Shown: in pieces, positions 1-64,000 of the stretch
Numbering within the stretch: the first letter of the stretch is position 1
Layout of the letters: every line of letters starts with the position of its first letter
Source: Bisporella sp. PMI_857
Lineage: Eukaryota > Ascomycota > Leotiomycetes > Helotiales > Helotiaceae
Length of the DNA stretch: 64,000 nucleotides
Assembly (NCBI GenBank): GCA_021307315.1
Contig: JAJSPD010000054.1
Location: forward strand, 248,001 to 312,000
Reading direction: 5' to 3'
Notes under the pieces: model-generated
What the model saw: the letters and a program-made list of their open reading frames with translations, nothing else
The model's database searches: none
Told to the model about the DNA's origin: nothing
Made by a program: the position numbers and the translations under genes

Positions 1-3000
1 AACTCTTTGAAAACGCTCTCCCGGAACTCGTTATGCTCGGGAAATGTTTGATCAAGGAGCTTCGCTTGTTTGCTACGGGAGAACCCAAATTCCCTCTCGA
101 ATTGTCTTTGAAAGGTATTCTTGATATAGACAAGATGGGTCGTGGAAATATTCTCGATATTACCACTGTTGCTAATAATTGTTTCCTTGTTTTTAAAGAC
201 ATCCCATATAAACAAGAAGACAAACTGGATAAGTAACTGACGAAGGTCATCTTGTACTGCCTCGGAGAATATGCAGGTGCGGAAAGCCCATTCAAGAACA
301 TCTACGGGCCAGAAATTTGCAATCAGGGGGTCATAGTTCCCGCCATTTGGGAGATGGATACTTCAAGCATATTAACATTGATCCTTCCAAGGCTAGGAAA
401 TTTTAGGATCAAGACTTACGACAAAATTACGTCGGTATGGAAATTGGGTAGCACGCTCTCAATTTCGGTATCCTCCTCAGGGGAATCCTGCTGTCGGGCA
501 ATCTCAGGATCCCTAAACACATAATATAATCCGTATTTTTCACGATGTTGGTGTTGTCTTTCTCCATCTGTGAGGTTTCTTCGTTGAGCTTTCGCCCATG
601 TCATCAATAACTGAGGGAAGCTTTCACTCTCTTTGCAGTATGTCTGAAATTTAATCTGACGGTACAGACATTTATCCATTTGATTGGTGGTTGGTAAGAT
701 AGCTTTACAATCAACGAATCGACTACTGATATCCGGGGTGATCTCCCTCAATAACATGCGATTCTTGGAATGCTTACACAGCTAGGTAAAAACCAAAGTC
801 AGCAAGAGGCTCCAAAGGGGCAAATGTGTGGGTACACCATCTTATGAATTACACATCTTATAATAAAGAGTCTGGATATCAACTTACTTCGCTATGCTCG
901 TAACAATGAACCAAGAGACATTCCTTGGAGCAGTATCGAACGAAACTTAATGGACCGCATCCAGTACACACGTAAATGGGGTTCTGTTTAGTAGCAACTA
1001 TGTGAACGCAGCAGTAATTGCATCTACCATGTAGAGCAACGTCACTGGCATTAACAGGTATAGGAGCGCTAATAGTAACACCATTAGAAGTGAAGGGTTG
1101 AGCCGTTGCAGGGACCTGTAATGTTGGGTTCAAGGTTGATTCTCCACGAGAAATTTGCGAATGAACATGCGCTCCTTGATGCATCGGTCCACCAATGGGT
1201 AAATTTGGTGGAATAGCCACTGACCGACCTTGCAAGTGAATGGACAGATTAGGTTGGCCGCCTAAGGACACAGGAGCTGGTTGCCCAAGACAGGGATAAG
1301 GACCTGTAGGTTGTGGAACACCGCCGCTTAACATAGCCTGGTACGGATTCAGAAAATATCCTGAATATTCTAAATTCCTTTGACTGTATTGTGTAGATTG
1401 AGCTTGTCCAAAGTAAACTCGTTGCTGATTGCCATATGGGTAATTGTATGAGGGTGATGGCATCCACGGACCTTGAGTGTAGTCATGTTGGGCAAAAGAA
1501 TCGTGCTGAGGTATACCATCACTAGCTTGATATAGAGGGTTTTGTTCCAAGTTGTAATTTTGTTGTCTGGGATGTATGTGCGGACGTGATCTGTCCTGCT
1601 CATGCTCATCATACTGCTCATTCGATCGCTGGTCTCTAAGACCTGATTCCCGAAGGTGCGGATAATACGGTGACTCATGTAAGCCTTCTCTGGGACCGTG
1701 CGAATTGTTGCGGGCCGGAATTTGGCCAACAAAACCAGCATCCTGTTGGGGACGTAGACTCAATGGTGTTGTGTCTGGATCACTTTCAATTGAGCTACCT
1801 TGTTGTTGTTCTCCTAACCTCGCAATTTCGTCGCCGCGGCCGCCTAAATATAGATCTCTTTCAAGATCTACGTCTAGATGTAATTGTGAAGTAACGTATG
1901 AAGTTGGTGTTGCTTGGGAGCCGTCCTGAAGATCCAAGTGTTCACTGGTCTCTGCGCTACTTGTAGTGCCTGTTCGATTCTCAGGCGGCCCAGAGTCGTA
2001 GCGAGTGAATGACTCAACAACAGCATTTGTAGCTGATCCTTTAGGAATTTGGTTGGTGGGGCGTGGCTTGACTCCTGATTCTCCGTTTTCGATATCACCT
2101 AGACCGCCCCTAGCGGCGTTCCCAGTATTCTCTTGTAGAACCGCACTTCCACAAGCACAAGTGGAAGCCTCTTTTGAGCTATTGATATCTTTAATAGAAT
2201 TCTCGGTGGAGGGATGGGATTCAGGTCCAGGTTCGGGTCGTTTTGCTTCCATGGAATTGCGTTGAATAACTTCCTGAGATTCTTACCGATACTTAAAATA
2301 AAGCAACATAGAATTATGGGTCAGTATGCACTTACCTTGTATCAGATCAGCCGCCATCGACTCTTTACCGCCGAGTTTCTGTGTTTTACCTATTTCATAG
2401 GCGTTTGCATTTTGTGAGGAGACGGGCCTAGGCAAAGAAGCGGCATTAGTTCCATGCTGGCTTGGGGTAGAAAAATTACGCACTTATAATCTGCAGTACG
2501 GGAGGTATTGTCCTTGATATCATTGCTAGGCTCGGGAGGTAACGTCAAAGAATCAGAATTAGTATCAGCATGGCCATCTGGCTCTCTCTGTAATAATTCT
2601 GTAACTGGCAACTTCGGTGGTGGAATATCGTCAGCCTCAAGAACAGGCCTCTGATCTGAAGCTATAGGGGATTGCGCAGGTGGAGGAAGCTGTCTTTTGA
2701 TCTCACTTGAAGCGGGAAAGGATTTTTTGGCTGTTTGGGGGTCTGTGATGGCCTCTTGGATGCGTTTCTCAGGCTTGCCGTTACTAGGTCTACATGTCAG
2801 AAGGTGTAGTATAAGATCCTAGCTTAATATATACCTAGATTTCTTCTTTGGTTGAGTGATGTGGCCATTCCTACGACTCTGCGATGCCCTATCCGTTAAA
2901 GGAGGCTTCTCAGCTCCAAGAGCAGGATAGTTAGCCATATCAAGTACGGACTCCTTAGCATTGTTATATTTTCTATTGATATTGCCTCTGGCCTGCTGCC

Positions 3001-5971
3001 CTAAGGATATTGGCCGCCGTGCTCCAGGAGACCGATTTGCTGTGTTGTAGCGGGTCAGCAAACCTGAAATCAAGATGTTGGTTCATATTAAACGTCTTTG
3101 CCGGAGCGACGACTATTGCACCTAGAAGTGCTTACCTTGGTGTGGCAGAGATGTGATAGGATGAGCGTGGGTTGATACATTGCCGGTTCGTGGCTCAGGA
3201 TGTTTTTGCGGACGGCGAGCACCCGCACCTGTCATCTGCCGAGTTTGTGCGCTCTAGAACCTTGTGTTATTAAGTGTAAGTTATTAATAGTATATAGACA
3301 TCGCTACCTTCTCCAAAATATCTGGCTGTCGCTGTCGTGCCTCCCTCTGAGCACTAGCCACAGGACCATTCAGTGGTTTTATAACATTCCCAATCTTTTT
3401 AGATCTTCGACCAAATCCATTAATAGCTACCATCTCCCTATATACAATATCAGGTTAGCTATCCCCATCTCTAGTTCCAGTCTCGTGTAATTATACTTTA
3501 AGAAAATTTGCCTGAAACTTTACTTACCATTCTCCATCATCATGGCTAATCTCTAATTTGTACGTGTTAAGAGGTGCTCCTACGATAGGCGAAGGAGATT
3601 GCACATCTGGCCTCGACTCTAGTACAACTAGACTAGATATTGATGTTGCCTTATTAAGGTTGGAGTCTGGTGCATCTTTGGTGGGATTCGAGTTTGATAT
3701 GGCCTTAGTTGTTTTGGATTTTGGTGTCTTTGACGGTTTGGAGGTTGGTGTACCCAGTAAAGACGCAGATTCTAGTGCGTCTTGGAGTGATATTGACTCC
3801 AATCTACCAATTACTGCTTTTGGGTCTGGCATATCCTTGGTTTGAAGAGATCCTGATTCGTTTTTGGCTAGCTCATGATCTGAATTCTCCCATAGATTGG
3901 ACGTCGATATATCATTGACCATTTTGGAGGTTGTTGTGTCCTTGAAGTTTATGCGGGTCGGCGCATTTTCAACATCCTTGATCGGCCTGAAGCCTGGAGT
4001 TTCGCAGATCGGAGTGGTTGGAGAAGCAGGGATCACGTCTGGAAGTTCTCCCTCGGGCTTATGGCCATCGTCAGTTTGGGCAGTCTTAACGGCGCTTTTT
4101 TGTCCATTTTTGTGTTTATTCCTCTTCCTCTTCTTTTTCTTTCTCGATTTATTGTACTCCAGAGTGCCTTCTGATCTAGTTTCTCCTTCCTACGTTATCT
4201 GAAGTCAGTGATCATCAAGTCGACAATGCTTGTACTTGTCATAGAGATGATAGTTCTTACCTCGTCTTGTTTTACATTATTTTCGGTGAAACTGGCATCT
4301 TCTGTCTGAGGTTCTGGGAATTCAAGAGAGTTCAGGTACAGGGTCGCTGCTTGCGCTCGAACTCTGGAAATTTCTAGTTTCTTTGTAATCTTGCGATGTT
4401 GTTCTCGCCAGTGGTGAGCTTCGATATTGCCGTCTTCGAAATTCTGTGCCCATGGATTTGCCAACATCTTCTGTGCCCAATACACCTCAGCCTCGTGCAG
4501 AAGTAAAGTACTTAAAGCTTCATCGTATTTGGCAGTCTTTTCGAGATTGATAAGACCTTCGCTAGCCTTCTCGAATTCTTCCTCCATATTTCTCACTTTC
4601 ATGCCTCTATATCTGCGGCCAGCCTGATTCATAGCGCGTTCAACTTGGTTGCTTAGCATAATATGAATGATGAAAACTGCAAAATTTCCTCTCTTTCGAA
4701 GATCTCTGCGGAGTTCTATAAGGGTTTTGAAGGTTTCGGAACTTGTCGCAGGATGACATATATCAATCGGTACATACCCTTCAATGCACTGATATTCAGA
4801 TCCATCTGAGTTGACGCTCTGCGTAGTTTCTGAGTCGCAATGATTTTGTAATTTATCATAGACTGACAGTTTACCAAGTGTCCAACTGCTAGAAGCGTAA
4901 CGTCCGTCGTTAAATATCTCCTCCCCATTGAAGAAAGCGGAGGACATATTTTTGAACTCCAGCGTGACCTCTTGCTGGACATTGTCGTTATTCTCAGCCA
5001 ATTTTTCTGTCAAGTTAACATATTATCCATGACCGCAGGGAGCTATATTACCTTGTAGTTGGTGCCATGCAGCAAGCTCTAGCTCTTTTTGAGTCTTTGG
5101 ACGTACAAAGTGAGCATATTTAGCTTGATTAGCCTCAATCTTGTATCGTGCAAGTAATGGTCGGTTTCCTGGACGTAGACGGGCGGAAAGAGATAACAGC
5201 CGCGTACTGAAACCCTGTTCTTGTTTGGGCAGCTATCCTGTGGCAGTAACATAGATAACTTACAAGTTCAAAGGTTATAGTTCCGAATTCTGGTTTGTCA
5301 GAGTTGTGAACATATTGGATCTCCACCCCGAGCTGTCTTCCAGATGGTAGCCATGCATCAGAAAGCTTTGAGGCCATTTTGTCGGGGACGGGGCCAAAAT
5401 CTAAACGGACAGCTCGCTGAATTACGTTGTCTAAGGTGCTTTCGTTACCGATGGCCGAAGAATGGACATATTTCATCATAATCCCATCACGAAATCGTAG
5501 TGTATTCAGATATACTTGTAAGACTTTCTGCTCAGGTAGCGATACCAGAATGAGTGAATTAGGTGAGGATGATTGGCTTGTTTCCGTGGCTGGCTCGTCC
5601 TGTGCCACAAGCTCGAGAGTTTCCTTCACTTCTGCTCTGCAATAATATCAATAACTGGTCAATTTCGTGGTGAATCCTCTTTAACATGGGGCTGTAAGGC
5701 TAACCCAGAGGAATACAGATAGGAAGAGCGGTCAAACTTACTCTACGCAGGTATCTTCTGAAAAAAAAAGTGCCTTTGAATCGATCGAGGAAGGCACAGT
5801 GTTGCTATAACGGTAGGTCCTATTTTTTGGTGATGAAGGAAGTGCCTGCAAAGAATCGGAAGGGTCGACCTCGAAGAACGAACCCCCCAGAGGGCGTACT
5901 GAATGGTTTGTCATTGTATTGAAGGAACCGTTAGGATCTCCATTTGGGTCATCCGCTGTGACGATCTGCAT
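1..5971 (-). CDS. Large 13-exon protein with MYND-like zinc finger (3' end outside window)
   Basis: I do not recognise an orthologue. Exons on the minus strand are 5971-5742, 5636-5264, 5214-5052, 5006-4261, 4189-3528, 3437-3308, 3253-3136, 3063-2835, 2789-2484, 2427-2336, 2269-888, 781-420 and 360 to beyond the left edge. All joins keep frame and give about 1,717 visible residues. The N-terminal third is a mixed-fold region, the middle is low-complexity (Lys/Arg patch, Ser/Pro/Gln-rich), and near the end there is a cysteine/histidine cluster (CNYC, VCTGC, RYCSKECL, two His, then LC after the 888/781 splice), which is the MYND spacing. After it comes a hydrophobic, probably helical segment running off the edge. 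MYND fingers bind proline-rich partners; a regulatory role is inference only. The start is the ATG at 5971; a further 5' exon ending near 6115 is possible. Confidence 0.75.
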
Positions 5972-7688
5972 ATTCTGATTAGCGGGTAGTAGCTACAAAC
6001 AGTTTTTCGAGCTGCTTTCAAAGTACGTGATAGCATGTCATAGCACTGTACCAAGATGTAATAAAACTTTCAGAAGCTTGCAATCCGTCATGCGACAGTC
6101 TGGCTTTTGCAACTCACCTCCATTGGGAGGCATCTCTTCATTGCCTGCAAGTTGGCCAGCGTTGCCACAAAAGAGCAAAAGTGAACTGGTTAATGGCGGC
6201 AAACAAGTAGTCACGGGTGGAGAAGCTGATGGAAATAAGCTACTGCTAGCCTTGCTAAAGAGCCAGGAGATTCACAAGACCTCGTGACTCCATGGAATAG
6301 GAAATAGCCTCATCGCCGTTTTAAAGAGACAGATTCACAATGACACTTGAAAAGAAAGTGGTGCGAATTGCTTTCTGGAGCTCCTTGTTATTTCTTCTTT
6401 GCTCAGTGAAGGTAGGCATTAATAAAATGGGGAATATATAGCTTTACCATTAGATTATATCATACAGCTAAAATGCGATCAACAGGATCGACCAAATAAC
6501 ATCTGTGCGCTTTGCAAGCAATACTACATATATATAGTGCAAACTGATTCAAACGTACAATACAGGATAGCAATAGCTGAAGTCTATCTTTGTAGCGAAA
6601 CGCATTAAGGATTCAACAATACCAAAAATATAGGTACACGAAAGAAAAGGAAATATGTCTTACCTGAGTCTCCAATTCTAAGTCTAGTCAAATAGGCCTG
6701 GCTGTATCCATTATGATCTATGGGAATCTCACTAATTGCTTCGGCAGGATTCAAAATGCCTTCCCAGCATCTTGAACCATGTAACACGAAACATTGTAGC
6801 ACTCAAGGCTGCAGCATATTTATGCCCTAATTATGTGAGAGTATGGTAATCTCGCTGCTGTAGTCTGGTTTATTTGCAAGAACAGTAGGGAGAAGTACCA
6901 TTAGGCAGGTACCGTTGACGATTTACTGACCACAGCTGTGGCAAAGATGATAGGCTCAATGGTAGCTATACTACAAGGACTAACAGAGGGGGGTTTTTAT
7001 CAAATTTTTTGTCATCTTCGTGGAGGAAGAGTCTTTGCACCGTTTGCTAATCTCAGAGATCTTTTGTCTATGGGGAATTGTATAGGTTCCACTATGCAAG
7101 ATCGGTCTGGCAGGTTTACTTCCATCTAAGAATCATATCTTTGGGAGCGATCAAGTTGTGTGGGTGACTTATAGCCGCGCTATTCATTGCGATACCTTTA
7201 CTCCAGTAGTAAATGGTGAGATATTGAAAAGAAGCGACAAGGCTATGAGAAAGTATATCAGCCGAGAAAATATAGCAGCCTATGGCTATTACGCTCTATG
7301 ACTTGGGATCAGATACCTCACATATGAGATTTCTCACCAGTGGCACAACGCGGCTGCTACAGGCGATTAGTGAATGCCCGAGGCGGGCAACATTGACGGA
7401 AAGTCTAGTCTTTGTTCCTTTATTGTCTCGTTGTTTTTAGCATTCCCCACAATTACATATTCAGCCAATAAAAACGCTCCATTGTAAATTTAACTCCAAG
7501 TTGGGTTCTCTAACTTATTTGCTTGCTGCCCCATCGCCCGTCCTCTGAATTTTCAAACAACAGACTACTCTTTAGAAACACCACTTATTCAATCGCGAAA
7601 ATTTACGCAGTGCTTGTTGCACCCGGTACCTGCAATACACTGGAAACATTATTCATCATCGTATCTTTGCTATTGCATGCAATACATC
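5972..7688. other. Divergent intergenic region
   Basis: This 1.7-kb stretch separates the left minus-strand gene from the KH-protein gene and must hold both promoters. Only short ORFs without domain signatures are visible. Near 6152-6129 an ATG-containing segment on the minus strand ends in a GTGAGT donor and could be an alternative first exon of the left gene. Confidence 0.5.
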
Positions 7689-9491
7689 ATGGCAGAACAA
7701 CCCAACATCAATTCCATAACTAGCATTCTGGCAGCTCTAGGTACGTCCTGCACAATGAATTCATCTAAGAGTCTAACTTTATCATAGCTGCACAACAACA
7801 AAGGCCACAATCTCAAAACCAGCAGGCAGCATATCAGCCTCCTCCTCAACCACATCAGCAAACCTCGTACGGTTCTTCGAATGCCTATTTACCACAGCCC
7901 ACAACCTCTGGCAGTCTTGATCTTAGCAGTATCAAGCCGAGTAGCTCAGGAACCGTCAGCATTGCAGACGCAATAGCAAAGGCCAAGGCCATTGCGGCGG
8001 AGAAAGGTGTATACGATCGTCCAGCTCCTTCTTACACTGCGCAGCCTCCAGGTCGGCCATATCAACCCACCAGATCCCGATCGCGATCGCCTCCGGCCCG
8101 TCGTGAAGCATTCAGAGACAATTTTAACCCATACAGAGATGAGAGAAGAGGAGACCGTGCTCCCCTCGGCCGGGAATATCGCGAGAGATCATTCTCCCCA
8201 GGAGCTAGAGGCCGAGGCGTAGGTGGCACATTTTCGCCTGCTCATAATAGTGGCGGTTTTGCGCGTGATCGGTCGCCAAACCGGGAAGGCGATGATGGCT
8301 CTGAGACTATCAACATCGAATCTAACCTGGTGGGTTTGATTATCGGTCGACAAGGTGAAAATCTCCGACGCATTGAGTCCGAGACTAGCTGTAGAGTGCA
8401 ATTCATTACTGGCCCCGATGATAGTGGCCCATATCGGCAGTGTAAGATATCCGGAACGCGAGCGCGACGTGCTGCTTGTAAAGCCGAGCTCAATCGTATC
8501 ATCGACGAAAGTGGCATGTCTTTAGCTGCTCGAGCATCTGCTCCAGATCGGCATCCACGAGATGCTTCCTCTACAACACGTGCTTCTTCTCACCAGCCTG
8601 CCTTAAGAGATGGGGAAGACACTATGCAAATAATGGTCCCCGACCGTACGGTTGGTCTCATCATTGGTCGAGGGGGAGAAACCATCAGAGATTTGCAGGA
8701 ACGAAGCGGATGCCACGTTAATATTGTTGGCGAGCAAAAGAGTGTGAATGGACTCCGGCCAGTGAATCTTATTGGCTCTAGAGAAGCAGCTGCTCGGGCT
8801 AAAGACCTTATTATGGAAATTGTTGAGAGTGATAGCAAGAGCACTGGAAACAAAGACCCGGCTTCAGCTCGCCGAGAACAAGTCAAGGATGTTCATTATG
8901 GCGGCAATTATGGAGGTGGTTCAGACAAGATCAATGACTCAATCTTTGTACCTTCTGAAGCAGTGGGCATGATCATTGGAAAGGGAGGAGAGACAATAAA
9001 GGACATGCAAAGTACCACTGGCTGCAAGATTAACGTGTCCCCATCATCTGGTCCTACCGAAAGAGAGCGAGAAATCGGGCTTGTTGGCACCCGTGATGCA
9101 ATTGCAGCAGCAAGACGTGCTATTGAAGACAAAGTTGAAGCAGTAGTAGGCCTATCCCAATAATTCTTAGAAGGCTTGCTAACATCAAATAGCAACAGAA
9201 GAATGCCGCCTCGGGCGGTGGACGACATCGCGCGAATCAGAACGATTATGGCGACCGTCCATACTCTCAACAGTATTCACAAGCTCCATCACAAGCCCAA
9301 AACGTTTCTCCAGCTGGACAACCAGATCCTTACGCAGCATGTAAGACAGTCCAACCATTAGCAATCAACGTGCTAATAATAGTGTAGATGGTGGGTATGA
9401 AGCATATGCAGCCCTCTGGTACCAAGCACTTGCTGCACAACAGCAAGCAGCGGCTAGTGGTGATCCATCCAAACCCCCCGGGACCTCATGA
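7689..9491 (+). CDS. Triple KH-domain RNA-binding protein (FUBP-like)
   Basis: The four exons are 7689-7740, 7788-9142, 9193-9340 and 9388-9491, giving 552 residues. The N-terminus is Gln/Pro-rich, followed by an RS/RG-rich stretch (about residues 110-185). Three KH domains follow at about 190-255, 297-360 and 402-465, each with the GxxG loop intact (IIGRQGE, IIGRGGE, IIGKGGE). The C-terminus ends in a short Tyr/Ala/Gln motif (YGGYEAYAALWYQ) resembling the C-terminal tyrosine motifs of far-upstream-element-binding proteins. Such proteins bind single-stranded nucleic acid and act in transcription, splicing or mRNA stability. The last two introns are easily missed because an in-frame stop lies at 9161 just inside the intron. 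KH assignment is firm; the precise orthologue is not. Confidence 0.92.
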
Positions 9492-10508
9492 GTGACGACT
9501 GATTTTCAGTCTGGATACTGCAACCACATTCTTGACTACATGATTGACGCATGCGTAACCTCGCCTCTTGCTGCTGAGACTTAGCTTTCGATCTCGGATC
9601 GCTGATATGCCTGCATGCACTTGATGACGATGATTCTCTGCTTATTGGTCCCATTTCCTACTTCAAATTGCGCAGCTCAGACTCGAACACTTACCCTGAT
9701 CCTGCTGGGTACGATGATAATATGTCTCGTTGGTGATCGTCTTTTGGACCTTGCAATGTTGAGAAATTCGATAACTGCTTCCTTCATGAAATGCTGGTTC
9801 TGAATCTGCTTAACATGATACTCTACATGGTCGATTTTAACTCGTAGGGGTTTGCAAATGCATGATATGAAATGCTCGTTGATTTGACACGCTCTGATCA
9901 CAAAGCTATCTGACACCAAACTTCTTGCAACCTTACGAAGATCAGCACTATTAGAGGTTCTCCATGAGCGCTTTGTGGAGACTCTTTTGCTGTACTTACT
10001 TAGACAGACTCTCGATAACAGGAATCTCACCAGCCACGTTCATAGGTATGGTCACTGGCAGGGTTTACATATGGAAGGAGGTGTAGAATAGTGCTGGTAG
10101 ATAAGTGGATAGCACAAACTAATATTATGCGTCGCCTGCCTAATACAACCATGTAAAGTGACCTACCCTGAATTCTTTAATTCAGCCATCGTATGACTTT
10201 ATTTTCTCATAATATTCGCTTTATATCTACGACAGTCATTTATATTCCATGGCCAAGGGTTTTCACATAGATATGAAGCTAAAAACTGTGTTGTCATCAA
10301 TCAGTTTCAGCCTCATCATGACTCTATGCCTTCATTTTAAGGCATGAACTAAAGTTTACTTGACCATAATAACTCTGTTCAATACCAAAGCATGACATGT
10401 GTGCGAGAAATTTGGTCTCATAGTCATTAAAACGCACGACCGAGCTCACTGGGCTTGAGATAATACCCTAAAACCCGTTCGGAAGATCTTTGAATTCTAG
10501 CTTGCGCT
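9492..10508. other. Intergenic region
   Basis: About 1 kb between the KH gene and RVB1. I see no domain-bearing ORF, no tRNA and no repeat. It should contain the 3' UTR of the former and the promoter of the latter. Confidence 0.5.
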
Positions 10509-11998
<1,490 letters not shown>

Positions 11999-12648
11999 AC
12001 GAATGAACACAATCGTTCGAGCTTTCGCATAGAGGATATACTGACACCCGGATCTCCACAAAAGGTTGGCTCATGGTACTTGCGTTTGGAGTGTGGCGTC
12101 TAAGACAATCCGTTTGCCCTGATCAAGGGCCCAGATACTACTCAAAAGTGGAAAAGTTAATTCTATATGTAAAACTAAAGAGATTATGTCTCAAGATCTA
12201 GCAATGTCAACATAAGGAAAGAAAACTTCGTGGATTGCAGTTAAGATATCGAAGTGGCTGTTGCAGGTGTTTCCAACTTCCATTCCTTGATAGCATTCCT
12301 ACCATCACCTTAAGCGGAGCAATTTAAAGTTGGGTCGGAAACGGTGAGCTAGGAGCAACGCCTAACAAAGAACTTCAATGCATGCAAGCTGTACCAGCTA
12401 GGACGGCCCTCCCGAGACAACAAAGACATCAGTGCAATAATGGCACCTCCAGCTCCTGACTATAGTGTTGTTGACAGAAATATCATTGTCTTCCGGCCCA
12501 TGAATGGGCAATGTGTAAAAAGAATTTCAACAAGGAGAAGAAGCCCATTCATATCTTTCTACTATCTCCCATTTTATGTTCATTCTCCCAAATTCTCTGA
12601 AGTAGCTACCACTTCCCTCAATATCATTCGATATTAGCGAGGAACATC
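11999..12648. other. Intergenic region
   Basis: 650 bases between RVB1 and the HMG-box gene. Only a short ORF without recognisable domain (12440-12637) lies here, probably in the 5' leader of the HMG gene. Confidence 0.5.
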
Positions 12649-14911
12649 ATGACAGATATTGTTGACCTGAGGTCTTCAAATTTGGATGCACCTCGATCCC
12701 CTGTGAGCATTTCAACAGACTCCAGCGGCCGTGGCTCATTGAAGTTGGCACATTCAGAGAAGCATTTGGAGCTATCAAGTCCTGTCTCCCCTCCCCTTCG
12801 TTTGACAAGAAAGAGAGCAGCTTCATTGAACACAGAAAGTGCGGATCTTCCTCCCAGGATTGGAGATCTTGCACTCAACAGTGCAGCTAGTAGTGAGCCT
12901 CCAACAACTGACTTAGCAAGAGAACAAGTTTGTCTTTGTCAGCCAGATCCCAAGATACCTCGTCCGCGAAATGGTGTGTGATATATGCATATCTCTCCTT
13001 TGATCGATCAATGTTGTGATTGGTGTTTTCACGGACCTGCATCATTTCTTCCTTTATACCCACCTCAAGACTCTTTGACTGGCTCCAAGGCTAAAACCCC
13101 TTTATAGCATTTATCCTCTTCCGTCAACACTACCAAGCACAGGTTGCCGCTCAACATCCTGGTCTTGCAAATCCCGAGATTTCTAAAATTATTGGCGAGC
13201 AGTGGAGAGAGCAGGCCCCTGGAGTGAAGGACAATTGGAAGAGACTTGCTGAGGTGAGTAATAACCACCATAACCTCAATACGAAGCCTAATCTCATCAA
13301 ACCTAGGAAGAGAAACAACGACACCAACGACAGTACCCAGGGTACCGATACCAACCTCGGAGAGCTGGTAAACCACAAAATGCGCGTCTGGTATCAACAT
13401 CTTCAACTGATGATTTAACACGCTGTCCGAAGTGCAACGGTCGTTATATTTCTACATCTATTACACCTCTTACACCATTTACACCGTATTCACCGGCTTT
13501 TGGTGCCAGCCAGCGAAACGAACATCTTCTGCCTCCGTTTACACCCACTACCCAAACACAGGCTTCAGCATTAGAACGATTACGGCTTTCATCTCAAAAG
13601 CAGAACAGCAGAATGGACAGTCCACGTATTCCTCCACCACACCAACAAAGTCATAGGCGCCCTCCACATCCTAGACCGCAGCCTCTGCATGCTCATCATG
13701 AACAAGAAGAAGACATGGAGCTTTTGAGCCCATCACCAGATCAGAAGCGTCGACGATTTACAAATGAGCCACCACCTCAGCGTGGCTATGCCACTTCTCC
13801 CATATCATTCTCCCCGCCACAGCCATTCTCTCGAAATGGACCTCCCATGTCCGCCACCTACAGACAACAACTGCCAGGGCCTGGAATGCTTGTCCGAGCA
13901 GGAAATATGGGTCCTCTTCCGCAATCACCTATGACGCAGCAGTCACGATATCAGTACTCTACGCGTTCAGGAGTCTTTGATGAGTCACTACGTTTACCTC
14001 CTTTACAGACACAGATTGTAAGGTCAATAGAACATCGTGATAGCCAGGCGCTTGGAGTTGAGGCGATGATAATGACGATCCCCTTTTTGAATAAGATCAG
14101 AATGTTACACAAAATAGCTCCCCCTTTGCGGACGCCTGGACTGGCTAGTCCATCTCCGGAAGTTCGCGGTGCTGTTGTTGCGATTGAAGGCACTGAAAAG
14201 GCGCTTTTGGCGGAAATCGGAAACTTCCTTATAGAATACCTTAGCAAAGACCCTTCTTGTGCGGTCCAGACTTGGACTACATCCAAACTTCCATCGAAAC
14301 ACACAACCTCGCCTGCAGGCGATACTGAGATGAGTGATGCTGCAACATCCTCCTCAAAATCTCTAACATCATATGAGTTGTCTCAGGACCCCTTCGTCGA
14401 ATATCTGTCTGTTGTCTTGGATTGGCACAGCAAATCGCAAGATATTGCGAGATATATCATAACTCCCCCAACCACTTCCTTTCCCATGCCTCTCAATCCG
14501 GCTATTACTTCTACCACAATCAATCCTAAAATTCACAAACCAAAAATCCTTCCAATAGCGTTGTTACCGCACGGCTTCTCCATCACCACATCCGACGATT
14601 TCGCCAAGCATGTTCCAATCAACGATGAGTATTCGCCTGTAGATCACTGGCAATGGATGGCCACGCTTTGGCGAGGGATTATCGGGCCAGATGTCACGGT
14701 CTACACCATGAGAACGGATAGAATGGAGATTGAGAACTTTGGCAGTGTGCAAGTCATTAGGGAACACTGGAGCATTATTCTTAGGCTACCTGAGAGTGGA
14801 AAAATGGATGAGACGACAGCGCGTAGGCTGGGCTTTGAAGTGCTAGAAATGGCGATTAAGGTTGAAGAAAGACAAAGGAAACTTGTGGAAAGAAGAGCGG
14901 CTGAGGCTTGA
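12649..14911 (+). CDS. HMG-box transcription factor, Rox1/MATA-HMG type
   Basis: Exons 12649-12973, 13108-13253 and 13307-14911 give 691 residues. The HMG box (about residues 104-172) is assembled from all three exons: RPRNAFILFRQHYQ, then ISKIIGEQWR, then WKRLAEEEKQ and YPGYRYQPRR. The Asn in RPRNAF and the C-terminal basic tail place it in the sequence-specific MATA_HMG group, close to yeast Rox1. A CPKC pair lies shortly after the box and the remainder is Pro/Ser/Gln-rich and disordered, with a Lys/Arg cluster (DQKRRRF) that could be a nuclear signal. The C-terminal 300 residues look globular. It is expected to bind and bend DNA in the nucleus; targets (hypoxia, mating, development) cannot be read from sequence. 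Confidence 0.9.
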
Positions 14912-16277
14912 GGGAGTGTTAGTTGCTGGCAGACTCTGGAATTTTCTGATTCAGACCACGAAGAATGGTCAGCGGTGTATTTATGGAATATAATATAATA
15001 ATCATCACAGCACTCAGTGTTGAAACAGTGAGTGTTGAGTCATGCGTATTTCTCTCTTTGTGTCTCTTATGAGGTGACGCTTGGGTCTAGCCCTAAAATT
15101 GTCTACACAGTGCCAGTGCCAGTGCCAGTGGAGTAACAGAGCTTGTATGCTTGGTCAGTCTCGATCGAAATACAAGCACATGACGGCTGCAAATCACTTA
15201 TCTGTTGGCTGTGATTTCACCTACCTGCAAGCACTGCTTACCCGGACCTTGTTTGCCACTGAGCTGTCAATAAGCAGCAGCTCTCAAGCTCTTGGATACA
15301 TGACAGCATGCCTTTAGGGAATGAGCATGATTGGTATTACCCTCTGGAATACTGTATATGGGTTGTCTTTTCCGTTTCTCTGAAGAAGACCACAGTCCAG
15401 AATTAAGGTGATACGGCATTTATTTGCAGGGTGGGGGGTTCAATCCCTCACTGGAAGACACAAGCCAGCGGCCCGGGCACGCCACCACCCCACCAGCAGG
15501 GCAATCCCTCACTATTTAGGCGCGGGCTGGGAGGTAGTGGGCACAACTAATACAATAGTACAGTACTTAGGTTCTCATTTATACTTTTGCACGCTGGGTC
15601 CACGTCCCCCAAGCCACCACCACTCTCCCCGTAGCATACGTTGTATAGAAGTAGATACCTACTGCACCTACATCCTTTATCAACATCTCCATCTAGGTCT
15701 CCCTAAGGCTGCTCTTGCGTGCTCAAGATTGTACGACCTAGCTAGCCTCCTCTCAATCATTACCATTAATGCACGTTTGGCAATGATATAAGCGCAGCAC
15801 GTGAGCTTTGTCGGAGTCAAAGAAACCTGCTGCTCCGCCAAAAAGCCAATGCTTGGCCTTATTCCGTATGAGTTCACTCCAAGACTCCCCAAGACTCCCG
15901 AGCCATTGGCTGTTGCATGGCTCCAGTCATTAGGATGTCTCACGGTGGTGATTTGTTTCTCAAAAGCGTGCCATGCAACCATTATCTCTTGGGACTCACG
16001 GCAAAGCGGGGTCATGACACAACTGGAAGGTAAGTATTACTGCTAAGCTGTGATTCTACCACTCATTTTTTGGGTTGTTGCATACCATTCGTACACTCGC
16101 AAGAGTGCATTCATAGCACCTCCGATGCTCCGTTTGCAGTACAAGAAGAGTCCCCTGCCTCCTCGGAACTCGGCTTCCTTTCTCTCTCCTTCTATCATCT
16201 CTTCTGATTTTTACCTGAACGAGTTTAATTAATCCTTTTCAGACCTACTACACTTTTCAAAGTCTTAGTCTAAACGA
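14912..16277. other. Intergenic region
   Basis: 1.37 kb between the HMG gene and the ATPase gene. It contains a short CAGTGC tandem repeat (separate entry) and only unsupported small ORFs. The long space upstream of an ENA-type ATPase, a gene class normally strongly regulated by salt and pH, probably holds its control region. Confidence 0.5.
15108..15130. repeat. CAGTGC hexanucleotide tandem repeat
   Basis: Nearly four copies of CAGTGC (three full plus CAGTG) are seen directly, in intergenic DNA. Confidence 0.9.
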
Positions 16278-19200
16278 ATGGTGAATACTACTCTCCAAAT
16301 CGATGGCCAGACCGCCAGCCAAACCCAGATCGATGGTCAAGACAGCACTCAGAAGGGCAGTCAAGACGCGGACGAACCTCCGTTACCACGGCCCCCTATA
16401 TCTAGGGGAAGCACAACCAAAAATGAAGAGCCTCACAATATCAATGGTGGGGTCTCCACAGCAAACGTCAGTCTCTCTGAGACCCAGGTTGAGGAGACAC
16501 TCCCAGTATCGTGGGATGGCGACACAAAATCTGCCCATATGTTCGATGCCAAGGATATCACTGCCTTCCTAGGAGTAGATCCCAAGTATGACCGTTCCAT
16601 GTCTCTCCAAATATCGTTAATCTACTCACACACAGTATCCAGGCTAGGACACTCGACAGAAAAAGCGGTATCTCTACTTGAGAAAAATGGACCAAACAGA
16701 CTGGAAGATGCCGGCAAGGTCTCCATTGGAGAAATCCTGCTCAGACAAGTGTCAAACAGTCTTACGATCGTAAGGGATAGGGCCAATAGCCAATGTATCA
16801 TCAACAAAATAAAGCTTACAGAATTCAGGTCCTGGTCATTGCAATGGCTCTTTCTTATGGGACCTTGGACTTCATAGAAGGTGCCGTCATATCAGCCGTG
16901 ATCTTGCTCAACATTGTACTTGGATTCGTTCAGGATTTCAAAGCTGAAAAGTCCATGCAATCCCTGCTTAGCTTAGCTGCACCATCCGCCGTAGTACTTC
17001 GTAATAATGGGCGGCTCGAGACTGTAAAGGCCGAATCTCTTGTAGTGGGAGATATCGTCGTCCTGGCCAACGGGGCAATGGTTCCCGCTGACCTACGGCT
17101 ACTTGAGAGCGCTAATCTCGAGATTAATGAGGCATCGCTCACCGGGGAATCTATGCCATCAGCAAAACACACGGAATCTCTAGGTATTGGTCTTGACGTG
17201 GCTGTCGGAGATCGAATAAACATCGCATTCTCTGCAACCACTGTGTCTAAAGGCAGAGGATCCGGAGTCGTCATTTCCACTGGAATGAACACCCAGATTG
17301 GAAACGTTGCAAATCTTCTTCGTGGTGGTAGTCAGGAAACAAAGAAAGTTGGTCCCTTCTTGAGGTTCTGGAGAAAGTTTGTGAGTGGCATCAAGAGCAT
17401 TCTTGGTCTGGTTGGAACGCCAATGCAGATCAAGTTGAGCAAATTCGCCATCATGCTTTTTGGACTGGCTATTCTGCTAGCAATTATCGTGTTTTCTGCA
17501 AACAAATGGGACCTCGACAACGAAGTCGTTTTATATGGAATATGTGTCGCAGTCGCCGTTATTCCAGAATCACTCATTGCTGTCATGACCCTCACAATTG
17601 CTGTAGGTGTCAAAGCAATGGCTCAAGGTAATGTCATTGTCCGCAAGATGGCATCTCTTGAAGCTATCGGTGGTGTTACAAATATTTGCTCTGATAAGAC
17701 TGGAACATTGACTCAAGGCAAGATGGTGGTTCATAAAGTATGGACTCCTGAGTTGGGAACAATGTCTATCAGTAATACGACCAATATTCTGGATCCTGAA
17801 AATGGACTATTGTCCATCAATGGCAAAGATATGGAGGTATCAGATGTTATGGCTCATAAGCAATTCCACTCGCTGTTGCCTCTCATCGATGCTGTGGCTC
17901 TTTGCAATTCTGCCTCTGTCAGCCGAAAGTCTCTAGGGTCTACAGGGAGTAGTGAGAAACCATCTTCCCCCGGCGAATGGGAGTCACATGGAGACCCAAC
18001 TGAGGTTGCGCTACGGGTTCTGGCCAATAGATTCCATCGCGAAAACGATGTCATTCTTGAAGGACATCCAAAGCAAGCGGTTGTGGAGCATCAATTTGAC
18101 TCAAACTTGAAAAGAATGTCAATGGCATATGAGATGGGCGGGAATGGGCAAATCAACGTTTTGGCGAAGGGTGCTAGTGAAGCCATTCTACCAACTCTCA
18201 TGATCTCCGAGAACGAGAGATCATTGCTTGAGAATCAATTAGAAACGCTAGCAAGTGATGGCCTTCGCGTTCTATGTGTTGCCAGTAAAACGGTTGAGGC
18301 AGCAGATAAAGATATCTTGTTAGATCGCCCGTTTGCAGAGTCAGGACTCAGGCTTCTAGGATTGGTCGCGCTTTATGATCCTCCTAGGGTTGAAACTCTT
18401 GGAGCTGTACAAAAGTGTCATCAAGCTGGAATCCAAGTTCACATGCTGACTGGTGATCATTTGAGCACTGCTAAAGCAATCGCGAGACAAGTCGGCATCT
18501 TGCGGCGTGAGAACGTCGATGAAGATGTGATGCAAGCGACAGATTTCGATAGACTTACTGATGCTGAGATAGATGATATGAAAGATCTCCCTGTTGTTCT
18601 TGCCCGCTGCAGCCCAACCACAAAGGTTCGCATGGTTGAAGCATTGGATAGACGCCATGCATTTTGTGTGATGACTGGCGACGGGGTCAATGATGCTCCA
18701 GCTCTGAAACGTGCTCACGTTGGGATAGCTATGGGACTAACCGGTACGGATGTTGCGAAGGATGCAGCAGATATGGTTCTTACGGATGACAACTTCTCTT
18801 CTATTGTCAAAGCGGTTGAAGAAGGGAGGAGACTATTTGACAATATCCAGAAGGTTAGTGCTTGCAGCTATTAATTTGCTCTGCAATATGCTTACATAGA
18901 ATAGTTCCTGCTGCATCTCTTAGTATCGAATATCGCTCAAGTTATTCTTCTTTTGATTTCCCTTGCTTTCAAAGATAACGATGGCAGCTCTGTCTTTCCG
19001 CTCTCGCCACTCGAGATTTTATGGGTAAACATGATCACGTCTTCCTTCCTTGCCCTTGGTCTCGGCCTAGAGGAAGCACAAGCAGATATCATGCTTCGAC
19101 CACCACGTGACCTCAAAGCCGGCGTCTTTACTTGGGAGCTGATCATAGACAAAATGGTCTACGGGACTATCGCTGGCGTGCTCTGCCTCGTCAGCTTCGT

Positions 19201-19663
19201 CATCGTAATCTTCGGCGCCGGCAACGGTAATCTCGGCCAGGAATGCAACGAAGAGTTTCACGAGAGCTGCGGCGACGTCTTTCGCGCACGCTCCACAGTC
19301 TTCGCTGTGTTATCATTCTTACTTCTCGTTACCGCATGGGAGGTCAAGCACTTTTCTAGATCGCTTTTTAACCTGGATCCTTCACGATATACTGGAAAAG
19401 GGGCGGTGTTCAAGGCTCTGACATACAACCGATTCCTGCTATGGGCTGTTGTCGCAGGCTTCATCATTACCTTTCCAGTCATTTATATCCCTACATTCAA
19501 CACAGTCGTATTCAAGCATACTTCTATTAGCTGGGAATGGGGGGTTATCCTTGGGTGCCTGATCACCTACATTGCTTTGATCGAGGTCTGGAAGGCGTGC
19601 AAGCGCTACTTTGGTATCTATTCTGGCAAACTTCTTAAACATGATGCAGCTACAATTGTGTAG
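16278..19663 (+). CDS. ENA-type (P2D) alkali-cation P-type ATPase
   Basis: Exons 16278-16585, 16643-16769, 16829-18853 and 18905-19663 give 1,072 residues. P-type hallmarks are present: SLTGES (actuator), CSDKTGTLTQ with the phosphorylated Asp, MLTGDH, and TGDGVNDAPALK. Family-specific segments after the phosphorylation site and in the C-terminal membrane region (RPPRDLKAGVFTWE) match fungal ENA sodium/potassium/lithium pumps. The first intron (57 nt, 16586-16642) is free of stops and in frame, so an unspliced reading adds 19 residues; splicing restores the normal family spacing before LEKNGPNRL. The M4 motif reads IPESL rather than the IPSSL I expect for yeast Ena1. The role is ATP-driven export of Na+ or K+ at the plasma membrane; ion preference cannot be decided here. 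Confidence 0.95.
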
Positions 19664-20381
19664 TGTGATTGACGGACTGAATGCATATTGCACTCAGCCT
19701 GAACGACAAGAGGATTTTAAGATATCCTTTGGCTTATGGAGAAGGAAATGGTTGAACGAAAGCACAGTCACTCTTTAACTCGCGTGAATTTTGGGTTGTT
19801 GGAATGATATTTTGGCTGGCCTACTGAATCCTGGCCCGATTCTTTCTCTTCTTACATTCGTTAAGCAAAATATTTGGATCGTGGTTGGGTGTTATATCTT
19901 CGTCTCTACTGCCTTTCCTGAAGGATTCCCAGTATCGAGAAAGTAGTAACTTAGCCAATGGACATATTATGTGTCATCACCTGCTTTCTTTACGTGTTCT
20001 CGGAAAACCAAATGAGATGAAATACCACAAAAATTGATTTCTAATCGGTAAATGAATCGGTTATATTAAGACATGTCGATACTGCAATAATATAAGGAAA
20101 GCTAGCCAAAGTTGACAACCCCTTCTAAGCGAGCCTGGAAAGGAGATTTAGTGTGCCAGAAGTTTGAGGCCGACGCAAAAGTGGAGCTCGAAAATCAATC
20201 CCGAGCCTCAAGCTTCAGCAACTGTAAAAACCAGCTTGACACATATATCACAGCGTAGTGATAGCCACAAAGGCCAGACAATTCAGCTCGGATTCTGCCA
20301 CCTTCGAGAACAGCTATATACATCATTCTGCAACATTAATCGAGCTCATCCAGTGCTAATTGGCGCACCGCCATAGCCACC
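19664..20381. other. Intergenic region
   Basis: 720 bases with no recognisable gene, tRNA or repeat. Confidence 0.5.
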
Positions 20382-21080
20382 ATGTCCTTCCCAATGCCAA
20401 CCCATCCATCCATCACTCATCTTCGCGCGTTCTCCCACACCACACGCACCCTCGCAAAGTCTACAAAGCAGCGCCTCCTCTCCGAACACACCGCCGTGCC
20501 AACCTATCCCTATGGGCCCTCGCAAATCTACAAGCAGTCCAACTTCGGTCTGTACGGCACGCAAAAAATCCGCTTTGGGAACATGGTCTCCGAGAAGAAC
20601 GAGATCAAGACAAGGCGATTCTGGCGGCCGAACGTGCATAGCAAGCGACTGTGGAGCTCGGCGTTGAATACCTTTGTGAGGATTCGGGTTACGACGAGGG
20701 TGCTGCGGACGATCGATAAAGTCGGTGGGTTGGATGAGTATTTGTTGGGGGAGAAGAGGGCGAGGATCAGGGAGCTGGGGATGGCGGGATGGAAGCTCAG
20801 GTGGAGGATTATGCAGACCGAAGCGGTGAAGAGGAGGTTTGCCGCCCAGAGGGTGAGCTTGGGTCTGCCGCCGGTAAAGGAGACTCCCACGAACGCGGAG
20901 GGTAATCTGGTTAGCGAGGCGCAGGTCGCGCAAGAGATCAAGGTCTATGATAAGATGCTGGAAACGGGCGCGGAGATTGATGTTGGAGACGAAGCCGATT
21001 TCAAGGGGGCGGAAACGGAAATTGAACCCGGGTTCATGGAGGAACAATCAGCGTCGAAACCGGGGAAAATTGTGTTGTAA
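20382..21080 (+). CDS. mrpl24: Mitochondrial large-subunit ribosomal protein bL28m
   Basis: An intronless 232-residue protein. The L28 core begins near residue 50 (GLYGTQKIRFGNMVSEKN, then KTRRFWRPNVHSKRLWS), a typical bacterial-type L28 fold with its basic rRNA-binding face. A short basic, Ser/Thr-rich N-terminus serves as the likely mitochondrial targeting sequence, and an acidic fungal C-terminal extension follows. It is a component of the mitoribosome large subunit (yeast Mrpl24). Base composition turns GC-rich through the gene, unlike the AT-rich flanks. A 233-codon antisense ORF is a shadow of that composition. Confidence 0.93.
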   Translation: MSFPMPTHPSITHLRAFSHTTRTLAKSTKQRLLSEHTAVPTYPYGPSQIYKQSNFGLYGTQKIRFGNMVSEKNEIKTRRFWRPNVHSKRLWSSALNTFVRIRVTTRVLRTIDKVGGLDEYLLGEKRARIRELGMAGWKLRWRIMQTEAVKRRFAAQRVSLGLPPVKETPTNAEGNLVSEAQVAQEIKVYDKMLETGAEIDVGDEADFKGAETEIEPGFMEEQSASKPGKIVL

Positions 21081-21292
21081 CATAATTGGGATGAAATCTC
21101 GGCTTGTATTATATATGTACGACCATATATTGTAATAGTATTATGGCGTTCAATGTACAAGAGGTTTTTGATATTTTCTCTGTGCAGCTTTTTGGTTAGG
21201 GACCACTGCCCGTTACAAGCCATATTTCTTGCAGAACTAAATGTCACCATATTATTGATATTACCCGATGGCCTTCATCCAATATGGCCATC

Positions 21293-23804
21293 TCATCTTA
21301 ACTCTAACCTGCCCAAGAACTCCTGAGCTTCCCCATCATCTGGCAGGACTTGCCCTTCAGTCTTTACACCAACCACAATCCAGTTCTCAATGATCGCCGT
21401 CCCGTTCTTCACCGTCTCATACTGCTCATCCGTGCACGTTTCCGGATTCAAGATATAACAAACAGGATTGGGGCTCTCCGGAACCTCATTCTTGATATGC
21501 CAAGTGTTATCTGGGCCTGTGGTTTTATACTCGTTATTTATGTTGAGCAATCCCGTAGCAAGGTCCTTATTGAAGAGGGAGCGCATGAAAAGGTTGTATG
21601 CTACTTCGGGCTGGTATGAAGGTACTATTGTCGTTAATCTCGCCTCCGAAATCTACTACATGTGAGGTTACATACCTAAATGGCCAGCCTGATACACCCT
21701 CGAGAACGAGTAGTTGCCGTACTGTCTCACCTGACCACGTTCCACAGCATCATCTGTGAAGATCGGCGTGTACCCTGCTGAAGAAAAGTTCGCGCTCCCG
21801 GTATAGTTTATCTTCAAGGAGCTGCGCTCGCCGCCGATCCAGTTGCATGCGAAGTCCCGGTCGCCGTATACTAAGGCGACTTTGACGCCGCGTTCTAGGA
21901 TGGTGGAGAGTTGGGTGAGAGGGCCTTCTTTGGCACCGTCGCCTTGATCGTTGAAGGCGCTGGCCACAGACCAAGATGCTGGCTAAGGAAGCAGGGAGTT
22001 AATGTTGTATAATCTTAGGGAACGACTCACATGGACTCGGTCAAACGGGAATGTTGGTTTTGGAGGATTGGACTTACGGTATAGTTGACAGGGACACCAA
22101 GAGCGCCTTGAACCCAATGCTGATTTAAGTATCCAATGAGGTATTGCGGTGGGAAGGGATCAGCTCCCGGATGGGTAATGTCATACCAGCCATGCTATCA
22201 TCGATTAGTCGCGGACAACATCAGTTTTTCGAAATAGCTTAAGAATACCTTTCTGGTCTCCATGTAGGGTTCGATCAGCTCGAACAAAGCATCTCCCGAT
22301 GCTTTACAAGCAGCGGTGACTTCGTCATTATTCCCAATATTCTTAGGATCTTTCTCAACAGCCAGGTCTCGGCACTTCTGGAATTTGTCTTTGCCTCCTC
22401 CCGGCTTCTCCCAGTTATGAGTGACATTTTTGTACTGCGTCTCATTATATGCTTGGATGCCGTACGTGTTCTACGTTTTGTCAACCTAGATCTAGTGCTG
22501 CATCAACATTTAATACTCACGTTATATGCAAAATCAGGATACGCAGAGCCAGATTCATACCAATCCTGGCATCCATTTACGATACCCAGGGTATCTATAT
22601 GGAGATAGTGTGCGCCTGGAGTGGTGATGATACCATTTGCAATCTTGTCATTTTGCTCTTCGAAGAAGGAGGCGAACGATGGTCCGTATTTACCTCCGTA
22701 ACTTTCGGTCCAGATACTTATCTTTTCGTCGTTTGGCTTGTAAAAAGGGAATTCTTCAAACCACGTTTGAGCAAAGTGCCATATAGCATGTGCTAAAATA
22801 TGATCAGCAAACAAGTCATCAAAAAGTGATACTTTAGGTACGGATGTGAAACAAACCCAATGTTGTTACTACTATATGACTCTACAAAGTTACTCACCTG
22901 CGTGCGCTGTCGAATTGGCTGTGTACTTCGGGTTCTGGCTGCCCACCGTTCCGACAAAGAATGTATTGTTCTGAGCTGGAATATCGTCTCCAGGAGGAAT
23001 TGGTCGCGCCTGACCAAGTAGATCATCCTCGGATATTGCCAAGTCTACAGTACAATTTGTAGGTGTGTCACTGGATGGCATCGAAGTCAGTTTGTTTCGG
23101 CTATCGAAGAAAGGAATTCCTCAATTAGGAGAGAGGCAATTCCGAAAAGGAAAAGAGAAAATGGCTGAACTCACTAAGAGAATCCCACTTGAACAGGCTG
23201 GTCAATGTAGAGCATATTGACTTCATTATTCCAGGACCACTCGTTCAAATAAGTAGAATTCGAATCGCTGCTGACAAAGCAGGGTCCATTTTCTTGCAGA
23301 AGACCCATCATGGAAGATCCTCCTGGTCCTACATATCTAATTTTAGCATCTGTCATGACCGTCAGAGCAGCGCTGAGACAGCCGTACCTCCATTTAACCA
23401 GATAGACAATGGCGCGTTGGCGGGATCTTTCCGAGACTCGAAAAACCAGAAGAACCTTGCTGACATTAGTACTTGGATACTATTTATGGAGACTTGATGG
23501 CGTTTACGTGTTGATTGGATAGTCCTGTACATCCTCCCATTCTCCTAACAGAAACTTGGGTGGGAGATGGACATATCCTGAGTACGATTTCACTCCAGGT
23601 GTCGTTTCACAGATTCCGGGCTGAGAGGGCAATGCAATTAGTCAAGGGCACCAATTGATTCCGCAGATCAAGGCTTACCTCTTTATATGAGATTTTGACA
23701 TCTTTATGAAATTTTGAAGTTATCGTCGTGACACCTTCAGGCTTGGGAGGGAATTGCGCATTGACTCCTAGAAAAAGTGCCACGGACCACAGTATCGGAA
23801 TCAT
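21293..23804 (-). CDS. Secreted serine carboxypeptidase (peptidase family S10)
   Basis: Ten exons: 23804-23679, 23620-23508, 23455-23388, 23328-23175, 23100-22898, 22792-22521, 22470-22249, 22194-22078, 21982-21676 and 21624-21293, giving 637 residues in frame. The N-terminus is a signal peptide (about residues 1-17, cleaved after NAQ or nearby). S10 motifs are WLNGGPGGSSM (oxyanion hole; joined across intron 3), [11 protein letters not shown] with the nucleophile Ser, [10 protein letters not shown] with the catalytic Asp, and AGHLGMVPSYQPE with the catalytic His, split by the last intron. Several N-glycosylation sequons are present. It should remove C-terminal residues from peptides outside the cell or in the vacuole. 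The nucleophile motif has TES rather than the more common GES, a variant seen in extracellular members. Confidence 0.95.
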
Positions 23805-24936
23805 GCTGACGGCGTCCAGGTAATGAACTCTTGTAGTGAGGACAAGAAATCATGAGATACCGAGAAGAATGAATTTATATTGTGGGAATTGGCAAACTGC
23901 TACGGATATCATCTCGACATTAGCGCCGAGTAAGCGCATGTTACGCATGGATTCGTCAAATAGACAAAACGAATCATTTCAACATCAAAGATGTTTGATA
24001 ATCTTTACCAAATGGGCTCTCCTTCCATTTTGGCTCTAGTTCCCCAATCAAAACGGTGTAATCTATATGATCCAGAGTGGAGTTCCAATCGTAACGAAAC
24101 TTTCGTCATTTAGGCAACCATATGTTGGAGCTTCAATGTGATATCTGGCGTGGCATCTAGCACAACTAAGCAAGCAAAGTGTCCAACCTCTTCAGACCGA
24201 AAGTTCATGTAACAATATTTGCCTTTATTATGTGAGACATATTCATATCAACACTACATATCCGGTGGGCCGTGAAGACAAAGCTAAATCACGTGAGGCA
24301 TCCACTGTTTCTCACGACCTCTTTTGCTTCCTTTCAATGTCTAACTGCTGTTTGAAATCTTTGCCATAATAACATTGCATGCCATCTCTTGCCAATTCAT
24401 CCGTTGTATGATTGCGACCACGGTACCGGTTGAACCCAAAGGCCATTCTAACCGCCATCCTCATCACACATTCTTTGTCCTACTTTGGATATCTCGGCAA
24501 TATGCAAATCGCGATGTCCTCTTCCTCATTCTCGTCCCTGCTTAAATCCACGACTTCACTCGCTCGAAGTTGAAAACTGCAGGTGGCTCAAGCGAGTCAA
24601 TGACAGGATTCCCCTCCTGAAGAGAGCAAGATGTCAAACATACCAGCAGGTTCGAGTCGATGTAAATGTAAAGTCCTCAAATAGTACTACAGTCGTACTC
24701 GTGCAAAGGAACAAACGGAAGTATAAGACTTCTCATCATTTTCTTGGTCCGAGCACTGTATGTAGATACTGTTATTTCGATAACTATTCTACGACTGGCT
24801 GAACGCAAAAAATCTCCGGCCCTGGAGACTGCAGAATACCGCAAACCTTCCTACCATTACCCTATTTGTCTATGACCCATATTTTATTATACATCAATAA
24901 GTTACCCCATCGTCACATATGGTTCCACGTTACTTT
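23805..24936. other. Intergenic region
   Basis: 1.1 kb upstream of the carboxypeptidase and downstream of the glycosyltransferase-like gene. Short ORFs show no domain signature. Confidence 0.5.
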
Positions 24937-26543
24937 TCATCTAAAGTCCTTTTCTACCATCCAAGCATCATCTGGCCTCAAACCCACGTCCGGGAGATTG
25001 CACTCTTTATGTCCCCATTTTGCTTGGTAGGTCTTGACGCCAGTATCGATCATCATCTGCAATGCCTGCTCGAACCCATCAGGGTCTCGATAGAAAGGCT
25101 CCCCTTTCCCGCCAGTTTGCCTGTATTGCCACTTATTTCGCTCTCCCTGTTTCTTCACATCTTTCTGCTCCTCGACAGCCGCAAGTAGTTTTTCGAAGCC
25201 GAGGCCTCCGCGCTCATCCTCAGGTATGGCATCTAGTTCCGCCACAGTTTTGGGTGGATTCGCTAAATCGATCTTCTTACGAAAGAGCAAGCTCAGGTCT
25301 ATGGAACCCCCCACATCGTTTATCCTTCCAGCGTCTACTGCCGGCATTTTTATGTTATTCATGGTAAAACGGCCATGCATATCTACGAACTATTAGTTGA
25401 TGGTCGTCTACCATTCACATAGAAGAGGTCGGCTTCTTAGTGGAAACGGCAACATATACGAAGGAAACTGGAAACATACCACAATCAGTCGTGTAGAAGC
25501 TCACAAAGGTGTCCCATGCTCCAACCTTTAAGAAACTCTTTACATTGTTCAACGCCAGCCAATCATACGCGAAAAACTGGATTCCCCATTCATCTTTGAC
25601 ACCCGTTTCTGGATTCTTCAAATAGTCGGGACTGGAGACCTCCTTTAACTTGTCTAAGGCACGAACATAGAGTGACTTGTAGGGATTGCCCTCGTATGCT
25701 TCCTCTGCTATCGGCAATACATCCATATGGCTCCAAAAGAAGTAATCCCATCCTTTATCCATTGAAGTCGAGATGTAAAAATTCTGAAGCTGCGCGAAAG
25801 TTAAAAGCGTGGGTGTTGATATAACATTCACGCCAAAAACGTTGGTGAGGCGCTGAACATTGAGGAAGAACGGATTTTGAAGAGTGATTTTCGGATTTGG
25901 AGGGAAGTTCGACTTCATGGTCCCCGTGTTATCTACAACATAAATATCTTCTGGGGGCCATCCAGCCGCGATATATCCAAGCACGCATTGCTGCAGCAAA
26001 GGCCAGTTCCGAGTAAACCCAATGAATAGTGGTGTTTTCTCCTCAGCATGAGGCGTGGGAGGTTGATTCCACTATGTTGACATAGTTAGTAACTGATTTT
26101 TGCCTTTGGATTAGTATCTTCAGATTGCATCGAGGAAAATTCCCCGCGAAACACTAGTCGAAGAATTCCCATTCCTAAGGCTGCTCGGCGTCTCCACAAT
26201 TACTCACTGATGGAATAGCGGGCAATTTTCCCGTCACAACACCATCGAGAAGAGGAAAGTTGTCATTAATAGGCTTTACAGGCTTCGCCTTTGACTTGTG
26301 CTTGTATATAGGTCCTGGGGGGCGTGCTGGCCCCTTAACGCCAATGACAGATCCGAGCGTTGGTACGCCATGCGACCAAAAGAAGAACAATGAGATGGAA
26401 AGGATGGCAGCAATTACGAACAAGTTCCAAAGACGCCTCGATATCATAATGGCAGAGGCTGATGTAAAAGTTATAAGCGTGTGCAGCAGTCCGCCATTGA
26501 ATAAAAGAAATGCCGTCAGGCGAAATTGAAATTTACCACTCAT
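24937..26543 (-). CDS. Type II membrane protein, fungal glycosyltransferase-like
   Basis: Exons 26543-26208, 26071-25480 and 25382-24937 give 457 residues. One hydrophobic segment at about residues 39-55 (LFVIAAILSISLFFFW) with few residues before it predicts a Golgi type II anchor; a second ATG at 26446 would give a shorter cytosolic tail and is equally plausible. The lumenal part opens with FIGFTRNWPLLQQCVLGYI, followed by VDNTGT, FFWSHMDVLP (a possible metal-binding acidic motif) and TDCDMHGRF, the last restored exactly by splicing of the second intron. This pattern is shared by an uncharacterised fungal family that I take to be nucleotide-sugar transferases. The enzymatic activity is inference; the gene itself is well supported. 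Confidence 0.82.
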
Positions 26544-28146
26544 GATAAAATGCCTCCTACCCTGGAACGCGTCTGGGACTGCGCCCCTCCCTCGCCTTGT
26601 GGAATGGCATGTCAGATAAGAGTAACAGTCTGGGGAATATTAGTGGAGAAGAGTTCCTGTTCCCTGTGCACAGGCAAATTGGCGGCATGTGATATACTCT
26701 GCACTTACCCATCGGCCAAAAAAATTAATTAAAAAAAAAATTAAAAATTGAAGCATTGGACAAAATATTTTAATTCCGACAACTTCAACATACACAGAAA
26801 TAATTGGGTTGAATCGCATTTTGTCTCTTTTGTCTTCGCTTCTTTTTTTGCTTCTCTTTACGGAGGGGAAGCTTGATACGAGGTAAGCGTGGGTGTGTTG
26901 TATTCGGTTAAGTAGCATGATGTCGGCCTTGATTGGTTGACATTCCCGGGCTGCATTGGGATGCTGGTGTCGTTCATGCCACTTCAAGGACAAAGCAATT
27001 TACTACTAGATTGAGCGACCATTCCGTGTATAATTCAATACGCTTTTTAGACAATACACCCTTTTAAGCCTAATTGTATCCTATATTGTGCAGTCTCTTG
27101 ATACCATACTACAAGACCTTGAAGCAGAGAAAATCGCGTATTGCGAAGTTTTATCCCTTTGATACAATTAAGCGGACTATTTTTTATTTCTTCCCAGGTC
27201 GCTGCTTGACTGTCTTCCCAGCCAGTGAATGTTCCGAGCATTCTGGGCAAGACCGCACCACCCGTGCGCTACCCGATCCAGTTCTTTCCCGCGGCCGTCC
27301 GTGATACCCGACCGGCGCAAAGGTCAACGGCCAAGCCGAGGCTCATAGTCAAGCACGCAAGTACCAGAGCTATCCTTCTCAGAAGCTTGAGTATTCGCAA
27401 CTTCTCTCATAAATCGAAGACACTGCAAGTAGATTTCGAGCCTCTGACTCCGCCTTTTCGTTATTGTCCTTCGACATTCTGGACACGATCTGGGAATATA
27501 CTGGTCTCCTTGAACGATGAGCCTCCGTTCATAAGGTGTTGCTTATGCTGCTAAAGCTTCTGAGGGTTCTTGTGCTTCAGTCAATCAAGGCTCATCGGAT
27601 TCTTTCCCTTCGGCGCTGGGACAGAAGCAGAGCTCGGATCTTTCAATGGCGTCCGCATCGTGGTTCCTCCATCTTCCAGGAGGCCACCAGCACCAAAAAG
27701 ATTTCGAACAAGGAAAGATCCAGGGCATGTGTACCATGAGCGCTGGCTGAGGCTGATCGCTGTTCCGTATCCGGAAAAGAAGGGAGTTACATACAAACTT
27801 GCTGTGAATATTCCAACTCGTCGGCAGGAATCGCCAACTAGTTCCACATTAGTCGCGAGTGGTAATGGCGGTTTCCAGATCCCAGAAGGCACCCCGACCC
27901 AGGGTATATGAGCCATAAGAGCGTGGGAAAGTGTATAAGCTTACAAGGCGGTTCTGAAATGGTCCTGATATAATGAATAAATACCCTCTCAGTATGTTGA
28001 AAGTGAATCTGCTATGAATGAGAAGAATAGAGCTATTGTGAGCATTTTTGAGAACTTTGACGAGGATAGTACTGAACAGATTTGATGATCTTATGAATAT
28101 GTTGGCGAAAGTTGCTAACGCAATTCGAAAAGATATCGAATCTCCC
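26544..28146. other. Intergenic region with possible decayed coding sequence
   Basis: An A/T homopolymer-rich patch lies at about 26709-26750. Between 27225 and 27911 both strands carry longer, more GC-rich ORFs. On the plus strand 27570-27911 reads like a soluble protein ending at a plausible GTATAT donor, and on the minus strand a RING-like fragment (SCPECRRTIT) is visible near 27490. Neither assembles into a full domain, so I call this a probable relic and give no gene. Confidence 0.35.
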
Positions 28147-29959
28147 TTATGATCTCCGCCCGCCATCCATGAAATACGTTAGTACTAAGTCCCCAACAGG
28201 AGGTGAGGCCGTGGTGTGACGACGTCTCAGATGGTCTCTAAGCTTGTCAGAGCGGTGAAAGCCATAGCCGGCCACACCACGCCTGCAGCCATTGAAAGTA
28301 CACAAGTATTGTCTGCCTTCAAGGGTCTCACGCTCATGGCGAAGAAGGTCCGCTCTGCGAGTGTAGCCCTTGTTCTGGCATGGATTGAACTTGCAGTGAT
28401 AATACTTCCGATGAGTGTCCGTGAATGTACTACAGGAAGCTGATTAGTTTACAAAGTTTGACAAGGTTAGAGAAAGCCCTTACTCATAAATGTGCTCAGA
28501 TCCCGCTAGCAGGAAGTTGAACGGGACCACAGTATCGCCTACTTCAGAGGTGAAGCAACCAACATACTTCTCGGTTATAATACGAACTCGCTTGAAGGAA
28601 GAGATTGGATGATCTTCAGATATTTTGTCTTCATGTCTTCGTTTTCTCCGGGCATTGAAACCATCTAAGTTCGTCTCATTTTCGTTGTCTGCGGGCATGA
28701 AAGAGCCCTCGGAGTCACCTAGAAGTTCTATAACCCGATGCAAGTAATGTATGCCACATGAAGAACTATTCTATGTCAGCTGCGAAGCTTCTCACCTGAG
28801 ACACTAGCTAACCATCTTATCCCGCCAGTACATGTCTCCTCTGACGTTGTTTTGCAGCTTGGACAACTGTTGACTTCGGACTCGCCGTCCTGTGCTGGGA
28901 ATATCAGATCCATGCCGATTCTCTGTCCTGGTAAGAAGGCTGTTACCCATGGTGTTGACCGGCTTATATCCCTACTCGTTGCCATCTCTTGAAGAGCCCA
29001 AAGCTTCTCAAGGATCATCTCGTGGCCTTGAACACCACGGAAGCGATGCTCGATTACATCATCGAAAGCATCCCAGGAGGGTATAAACTGGAGGTGTAGG
29101 GGTACTATTCTTCCGATCGCATCTCCTAGGATGAAAGGCTCTTGTATCAATGTTCTCTCAAGATAACTGGGAAGAAGCCCTTGGATGGATGTCATGGTCT
29201 TATACATAGCGATGTTGACCAGATAAGTCTTCTGCATCAGCTGTAGTAGGTCACTGCCAATATTTTGCAGCCACCTGAATCTCAAAGCTTCAAAAATACG
29301 TTTTGATCTATTACTTGTCGCTGCTGATATTAGTAAAAAATTGTTGTCCTCCACTAGTTTCTGAACTTTAGTGATCGCAGTGCTGTGACTCTCGGCCACA
29401 TTTGCACCACGCACTGCTTCTTCTGTCAATTTCTCCTTGAGTTGCTTATCCTTTAGCTCTAGAAGGTGACTAGTTTGGGAGTATATTAGTATTTAGTCAC
29501 TCACACATTGAAGGATGCTTACAGCTGAGCTGTTGCGGTCAAACTATTGATTGACGAATAATGCGCAATAACCTCAACCCTAAACTTCGCAAGTTCGTTA
29601 CTCTGGGACCATTGCCACTGTACTTTTCTTGCAGTATCTTTCACGAGGTTTCCGCTTCCCGCGTCCCTCAATGACGTTTCATACTTTCTGATCTTGGACC
29701 GAAAAGCCTCCATGGACTTTTGGCACTTCTCAACGACTTGCTGCGCCGTCACACTCAACGCATGAGGTTCAGATGAGCTGGGAAAATCGCGAGACAACCT
29801 CTCGACTTCAATCAGCGACCGATCGAGGCATCGGAGCTCATGAATGATGTCCTGGTACTCAGCTGCAGCGCCGCGGCTTCTATCTAAGGCATCAACCAGG
29901 TCTTTAACTACCAGAACGACGGCGATGATGTCGCCCACACTTCCGAACGTAACGGGCAT
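28147..29959 (-). CDS. Fungal STAND-type N-terminus, ubiquitin-like domain, zinc ribbon and C2H2 fingers
   Basis: Proposed exons 29959-29523, 29469-28813, 28765-28484 and 28429-28147 total 1,659 nt in frame (552 residues). Residues 1-145 form a helical N-terminus like those on fungal NACHT/STAND proteins (FGSVGDIIAVVLVVKDLVDAL). About residues 240-330 is the fungal ubiquitin-like ULD_2-type domain (IVPLHLQFIPSWDAFDDVI). A zinc ribbon CPSCKT...CSSCG appears only when a 47-nt intron (28766-28812) is removed. Exon 3 would end at a TAA near 28480, but a GTAAGG donor precedes it and a CTGTAG acceptor follows. The joined exon 4 encodes two C2H2-like fingers (CKFNPC...H and CTFNGC...HLRRRH). If that last intron is not used, the protein stops at 28480. 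Function unknown; a signalling or DNA-binding role is inference. Confidence 0.68.
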
Positions 29960-30554
29960 GTCTACTGAAAATTCCGACTTTCATGAACTGGTTGCAATAC
30001 GGCTTTGTAGCGTTCGCAGGCTCATGAGGTATATGAAGTGTTTGCTGCAAGGCTGAGCACAAGGCATAATCGACTGCTGAATCTTTGATGATTTGCTACA
30101 GCTTTTGTTTTTTATAATTCGCCGAACTATCGAGAGGGCTACTTGGCAAACGATATTATTTCGGGAATCCCTGTAATGCAATGCGGCCATCCTATCATCT
30201 TAATATATAAAAAACAATTCTATCTTATCTGGAACGCCTGTTTTCTTCCCTCTGGTAAAGCACACTTTATGGAAGGATGCTCTCGTACTAAGTACCAAAA
30301 TAAAGATGTTTCATACATCATTTATAGAATAAAGTATGCAATTCATGACCCTTGTTGAACAATTTTAACACTCGCTGAATGTATCCAACGCACCATTAAT
30401 GCTGGTGTTCTGCCTGAATTCTGCCTGATTCCTCTTCCTCAACCACAAGGTTTACTTAACTCCAATGAAGTGTCTGCCTTTTAAGCCCATAAAACTTCCT
30501 CACTTCAAAAACACAAAAACCTACTCTGAAAGGCGACGACTATAGTCCACCACC
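29960..30554. other. Divergent intergenic region
   Basis: About 600 bases separating two divergent genes, so probably both promoters. No other signal seen. Confidence 0.5.
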
Positions 30555-31367
30555 ATGCCTCCAAAGAAAAAGAGAAATATCTCAATGTCAACTTCTGAGC
30601 AGCATCCCTGGTTGGACTTCTATAAATTCCATCGTCAACCATATGTCCAAAAATCTCCTCTCAGTCGCCTACCCTCCGAGATCCGTCTCACTATCTACCT
30701 GCACATATTCCCAGCCTCTTTCTTCCAGCCCGATGTTCCTCAGCTCTTCGCTTCCGCCAAGGCTCACGAGGAAGGCAGCCCGTTTCCTACCCATGATAGA
30801 GTCCTCGGTCTGGCTCGCACCTGCCAGCAGTTCTATTGGGAAATCATCCCACTCTATTTCCGTACAATGATTTTCGCTTTCAGCAACGTATATGACATGT
30901 ATCGCTACCTATACATGACCGGCGATTATCGACGCCCACTCATCAAAAGCATTGCGTTCTGGCTAAGGAATGATAATTATGATCCGCTAACTACGAGGCA
31001 CAATTCGGTCCCACTCTCGTATCGACTGGGATTCAAAGTTTTAAGTAAGTGCACTGGCTTAGAGAGATTATGGGTTGCTGTTTCCAGCGACACGGGAAGA
31101 AACGATGAGGCGTATGACTCCCATGATTTGTTTCGAGTGGAGGATATTGAGATGTTGTTTGATATTTGTCGAGGGCGGAATCTGGATGTGCGGGTTAGGG
31201 AGCTGTACCCATTGCAGGATTTAGAGCAGGATATTTTTGAGGCAGAGGAGAGGTTACCTTTGCCGTGGCCATCGCCCATGCCTAGGCGGAGGGCTTGGTT
31301 TGAGGCTAAGCATCTTGCTGCTTTCGAGGTGGCTTTGGTGGAGGGGGTCATGCCAAAGAGTGGCTAG
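30555..31367 (+). CDS. 2EXR/F-box-like domain protein
   Basis: An intronless 270-residue protein. A lysine-rich start (PPKKKRN) precedes the motif LSRLPSEIRLTIYLHIFP at about residues 35-52, the fungal F-box-like/2EXR signature, followed by RVLGLARTCQQFYWEIIPLYF, the usual second helix of this family. The rest contains Leu- and Arg-rich stretches without a recognised domain. These proteins form very large, fast-evolving families in Pezizomycotina; some may link substrates to SCF ubiquitin ligases, but most are uncharacterised. Confidence 0.82.
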   Translation: MPPKKKRNISMSTSEQHPWLDFYKFHRQPYVQKSPLSRLPSEIRLTIYLHIFPASFFQPDVPQLFASAKAHEEGSPFPTHDRVLGLARTCQQFYWEIIPLYFRTMIFAFSNVYDMYRYLYMTGDYRRPLIKSIAFWLRNDNYDPLTTRHNSVPLSYRLGFKVLSKCTGLERLWVAVSSDTGRNDEAYDSHDLFRVEDIEMLFDICRGRNLDVRVRELYPLQDLEQDIFEAEERLPLPWPSPMPRRRAWFEAKHLAAFEVALVEGVMPKSG

Positions 31368-33540
31368 ATAACTTCGGATCCAATTTGACTAGGCCAAACC
31401 CCTAGAGGTGACTGATGACATGTACCGAACAAGCGGAGGCCGCAGTAATGGAAATGAGAGTAATGCGTAACGTAGATAACATAATCTAAAATGGATGCGT
31501 ATATTATTTTAGAGTAGACCTATCATCATGTGTGTAAATATCTATACTGGAACAAGCTTAACCAGGTTGTTTTTCATACCCAATGTCACAAAGCCTTCAT
31601 AAACGTTATCTTTTCCTCAACGTTGTTGAGGCTTCAATCTATAAAGATGATTCATATTTCTACAAACTCTATCACCAATGTACTTGAATATTGTACAACA
31701 TAGGCTATACAATAAGCAAGAACTGCTATCTCCTTCATCCACAGGAAAAATCGCTCACGATATTCTCAACTCTTTGTGGCCTTGGCACCATAGCTACCAT
31801 TATACGAATTCTACCGCCTATTGTTATGGCTAATAGTCCACTAATAACTGACTCTGGCATCCGAATCCTGCCCTTTGCGGCTGTAACGGCCCTCTCATCT
31901 GCTTTAACATCCATCCTCATCAGCGCCACCGAACTTCCCATTGCATCTCTAGTGTGATCCGGTCCTCCAGTCCCCGTTTAAGATATGATATGGAAGTTAT
32001 GTCAATTTCAACTCAGACTGATCTTCATCTTTGCAGGGCTGAGAAGCTATCCTAGCTGTGGCCCAAATGTCAAGTGACGGTTCGTCCCGTGTTTGGGGGA
32101 AGCTACAATCTTCAAACGAGCATACTAGTAGGATTTGCAGCCGCGGCGGCACCTGCATGTACTCTGATGTGGGAGCGCAAGTAGTCATTTTCCGAAAACA
32201 TAATTTTCAAGTCTGGGCCAGAGGAAAGGTATGAAGCTTTAACATAGTATATATACCTTACTCCAAGACCACGTATAATATCTTTCATTATAGAATTTCG
32301 ACCTGCTATGATTCAAAATTGTGCATCTCTTGCGAATTTTCATGCCTCTAGTGTAGCACTTGAAGTAGCCCGACGGACCGCTTCGGCAATTCCTAGGACA
32401 CTGGTCTGAATTCCAACACCAGGTTTCTCATATGCACCCTCATGCATAAACATAGAGAGTGCTTAAGAGCTACGCACCGCGATCAAAGCTTCCCCTTCCA
32501 GTTTCGTAAGATCTCCTGGGACATAAAAAATTGCAGATGGGATGTTGATAACTGGACGACGATCCTTGGTCGGACCTAGCACGTGTACCTCGCCTCTGTG
32601 AAGATATGCAAGGGAATTGTACACGGAAACCGGTGACAGGAAAATATCAAACCTAAGATTGACCCGTGTCGACTTGCGTATAAAAATCACGGCTGCTAAT
32701 CTAGATATACATAAGATTCCAACAAATCTAATTGTTAGTTGGACCGGATAAAAGAACTCATGCAACCTCTGGTTTTCTCCTCAAGCAGTCTAGCGGCCAG
32801 TATAAGACCAAAAAAGTAAGTCATGAACGAAAACCACAATTGCTGCTGTAGTTTGCCGCCGCACTTGGTTGGAATAAGCGATCTTTACAACTAATACTCC
32901 CATTCTGTGAAAAGCGATAGCAACCGCCGACATTTATCCAGTATTTACGCAATCTAAATCATCCCTACAACTCTTTAGTAGACATCATGGAGATTCCGTG
33001 TCTCCACAGCATTAGCACTAAACGACCACGTACGTATTGTCCTCCTGCATGTTCCCTGTAGCAACTTTGCTTGCTGACTTTGCATAAGTTTTCAAGATGC
33101 AGACAGGTAATGGAGCGGTCCTCGAATCGCCAAAATCACGAATAAAGCTAACATATCGTTACAGCTGCACTATGATGTGAGCTGTCTGATAGACAATCAT
33201 ATGAATTTGTTCAAGATGTTGTGCCTTGAAAGATGACCGAGGGTCAGTTAGAGACTCATGAGAGGCGCCAAGTGTTGGTACTTTATTTATCCGGCTCAAG
33301 AGCTAACGGTTCGTGCATGCAGGCCTGGAGTCATTTCCAACGCCGTAGCCAACAAATCTCCAATATTTGGCACACTGTGATCAAGAAGGGAGTAGTTCTG
33401 TAACATCTGTTGGTCACGATTCTTTCGACAGGGTTATAGCCTTTATCCATGCTGTACAATAGCCTAGTCAAAAAGAGAAAAACATCGCTGAAGCCGAGTA
33501 CTGGCCTGCCCAAAATGAGACAGTAACGTGAAGAAGCTCA
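31368..33540. other. Long region without a confident gene
   Basis: 2.2 kb, AT-rich, with short interrupted ORFs on both strands. Minus-strand readings at 31735-31941 and 32380-32765 look mildly protein-like but carry stops and no domain. The far end (about 33340-33540) may hold the decayed N-terminal half of the serine-hydrolase relic that follows; stops in every frame prevent an assignment. Confidence 0.4.
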
Positions 33541-34411
33541 CACCTTCCCTTGGAACCCAGGATGGACGGATGATACAGGATTTGGGGCGGCGGCTGGAGC
33601 TCATAGCTCAGTTAAAGAGCTGCTCGTGATGTACAAGGCGATGATCCATGCTTATAAGCATCAGAATACCAACAACGTGAACTTAACTCCTGGATCTCCT
33701 TTCAAGTATATGCGGAGAGCCTTTGAGCCTCACATAGGCGTTCAAGGGAATCCAAAAGAAAAGGTTGGCTATTGCCTTGGAACATATCGTACATTGCTTC
33801 CAGGAAATTTATCGACATCAACTATCAATATGATATTGTTGGGGAAAAGCCAAAAGGTTGTGTTTGGTCTTCAGTCGGCGGGGGTTGAAATATTTCACCA
33901 GAATGGAGCGCATCCCGGTGCATTTGGCGCGTTACACCTCGTTCCCTCGATTGACAGTGCTGTCTTCGTTCTGGCTAACTCTCTCCCACTCTACGATGTT
34001 TGCGATTACGTAGGGCAGCTCGTGCTTGCTATTCTTCTAGGTGAACATCGTTTACCAGACTATCTTTCCCTAGCTAAGACAGCAAAAAGTGTCTATGTTT
34101 CGCTTTATGACAAAATTGGCGCTTTCCTTGATATGGGAAAAACTAATACGCCTCCCGACTTCCCTCTCACTAGCTACGAAGGAGGCTACTACAATAAACG
34201 CCGTTCTATTTTTCCGTTAAGCTTGAAAAAGGGAAGCTGGAGCTGTCTTGCTTGGATCGTCCATTGACAAAATATATGCTAGAGCCCTATGGTGGGAATA
34301 CTTTTTACTGGCCAGCAAATCATACTCAAGAAGTCTGTCAACAAGGCATGTGGCCATTTTTACCACCTAAAACTCGGATTATAGCATTTAACGGTAATGC
34401 TAGGGGGAAGT
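33540..34411 (+). pseudogene. Beta-lactamase-type serine hydrolase relic (C-terminal part)
   Basis: From about 33545 one frame reads as the C-terminal half of a fungal class-C beta-lactamase/transpeptidase-like protein: GAAAGAHSSVKELLVMYKAM (small-residue loop and helix), HQNGAHPGAFGALHLVP (the HxG-type active-site loop of the family), VVLTNS-like VFVLANSLPLYD, and VGQLVLAILL. This frame stops at 34265, but homology continues in another frame from about 34205 to 34411 (LEPYGGNTFYWPANHT, then AFNGNARG), so a frameshift lies near 34195-34225. Upstream, a TGA at about 33536 and further stops remove the N-terminal half with the SxxK nucleophile. The gene is therefore broken at both ends. No transposon is visible at the breaks. 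Confidence 0.72.
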
Positions 34412-35579
34412 GACAAGTTTTAGCTACCACCACGATTTCTCTGCACGAGACTCAGGGGTTTTCACCACGGTCCTAGCAGGATCCAGTGCAAAAATTTAGC
34501 TCGATCATCATTGCTAGGGGTGAAACTATGTATATTGTCTGTAAGACAGGCTCAAAGAATACTTGATTAACTTCAGAGGTTTCCTCGGTAATTCTGCATC
34601 GTCTATCACAATGTGTCCCACTCTGCAGGGATCATCACTCTTGTCTTTCTATAGCTAGACGGCGACCTCTCTCTCTCTCTATATATATATATCCATTCCC
34701 TGTTCGTAACTAGCCCAATTTATGCCTTTTCCGCTGAGTTCCAAGTCGGTTCCTCCTCTATGGTAGTACGTCTAAAAGGTCCTAGGGGCCAGCGTCTGAG
34801 AAACCGAATCATCTCACAATTATCAAAGGCCCTCATTTTTTCGCACCGCTATAATTCCAACCATCAATACCACCATCAGACCCACTCTCGCGCCATCAAG
34901 CACTAACTACTCCGCTCTATGAGGCATGGACAAGACCGCGCCAACTCCAGAACATCTAAAAAGAGATACAAGCGTAGGAAGAATGTTGGTAACAGCCGAG
35001 GAATATCAGCAGCACCCGAGGAGAATCTCACGGGAGACCAACACCAGAGAATCCTCAAACATGCAGATAACAAATCGAGAGGGGCTCCATATGCGCGCTG
35101 ATATCAGCTCGCACACAACAAGGGCAATGCCGTAATTCGTCCATGCTAATCACATTCGAGATTTAATCTATATAACATAAGCTTTACAAACGAGTAGGAA
35201 GTACCATCTACTTCATCCTGTCAGGAATCGGCTTACGTAAGTAGGCCAAGGAGCCGGAGAACCTCACACACATTACAGCCGTAATTGTAGAAAATTGAAG
35301 AACTGCAACGCTCCGTATTTGGGCCGTATTCTATTGCTGTGATATCTTCGCAGATCCTCCAATTGATTCTCTTGCTGAGAGATCCACTTTCTGTCACATC
35401 CACTGAGGCAAGCACGTCACGATACTCTTTATACTATCCCAACACAACCAAGCCACATCTCCACAAATTGCTCGCTTCTCGTACCCCTGCCAGGGGTTAA
35501 AAAATTCTGCCACCAATTTTTTTTAATCGCTTTATGTAAAATTATAAGCGTCAGCTTTTTCATCAACAGTAACCTCTCT
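34412..35579. other. Intergenic region
   Basis: 1.2 kb with a CT/AT microsatellite (separate entry). Overlapping ORFs at 34919-35135 show no domain. On the minus strand, 35233-35415 encodes a small Cys-containing stretch flanked by acceptor- and donor-like sites; no start or signal peptide joins to it. Confidence 0.4.
34667..34692. repeat. (CT)7(AT)6 compound microsatellite
   Basis: Seven CT units run directly into six AT units, seen in the sequence. Confidence 0.95.
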
Positions 35580-35702
35580 GCCCGGCTAGCTCAATCGGTA
35601 GAGCGTGAGACTCTTAATCTCAAGGTTGCGGGTTCGGTGAGTAATACTTGTATTTCTCTCACGAGCTGCGAGCTAATAATTAACAGACCCCCGCGTTGGG
35701 CT
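35580..35702 (+). tRNA. tRNA-Lys(CTT) interrupted in the T-loop by a 50-nt intron-like insert
   Basis: The cloverleaf is complete once 35637-35686 is removed. The acceptor stem GCCCGGC pairs with GTTGGGC (two G-T pairs), the D-stem is GCTC/GAGC, and the anticodon stem TGAGA/TCTCA closes a 7-nt loop with CTT anticodon and no intron at 37/38. The variable loop is 5 nt, and T-stem GCGGG pairs with CCCGC around loop TTCGACC. Position 73 is T, as in yeast tRNA-Lys(CUU). The insert falls between G57 and A58, so it cuts the internal B-box promoter (GGTTCGA). A TTTTT run at about 35741 can serve as RNA polymerase III terminator. Confidence 0.88.
35637..35686 (+). other. Spliceosomal-type intron within tRNA-Lys gene
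   Basis: The insert begins GTGAGT, has a CTAAT branch-like motif 14 nt before the 3' end, and ends AACAG; at 50 nt it is the size of the mRNA introns in neighbouring genes. It does not have the position (37/38) or bulge-helix-bulge context of ordinary tRNA introns. Removal by the spliceosome is inferred from these signals. Confidence 0.75.
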
Positions 35703-36451
35703 CAATTCCCTCCGCAGTGAGCAGTTGCTCTCTACCTTCTTTTTGGTTTTGGATTCTTTGTTGAGTTATGGAGAAGTAAGGGAGGTATGCATGCTAACTT
35801 GAGGGAGCCCCGATATTTGAAAGAGATTGCGTTAACTAAGGTTGGTGTTTTCCTACTTTTTGCGCTTCCTGAGACTTGTAGGATCCGCCTGAGTAATCAT
35901 GTACCCAATGAAGGAGAACCAAGAAAGTTGATTGTCTGTTACATATAAGATATATACTCGTATGCAAAAGTGTCAGAAAGATGAAGAAGGGGTATACTTC
36001 ATTGACTGCAGGGGAGAAGTGAGCTGAGATGTCCTCATGTTTCATAGGTCTGAAAAATATATAAGTAATCAGAATGTTCTTTTGTATAAGATAGATTGTT
36101 GAATACATCATGGACTTCCTCCTTATCTGGGAGTTTGTCAGTCATTTCAGCGTCAGAAGACAGTATTCTTGAGTGGATTCCCGTCCATGAGTTTGATTTG
36201 TTTCTGAGACATTTAATCATACTTTTAAGAAACTAGATGTTCATGTCAATTCGTGCATCCAAAGCCAAATTACTAGTATACATACCAATCACAAAAAAGT
36301 TCGTGAATGTCAGCTCTCTTTCCAAACATTCACTACCCCGTCGGTTCCAATCCTTGCTATCAAAAACGAAGAGTCCCCCTAGTGGATATAGTTCTCAAGG
36401 ACGTTTCCTTACGATATTTGAAAGCCTCTCATTACCAATTCTACATGCCTG
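35703..36451. other. Intergenic region
   Basis: 750 bases; contains the TTTTT terminator for the tRNA gene and the promoter of the methyltransferase gene. Small ORFs show no domain. Confidence 0.45.
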
Positions 36452-37705
36452 ATGTATCAATTTATTATGAGGCAATTGACAAGACTAGACCTGAACAAAG
36501 CCCTCCCTTCACCACCCCCTAACGAGAAACCGCTCCCTCTGACACCCCTATCAGCACCTTCGTCACTCAAATCTTTCGAAAGCAGCTGCCCGCCCTCGTG
36601 CAAACTCCCCATAACGCCTGCTACCAGCGACGTAAAGCCTCCTACTCCTACATAAGATCGTGATACTAAGCCACTCGGTAGGACTGGTACATCAATACCA
36701 TTCCAGAACAGAAGCTGCAATCCGCAAAGCTCTTTCTAGTAAAGTACGCTAGTTATCCAGAAGATGAGATCGAGGCTCGCATACTTGCCATCGTATGTCC
36801 TTAGACCGTTTAGTAAGGGTCGAAACAGCTAATTCGATCAAGAGAGACATAGCATGGAAAATATCTAAAGACCCGTGTATCGGCCTTTTCGATTTTCTTG
36901 TTCCTCGTATTAATGAGAATCTGCATTATCACCAACTCCTGCAACGATTGAAAGCTGGGGAAGCCTTCTTACATATTGGATTATCAATATTTCCAGATCT
37001 TAGACAGTTGGTCGAGGATGGCGTTCCGTCCGAAAACCTGCATTGGTACTTGATGATGCCGTTAATAGTTTGCTTGGATTCTGTGCTTGAATTGCTGATC
37101 ATGTTGCTGTAGCTTCGAGTATTTCGATTCAAGGTTTATCGATCTGAGCTACGTGCTCTTCAACGACAGAGATAAACTCAAGAGCATGTTTCTCTCCGGG
37201 AACTTGCTCCATTCAGGTGCGTCAGCAGGGCTCAGACAGCTGAATGGGAGAATGGATGTTGTATATGCCCCGTCCATACCACTATCGACATACCAGGAAC
37301 AAATCGTTTTCGCGAAGCGCATGGTAAAACTACTTCGTGGAAAGGGATCGATGCTTCTGGGGCTGCAAATTGGACATGTTGAATCTGGTGAAAAGGTAAG
37401 AGCTCATCCCAGCCTCCCCATGACAATGTCTCAACATTGCTGAGATGTGCCAATTTATGCCTCTCCTGACACTGATCCAGAACTGGCAGCCCAAGAAGGG
37501 CCATAACATATACCGCCACAACGCGAACACTTTCGAGAAGCTCTGGTCAGATATCGGATGCTGGACAGGCACAAAATGGAAGGTTGCTGTGGCCATGTGG
37601 CCATACTTGCCTGATGACCCTGAGGAATCGAGGGCGGTAGAGGCTTTGTGTGGATGGGTAGACCCGGGGTTGAGATGGTTAAGTTATGAGGTTGTGAGGG
37701 AGTAA
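36452..37705 (+). CDS. SAM-methyltransferase homologue (AusD-like) with eroded cofactor motif
   Basis: Exons 36452-36631, 36682-36792, 36843-37045, 37113-37395 and 37481-37705 give 333 residues in frame. The order of motifs follows the fungal meroterpenoid-cluster methyltransferase family: RDIAWKIS, GEAFLHIGLSIFPDLRQL (motif I position), DGVPSENLHCFEYFDSRF, LFNDRDKLKS, VFAKRMVKLLRGKGSMLLG, and YRHNANTFEKLW. Motif I in this family normally reads like DLGCCFGQDLR; here the Asp and the glycine-cysteine loop are replaced (HIGLSIFPDLR), and nearby conserved acidic and His residues are also changed. All five exons stay open and splice sites are intact. It may be a diverged enzyme with lost or altered SAM binding. 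No other biosynthetic gene is near. The N-terminus (exon 1) is the least certain part. Confidence 0.72.
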
Positions 37706-38536
37706 GAAACATGTTTTAATTTCTGCGATGAGAACTGAATAGGTTAATCATTCCGGATGAGAAAAGAAATATACTGAAAGTCAAAATCAACACCAATAGA
37801 ACAAGTTGGCCACTAAATATTAAGGATACATCAATGCCAATACCATGTACCTCACCACTTCAATTCCAAAAAAAAAATTGACGAGCCAAAAGTGCCTCAA
37901 GAGCTCGCGCTCAAAATGCTTGGGCAAACCCACGTATTGCTCCATGTCGTCTTCTCAAAGAAGTCATCCTTATAAGTCCCTCTCCCTTCTCCTTATAATA
38001 ATCTATACTGAAATTCAGTAATCCTATCTAGCTGATCTTTAAAATAATATCACATTTGTACCCTGCAGGAGATAGCATCAAGGGAACTATGGAATGCCTA
38101 AGCTGACACTAAAAATGCATCCCACGCCCTCGCAAAATGGGGAAATCTTCACCAGAATCAACTTACCACCAGGCTGCCCCACTGCCCATCCTAAAAGACC
38201 TGTAGTGCATCACCCACCTAGCAGAGACCCAACTCCCGCGCTCCGTATTTGATAAGATACCAGAAACAAATATGTGCCTTCTTTGCTGCTTGCCAACTTG
38301 ATAGGATAAGGGGTTCTTAGGACCCATTCTGATAGAAAACACAACATTACCTAGCGGATTATTAAATGCCCCACAAGTATATCATAACGGCTCATTACCT
38401 ATAACTTTCATTGTACCTAGACAATATGCATGCCTTCGAATTCTATGGCCGATACCATATGCTAATTGTCCCAATCCCATGCAATGACGCTCACAAAATC
38501 CGTAACGCCTCACGATGCCCAGCGTCAGAAGTCCCT
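37706..38536. other. Convergent intergenic region
   Basis: 830 bases between the 3' ends of two convergent genes; AT-rich, no gene seen. Confidence 0.5.
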
Positions 38537-39080
38537 CTATGGCTTCCCCTCCTTCGTCCCGCCACTCTTAGGTTTCGGCTGCCTCTCATACGCATTTGGG
38601 CTCGGCGCTCTGCCCTTTCCCTTCCCATGATCATGACCATGTCCATGTCCCCGATGTCCACCCCTCCTCCCGCCAACCGGCCGCGCACTCCCATCATCAC
38701 CACTATCACTCTCATCACTACTGCTATCGCTTGAGCTGTCATCGCTGCTATCATCGATGTTCTGCTTCGGCGCGTGGTATATGCAGCACACTATTTTTGT
38801 TAGCCTCTTTTATTCCTTCTCCCATTCGCAAATATGAGTACGAACCTTTGCTCTTTTTCCGTCCTAACCCCTCATTATTCACCACATCCTCCGCCCACTG
38901 AACATGTCTTTCACTACCTTCACCCTCCTCCAACGGCGCGCCTCGTAATCTCAGCACCGGTGCGGTCGTTTGTGTAAGCGTTACTGTGGCGGAAGGAGTG
39001 GAGGTGTTGCGCGGATTTCGAGATTGAGGTTCGCGCCGCCTGGGAGATGCTACTGGTCGTTGACTTGTGGATGTTGACAT
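38537..39080 (-). CDS. ypi1: Type 1 protein phosphatase inhibitor Ypi1 (inhibitor-3 family)
   Basis: Exons 39080-38846 and 38790-38537 give 162 residues. The conserved core is LRLRGAPLEE, RHVQWAEDVVNNEGLGRKKS and KVCCIYH, the last restored by splicing (AAAG joined to TG TGC TGC). RHVQW contains the RVxF-like PP1-binding element. The C-terminus is a Ser/Asp acidic run followed by a Gly/His-rich tail, typical of fungal Ypi1. The protein binds and regulates Glc7/PP1 in the nucleus, affecting glycogen metabolism, ion homeostasis and mitosis. Confidence 0.96.
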
Positions 39081-39555
39081 TATGTGTTCTGTCCGCTGGT
39101 GTCTTGCTTCTGGAAGTTGTGCGGTATAAACTCTAAGGCTCGAGATGTGGCGAGGCTGAATGTGGGGTGATTATCTATTTGTGATATTGTAAAGCCGAGG
39201 GAATACGGAAGTTCATTGACGGGTGAAGATTCACACAGAATATAGGTGCGGAATGGATATCGCTCGAAGACTAGTTCTGACAGAGGTGTGATGTCAGAGA
39301 GAGAGATGTTTTTGGTGTTTAAGTTTCAAAAGCCGGTTGGTTGTTTGAGTTGAGCGGTTCCCCCACATCTTGGTTTTCAGGAACCAGCATTCCCCAGGAA
39401 ACTGCATAATCCGCCAATCACCTAAGATGTAGATTGATTCGGCAAGGAAAACGTACATATTCTTTTTTTTTTTAGGCAAAGAACTTTATGTTATGAAAAC
39501 AAGAATATTGTACTCTTAGTAAGTATTTACATTGAAAGAATGTCTAGTGTTGATA
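39081..39555. other. Intergenic region
   Basis: 475 bases between YPI1 and the cysteine-rich gene; a T10 run near 39464 but no gene. Confidence 0.5.
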
Positions 39556-41088
39556 TCATAACATAACTAGAAGGGCAATAAGAACTAGCATCAAGCAAGC
39601 AGGGCCACCTCTCGCCCTTTGACTTATGTGTGCTCCACTAGGACTTCCCTTCTGCACAACTGCGGTCTGCGTAGGAGATAAGTATGAGCAGCTAGCCGTC
39701 CCACAGGCATAGCCTTCAGGACAGCAATTCCCCCCTAAACTAGCCGCACAGCTGCTCCAGCCCGTAGCACACTGCCCTGTCGGCACAGCAAAACCAGCTC
39801 CTGCTCCAACAGGCACAACAACAGTTACCGATCCATCTATAATGGTAGTTGAGCTGGTAGCTGGGCAATCCGTGGTCTGACAATCCCTTCCTGTCCTGCA
39901 GCATCCTCCACGATAAAATGCTGAGCATGCATAGAAGCCCGTTGGACAACTACCTCCATTGACGGGCGAGGAAGAAGTTGTGGGGAATAAAAATGACGAG
40001 CTATCGGTGGTAGGACGGATGGCACCAACTCCAGTTCCGGGGGTTGTTGCGGCCGTTGTTGTAGGTGAAAATCCTGATATAGGACTACACGAAGTATTTG
40101 GTGTACAGTTGTAGCCGTTCTCGCAGCATCCGCCTCCGAAGTTCACTGGGCATGCGTGCGAATTCTGGGAACATGCTTGGGTAGTTTGGAGTGCTGTGTT
40201 GGCGTCCGAGCTTCTCGAAGAGCTGATGGTGGTAATTCTTGTACTGGTTTGGACTGAGGATGAGGTTCCAATAGTGAAGGTTTGTGTGACTATCACTGTG
40301 ACTATAAGAGCTGGGTTGAAGATACCTATATGAACGAACTTAGGATATAGGCTTATTAGATTTTTGGAAATTAACTTACACCCAACTCCAGCACACACAT
40401 AATTCGGGATGCAACAACCTCCATACTCATAACTTCCACCTCCAGCAGCACAAGGCGTATTTGGCACCGCACAAGCTGTGATCGTGCCACCACAAGTACG
40501 GCCCTTCTCACAGCATCCCACAGAACCCAAGCCCGTATCTGTAATCGGAAAACATGTCTCATCCGTACCGCAACATGAATTCGGAGCCCCGATCGCAGAA
40601 CAATCTGAAGTCCCAACTGGGCATACAAATGCTCGTTTCTGCAGAGCAGCAAGTGCACCAGCCGCATCTCGAGCTCGAAGCTCTTGAGACAGAATCCGGT
40701 CTTCGTTATGTAGAGCAAACGGAGGTCGGAATGATATAGGCGTCGAAGCGTTTGCTGATAATCTAAGCTCCTCTTTCAAGTCTCGCGGCCGTATATGCTG
40801 CGCTAAAAGGACTTCTGCCTCTGGTTGTGCCAAACTACCCTGAAACTGCCAGTACTCCAGATAGAATTTCTCGTTTGGGTCGTCACTCATTTTCATGACT
40901 CCTACTGGACTTCTCTTGTTTTTCTCCCGTTTGTCTGCTGCAGCCTCCACCGCGCGGCGCCCAAATTGTGACCAGCTGGGACGATACCATTGTGCCTGCG
41001 CTAGTGAAGCGCTATCGGTACTCATATAGGACGTAATAAGAAGTAAGAGTGAAGCCGGGAGGCCGAGGAGCTCTGAGCCGACTCGCAT
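39556..41088 (-). CDS. Cysteine-rich, probably GPI-anchored surface protein
   Basis: Exons 41088-40380 and 40325-39556 give 492 residues. A hydrophobic N-terminal signal (about 1-28), an N-terminal domain ending in a KR site (LQKRAFVCPVG), then at least five repeats of a cysteine module such as CPVGTSDCSAIGAPNSCC, CPVNFGGGCCENGYNC, CPTGFYACSAFYRGGCC and GNCCPEGYAC, separated by Ser/Thr-rich linkers. The C-terminus is a hydrophobic tail (ACLMLVLIALLVML) of the GPI type. The 54-nt intron (40326-40379) is stop-free and in frame; retention would insert 18 residues. It is probably a cell-wall or plasma-membrane glycoprotein. I know related fungal proteins only as uncharacterised. Confidence 0.85.
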   Translation of the reverse strand: MRVGSELLGLPASLLLLITSYMSTDSASLAQAQWYRPSWSQFGRRAVEAAADKREKNKRSPVGVMKMSDDPNEKFYLEYWQFQGSLAQPEAEVLLAQHIRPRDLKEELRLSANASTPISFRPPFALHNEDRILSQELRARDAAGALAALQKRAFVCPVGTSDCSAIGAPNSCCGTDETCFPITDTGLGSVGCCEKGRTCGGTITACAVPNTPCAAGGGSYEYGGCCIPNYVCAGVGCKLISKNLISLYPKFVHIGIFNPALIVTVIVTQTFTIGTSSSVQTSTRITTISSSRSSDANTALQTTQACSQNSHACPVNFGGGCCENGYNCTPNTSCSPISGFSPTTTAATTPGTGVGAIRPTTDSSSFLFPTTSSSPVNGGSCPTGFYACSAFYRGGCCRTGRDCQTTDCPATSSTTIIDGSVTVVVPVGAGAGFAVPTGQCATGWSSCAASLGGNCCPEGYACGTASCSYLSPTQTAVVQKGSPSGAHISQRARGGPACLMLVLIALLVML

Positions 41089-42371
41089 CTTGGAGTTGAG
41101 ATTGGGGTTTGTTTGTAGACGAGTGTGATTGCCTTTTGAGGCGATACGAAATTAGCAGATATTACTATAGGTTATCCTTAATGTGAAGTCTAGTCTCACA
41201 GGTTCACTGCACCAAAAGCGCAATGTCTCTTGGTGTCGACGTGTGTGGGAGATACTTCCCAGTATTCAAAACTAGAACCAGAGCCAGCAATCAAATTATT
41301 GCGAAATTGGGAGGCAGACAGAAAATATTGTCGCATATAGATACAGCAAAATACTATACAGCAATAGTATCGTTCCCAATGATGAGTGACAATGAAAGTA
41401 GATGCTGTCCATAAACTTGATGGCGGGGCTTACAGATATCTTACTTGCCAGGTCATAAACAGATGGCTGGTAAATTGGAAAAAGGAACAATCAACAAGGA
41501 TAGATACTCAACTACTGGTTTTATAGACCAAATATTTGCATGTTATCTCCATTTGGGAATGTCAAGTAGATAAAAGGATAACTTGACCAGAATTAACGTT
41601 GAGAGGTTGTCACTGAAGGCTGGTGAATGTTAGACATGAATGTATATTATGTCAGCAAACCGCGCCTAAATCTGCCAAGGGTGTCGTACATGCAATTAAG
41701 GTTAGCAGTGTCGGCAAGAATCTCAACTCTGTACATAAGCTGTTCCTATTAAACTTTTCCTTTCAAGAGTAAAGACGATTCAAGAAGTGCATCTTCCGCT
41801 AGAGTCTCGTCTAGATTGTGACGTGATGTCCTTCTGACATCTGGCGACTCATGCTGTGACGCATTAGCATTGTAAGGTCTATATTTGCAGTCTAGCAAAG
41901 CATTGTTTCTACTTAGAACCATTTTGTTACATATGAGACACTACGGCTTGTGACTTCAAGATGAAAATATCACATCAAAGGTCAAAAATCAAAAAGTCTT
42001 ATCCCTAAAAGAAAATCTTCGACAGTTGACAACATGTTGGTGATCGTGTTTCGAGACTCCTTGAGGAAGGCTTCAAGCATCGATGGGAGAGAAAGACCAC
42101 AAAGCGTCAGTCGCAAATTCTTTGTTCCAGAAACCAACGCATGCACACGCGATGAGATAGGTAAAGCTACGGCATGCTAGACCGTAAGAAACACATGTAT
42201 CACTTCACAGCAATCTAAAACTAGGGTAACGGAAAGTGTATTTAACGGGGACTATGCTCTACGACCATACAACGCGTTGATTGACTCTTTGTGCATAAAG
42301 TCTGTAATAGAGCGTGTTTGTTCGACTCCAAGAAGTACAATACATCTGCTTAAGATTTACAACTCTTTTGA
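41089..42371. other. Divergent intergenic region
   Basis: 1.28 kb between two divergent genes, AT-rich, without recognisable features beyond short ORFs. Confidence 0.5.
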
Positions 42372-44561
42372 ATGTTCTCAGGTCGAGTCGCCATGGCAAA
42401 CCCAACCACGGGCATTGATTTCTTCTGCAAGATCAGCAGCCAACACTGGAATTTTGAGCAACTTTATTCTGCCTACAACTCGAATCCCAAGCGTTATATG
42501 CAGGATCACGTATCAGCCGCCATCCAGCTCCACGCTATCTTCTATCAAAACACCTATGATAGCACAGATTCAGAAGTTGTGTCTGAGATTGCAAAGAGCG
42601 AGGGGCTACTGAAAGCTTTCTGCCTAGCAAGATTCGTGGAGTTGCGCAAATATGGCGTTGAAGGAGTGGAATCTCTTCGGTCCGTAATTGAGGATGTGTA
42701 CAAGTACGCGGAGCAGTGGGAAGACGCTGAATTTCTTCGTTCGGTTTCGAAGTACTCGATGGACATGATACCCAGCGCTTATCTTGAGCACGATTACGTT
42801 GAGGTGTGCGAGCGTTGTCACGCCGACCCTAATTACGCCTTGAGCAGATATCAAGCTCGTCAACAAGCTCTGCCTCGACGACCGACGCCAAAGAGCGGTA
42901 ACGACTTTCATTTGTCAACCTACTACCGCCGCAAGCATGATATTGTTAACTACTGTTGGACGCGTTTAGCCGAGTTGTGTTTTTTTACTGGCCAAGGCCT
43001 CGAAGAAGGGATGCAGCAGATACAAAAAGAGGTGGCGGGGAGAAGCAGATGGCACAATGACGAGTTTCGGGCTACAATGCCGGCACCATCGGGTCCATTT
43101 TCAATACTCAGCTCTATCCGTAGCAAGGCTCAGTCTGTATTGACTCATCTTCGGTGGTCCTATCAGCAAAACCCAGCCTACCTTCGACAGGCGATCTCGT
43201 GGGAGTACAGATTTTTGTTATGGTCGTTGCTGTTTGCGATCGTCCTATGGGCCCTTGCTTATGTCTTGGATTGGGTATATTACACAGCATGGGAATGCGT
43301 GGCTTATCATGTGCCCATTTTTGGCACAGTATTTCAACATTGGTTTGGACCTGCGAAGCCTCCTTCCTGGGGATTTAAATGCCTGCGATCCATGTTTTCA
43401 GATACACCAGCGCCCATCTACGACAGTGATCCTGAATGGAATAAGGACTTCCTGAGTTTCATGAACCAGACGCTGGACCTAGCGAAGATAGGAATGACCG
43501 AGGTTGCACTCGTACCTATGATCACTACATCTCGGTATAATTTGGAATACGCTAGCAAATACATTAGTGCGAGCCCCAAAATTCCCAAGTCTGACAGGAA
43601 GCGAATCGAAAGAGAACTTGAAGCACTCATTGAAACGACTAGGGACCTGGGGCAACACTGCAAAAAATATGAAAACATGGTAGAGATTTTGTTGGCAAAT
43701 CTTGAACTGCATCTTGAGACGACGTTACATAAAGTCTCGTCCATTGTTAACCTTACTATCAAGCTCAACCGCCAGCTCCCACGCTGGGTAGAATATCTCA
43801 TTGAAGTAGGGGCAGATCTTTGCCTCGGTAGCATCACACAATCGCGGCCTGTAGTAGTTTTGTACTGTCTAATAACAATCTCGGTGGATTACATTTTAAA
43901 TTGCCAATATACCGAACAAGACGAGCACTGCGTTCGATATAACTCGATTAACCTTGACGAAGACATTGCCTCCAGGCTAAATTTCGTGGATAACGGCAGT
44001 GGAGGATATAATCTTTCACAGATATCTGCTGAGTGGGGATATCTATTTGCGGTCGTTAAGGCTGATATCACGGAGCTTCAAATCAAGGCGGCACAAGGGG
44101 AGGAAATGATAAATTCGATTGAACGTGGCTTTAGGAAAGTTCAGCCACTGGCCTGGAGGGTATACGAGAACGCTGGAAGGAAGGGCAAATATTTGGCAGA
44201 AGATCCCTGGCCTTGCGGATGGGGATTGGATGCGTGGTGCAAGTCTAACAAGCTAAAGGCAATAATGGAAAAGGAAGACTGGAAAAAGATAAGAAGCGAC
44301 ATACAAAATTCGATGCAAGCTTATAGTTGGGCAAAGGTACATTTTGAAAGCACTGCGCACATCCTTGAAAATATGGATCGCCAGGTCGATAGGATGCGCA
44401 GGAAGACGGACAGTTTTCACCTCTGGACCAAGGGGAATTCGGACGCGGCGTCACTGCGTGACTGGCTTATCGTCAAGAAACTACTCTCCAAGGATCTGCG
44501 ACCTATCCTCCAGCTCCTTAATGCTGCCCGTCGTCGAGTTGCAACTAAGGAAAGGATTTAG
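42372..44561 (+). CDS. Orphan 729-residue protein with central membrane segment
   Basis: I do not recognise this gene. It is one uninterrupted ORF of 729 codons, unusual next to multi-exon neighbours. The second ATG at 42393 (context CGCCATGG) is a better start than 42372. Residues about 285-312 are strongly hydrophobic (FLLWSLLFAIVLWALAYVL), a probable transmembrane hairpin; another hydrophobic stretch near 500 (VVVLYCLITISV) could be a second. The C-terminal half is charged and helical with possible coiled coils around 405-470 and 590-700. The cytosolic N-terminal part has many aromatic residues and a CxxC (EVCERC). The length and continuous frame argue for a real, possibly lineage-restricted gene. 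Confidence 0.75.
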   Translation: MFSGRVAMANPTTGIDFFCKISSQHWNFEQLYSAYNSNPKRYMQDHVSAAIQLHAIFYQNTYDSTDSEVVSEIAKSEGLLKAFCLARFVELRKYGVEGVESLRSVIEDVYKYAEQWEDAEFLRSVSKYSMDMIPSAYLEHDYVEVCERCHADPNYALSRYQARQQALPRRPTPKSGNDFHLSTYYRRKHDIVNYCWTRLAELCFFTGQGLEEGMQQIQKEVAGRSRWHNDEFRATMPAPSGPFSILSSIRSKAQSVLTHLRWSYQQNPAYLRQAISWEYRFLLWSLLFAIVLWALAYVLDWVYYTAWECVAYHVPIFGTVFQHWFGPAKPPSWGFKCLRSMFSDTPAPIYDSDPEWNKDFLSFMNQTLDLAKIGMTEVALVPMITTSRYNLEYASKYISASPKIPKSDRKRIERELEALIETTRDLGQHCKKYENMVEILLANLELHLETTLHKVSSIVNLTIKLNRQLPRWVEYLIEVGADLCLGSITQSRPVVVLYCLITISVDYILNCQYTEQDEHCVRYNSINLDEDIASRLNFVDNGSGGYNLSQISAEWGYLFAVVKADITELQIKAAQGEEMINSIERGFRKVQPLAWRVYENAGRKGKYLAEDPWPCGWGLDAWCKSNKLKAIMEKEDWKKIRSDIQNSMQAYSWAKVHFESTAHILENMDRQVDRMRRKTDSFHLWTKGNSDAASLRDWLIVKKLLSKDLRPILQLLNAARRRVATKERI

Positions 44562-45302
44562 GCTAGCAGGATTATTATTTTTCAGGGTCGCGTAATGCTG
44601 CATTCCTGAGTCTGAATTGAAGGTGCAAGTACCTACCTAGACAAATCCATCGATTGGTTTACAGGACAATCATACATACGATGCTTTACGCATTTCCTTT
44701 TTCCAAGAGCTTACGGCAGTTCTTGGCTCTATCTCAATGCCTCTTAAATTCCTGAACTCCGCAGCTCCGAACTGCACCTTTGTGTGGATAGCAAGTTGTA
44801 AATGCTCCCAAAAACAGTTTTGGCCAGCCACAATAGGTTGGGAGGGTGTCCTCAGAAACATACAATTCGTTAAATACTGTAGGTTTATAGTGCAATTTTT
44901 GCTGTGTACAGTCACAGAAGGCATTTTGATCACCGATGGTGAGCAAGAAGTGCAACGTTATCAACAACAATGATACGTACACATTTTCGCAGCGTCCTTG
45001 GTTAGGCACGCTGCCATTACTAAAAGTGGACACCAAACATATATATATATATATATATGCCAAGACAATCACATGACAATACAAATAGCTAGCGTTATAG
45101 TCATCTTGTGTCGCAACCCCACTCTTCCCGTAGTATAACCATAAAAAGTAAATCCCATCCTTGTTTTAAATAAAAATATAGGGGGGATATTACCAATCCC
45201 AATTATTCCGCGTGATCCCGTGATCGAGCCTCAGCTCTGACGACGCCGACAAAAGCTCCCTAGAAAACATCTCCGCAAATCACATAGCGCAACGGAAGAA
45301 GC
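44562..45302. other. Intergenic region with AT microsatellite
   Basis: 740 bases, including an (AT)10 run at 45039-45058. No gene seen. Confidence 0.5.
45039..45058. repeat. (AT)10 microsatellite
   Basis: Direct observation of a pure AT dinucleotide run. Confidence 0.95.
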
Positions 45303-46016
45303 ATGGCACGTACGGATGAGGCCGAAGCCTTCTTTCACGCTGTTTATAGCGCGATCCAGGAAATACCGTATGGGAAAGTGACCAGTTACGGGCACATTGC
45401 GAAGCTAGTGGGTACTCGTAAGTTTGATCAGCGCTCTGCCGGTGCCTGCCAGATTCTGCGTCGAGTTTTGGGCTGGTATCGGCTCTATGATGGGTTTTAC
45501 TTTATTTCATAAATATATATATATATGAAGCAATATTCACAAGTGCTTGCCCATTCAGGGTTTCAGAGGGGCGGGGGTTTAATTGGTGTCGAAATCAGAG
45601 GACCAAAGCCAAAGATTGATAAAAGCAAACATGCAAGACTAACACCCCGTCACAGCACAGAGACCGAGACAAGTTGGCGTCTGCCTTAAGCATCTTCCAT
45701 CAGATCCTTCTCACACGTTCCACAATGGTAATGTTCCCTGGCAGAGAGTGATCAACTCACAGGGCATTATCTCGCCCCGGTATACCACTTAATCGTCCAC
45801 CCAACCCTCTACTTGAACTGACAACTTCCCAGGGGACATCCGTCCGGAGCCGCTCACCAAGCTCAAGTGTTACGAGGCGAAGGTGTAACCGTCAACACCA
45901 GCGCGATGGGTGAATTGAGAATAGATTTAGGCGAGTACGGTTGGTTTCCAAGACAGCTTCCGAGCGAGGAAGCTGCTGGCTTGGCTCCCCATATCGAATC
46001 AGACGAAGAACACTAA
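45303..46016 (+). CDS. atl1: Alkyltransferase-like DNA repair protein (ATL1 type)
   Basis: Exons 45303-45417, 45656-45779 and 45833-46016 give 140 residues. The fold is that of the O6-alkylguanine-DNA alkyltransferase DNA-binding domain: EIPYGKVTSYGHIAKLVGTP, QRPRQVGVCLKHLP, then NVPWQRVINSQGIISPRG. The catalytic cysteine of MGMT (PCHRV) is tryptophan here (PWQRV), exactly as in fission yeast Atl1. ATL proteins flip and bind O6-alkylguanine without repairing it and hand the lesion to nucleotide excision repair. The first intron is 238 nt, four times longer than the local norm, and holds an AT run; reading through it gives a misleading 69-residue ORF. All three exons are needed to rebuild the domain. 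Confidence 0.93.
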
Positions 46017-46598
46017 TAGACAAAACGGTGAGATGGGAATCACAGGTAAAAATAGTGGTTGGTGGAAAAGGCAATTGAAGACTTAAAAGCTATGAAGTAG
46101 GATAGAAGAAGCATCTATCACAACCTTTTGAAACCCTTCAGAAGCCACTCCATCTAATGTAATAACCATGGTCCAAATCTCTGCCACTCTCTCAGCTTCG
46201 CCACTCCATTGTGTCTTCCAATGAGAATAGGCCCCTCCCGTCCTCCCATGCTGATTGGCGAAGTGTCAGATGTCCAATCTTATTGAAAGCAGGTATCGAG
46301 CGATTGTTGACTAGATCTGTTGATTTGATATCAGATATGTTCAGAAGTGTAGTATGCGTACCCACAGCAAGTAAATTCCGAGTTGTCTACCGAATGACTT
46401 AGCTATGTGGGACGTGTCATAATGTAACTCTCTGGCCTCTCATCTTTTCCACCGCAACGTGGAGCACTGGGATCCCTTGCCATATAGTCACCCAGAATAA
46501 AGCATTGGGCAGGAACCCAGAGAGTGCTAAACTAATTCCTGCATGATGCATGTGCATCGGCGCTGCAATTCTTCGCCTTTGGTCTTCAAATTGACGGC
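46017..46598. other. Convergent intergenic region
   Basis: 580 bases between the 3' ends of ATL1 and PBP1; no gene seen. Confidence 0.5.
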
Positions 46599-49514
46599 TC
46601 ATTTAGTCTCCTCCACCCCGTCTGTTCCTCGCGACTGGGGTCCATTTGGATTGTTTGGAGGTCCGCTCTGCGCATGCTGTGAAAAGTTCTTATTATAGTT
46701 GCCGTTTGGATGATTGTTCCTTGGTTGCTGTGGTTGAAATTGGCCCATTTGCTGCTGAGGACTAGTGCCAAATTGGTTTGGCCCAGGATAGTTTCCTCTC
46801 ATTGGCACTACGCCTATGTTAGCACGAGTTACAGAGAGTGATGTCAAGCAGAACCTACTTTGTTGTGGTTGACCATAAACTTGATTAACGTTTCCATATG
46901 TAGGGCCTGGGCTCATGCCAGGGTTCATTCCCCCATACATTTGCTGTTGATGGCCTTGCTGCGATCCTTGGCTCATCATCATTGGTGCACCCCTGCCTGG
47001 ACTTGGGTAGCCATTGACTCCCGGCATCACAGGTGGCCCATTTCCAGCTGGGATGAAGTGTCCCTGTCCCTGAGGATACACCATGTGAGGGGCAGGAGCC
47101 ATTCCTTGAGATGTCATAAAACCAGGCCCAGGATTCTGCATCATAATGTGTTGGCCCATGTGCGGCTGCTGTGGCATGAATTGGTGGCTTTGTGACAGAG
47201 ATCTATATTGTTGCATTGGCGGGGCACCTGGGTACATCATTTGAGGGTTGTAAGCCATCTGGGCGGCCCCATTCATTGATGGGGACGGGAATGCCAATGG
47301 TGCGTTCTGCATGCGCGGCGATGTATAGGATTGTGCCGATTGCGATGGAACCATTCGATGGTCATCTGCTCCATTGAAAGAGGCATTCGGGCCGTGTTGA
47401 GCATGTAAGTTCATATGTGGCGGACGAGGTGAAGGCCTCGGTCCTCCGCCATGTTGTAGATGAGGTGGAAGCTGGTATTGATGCGCAACCTGTGGGACAG
47501 CATGTGGCGGGATAGGTGACAAGGTCTGTGGTGGAAATGGGGTCATCTCGAAGAGCTTGGCATAGTTCATATGTATGGTTGAACTTTCAGTATCGTCTTT
47601 TGTAGCAATCCTCCACACTGGTGGTGTTTCGTATGCAGGCTTCAATCCGCCTGTAGCTTTCCAATCCTTTCCTGCGGGTGGCTTCAAAGAAATGATGTAT
47701 TCCATGGCATTGAACTTTCCTGCGATGGATGGTCGCTCTGAATCCGCGACAGGCTTGCTTCCGCCCTTGAGCAATGACTTGACCACTGGCGGTGCTGATT
47801 CTGCTACAGTTGCAGCTGATCGTGGGCTGGATCCTGTGCTAGGATTGCCATTTGGATTGAAAGTCGGAGCGTGTGGGCTAGGACGGAACTCGCTACTGTT
47901 TGGGTTCAATCTTCCCTGTGCACTTCCTACCCCACTCGATCTACGTGAGAAGTTAGGATCAACCAAGTTGGATGGTCCAGTAGGCGGGGGTCTAGGGTCA
48001 TGAACCGGAATAGGATTTAACTGCATTTGTCCTTGCTTGTTGTCCCACTGCCTTGACCTATTGTTGGGATTTCCGGGTTGTGGCCTGAATTGCTGGTGAG
48101 GTAGGTTCTGTTGGCCTTGTGGTAGGGGTCTGTCATTAGGTCGGTAAGACTGCAAGTGATTTGGCTGGTAATTCGGGTTACGACCATTGCCCTGGCGATT
48201 TGGCAAGTTAGATGGTGGTGTTCCATGAGTTGTGCCAGTAGGACGCTGTGATGCTTTATTGTCTGCAGCAGGCGCCGGGATTTTGACGGCTTCAGTTGCT
48301 TGAGCCGAAGCTTCTTCAGCGTTGCGCTTGGCCTTTTCTTGTATCGCCTTTTGCTTCTGAGGGTCTTTTGCGATAATGGAGATAAGATCCGAGGGGACTG
48401 GTGTATGAAGCTTGAAGCTATCAGCAAACTTCTTCAAGTCATTCAGCTTGATCTCTTTATCACTGCGAGCTTTGGCTGTGCGATGCTGCTGAACATTTTT
48501 TCTCTCATTGTTGGCAAACGTCTTGAATGCTGTGGCTACATCCCGCTCTACCGTCGCAGTGTGGTTTGGCACACCATCAGGCTTCACATGCGGCGAAGCT
48601 GTCCGGCTAGTATTAGCTGCAGGTGGATCTACTGGCTTGGGCTTTAAATCAGTCGTAGTAGTTGATCCAGCTGTGGTTGAAGGTATAGGTATTTCTGTTT
48701 TGTGCTCTTTTGGAGTGGGTGTTGCGGCAGGTTTAACTTTATCTGCAGGTTTTGAAAGTGATATGATCGCAGGATCAATCGGCGCTCCGGCCACTGTTGC
48801 CTGCCCAGGCCCAGTGGGAGGTCGCTTGGCAGGCGGTGTATACTTATTGTTATTCGAGGAGCTTAGGGGTGGAAAATCCTGTCTGCGAACACCACTATAT
48901 CTTCTATAAGTTAGCAAAGGCTGATATCTGCCAGAATAAAGCAAGCTCACCTATCTTCTTCATCAAGGCCGTTATCGCCCTTCGACAGATTATCTCTGAT
49001 CCGTTCCTCTGCGACATGTGAATTGGTAGCCACGCTACGCTCAATCTCCTTCGCCTTTCTGTCTGCGTCGGCCAACCTTTGCTTGTATTGTGGATGACTC
49101 TTGTCAATGGCCGTGGTATAAATTTCATCGCGATAGTCGGTGGTTAGACCAAATCGCTTCTCGTTCTCCGCAAATTGGTCCCACCCGCCAGTGCTACTTG
49201 TTGATTTTATGTTGCTAGATTCCAGTGAGCCATCAACGTCTCCTTGAGCATCTGGAACCCATCGTTGAAGGGGACGTTCCCCTTGGGTTCTTCCTCCCGA
49301 AATTGCACTGTCCGTACGAAACGAGTTATTATTGCCTACTATCGTTAGAACATATAGCTTTCAAGGTAGTGTGTGATGTACCATTCTGGGACTTTCCATC
49401 GGCCTTGTTTATGCTACTTGCTGCCATAGCTCTTCCCTGAAACGACATGCTTTGTTGATCTTTATGTTTGGCCGTACCGTTTGACAGCTCGTTGGGCTTC
49501 TTCCCCGACACCAT
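46599..49514 (-). CDS. pbp1: Pbp1/ataxin-2 homologue
   Basis: Exons 49514-49382, 49335-48951, 48903-46859 and 46807-46599 give 923 residues. The LsmAD domain is at about residues 98-165 (WDQFAENEKRFGLTTDYRDE, then YTTAIDKSHPQYKQR). A PAM2 motif at about residue 500 (RLNPNSSEFRPSPHAPTF) should bind the MLLE domain of poly(A)-binding protein. The rest is disordered Pro/Gln/Asn/Met-rich sequence, the C-terminal third especially Met/Pro/Gly-rich as in yeast Pbp1, where methionines sense redox state. No Sm-like fold is visible before LsmAD; only about 95 mainly polar residues precede it. The 51-nt intron at 46808-46858 is stop-free and in frame. Roles known for the family: poly(A) control, stress granules and TORC1 regulation. 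Confidence 0.93.
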
Positions 49515-50542
49515 ATTCAAAATTAAATAAACAATTCTTCCTTCCGAAAGATTATATCAAGAACCGCTGAAGTTGGAGAGAGCTATCTGTGATCATGATT
49601 AGTGTTTGTGAAGCAGAATAAGAACGGGGGGTGAAAGACTTTGGGACCCGGCCTAGGCCCCCAAACATGAAAGTGTGGTCAAAACAACTGTTGAGCGAAC
49701 ACTGTTTCGGGGGAATGTAAAATAGGGCATTCTTACCTATTACTTCACAACAGCAGCGCGCCTGATCTGCTGAATTGATGCGGTCTGATGGATGAATGAT
49801 ACTTTTTTGATTGTGGAGTGATGAATTCCGGCTTGTATGGAAAAGTGAACAGTTGGCACTGAAAAAACGCTGTCAACTATAGAAAAAGCAATATTAGCTT
49901 TGCTGCATTGTGAGTGATCGACTGCAGCATGCTCCTGATCGTGGAGGTCGATGGAGGAAGCTGTGGTGGATGCTCAAAGGTGTTGAGAGGCTGGGCCGGT
50001 CTGGGGTGTCTTACCTCAAAAGATTGGAGAACGAAACCTCCTCTGCCCCAAATGCGCAACCACAACCGATTAAACGGAAGCCTCTCCTTTTCGCGCAAGC
50101 GTGTGAGGAGAAAGGGGAGGTATTGAGGGGATGAGGTGGTGGATTGCAAAAGAGAAAAGGGTGCTGGATCTGAAGCGAAACGAAATGTTCCCAGAGCCAA
50201 AGAAGGAAAGGAACACGCGCGATGCCAAAGAAACTACGCTCCTAATCTGCCGTCGCACTCTCTTGCCATCGACCCTCCAAGGCTCGGGAGGCTAGCAAGA
50301 AGAAAACGAGAAGACAAAGATGACACAATTGGACTGGAGGTACTGCAGTCAACAAGTACGGGGGGAGAGAGGGTGAATGGGGCGGGAGGAAGGAAGAAGT
50401 TGTAGTTTAACTGTAGCCGTAGCAGTTAGTGACTACTAGCAGTTCGGTTCAGAAAGGTGAGAAAGATGGTGGTTCGGTAGTGGATACTTAGTCAGAACAG
50501 GATGGCCGGCTCTGACTGGCTACAGCTTTGGTTTTGGGTTGT

Positions 50543-50564
50543 GGGGGGGGGGGGGGGGGGGGGG
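50543..50564. repeat. 22-nt poly-G run
   Basis: An uninterrupted run of 22 G on the plus strand, about 1 kb upstream of the PBP1 start. Confidence 0.95.
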
Positions 50565-50580
50565 CTACGGATACATCGTA

Positions 50581-50640
50581 CTTCTCCCTCTCTCTCTCTC
50601 ATCCTCTCTTTCTCTCTCTCTCTGTTTCTCTCTCTCTCCC
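50581..50640. repeat. CT-rich (polypyrimidine) tract
   Basis: Mostly CT dinucleotide repeats with interruptions, starting about 16 nt after the poly-G run; on the PBP1 strand it is a GA-rich tract. Confidence 0.9.
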
Positions 50641-52258
50641 TGGCCTGACTACTGCCCGAGCGCACTTTTCCTAAAGAGGTAGAGTGGATCTCTTCCCGAA
50701 ACCACCCCAGCTTTCTTTTCTTTTTCGAAGCTCAAGAGTTAAAATAAAAAAAATAAATTAAAAAATACATTAAAATAAAAAAAAGGTCGTGATGGGATAT
50801 GGTTCAATGGAATCAAGATGAAATAATAGATAGTAATCACCGTCCCTTCAAATGTTAGTTCAAGATCCCGATTGCATGTCCTTGGATACGGGAGCTACTA
50901 TAATTTGCTACGTAGCGCTCAAGCAGGCACCTGTTGTTGGAACAAGGCCGGACAATTTTATTTCCTCAATTTATTCGGGCACAAAGTGTGGTGGTGCTCT
51001 TTGAAGCCTGTTAGAGTTTCTTGGGCGGCCCCGTTTTGCGTGCGTGCCCCATGATTGAAACTGGATATTCCTCACCGAGAGCACGATTTAATTTGCCCAA
51101 GCAATATTATCACTTTACCGATCCCCTCAGCAATGCAAATGCGCATCTCCAAATTTGGGCTCGTAGGTGGTGAATTCCTCGAAACCCAGGCTCTGGATGA
51201 AATGATCTACACGGCAGCGGGCACCGGTCGCTAGGCGTTTTTAGCTCTGGGGCCGCTGAGGCTATTGCAACACAATCCTGTTTACGATGCCTTAATTACC
51301 ACGTAGGGCGAGATTAAAATATGGCTGGCTAAATGTCATTTGCCTCATAGATTTCGTTGGCAATAAAAAAAAGGAGATGCTTAGACAGCGAGACGGTAGA
51401 GCTACTTCATTTAATCATTGTCCCCGAGGATTCACTCTTTTGGTTGAGATCCGATCTTTCCAAAAAAAAATTCAAAAAATGCGGAGATTATCCATCAGGT
51501 ACTGTAGGACAATACGAAACCAGACACCATGGCCCAGTAAGAAGGGCTCGGAAACCATCATGTTACACAAGTAGGATGTTTCTGTTGGATGTGGCTGTTC
51601 TCTTGCCTCAGCCTCATCTGATGTAAGTTCACTAAGAACAAATTATTGGATAAAGGCTATCATTTGCTTAGTACATTGCAATGACTAGAATTCTAGTTGG
51701 ATGGAGCGACAAGTCCCGTATTATGGACACCTTTCCCTCAGTACACACACAAGCATGTATAATATACACATGCGCATACACATAGCACTTCGATTGCAGC
51801 AAAGAAGCCCTCCTTGCGCAAACTAGCCAAGCCTAGCCTTGAAATCCTTACCCCATGAAGAATAGACAAAATGTCTCCCCCAGGCGCTATTTATATCAAC
51901 AAGCCAGAAATACTGATGAAGACAGTGTATGAGTGATTATTTTGATGGAAAATGAGCTTAGTTCTGGCACTTTCTTGTCTGGTTGTCTAACTGCGTCTTT
52001 GCGCGAATGGTATTGACAGGGTCTGCACGTTTCAGTCGTTGCCAGCCATCGATAAAGTACCTCTCCCTGTATCGACAGTATCTTCACATTTTAGCGAGGT
52101 TCAAACTGATGTGGCAACCCGAACTTATCACATCCAACCCAACACTTCACCTTGATCCAGAACTGATCCTCAATGTGGCTATGAGGCCATTTTCCATCCT
52201 GAGTCAATACTGCACATGACGATAGCATATTTTAGCGACGAAGAGAGGAAACACAGAA

Positions 52259-55200
52259 ATGCAGAACACTGCATCGCAACGATCAATTCAACGACGATCA
52301 CCAGTACCAGCCGATCAAGCATCAGACATGCCGTCACGATCGATGTCACCACCAAATAATGTCCCGCATCCTCGGGTATCAAACGCATCCTCAAGATCGG
52401 CGCCAAATGGAAGCACAAGCAAGAGGCAGAACGTACGTGCAATGCCCAGAGACACAACTTTCTCCACCCATCCCCTCCCTCTTTTGCACGTTCGCTATTT
52501 GACATCAGTACTGATACTTGATAGAATGGCCAAACCTCCCAGCCAACCCAAAGCTCCACTCCATTATCACAGATCGAAAAGAGTGTCACGCATCTTCTCG
52601 TAGCTACGAAACAGCTCCTCGAAACCCTCACCCAATGGTCTCGACATCAGGCAACAGATGGGCAGGTATCTGACGTATACGTGAGGCTCGGATATGAGTT
52701 TAATATCGCTTGCAGAGCTTTTACTGCAATTAATGTAGATACGTCAGATTTGGGTAATGTACCTGAAGCGCTACGACACATCCTTGAGTCAACACTGAGC
52801 CAGGAGGCCAGCGCAGAAAGTTTGGACAAATATCTACCTCAAATCAGGGATATTATTATTAAGTTACTGCATGGCCTCAAACGAAAGCAACAGAAACTTC
52901 GGCAGAAGCAAGCAAGGGAAGGGCAATCTTCGAATGGAGATGTGGCACAACCACGAAACAGCAGCATCAGTAGCGCTAGCAGCACAAGCACTGGATTGTC
53001 AACACTTCTGGACCAAGGAATGAACAATAACTTTCGTGGCGATAGTGACCGAGATAGCACGATCGTTTCGATAAATGATGGGCCTCCACGGGTGTCTTCC
53101 GCATCTTCCAGCCGGAGAACGGAGGCTCCCAGGGCACGCTCTCGCGAATCGACAACCTCAGACCACTCCACAATATCTAGTAATACTATGCAGAATATGC
53201 CAGTTCTTCCTCCTTATCCTGGAGATGAACTACCATTGCCTCAAGGCGCAGCCGAACTCAGCGTGGACAACTTTCCACCCCCACCTCCACCACCGAAACA
53301 ACAAAATGCACTCGCGGCATTACAGCGAGGTGGGGACCTTGAAAGGCGGGCTTCGAGGAGATACTCAGCATATCAGGTAGCCAAGCATTTGGGGGCCTCT
53401 CCCAATGGAATACCCATGCTCCCACCAGCACAGAACTCACCTATTCCCAATAGAGGTCGCAATGATGCTAGAGAGTCGATGAGAGCAGTACAGCTTAGGG
53501 ATCAACGTCACAGTCGTCAGAACTCAAGTCGTTTCGCAACAGAAACATCACCGGCTCGAATTCCAAGCCGCATTTCCGAGGGAAGCTCAGAAACTCCAAC
53601 ATTAGACCCTCCAGCAGATGTAGGAAATGAAGACAGCCCGGCTGCGCCGACCACTGAGGACAAGATTCGACAGCCGCCAGGTGATTTTGGGGCCACTTTG
53701 CAAGGCCCACCGACGGACTCCGTACCAATTCTTTCAGCAACATCTCCGCAAGAGCCAGTACCTGATGCTCAATCCACTAGCAAGCAACAACCACTAACCT
53801 CTTCAACGCGAGAATCCGTATCGTATACGGGCCAGGATAGACAGTTTACACCTGAGCAATCTCCTCCTCTAGACAAAGAGTTGACAATATTTCTCCAATA
53901 CAAGACGAAAGTGAAGAAGTTCATATTGACTGATGGGTATAAGGACCTTTCAATTGCAAGATTACAACTTGCGTTCATTGAGAAGTTTGCGTGGAATACA
54001 CACAATAATGGCGTTGATTTACCCGAAATATACATACAAGACCCAGTGTCTGGGGTGCGACACGAACTTGAGGATCTAAACGACATCAAAGATCGATCAG
54101 TCTTAGTTTTAAACGTTGAGGTGTTAGATGAGGTGAAACGACATATAGATGAAGGCCTTGGAGGATTGAAGAGGATTGTTGAGGGCGTGAAGACCGCAGT
54201 CGAAGACCAGCAGATTTCCATACAAAGAGTTTCAGATCGCCAGCAGGATACTGCCAAAGAGATGGCACGATTGGCGACGGCTCCCGTGCCAAGTAAATTT
54301 ACCTCTGGAAATACGGCAGGATTAAACGGAGCCATAATGAGCCCTGTTAAAGTAGGTGGGCTAGCTCAATTGAGTGAGGTCCAGAGCTTGAGGCGAGACC
54401 TCGCCGTATTGCGACAAACATATTCGAGTTTTCAATCTGACATACAGAGCTCTATGTCCCTCATACGTGCTAAAGCCTCGTCAGTCAAGGATACTGCAGT
54501 CAAGGCTGCGGTTCCAAGCATCGAAGGAGAATCCGGGCGTGCCTATGTTAATGCCGGGAAGAAGACGCTACAAGGTGATTCAGATAAGCTTGTCGCCAAC
54601 GTTGATGACCTCCAAGATATCGTTGAAGATCTTCGCAAAGATGTGGTCTTGCGCGGTGTTCGCCCGCTTCCTCGCCAACTTCAGACTGTTGCTAAGGATA
54701 TCTCACAAGCCACAAATGAACTTAAGAGACTACAAGAGTTTTTGAAGCGCGAGAAGCCAGTCTGGACTAAAGTCTGGGAGAAGGAGCTAGACACAGTATG
54801 TAGTGATCGCGAAGAATTCACTATCCAAGAAGACATTGCTATGGATTTACAAGACGACCTTGAGAAAGCTACCCAAATTTTTGCCCTCGTGGAAGAGGCA
54901 ACTAAGGAGCAAATGAAGGACTCTCCAAACGGAGGCGTTGGTACAGGCCGGCCAACAAAGGGGCTAAATCATATCACTACCACTGACCCAACGGTAGCAA
55001 AGGAGGGCGTATTGGACGAGGTCCGCGCTCTGCAGCCAAATCATGAGAATAGGCTAGAAGCGATAGAGCGCGCGGAGAAGTTACGACAGAAGGAACTCGA
55101 AGGCCGCCGTGGAGGCGAGTTTCAAAAGGAACTTGGTTCATTTGTCGAGGAGGGCAAGCTGAAGAAATCGGGTGGCTATGAAGAAGCGGAGCGAGCACGG

Positions 55201-55347
55201 AAGGCAAAAGATGACCGAGCTCGACGAGAAATCTGGGAAAGACAGAATGGTATGACACAAGCGGACAGCGCTGCATACGACGCAGTTGCTCTAGACCCTC
55301 CTCAAGAAAATGAGGGAACGGAGAATACGCCTCCTGCTGAAGTTTAA
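52259..55347 (+). CDS. bud6: Actin-interacting polarity protein Bud6/Aip3
   Basis: Exons 52259-52432 and 52525-55347 give 998 residues. A Ser/Pro-rich start is followed by the conserved N-terminal Bud6 segment (IEKSVTHLLVATKQLLETL and VSDVYVRLGYEFNIACRAF, about residues 75-180), a long disordered Pro/Ser region, and from about residue 510 the Aip3/Bud6 core (LTIFLQYKTKVKKFILTDGY, LQLAFIEKFAW, IYIQDPVSGVRHELEDLNDI). The helical C-terminal half contains the coiled coils that bind formins and actin (SEVQSLRRDLAVLRQTYSSF). Bud6 is a nucleation-promoting factor for formins at growing tips and septa. The single intron, 92 nt, is missed if the first ATG of the long ORF (52681) is used. Confidence 0.95.
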
Positions 55348-55640
55348 GGATGGAGGAACGGGTCTGGGATTTCGATTCTAGTTATATGTTTTTACTAGCA
55401 GAACTTCATAACCTTGCTTCGTTGTACATGACCAAGGTGTCATGGAACTTTCTAAATGGCTGTTGTTAAGCATGGCGTTTGGGGCAGGGCATTTTCAATT
55501 CAAGACAAGAGAGCATTGTACGGACAAGCAGCTCTTTGTGAGGCTTTAAATTATTGATCTTGGGGGTTAGCAACGTCCTACTATGGAACGAGAAACCAAT
55601 GAATTATATGCTATGCTTCCGGTCAATATGATTGTCATTT
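55348..55640. other. Short convergent spacer
   Basis: Just under 300 bases between BUD6 and the SnoaL-like gene, presumably shared 3' UTRs; nothing else seen. Confidence 0.5.
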
Positions 55641-56275
55641 TCAGTTAAATACGTCCCAATTACCATTAGCCCACACGAAGTCTGTCACCAGCGAGGAGAC
55701 TCTCCAAGGATTCCCTCTAACATTGGTTTTACTTAGCTCTAAGATATATCTTCCACCATTTGATGTTCGTGGATCGCCTTTGGCAGCTTTCTTTTCTAGA
55801 TTCACCAAGCAATTGGCTACTACCCCAGCATTCCTCGGAACCTCGACTCCTTCGCCGGGTTGAGGTAGCTCGATCAAGATGCTCCTACCAAATCTCAGCC
55901 CGTTTCACTCCCAACACAGAACAAAGTACAAAGGGTATGGACGAGTAAAGACTAACGTAGAAACATGCTGCCAGCTATCAAGCTTCACGACCGTGCTCTT
56001 CCACCAGTCTACCAGGTCGGTCACGGCTTGCACCTGGGCTTTGCCACCGAACATGGATGTGTAATCTACTCTTACATCCTTGGCGAAGACTTCGGATACT
56101 AGGTCGTCAAAGCGGGACATATCGAGGTACAGCGACTTTTTGACCCGCAATCATCAGCATGTATATCAGGTTTTCGAAGCTCAGAGACTAGGAACATCGA
56201 ATGTACCATTTTAGTGACGGTGTCATGGATATTAGCTCTATCGAGCAGGTAGTTTTGGATATCGTATGCTGCCAT
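55641..56275 (-). CDS. SnoaL-like (NTF2-fold) protein
   Basis: Exons 56275-56207, 56135-55957 and 55881-55641 give 162 residues. The helix-then-sheet pattern is that of SnoaL_4 proteins: YDIQNYLLDRANIHDTVTKM, then SRFDDLVSEVFAKDVRVDYT, AVTDLVDWWKSTV, WQHVST (a conserved His position) and C-terminal WRVSSLVTDFVWANGNW. NTF2-fold proteins of this type include small polyketide cyclases and dehydratases as well as uncharacterised proteins. The active-site residues cannot be assigned with confidence, so I do not claim a reaction. It is divergent from RFC5 with a 539-base shared upstream region. Confidence 0.85.
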
Positions 56276-56814
56276 GTTCGCCTGGATCAAGGGATGTGTG
56301 GCTGAAATGAGGATTAGTGGTGGTATGAATATGGAAACGTACCTAGAGGGCACGGTACTTTTATATGTATACATGCTTACATGTTTATTTGTCGGTACGT
56401 AACTTGATGCATGCCGGAGTTTGCGTTACGGCTAAGAAGGTTAAGTCCTGGTCTTATGGCCGAGTCTTGAACAAGGTGCATATGAGACGGCTTACTTCAA
56501 TAAAAGTTGTGGAACATAGGTTTTTTTTTTTTTTTTTTTCAATGTTCTTTTGTGGCACATTGAAGCATTTTAGTAGTGAAGGGGTTAGGATCGGCTGATT
56601 TGACTCTGCTCAGCATAAACACAGGCTAGGACTTGGTAGCGAGCAAAGGAGGAAAGGGGCTGAAGCGAAGTAAAGCGAGTGAAGCTAAAGACATGGGTGG
56701 CACGGATGCACTTTACGCGGTCGCGACTTCTTACACCTCAAAGATAATTTCAACGCGTCAACGAAAGAGCCCATACTGCACCTTTCAACTCAACACTCAC
56801 TACAACTCAATATC
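56276..56814. promoter_or_regulatory. Bidirectional promoter region (SnoaL-like gene / RFC5)
   Basis: 539 bases between two divergent start codons, with a T19 run at 56521-56539 on the plus strand that may exclude nucleosomes. No other gene seen. Confidence 0.5.
56521..56539. repeat. Poly-T run (19 nt)
   Basis: Direct observation of an uninterrupted T run. Confidence 0.95.
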
Positions 56815-57974
56815 ATGGCGCTTCTTGTTGATAGGCATCGCCCTCGATCCCTCGACCAACTCACATACCACAATGATCTCTCGGAGCGGCTCCGTTCTCT
56901 GGTAAATATCTTCCTGCTATCTCACAGCCTCCATTAACCACACAACAGGCCCAAAGCGGCGACTTCCCTCATCTCCTCGTCTACGGCCCCTCCGGCGCCG
57001 GCAAGAAAACTCGCATCGTCGCAACCCTCAAAGAGCTCTATGGGCCGGGTGTGGAAAAGATAAAGATCGACTCACGAGTCTTCCAGACGACGTCGAACCG
57101 GAAGCTCGAATTCAACATCGTCGCCTCGGTCTACCACCTCGAGATCACGCCGTCGGACGTCGGCAACTATGACCGCGTCGTCGTACAGGACCTACTCAAA
57201 GAAGTCGCGCAAACGCAGCAGGTCGACCAGTCCGCCAAACAAAAATTCAAAGTCGTGGTGATTAACGAGGCGGACCACCTAACGCGGGATGCGCAGGCGG
57301 CGCTGAGACGGACAATGGAAAAATATAGTCCGAATCTAAGGTTGATCTTGCTAGCAAACAGCACCGCGAATATCATTGCACCGATCAGGAGCCGGACGTT
57401 GTTGGTGCGGGTGCCGGCGCCGACAGAGCGGGAGATTTGTGAGGTCCTGGGGAGGAGCGGGAAGAAGGAGGGGTGGCCGCTGTCAGAGGGGTTGAATGAG
57501 AGGATTGCGAAGGAGAGCGGGAGGAATTTGAGGAGGGCGCTTTTGATGTTTGAGGCGGTGCATGCGCAGAAGTATATTCCCCTACCCTCCTTCAATCTGC
57601 AGAAATGGTAGCTGACAAAGAATAGCGACAAAGTATCAGATAGCACGCCTATCCCTCCTCCCGACTGGGAAGCTCTCATCGCACAAGTCGCCGGTGAAAT
57701 CATGGCGGAGCACTCCCCAGCTCGCATCCTACAAGTTCGAGCGAAACTCTATGATCTCCTCACGCATTGCATACCCCCAACTACAATTCTCAAGACACTT
57801 ACATTTAAATTGGTGCCGCTGGTAGATGATGTGCTAAAAGCCGATGTTATCAAGTGGTCCGCATTCTATGAGCATCGAATCCGGAACGGCACGAAAGTTA
57901 TCTTCCATTTGGAGGCTTTTGTATGCAAATTTATGAGGATTTTGGAGGAGCATCTTATGGAAATGGATTTCTAG
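56815..57974 (+). CDS. rfc5: Replication factor C subunit 5 (human RFC3 orthologue)
   Basis: Exons 56815-56901, 56949-57571 and 57626-57974 give 352 residues, matching the family length of about 354. The N-terminus (LLVDRHRPRSLDQLTYH), Walker A with double lysine (YGPSGAGKKTRI), degenerate Walker B (VVINEADHLT, Asn-Glu-Ala-Asp in place of DEAD), the SRC-like motif PIRSRTL, and the helical C-terminal collar identify the subunit whose ATPase site is inactive. RFC loads PCNA at primer ends; this subunit is shared by the Rad24-, Ctf18- and Elg1-RFC complexes. The gene is GC-rich in exon 2. Splicing of the second intron joins HAQN to DKVSD. Confidence 0.97.
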
Positions 57975-58387
57975 ATTAATGGATAATAGGAAAGGAATTT
58001 GCATGGCACCGGCGTTATGTGATATAAGGCGTTGGTAATCAGTGGCAATGCATTTTATGAAGATGATGCTCTTTTTTTGTTGCATTGACTAAAAAATAGT
58101 TATGTGCTGTGGAGGAGAGGACCGTAGAGTGATTTGACCCGCCATATTGGGTATCGTAACATGCACCGACCGTCCTGCAGAATAGTCTAGGTATTATTTA
58201 GGTCCAAGGTATAGGATATGTGAATACCGGCGGGCTGGAGTGTTTAATGTATTTCCCTTTCCGGGACTTGCAGAACCACCATCAATGCCAATCTTGTCAA
58301 ATCTATCCAAGCATGTTTGATTCTCTTATTGGCTAGCAGTCGCCGGCGCCGGAAACGTGTGCGTGCTTTCGTTGGAGCGAGCAAGTC
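57975..58387. other. Convergent intergenic region
   Basis: 413 bases between RFC5 and REX3 3' ends; no gene seen. Confidence 0.5.
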
Positions 58388-60364
58388 TCAGCCATAATTG
58401 ATCTCGATCTCCTTATCCTCGTTCTCCATCCTCTCCCGATCTCTCTTCTTCTCCCGCCGTCCCACCTGCGCCAGCGGCGTGTTCGGCAGCGGCGCCGCAA
58501 AGATGCCGAACTCGACCGTCCACCCGTCCCTCTTCATCTTGGCCCATTCCTTCGCCAGCGCTAGTTTCACCAACTCCCCCGCGGCGTTAGCGTCCTCTTT
58601 GCTGTCGTGCCCGTTCATCTGGCCGTTTTTGACGACCTGGATGTCGCGGTTCAGGTGGGTGGCCATGAGGGCCTTGAGGCTGTTGCGGTAGGGCAGGCCG
58701 GCGGGATGTGGATACAAGAGAGCGGTATCGATGATGGTGGAGTGGATGATGCGGGTTGCGTTGAGATCGTTTTCGAGGCCGTGGCCGATCAGGGGTGTGA
58801 GTGGTGTTAGGTGGGAGAAGAGCAGCGCTCGTGCTACGGCCGGGGAGTCGACGATGCGGAGCGGCGATGGAGAAGATTTAGAAGACGGCGTTCCTGTTGC
58901 AGGGGCGGAGTATCGAAGAGCGTTTGCCATGTCTTTTGGCCAGACGCCTGAATATCTAGAGTTCAAGTCGAGAACCTCGCCGAATGGACGGACCAGGACA
59001 TCAAAGAGGGACTCTCCACTTGGCCAGGATGTTGCGGTTAGTCGGATGAGCTCCATGCCGTAGACTGTGTAACCCATCTCTCCGTCGATGCAAACCGGGC
59101 GATCGGATATCTTCTCAATGTTGACGGGCGTCTTCTCAAAGTTTAAAACAGTGGCCATTCTCTTCACCTCTGAAACTTTGAAGACATGATTGGGGCTTTG
59201 TGTGCAGCCTATCGAGTCCGCCATTGATTGTCCACAGCAGCGGAATCGCTTCTCGCGTTTTGCTTTAGGGTCTAATGGGTTCCGATCTGACCAGAATGGC
59301 TTGCCGAAATGGTATGTGCATGTGCCGCCGCTTTGGAGAGCGCCATCTTCTTCGCGGCGCCCAGGGAATACCTGGAATCGGGTCTTGCATCTATCGCAGT
59401 TTTCCCATCCCTGAGCAGCTTCGATGCCTTTTCTGGCCGCTTCTACATCTTCTGGTGATGGGATCTTTGTGACATAACCATGCTTTTCTAACCCAGAGAT
59501 GTCTGTATAGAGTTTGTGCAGTAGATTAAGCTCATCGTCAGGGGATAATCCAGTCTCAACCTTAATGGGAGGTCCCTTTGGCTTTGATGGTGTCTTGTCA
59601 CTTATGAGAGCTTTTGCCGCCGCCTCTGCTTGCTCAATGGCTTTTGACCTCTCCTGCTTCCATTGCGGGACGGTCATACGCTTATATACCATGATTTTAT
59701 TCTTCACCACATTCCCATAAATACTCGGCGTTTTAGTTGCATCCTCTTCCATATCGAGGGCCTTGGTGATCAGCTCTTGAGCTGATAATACCAAATTTTC
59801 TTCTTCGTCATTTGCATCCTTTACAAGTTCCGAGTTGAGACGAACAAATTGCTCATGCAACGCCTTTAACAATCGGAGTCTGATATCAAATGTCGCGGGT
59901 TGAGCTTTCAGAGGACGTGGATTCAGCGCTTCCTTTTTGATAGGCTGCTTCACAGGTGTCTTGGTAGTTACTTGGGGGAGTGGTCTCGAGACAGGTACGG
60001 ATTTATTGTCAAGAGGTTTCTTTCGGAGTGGCGGAGGCGAGAGGGGGGCACCGACGAAGACCTTCTTTGGTCTCACTTCTGAAGTGTTTGACGAATTTGT
60101 TGCCTCTTGTGGCGGTTTCGCAACTTCTAGCTTCTCCGCTTCTAGGGCATTCCCTTTGGACTGAAGTAAATTACTCTCCATTTGAGACTGGAATTGACTA
60201 CTTGACTTCTCGTCACCTCCAATAATCATTCCATCCTTGTTGACTGCTGTGGATGCGGGCGTATCCTGCTTGCCTTGTGAATGCGAAAAGATACAGCCAG
60301 GCAGCATGCAGCTCTGCTGATAAGGGCAGACAATGTCTGAAAATAGTCCTTTCGTGGTGAACAT
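58388..60364 (-). CDS. rex3: RNA exonuclease 3 (Rex3)
   Basis: An intronless 658-residue protein. It begins with a CCCH zinc finger (CPYQQSCMLPGCIFSH, C-x5-C-x4-C-x3-H), then a disordered segment, then the conserved middle part with a Cys/His cluster (ENCDRCKTRFQV, CTYHFGKPFW, RCCGQ, CTQSPNHV). The DEDDh exonuclease domain follows: CIDGEMGYTVYGMELIR (Asp and Glu of Exo I), LIGHGLENDLNATRI (Exo II Asp) and GHDSKEDANAAGELV (Exo III His and Asp). The C-terminal tail is Lys/Arg/Glu-rich. Rex3 trims 3' ends of stable RNAs such as RNase MRP RNA, with Rex1 and Rex2. All acidic catalytic residues are present. Confidence 0.94.
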   Translation of the reverse strand: MFTTKGLFSDIVCPYQQSCMLPGCIFSHSQGKQDTPASTAVNKDGMIIGGDEKSSSQFQSQMESNLLQSKGNALEAEKLEVAKPPQEATNSSNTSEVRPKKVFVGAPLSPPPLRKKPLDNKSVPVSRPLPQVTTKTPVKQPIKKEALNPRPLKAQPATFDIRLRLLKALHEQFVRLNSELVKDANDEEENLVLSAQELITKALDMEEDATKTPSIYGNVVKNKIMVYKRMTVPQWKQERSKAIEQAEAAAKALISDKTPSKPKGPPIKVETGLSPDDELNLLHKLYTDISGLEKHGYVTKIPSPEDVEAARKGIEAAQGWENCDRCKTRFQVFPGRREEDGALQSGGTCTYHFGKPFWSDRNPLDPKAKREKRFRCCGQSMADSIGCTQSPNHVFKVSEVKRMATVLNFEKTPVNIEKISDRPVCIDGEMGYTVYGMELIRLTATSWPSGESLFDVLVRPFGEVLDLNSRYSGVWPKDMANALRYSAPATGTPSSKSSPSPLRIVDSPAVARALLFSHLTPLTPLIGHGLENDLNATRIIHSTIIDTALLYPHPAGLPYRNSLKALMATHLNRDIQVVKNGQMNGHDSKEDANAAGELVKLALAKEWAKMKRDGWTVEFGIFAAPLPNTPLAQVGRREKKRDRERMENEDKEIEINYG

Positions 60365-61945
60365 CTTGCAAGTCCTGGTCTAGAACAAAGAGGATACTGC
60401 GCGGTCAACGAAGCAAAATAAGTATAGTCACGTGGTTGTGATCATCATTCGAGGACGCCTCGCCGGAAGAAAATAGGGAGAGTAACGGGCAAATGGGTGT
60501 GTGAATGATGGTAGCTCCGCTATTTTTGAGAATGGGGAAAGAGGCCAAGCTCAATTTATTAGGTTCAGCAAGATGAGACAGGTGGGCAAGCAAATGCCAT
60601 CAGCTAATCTCATGTTTTCAAACTGAGAACTGTTCAGGTCAATGAGTATCGTCATCGAACAAGTAAACAAACGAATATGAGTATTAGGCTGTGAGCTATT
60701 GATGGTGCCTTATCAGAGCTGAACATCAACCAATTACTGGACATTGTGGTAAAGGCAAGAAAGATAAAGAACTTTTAAAGCACAGTATGTGCTCGTTCAT
60801 TGAGATGATAGGGATGAAAATGATCATGGGCTTACTGACTAGTTATGCTGGCGAGAATTGTGCCCGTGTCTCTCTCTGTATTTGGTAGAGGGTAATGTTT
60901 GAGAGTTTCCTCTTCAGGAATGGCTGGATAAAGAGGTTGAGATGTTGGGCAGAAGAATGAGGTGAGGTCCAGAGCAGCCTATCAGATGCGATATCCAACC
61001 CAAGGCCTTGCACCCCACTCACACCACTGACTGTGCACTTACTGTCCTGTGTCCCGAGAATAAACGGCTAAACTTTGGGGGCCTTTTCGTTCAGGGGGCC
61101 CTACAGGGGGGTGGGGGAGGAGGCTTCTTCTAAAGAATCTTTGGTCGCGTGCATTAACATCAGTCGCCTCAACACCAACAAAGAATGGTCAGTCAACTGG
61201 TACCAGTGTTTAATAGATTCCTGCATCATATCGCTTTCTATGGTATCGAATCAACTGTGACTAGGGCATGATCAACTACCCGATACGATAAGGCCTAAGC
61301 ATGGTGATACGATACGGTGTTTGGAGCTTCCAGGTCATTCACCGCCCCCCTCCTGACGTTCTGGTACTAGCAACTAGATTTTGGTACCTGAAATGCTGCA
61401 TCCTTCGGCTTTTCTGCCCTACATTGTCATTGCCTTGGCCCCTTTTCCCTTGCCTTTTGCCTTACCTCATACATTCACTTATCTCAGATTCCCTTGGTGT
61501 TGTGCCCTTATCTCTTGTGATTTCACTGACACTAGTCTGCGTCACTGGTAACTCACCTTGTCCCACTCACTCACGTCCCTTTTCTCTTGCCAAAACCCTC
61601 CCACACTTCCCTTTGTTCACAATTCCTCAATTATCATCATCATTTCTCCTTGCAGAGCATTTGCATCCCACAAAAAGAGAACGGCACCTACTGTAGTACC
61701 TACGTAGGGTTGCAGGGTGCATACAGCCTTGCCACACTAACTCTGCAGCAATACCCCGGCCAAACCACCAGCCTTACAGCACCACGCCACCTCGACATCA
61801 CTGTACCCGAAGGTTCCGACCTCCGAGCTTTCCTAGTGATCAAGTTGTGCCTTGAGCCACAACTTGATCATTCTCATCGATCACATTCGCATTGTTACCG
61901 TTTTCCTTTTCTTCGTTGGACCGCGCCTTCTTCTCAACCGAAGCA
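60365..61945. other. Divergent intergenic region
   Basis: 1.58 kb between REX3 and the lipase gene. It has a G-rich cluster at about 61076-61125 and a 13-bp inverted repeat at 61837-61870 (separate entry). Short ORFs show no domain. Confidence 0.5.
61837..61870 (+). repeat. 13-bp perfect inverted repeat, 8-nt loop
   Basis: TGATCAAGTTGTG at 61837-61849 is the exact reverse complement of 61858-61870; a G-T and an A-T pair extend the stem. It ends 75 nt before the lipase ATG, so it could form a hairpin in the 5' UTR. Confidence 0.85.
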
Positions 61946-63822
61946 ATGGCATTAAATGGTTCCAGTCGAGATGTATGTTCCTTCCCTACCCATCTTTCGC
62001 CTCAAAGGTTTTACACCATGATGCGTTCGGACTACATGTTTCCTCCGGGCAATCGGAATACTGATGCGCTTTTAGGCCCAGCATCTCTGCGTCCTTGTGC
62101 ATGGGCTATGGGGCAACCCGCAACATCTGAAAGTCATGGCTCAAATGTTACGAGAGAAATATACTGAGGAATATCTACATCTCTTAGTCGCGAAGCGGAA
62201 CTCGAACAGCTTTACATATGATGGTATTGAAGTGGGTGGCGAACGCGTTTGCGAGGAGGTTTTAGAAGAAGTCCAGAAACTCGAAAAGGCAGGACAGGCG
62301 ATCAAGCGCATATCTTTCGTGGGATACTCCTTAGGAGGGCTTGTTGCCCGATATTGTGTTGGCTTACTATTTTCAAAAGGTTTCTTTGAGAAGATATCAG
62401 CCGTGGTATGTAACTCTTAAGGTTAAGAACAGCACGTATACTAATCTAGCTAGAATTTTACAGTATGTCAATTGCTTTATTAAACGGGATCATAGTTGAT
62501 TACCTGAAGAGTTATGTCATTCAAAGAGCTGTACGGAACGAAACTAACCTATGCTTCAGACCTTTGCCTCGCCGCATCTTGGCGTGCGCACACCACTGCG
62601 TGGTTGGCACAATCAGTAAGTGGGATACACCCATTGCGGACTGTTTCATGAGCAAATCTGCTTGTATCGGAAAGAAAATATCCTAACTGGAGTTTCTATC
62701 CCAGCAATATTAGCAGAAACAAGAACACAGCTCAGATCCATGTTTGAAGATCCAAGTCTTTTTTTCATTGGGTAAAACTAACGCTTCATCTGGTAGTATT
62801 TGGAATGTTCTTGGGGCACGAACTCTCTCAGCGTCAGGACGCCAGCTCTTTACGATTGACAAGTTTCGTGATACTGGCAAACCGCTACTTGAAATCCTAG
62901 CTGACCCCGAGTCTATATTCATCAAGGGACTGTCACAATTCCAGCGAAGAACCTTATATGCCAATATCGTACGTTAATCCGCGAATCGCTTCCTAGACAA
63001 GCATTAAGCGCCATCATGAATACCTTTAAATGCTTACTGCCGTATCTATAGGTTAACGATCGCTCAGCGGTATATTACACGACTGGCATTTCGTCGACTG
63101 ATCCGTATACAAACCCTGATAAAGTTAACATCAAATACCTTAGAGGGTACGAGGATGTAATCATAGACCCATCTGCACCTGTAGCCCCCAATGATCCAGA
63201 CGAATCAGAGTCAACCTTTTATGGAAGATTTATCAAGAGCAGCCAGACTAGTATAGGGAGATTGCCATTCTTTCTGGCCATGATACTGTTCATTCCGTTC
63301 GGCGTTCTCGCTTTTCTTCTCAACTCTGGAGTTCAATCCTTTAGAAGCAATAGAAGAATTCGTCTTCACGAACGAGGATTAGCTGGCATCCAGCCTGGAA
63401 ACTACCGTGTACCACTGCTAATCACAGGCATGAGAGAGGCAGTGGAGGACGTTTACGAAAACCTCAACAGTGCTCAGAGCCACGAGTATCTGGTTGCTGG
63501 AACTGAAGATGAAGCAGCCCATGAAGAACCAAGCGCAGCACGAATGGATTGTCTTTCAGCTTCACTAGAGGCCCAAGTTGATGGATTAACTCCAGAAAAG
63601 CAGTTTGAGGTCCGTCAACACGATGTACCTACCCTTGCTCTCGCGCCATACCAGTTCCGAATGATTCAGGCTCTGGACAAGCTAGGTTGGCGGAAGTATC
63701 CGGTCTACATCCACAAAGTAATGCACAGCCACGCAGCCATTATTCAGCGTATCGAGAGACCGAGTCTGGACGAGGGCAGAATTGTGCTCTCCCACTGGCT
63801 GAATGAAGAGTTTATTCTCTAA
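61946..63822 (+). CDS. ROG1-type lipase/serine esterase (DUF676)
   Basis: Exons 61946-61972, 62076-62405, 62454-62462, 62560-62615, 62797-62968 and 63052-63822 give 454 residues in frame. The alpha/beta-hydrolase opens with HLCVLVHGLWGNPQHL; the nucleophile elbow is GYSLGG (family norm GHSLGG); then NFTTFASPHLGVRTPLRG, IWNVLGARTLSASGRQLF, the Asp-containing LLEILADPES, and VNDRSAVYYTTGI with the catalytic His region (NDRS pattern). The NFTTFASP block exists only if a 9-nt micro-exon (AATTTTACA, 62454-62462) is included. A membrane segment lies at about residues 270-290 (LPFFLAMILFIPFGVLAFLL), followed by a cytosolic C-terminus. Yeast Rog1 is a monoacylglycerol lipase; substrate here is inferred. 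The 181-nt fourth intron (62616-62796) is placed from motif continuity. Confidence 0.88.
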
Positions 63823-64000
63823 GGTCTTAATGGACGGAGAATGTTACCAAATCATATAGATGATTGAGGCGTTGTTTTCTAGCGAGCTTGCTTTGAGCAT
63901 GCAGCGATCGCGATGTCCACACTTTATAAATCTTACTTTGAGCGCGGCGTTTTTAGAGCGGTTGCTTTTTCCCATTACTTTGTACAATAGCCAGAACATA

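Follow-up and report, generated by a model that had tools for sequence, protein, structure and literature searches.

Spliceosomal-type introns in tRNA genes of Bisporella sp. PMI_857 suggest that the mRNA splicing machinery also makes some tRNAs of this fungus

Introns of eukaryotic nuclear tRNA genes are taught as sitting at a single position and being cut by a single enzyme. Of the 65 tRNA loci that we collected from the plant-associated fungus Bisporella sp. PMI_857 (a biased sample, from which no rate follows), 13 have GT-AG inserts: eleven genes hold 12 complete introns between them, and two more genes are truncated at contig ends. The interrupted genes encode tRNA-Lys(CTT) (three), Lys(TTT), Pro(TGG) (three), Asn, Ser(TGA), Ser(CGA), Met, His (two inserts) and one tRNA with a CAT anticodon. 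The inserts occupy nine positions across these nine tRNA kinds, none of them at 37/38 (numbering counted by hand), and they are very probably U2-type introns that the spliceosome would remove from nuclear, probably Pol III-transcribed, tRNA precursors. Judged from sequence comparison, this suggests that the mRNA splicing machine also makes some of the tRNAs of this fungus. Somewhat less firmly, we propose that nuclear tRNA genes have probably been invaded by spliceosomal introns at many positions, that at least the supply of tRNA-Pro(TGG) may depend on spliceosome action on Pol III transcripts, with the endonuclease cutting part of these molecules as well, and that these inserts may constitute a third class of tRNA intron beside the endonuclease-cut and the self-splicing ones, a class that would be missed because eukaryotic tRNA finders look for introns in the anticodon loop only.

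The window, i.e. the whole stretch of 64,000 nucleotides analysed (contig JAJSPD010000054.1, positions 248,001 to 312,000), carries a tRNA-Lys(CTT) gene at 35580-35702 of its plus strand, with a 50-nt insert at 35637-35686 between tRNA positions 57 and 58. These coordinates had been proposed by a sequence-only reading of the window and were confirmed, as the spliced sequence matches an uninterrupted paralogue on contig C229 at 73 of 73 positions. Exon 1 (35580..35636, positions 1-57) contains an intact A box and the anticodon CTT and is identical to the copies on C229 and C230; exon 2 (35687..35702) supplies positions 58-73. The B box is cut after G57, in agreement with the earlier reading. 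So, too, are the ends and motif of the intron (35637..35686): a 5′ site GTGAGT, a branch motif GCTAAT whose A lies 10 nt from the 3′ end, and a 3′ site AACAG. The C229 gene (C229:96831-96903), contiguous across the insert site, gives the boundaries independently; a repeated G lets the junction slide by one base, and we chose the placement that gives GT-AG ends. For a random insert of the same composition, the probability of a GTRNGT start, a YAG end and an RCTRAY motif 6-36 nt from the end is ∼3.6e-6. This value, together with a same-site insert at a second Lys-CTT locus (C230), excludes the window insert as a product of chance.

A cloverleaf had been said to appear only once the insert is removed, and standard finders had been expected probably to miss the gene or take it for a pseudogene. 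ARAGORN reported no tRNA in the unspliced window sequence, also none at this locus with introns allowed, and tRNA-Lys(CTT) after splicing. The Rfam tRNA model matched 35580-35639 only (31.5 bits, gathering threshold 29, E 0.013). Upstream of exon 1 lies the leader AACCTCTCT (35571..35579), unchanged in the Lys-CTT loci of C229, C230 and C235 (the window); a longer leader block, GCAACCTCTCT, is present in C229 and C230 only. Exon 2 is followed by a 31-nt trailer (35703..35733) that is identical in the same three loci and includes a possible small hairpin, GAGC-AGTT-GCTC, and then by a T5 run of the Pol III terminator type (35740..35744) that starts 38 nt past the tRNA end. A TATA-like TATAAG at 35543..35548, ∼37 nt upstream of the tRNA, is not diagnostic.

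A count of CTT-tRNA genes in the genome, as proposed by the sequence-only reading, found four loci: C229, C230, C235 and C266. The C229 gene is uninterrupted, and C235 and C230 carry the complete 57/58 insert. At C266 the 57/58 insert starts GTAAGT and the contig ends after 29 nt; this gene has a different leader from the other three and an additional 9-nt insert at 37/38. The intact Lys-CTT genes that the sequence-only reading had named as counting against it, if paired with a lack of spliced RNA from this locus, thus exist to the extent of one, and because of this uninterrupted gene on C229 the window locus alone may not be necessary. ARAGORN also called a Lys(CTT) gene on C57, which was rejected as a further copy, its sequence reading, in our interpretation, as Glu(TTC) with an anticodon-loop intron.

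The 50-nt C230 insert occupies the same site as the window insert and is identical to it at 37 of 50 positions (13 of 50 sites differ). Despite this divergence, the Lys-CTT exons, the last nine leader bases and the 31 trailer bases show no differences; if rates were equal, zero change over these 113 sites would have a probability of 2e-15. The identity of the exons could partly reflect gene conversion, because leader and trailer are identical as well. Outside leader and trailer, the flanks of the Lys-CTT loci are unrelated. Such sharing is unusual, as the other tRNA families compared have unrelated leaders and also unrelated trailers, except for the mutually similar Ala-AGC genes. Within the intron, changes avoid the splice signals, affecting 1 of 15 signal positions, which we picked ourselves, versus 12 of 35 other positions (one-sided p 0.039).

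The other interrupted genes were found in the 55.6-Mb genome (284 contigs). The 65 loci, counted by hand, comprise 49 from the tRNA model RF00005 (63 of 2170 first-look candidates scored), three Lys-CTT genes, and five, six and two further ones from three DNA queries assembled from 27 tRNA genes that we had picked in this genome. Among them are a gene on C194 that is probably mitochondrial and a few atypical ones (C230:974203, C256); families outside the survey include Asp, Phe, Tyr and Pro-AGG as well as several isoacceptors of Leu, Thr and Val. Among the nine genes queried in one of the DNA queries, one (Met) had an interrupted relative. Inserts in 13 of 65 loci rule out the window gene as a lone oddity. 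Scans of viral-contig and genome-contig collections for relatives of the species returned 0 matches. Three of the five matches to a T-loop-intron pattern were rejected, their flanks being by eye unlike those of a tRNA.

Specifically, tRNA-Lys(TTT) on C213, which first appeared as a weak Rfam match, has a 54-nt insert (GTAAGA...CTAAC...TTCCAG) at 9/10, inside the A box, and once spliced is identical to the uninterrupted C232 gene over 74-75 bases. Asn-GTT on C35 is interrupted at 25/26, Ser-TGA on C229 and Ser-CGA on C252 at 30/31, Met on C2 at 15/16, His on C35 at both 19/20 and 64/65, and the CAT-anticodon tRNA on C2 at 61/62; ARAGORN labels the paralogue of the latter Met(CAT), an uncertain identity. 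Paralogues free of a GT-AG insert, i.e. empty sites, are present for Lys-CTT, Lys-TTT, Asn, Ser-TGA, His, Met and the CAT tRNA. Pro-TGG genes on C219, C1 and C210 are interrupted in the variable loop, so that all three loci found carry an insert, of which C210 shows only the first five intron bases before the contig ends; no uninterrupted Pro-TGG gene was present among the RF00005 matches (63 of 2170 candidates scored) or the DNA-query matches. Two interrupted genes stop at contig ends inside the intron (C210:586019 and C266:192022), and at least two such cases among 13 have a chance probability of ∼3e-5, computed after the observation. Perhaps the C210 and C266 introns contain a long repeat or element.

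Canonical 37/38 introns occur in the same genome and differ from the GT-AG inserts in position and sequence signals. Five complete interrupted genes (Asn, both Ser, His and CAT) seemingly retain such an anticodon-loop intron, as does the Lys-CTT gene on C266. The tRNA-His gene at C35:46590-46655 and flanks (L118) thus apparently has three introns: a GT-AG intron in the D loop, an anticodon-loop intron, and a GT-AG intron at the border of T stem and acceptor. The Ser-TGA gene at C229:299547-299776 (L113) has, besides a 90-nt GT-AG intron, an anticodon-loop intron region that is long and repeat-like (AGACTTGA repeats). A separate oddity is C230:974203-974259 (L106), in our reading a tRNA-Gly(TCC)-like gene with a ∼23-nt tandem duplication in the D arm, which ARAGORN labelled Pyl.

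A GT-AG reading is possible for each of the 12 complete introns; ten end in YAG and two, the Pro pair, in AAG, which is a less favoured 3′ splice site. Uninterrupted paralogues set the junctions to within 0-2 bases of sliding (two bases for Asn, one for Lys-CTT and the second His intron, the GT-AG reading being chosen), except for the two Pro introns, where GT-AG was assumed. A CTRAY motif 6-36 nt from the 3′ end, a range taken from an excerpt of PMC5832005, occurs in 11 of 12 introns; shuffling left it in 2.0 on average, and none of 5000 shuffles reached 11. Not all 12 introns are independent, since the two of Lys-CTT are paralogous and so are the two of Pro, and the Pro introns were first spotted through the branch motif; the count without them is nine of ten. 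In the Asn and second His introns the sole CTRAY is 31 nt away from the 3′ end; Ser-CGA shows CTTAAC in place of CTRAY.

Eleven of the 12 introns are 50-56 nt long, and one has 90 nt. The earlier remark that the window insert resembles the mRNA introns around it was borne out in a small sample, the three introns of a P-type ATPase gene in the window (51, 57 and 59 nt; from alignment of the NCBI protein P0121 to the DNA). GCTTAC occurs in two of them and places the branch A at the same distance from the 3′ end (10 nt) that the tRNA insert shows; the third lacks the motif. Only the two Lys-CTT introns passed our similarity cut-off. No clear similarity links the introns of one tRNA family to those of another, so they look like separate gains. 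Descent of the inserts from a single repeat or introner family was likewise ruled out, there being no common sequence between families; for this test, the comparison of tRNA introns with mRNA introns across the genome consisted of one genome search.

Removal of the introns restored a predicted tRNA in all 11 complete genes: ARAGORN reported a tRNA in 11 of 11 spliced sequences, and every spliced gene (n = 11) has seven of seven acceptor pairs, G-T counted. When unspliced, seven of the 11 were missed, and in the other four the intron was placed elsewhere. Three of the spliced calls (Asn, His and CAT) received a wrong anticodon, probably because the anticodon-loop intron remains; these identities rest on exon identity with paralogues, and the label of the CAT paralogue (Met, L037) is uncertain.

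Compensating changes were read from exon alignments to uninterrupted paralogues. In Met, acceptor differences compensate across the intron (AATG/CATT versus ACGT/ACGT), as does one T-stem pair; in His, the changes at pair 7-66 compensate, exon 1 against exon 3; in Ser-CGA, with Ser-TGA as the reference, compensating changes lie in the anticodon stem, which the intron splits. In none of the eight genes aligned to a paralogue does an exon change unpair a stem, and a single G-T was seen (Ser-TGA on C229). Ser-TGA is the doubtful case, with this one acceptor G-T and irregular sequence around its anticodon-loop intron. Since exon differences pair across the introns of Met, His and Ser-CGA, the spliced product seems to be under selection. 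Between the two complete Pro genes the exons are the same and the introns differ. The tRNA-Pro(TGG) product is probably used, because only interrupted genes for it were found. CCA is a common codon in the window (169 of 5950 codons over 11 of the 12 ORFs listed). Pro-AGG might decode CCA via inosine wobble, and for this reason splicing of Pro-TGG may not be essential.

With A and B boxes placed at positions 8-19 and 52-62 (PMC3978253, excerpt), the inserts cut the B box of the Lys-CTT and CAT genes and the A box of Lys-TTT and Met, and a His intron sits at the A-box edge; these genes lack continuous A and B boxes. Such breaks should weaken TFIIIC binding. A run of five or more T residues, as is usual for Pol III genes, starts 3-38 nt downstream of all 11 complete interrupted genes. 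A TATA-like word within 70 nt was no mark of interrupted genes, occurring in seven of 12 of them (several with less than 70 nt of flank available) compared with 28 of 48 tRNA loci. TATA-led transcription is possible, by analogy with the proposal for Cyanidioschyzon merolae.

From this anatomy we infer Pol III transcription, spliceosomal removal and an order of steps. Transcription would run to the T run and give a precursor consisting of leader, exon 1, intron, exon 2 and trailer. The spliceosome would recognize GTGAGT, GCTAAT and AACAG and join the window exon 1 to exon 2, which completes the T loop, and RNase P, RNase Z and CCA addition would then finish tRNA-Lys(CTT). The same route would apply at nine positions in nine tRNA kinds, and genes with an additional 37/38 intron would need the tRNA splicing endonuclease too.

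The sequence-only reading had left two options for the window gene, splicing by the spliceosome or a dead gene, and comparison with the other tRNA loci strongly favours the former. Were the interrupted genes dead or dying copies, with inserts tolerated as other copies supply the tRNA, the uninterrupted Lys-CTT gene on C229 could make the window copy dispensable or silent, and the broken A or B boxes of several genes and the irregular Ser-TGA sequence would fit; we regard such decay as quite unlikely in view of stems left paired in all eight aligned genes, changes that pair across introns in three of the families, Lys-CTT splice signals that were kept while the rest of the intron diverged, and a Pro-TGG tRNA found only in interrupted genes, two of them with the same exons and different introns. 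An assembly or sequencing artefact is barely conceivable: contig ends do coincide with two interrupted genes (C210, C266), a number above chance expectation, but the eleven complete ones are internal to their contigs and have distinct loci and distinct introns, and the Lys-CTT flanks are unrelated outside leader and trailer.

Two further readings concern how, and to what end, the inserts would be removed. Ectopic tRNA introns that the tRNA splicing endonuclease cuts via a bulge-helix-bulge have a precedent in C. merolae, where tRNA introns of 11-69 bp interrupt A and B boxes (PMC3978253, excerpt). This is very improbable here, as introns of that class need no CTRAY branch, yet 11 of 12 have one, and the bulge-helix-bulge-like score at the two introns tested of the 12, those of Lys-CTT, was 7/10, a value equalled by 71-72% of shuffles. 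Alternatively, the transcripts may be spliced and the intron act as a switch that keeps a silent or regulatory pool of tRNA precursors, finished e.g. only when splicing capacity is free, rather than serving mainly to produce decoding tRNA. The insert-free paralogues of seven of the tRNAs are compatible with this, and lichen rDNA spliceosomal introns have been proposed to compete for splicing factors (PMC8527467, excerpt); against it, Pro-TGG was found only in interrupted form. We give the switch a low probability, one that overlaps with that of our preferred explanation through the shared splicing step. The preferred explanation remains the removal of U2-type introns by the spliceosome to yield functional tRNAs.

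Several known systems resemble this arrangement in part. U6 snRNA genes of fission yeast and other fungi yield a Pol III RNA with a spliced mRNA-type intron (PMC10484740, excerpt) and are, like the genes described here, small structured Pol III RNAs interrupted by an mRNA-type intron. Unlike the tRNAs, U6 is itself a spliceosome component, and its intron is thought to stem from reverse splicing near the catalytic nucleotides; in our case, many tRNA kinds and nine positions were hit. Fungal U3 snoRNA genes have GT-AG introns with RCTRAY branch motifs, and intron-bearing and intron-free copies within a genome (PMC5832005, excerpt), which parallels the tRNA loci in both the signals and the coexistence of interrupted and intact copies of a small structured RNA. 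In this genome, neither the five U6 matches listed (47 of 3744 candidates scored), which span the model uninterrupted, nor the two U3 matches listed (24 of 712 scored) have inserts. In ascomycetes (lichen fungi), rDNA contains spliceosomal introns that yeast removes from Pol I transcripts (PMC8527467, excerpt); these also lie in structured RNA outside Pol II genes, but concern rRNA, Pol I and large RNAs. The ectopic introns of archaea and of C. merolae, for which TATA-dependent transcription of genes with interrupted A and B boxes was proposed (PMC3978253, excerpt), likewise cut tRNA genes at many positions, but use a bulge-helix-bulge and the tRNA endonuclease where the present inserts have GT-AG ends and a branch site. 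Introner-like elements share with our inserts the abundance of similar-length introns in one fungal genome, but not the lack of clear sequence similarity among the introns of different tRNA families.

The inserts would be introns of a familiar class in a kind of gene for which we found no report of them in the literature searched. According to a 2017 paper, no small structured RNAs other than U3 and U6 were known to have introns frequently, which leaves out tRNA (PMC5832005, excerpt). The tRNAscan-SE 2.0 paper limits eukaryotic tRNA genes to one intron and assigns removal of tRNA introns to the splicing endonuclease (PMC8450103, excerpt). Among the matches listed from the open-licence literature, titles and abstract openings gave no account of spliceosomal introns in tRNA genes, an absence that proves little, and excerpts of the nucleomorph literature contained nothing on them.

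If the proposal is true, tRNA promoters can survive interruption of the A or B box and intron gain extends beyond mRNA genes. Pol III transcripts lack the mRNA cap, and uncapped transcripts could then be routine spliceosome substrates. The small, structured and sequence-constrained exons of tRNAs would make insertion sites and losses exactly readable. In such genomes, tRNA gene counts by standard finders can err, as ARAGORN did with seven of 11 genes missed and four introns misplaced.

Three Ala-AGC genes (L025-L027), Arg-TCG (L022), Trp (L090), His (L098) and the window Lys-CTT gene have long trailers of 29-48 nt in which a hairpin may form ahead of the T run. Only two of ten long trailers (L022 and L090) were more stable than 95% of shuffles. 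The trailer hairpin of the Ala-AGC genes is kept via paired changes.
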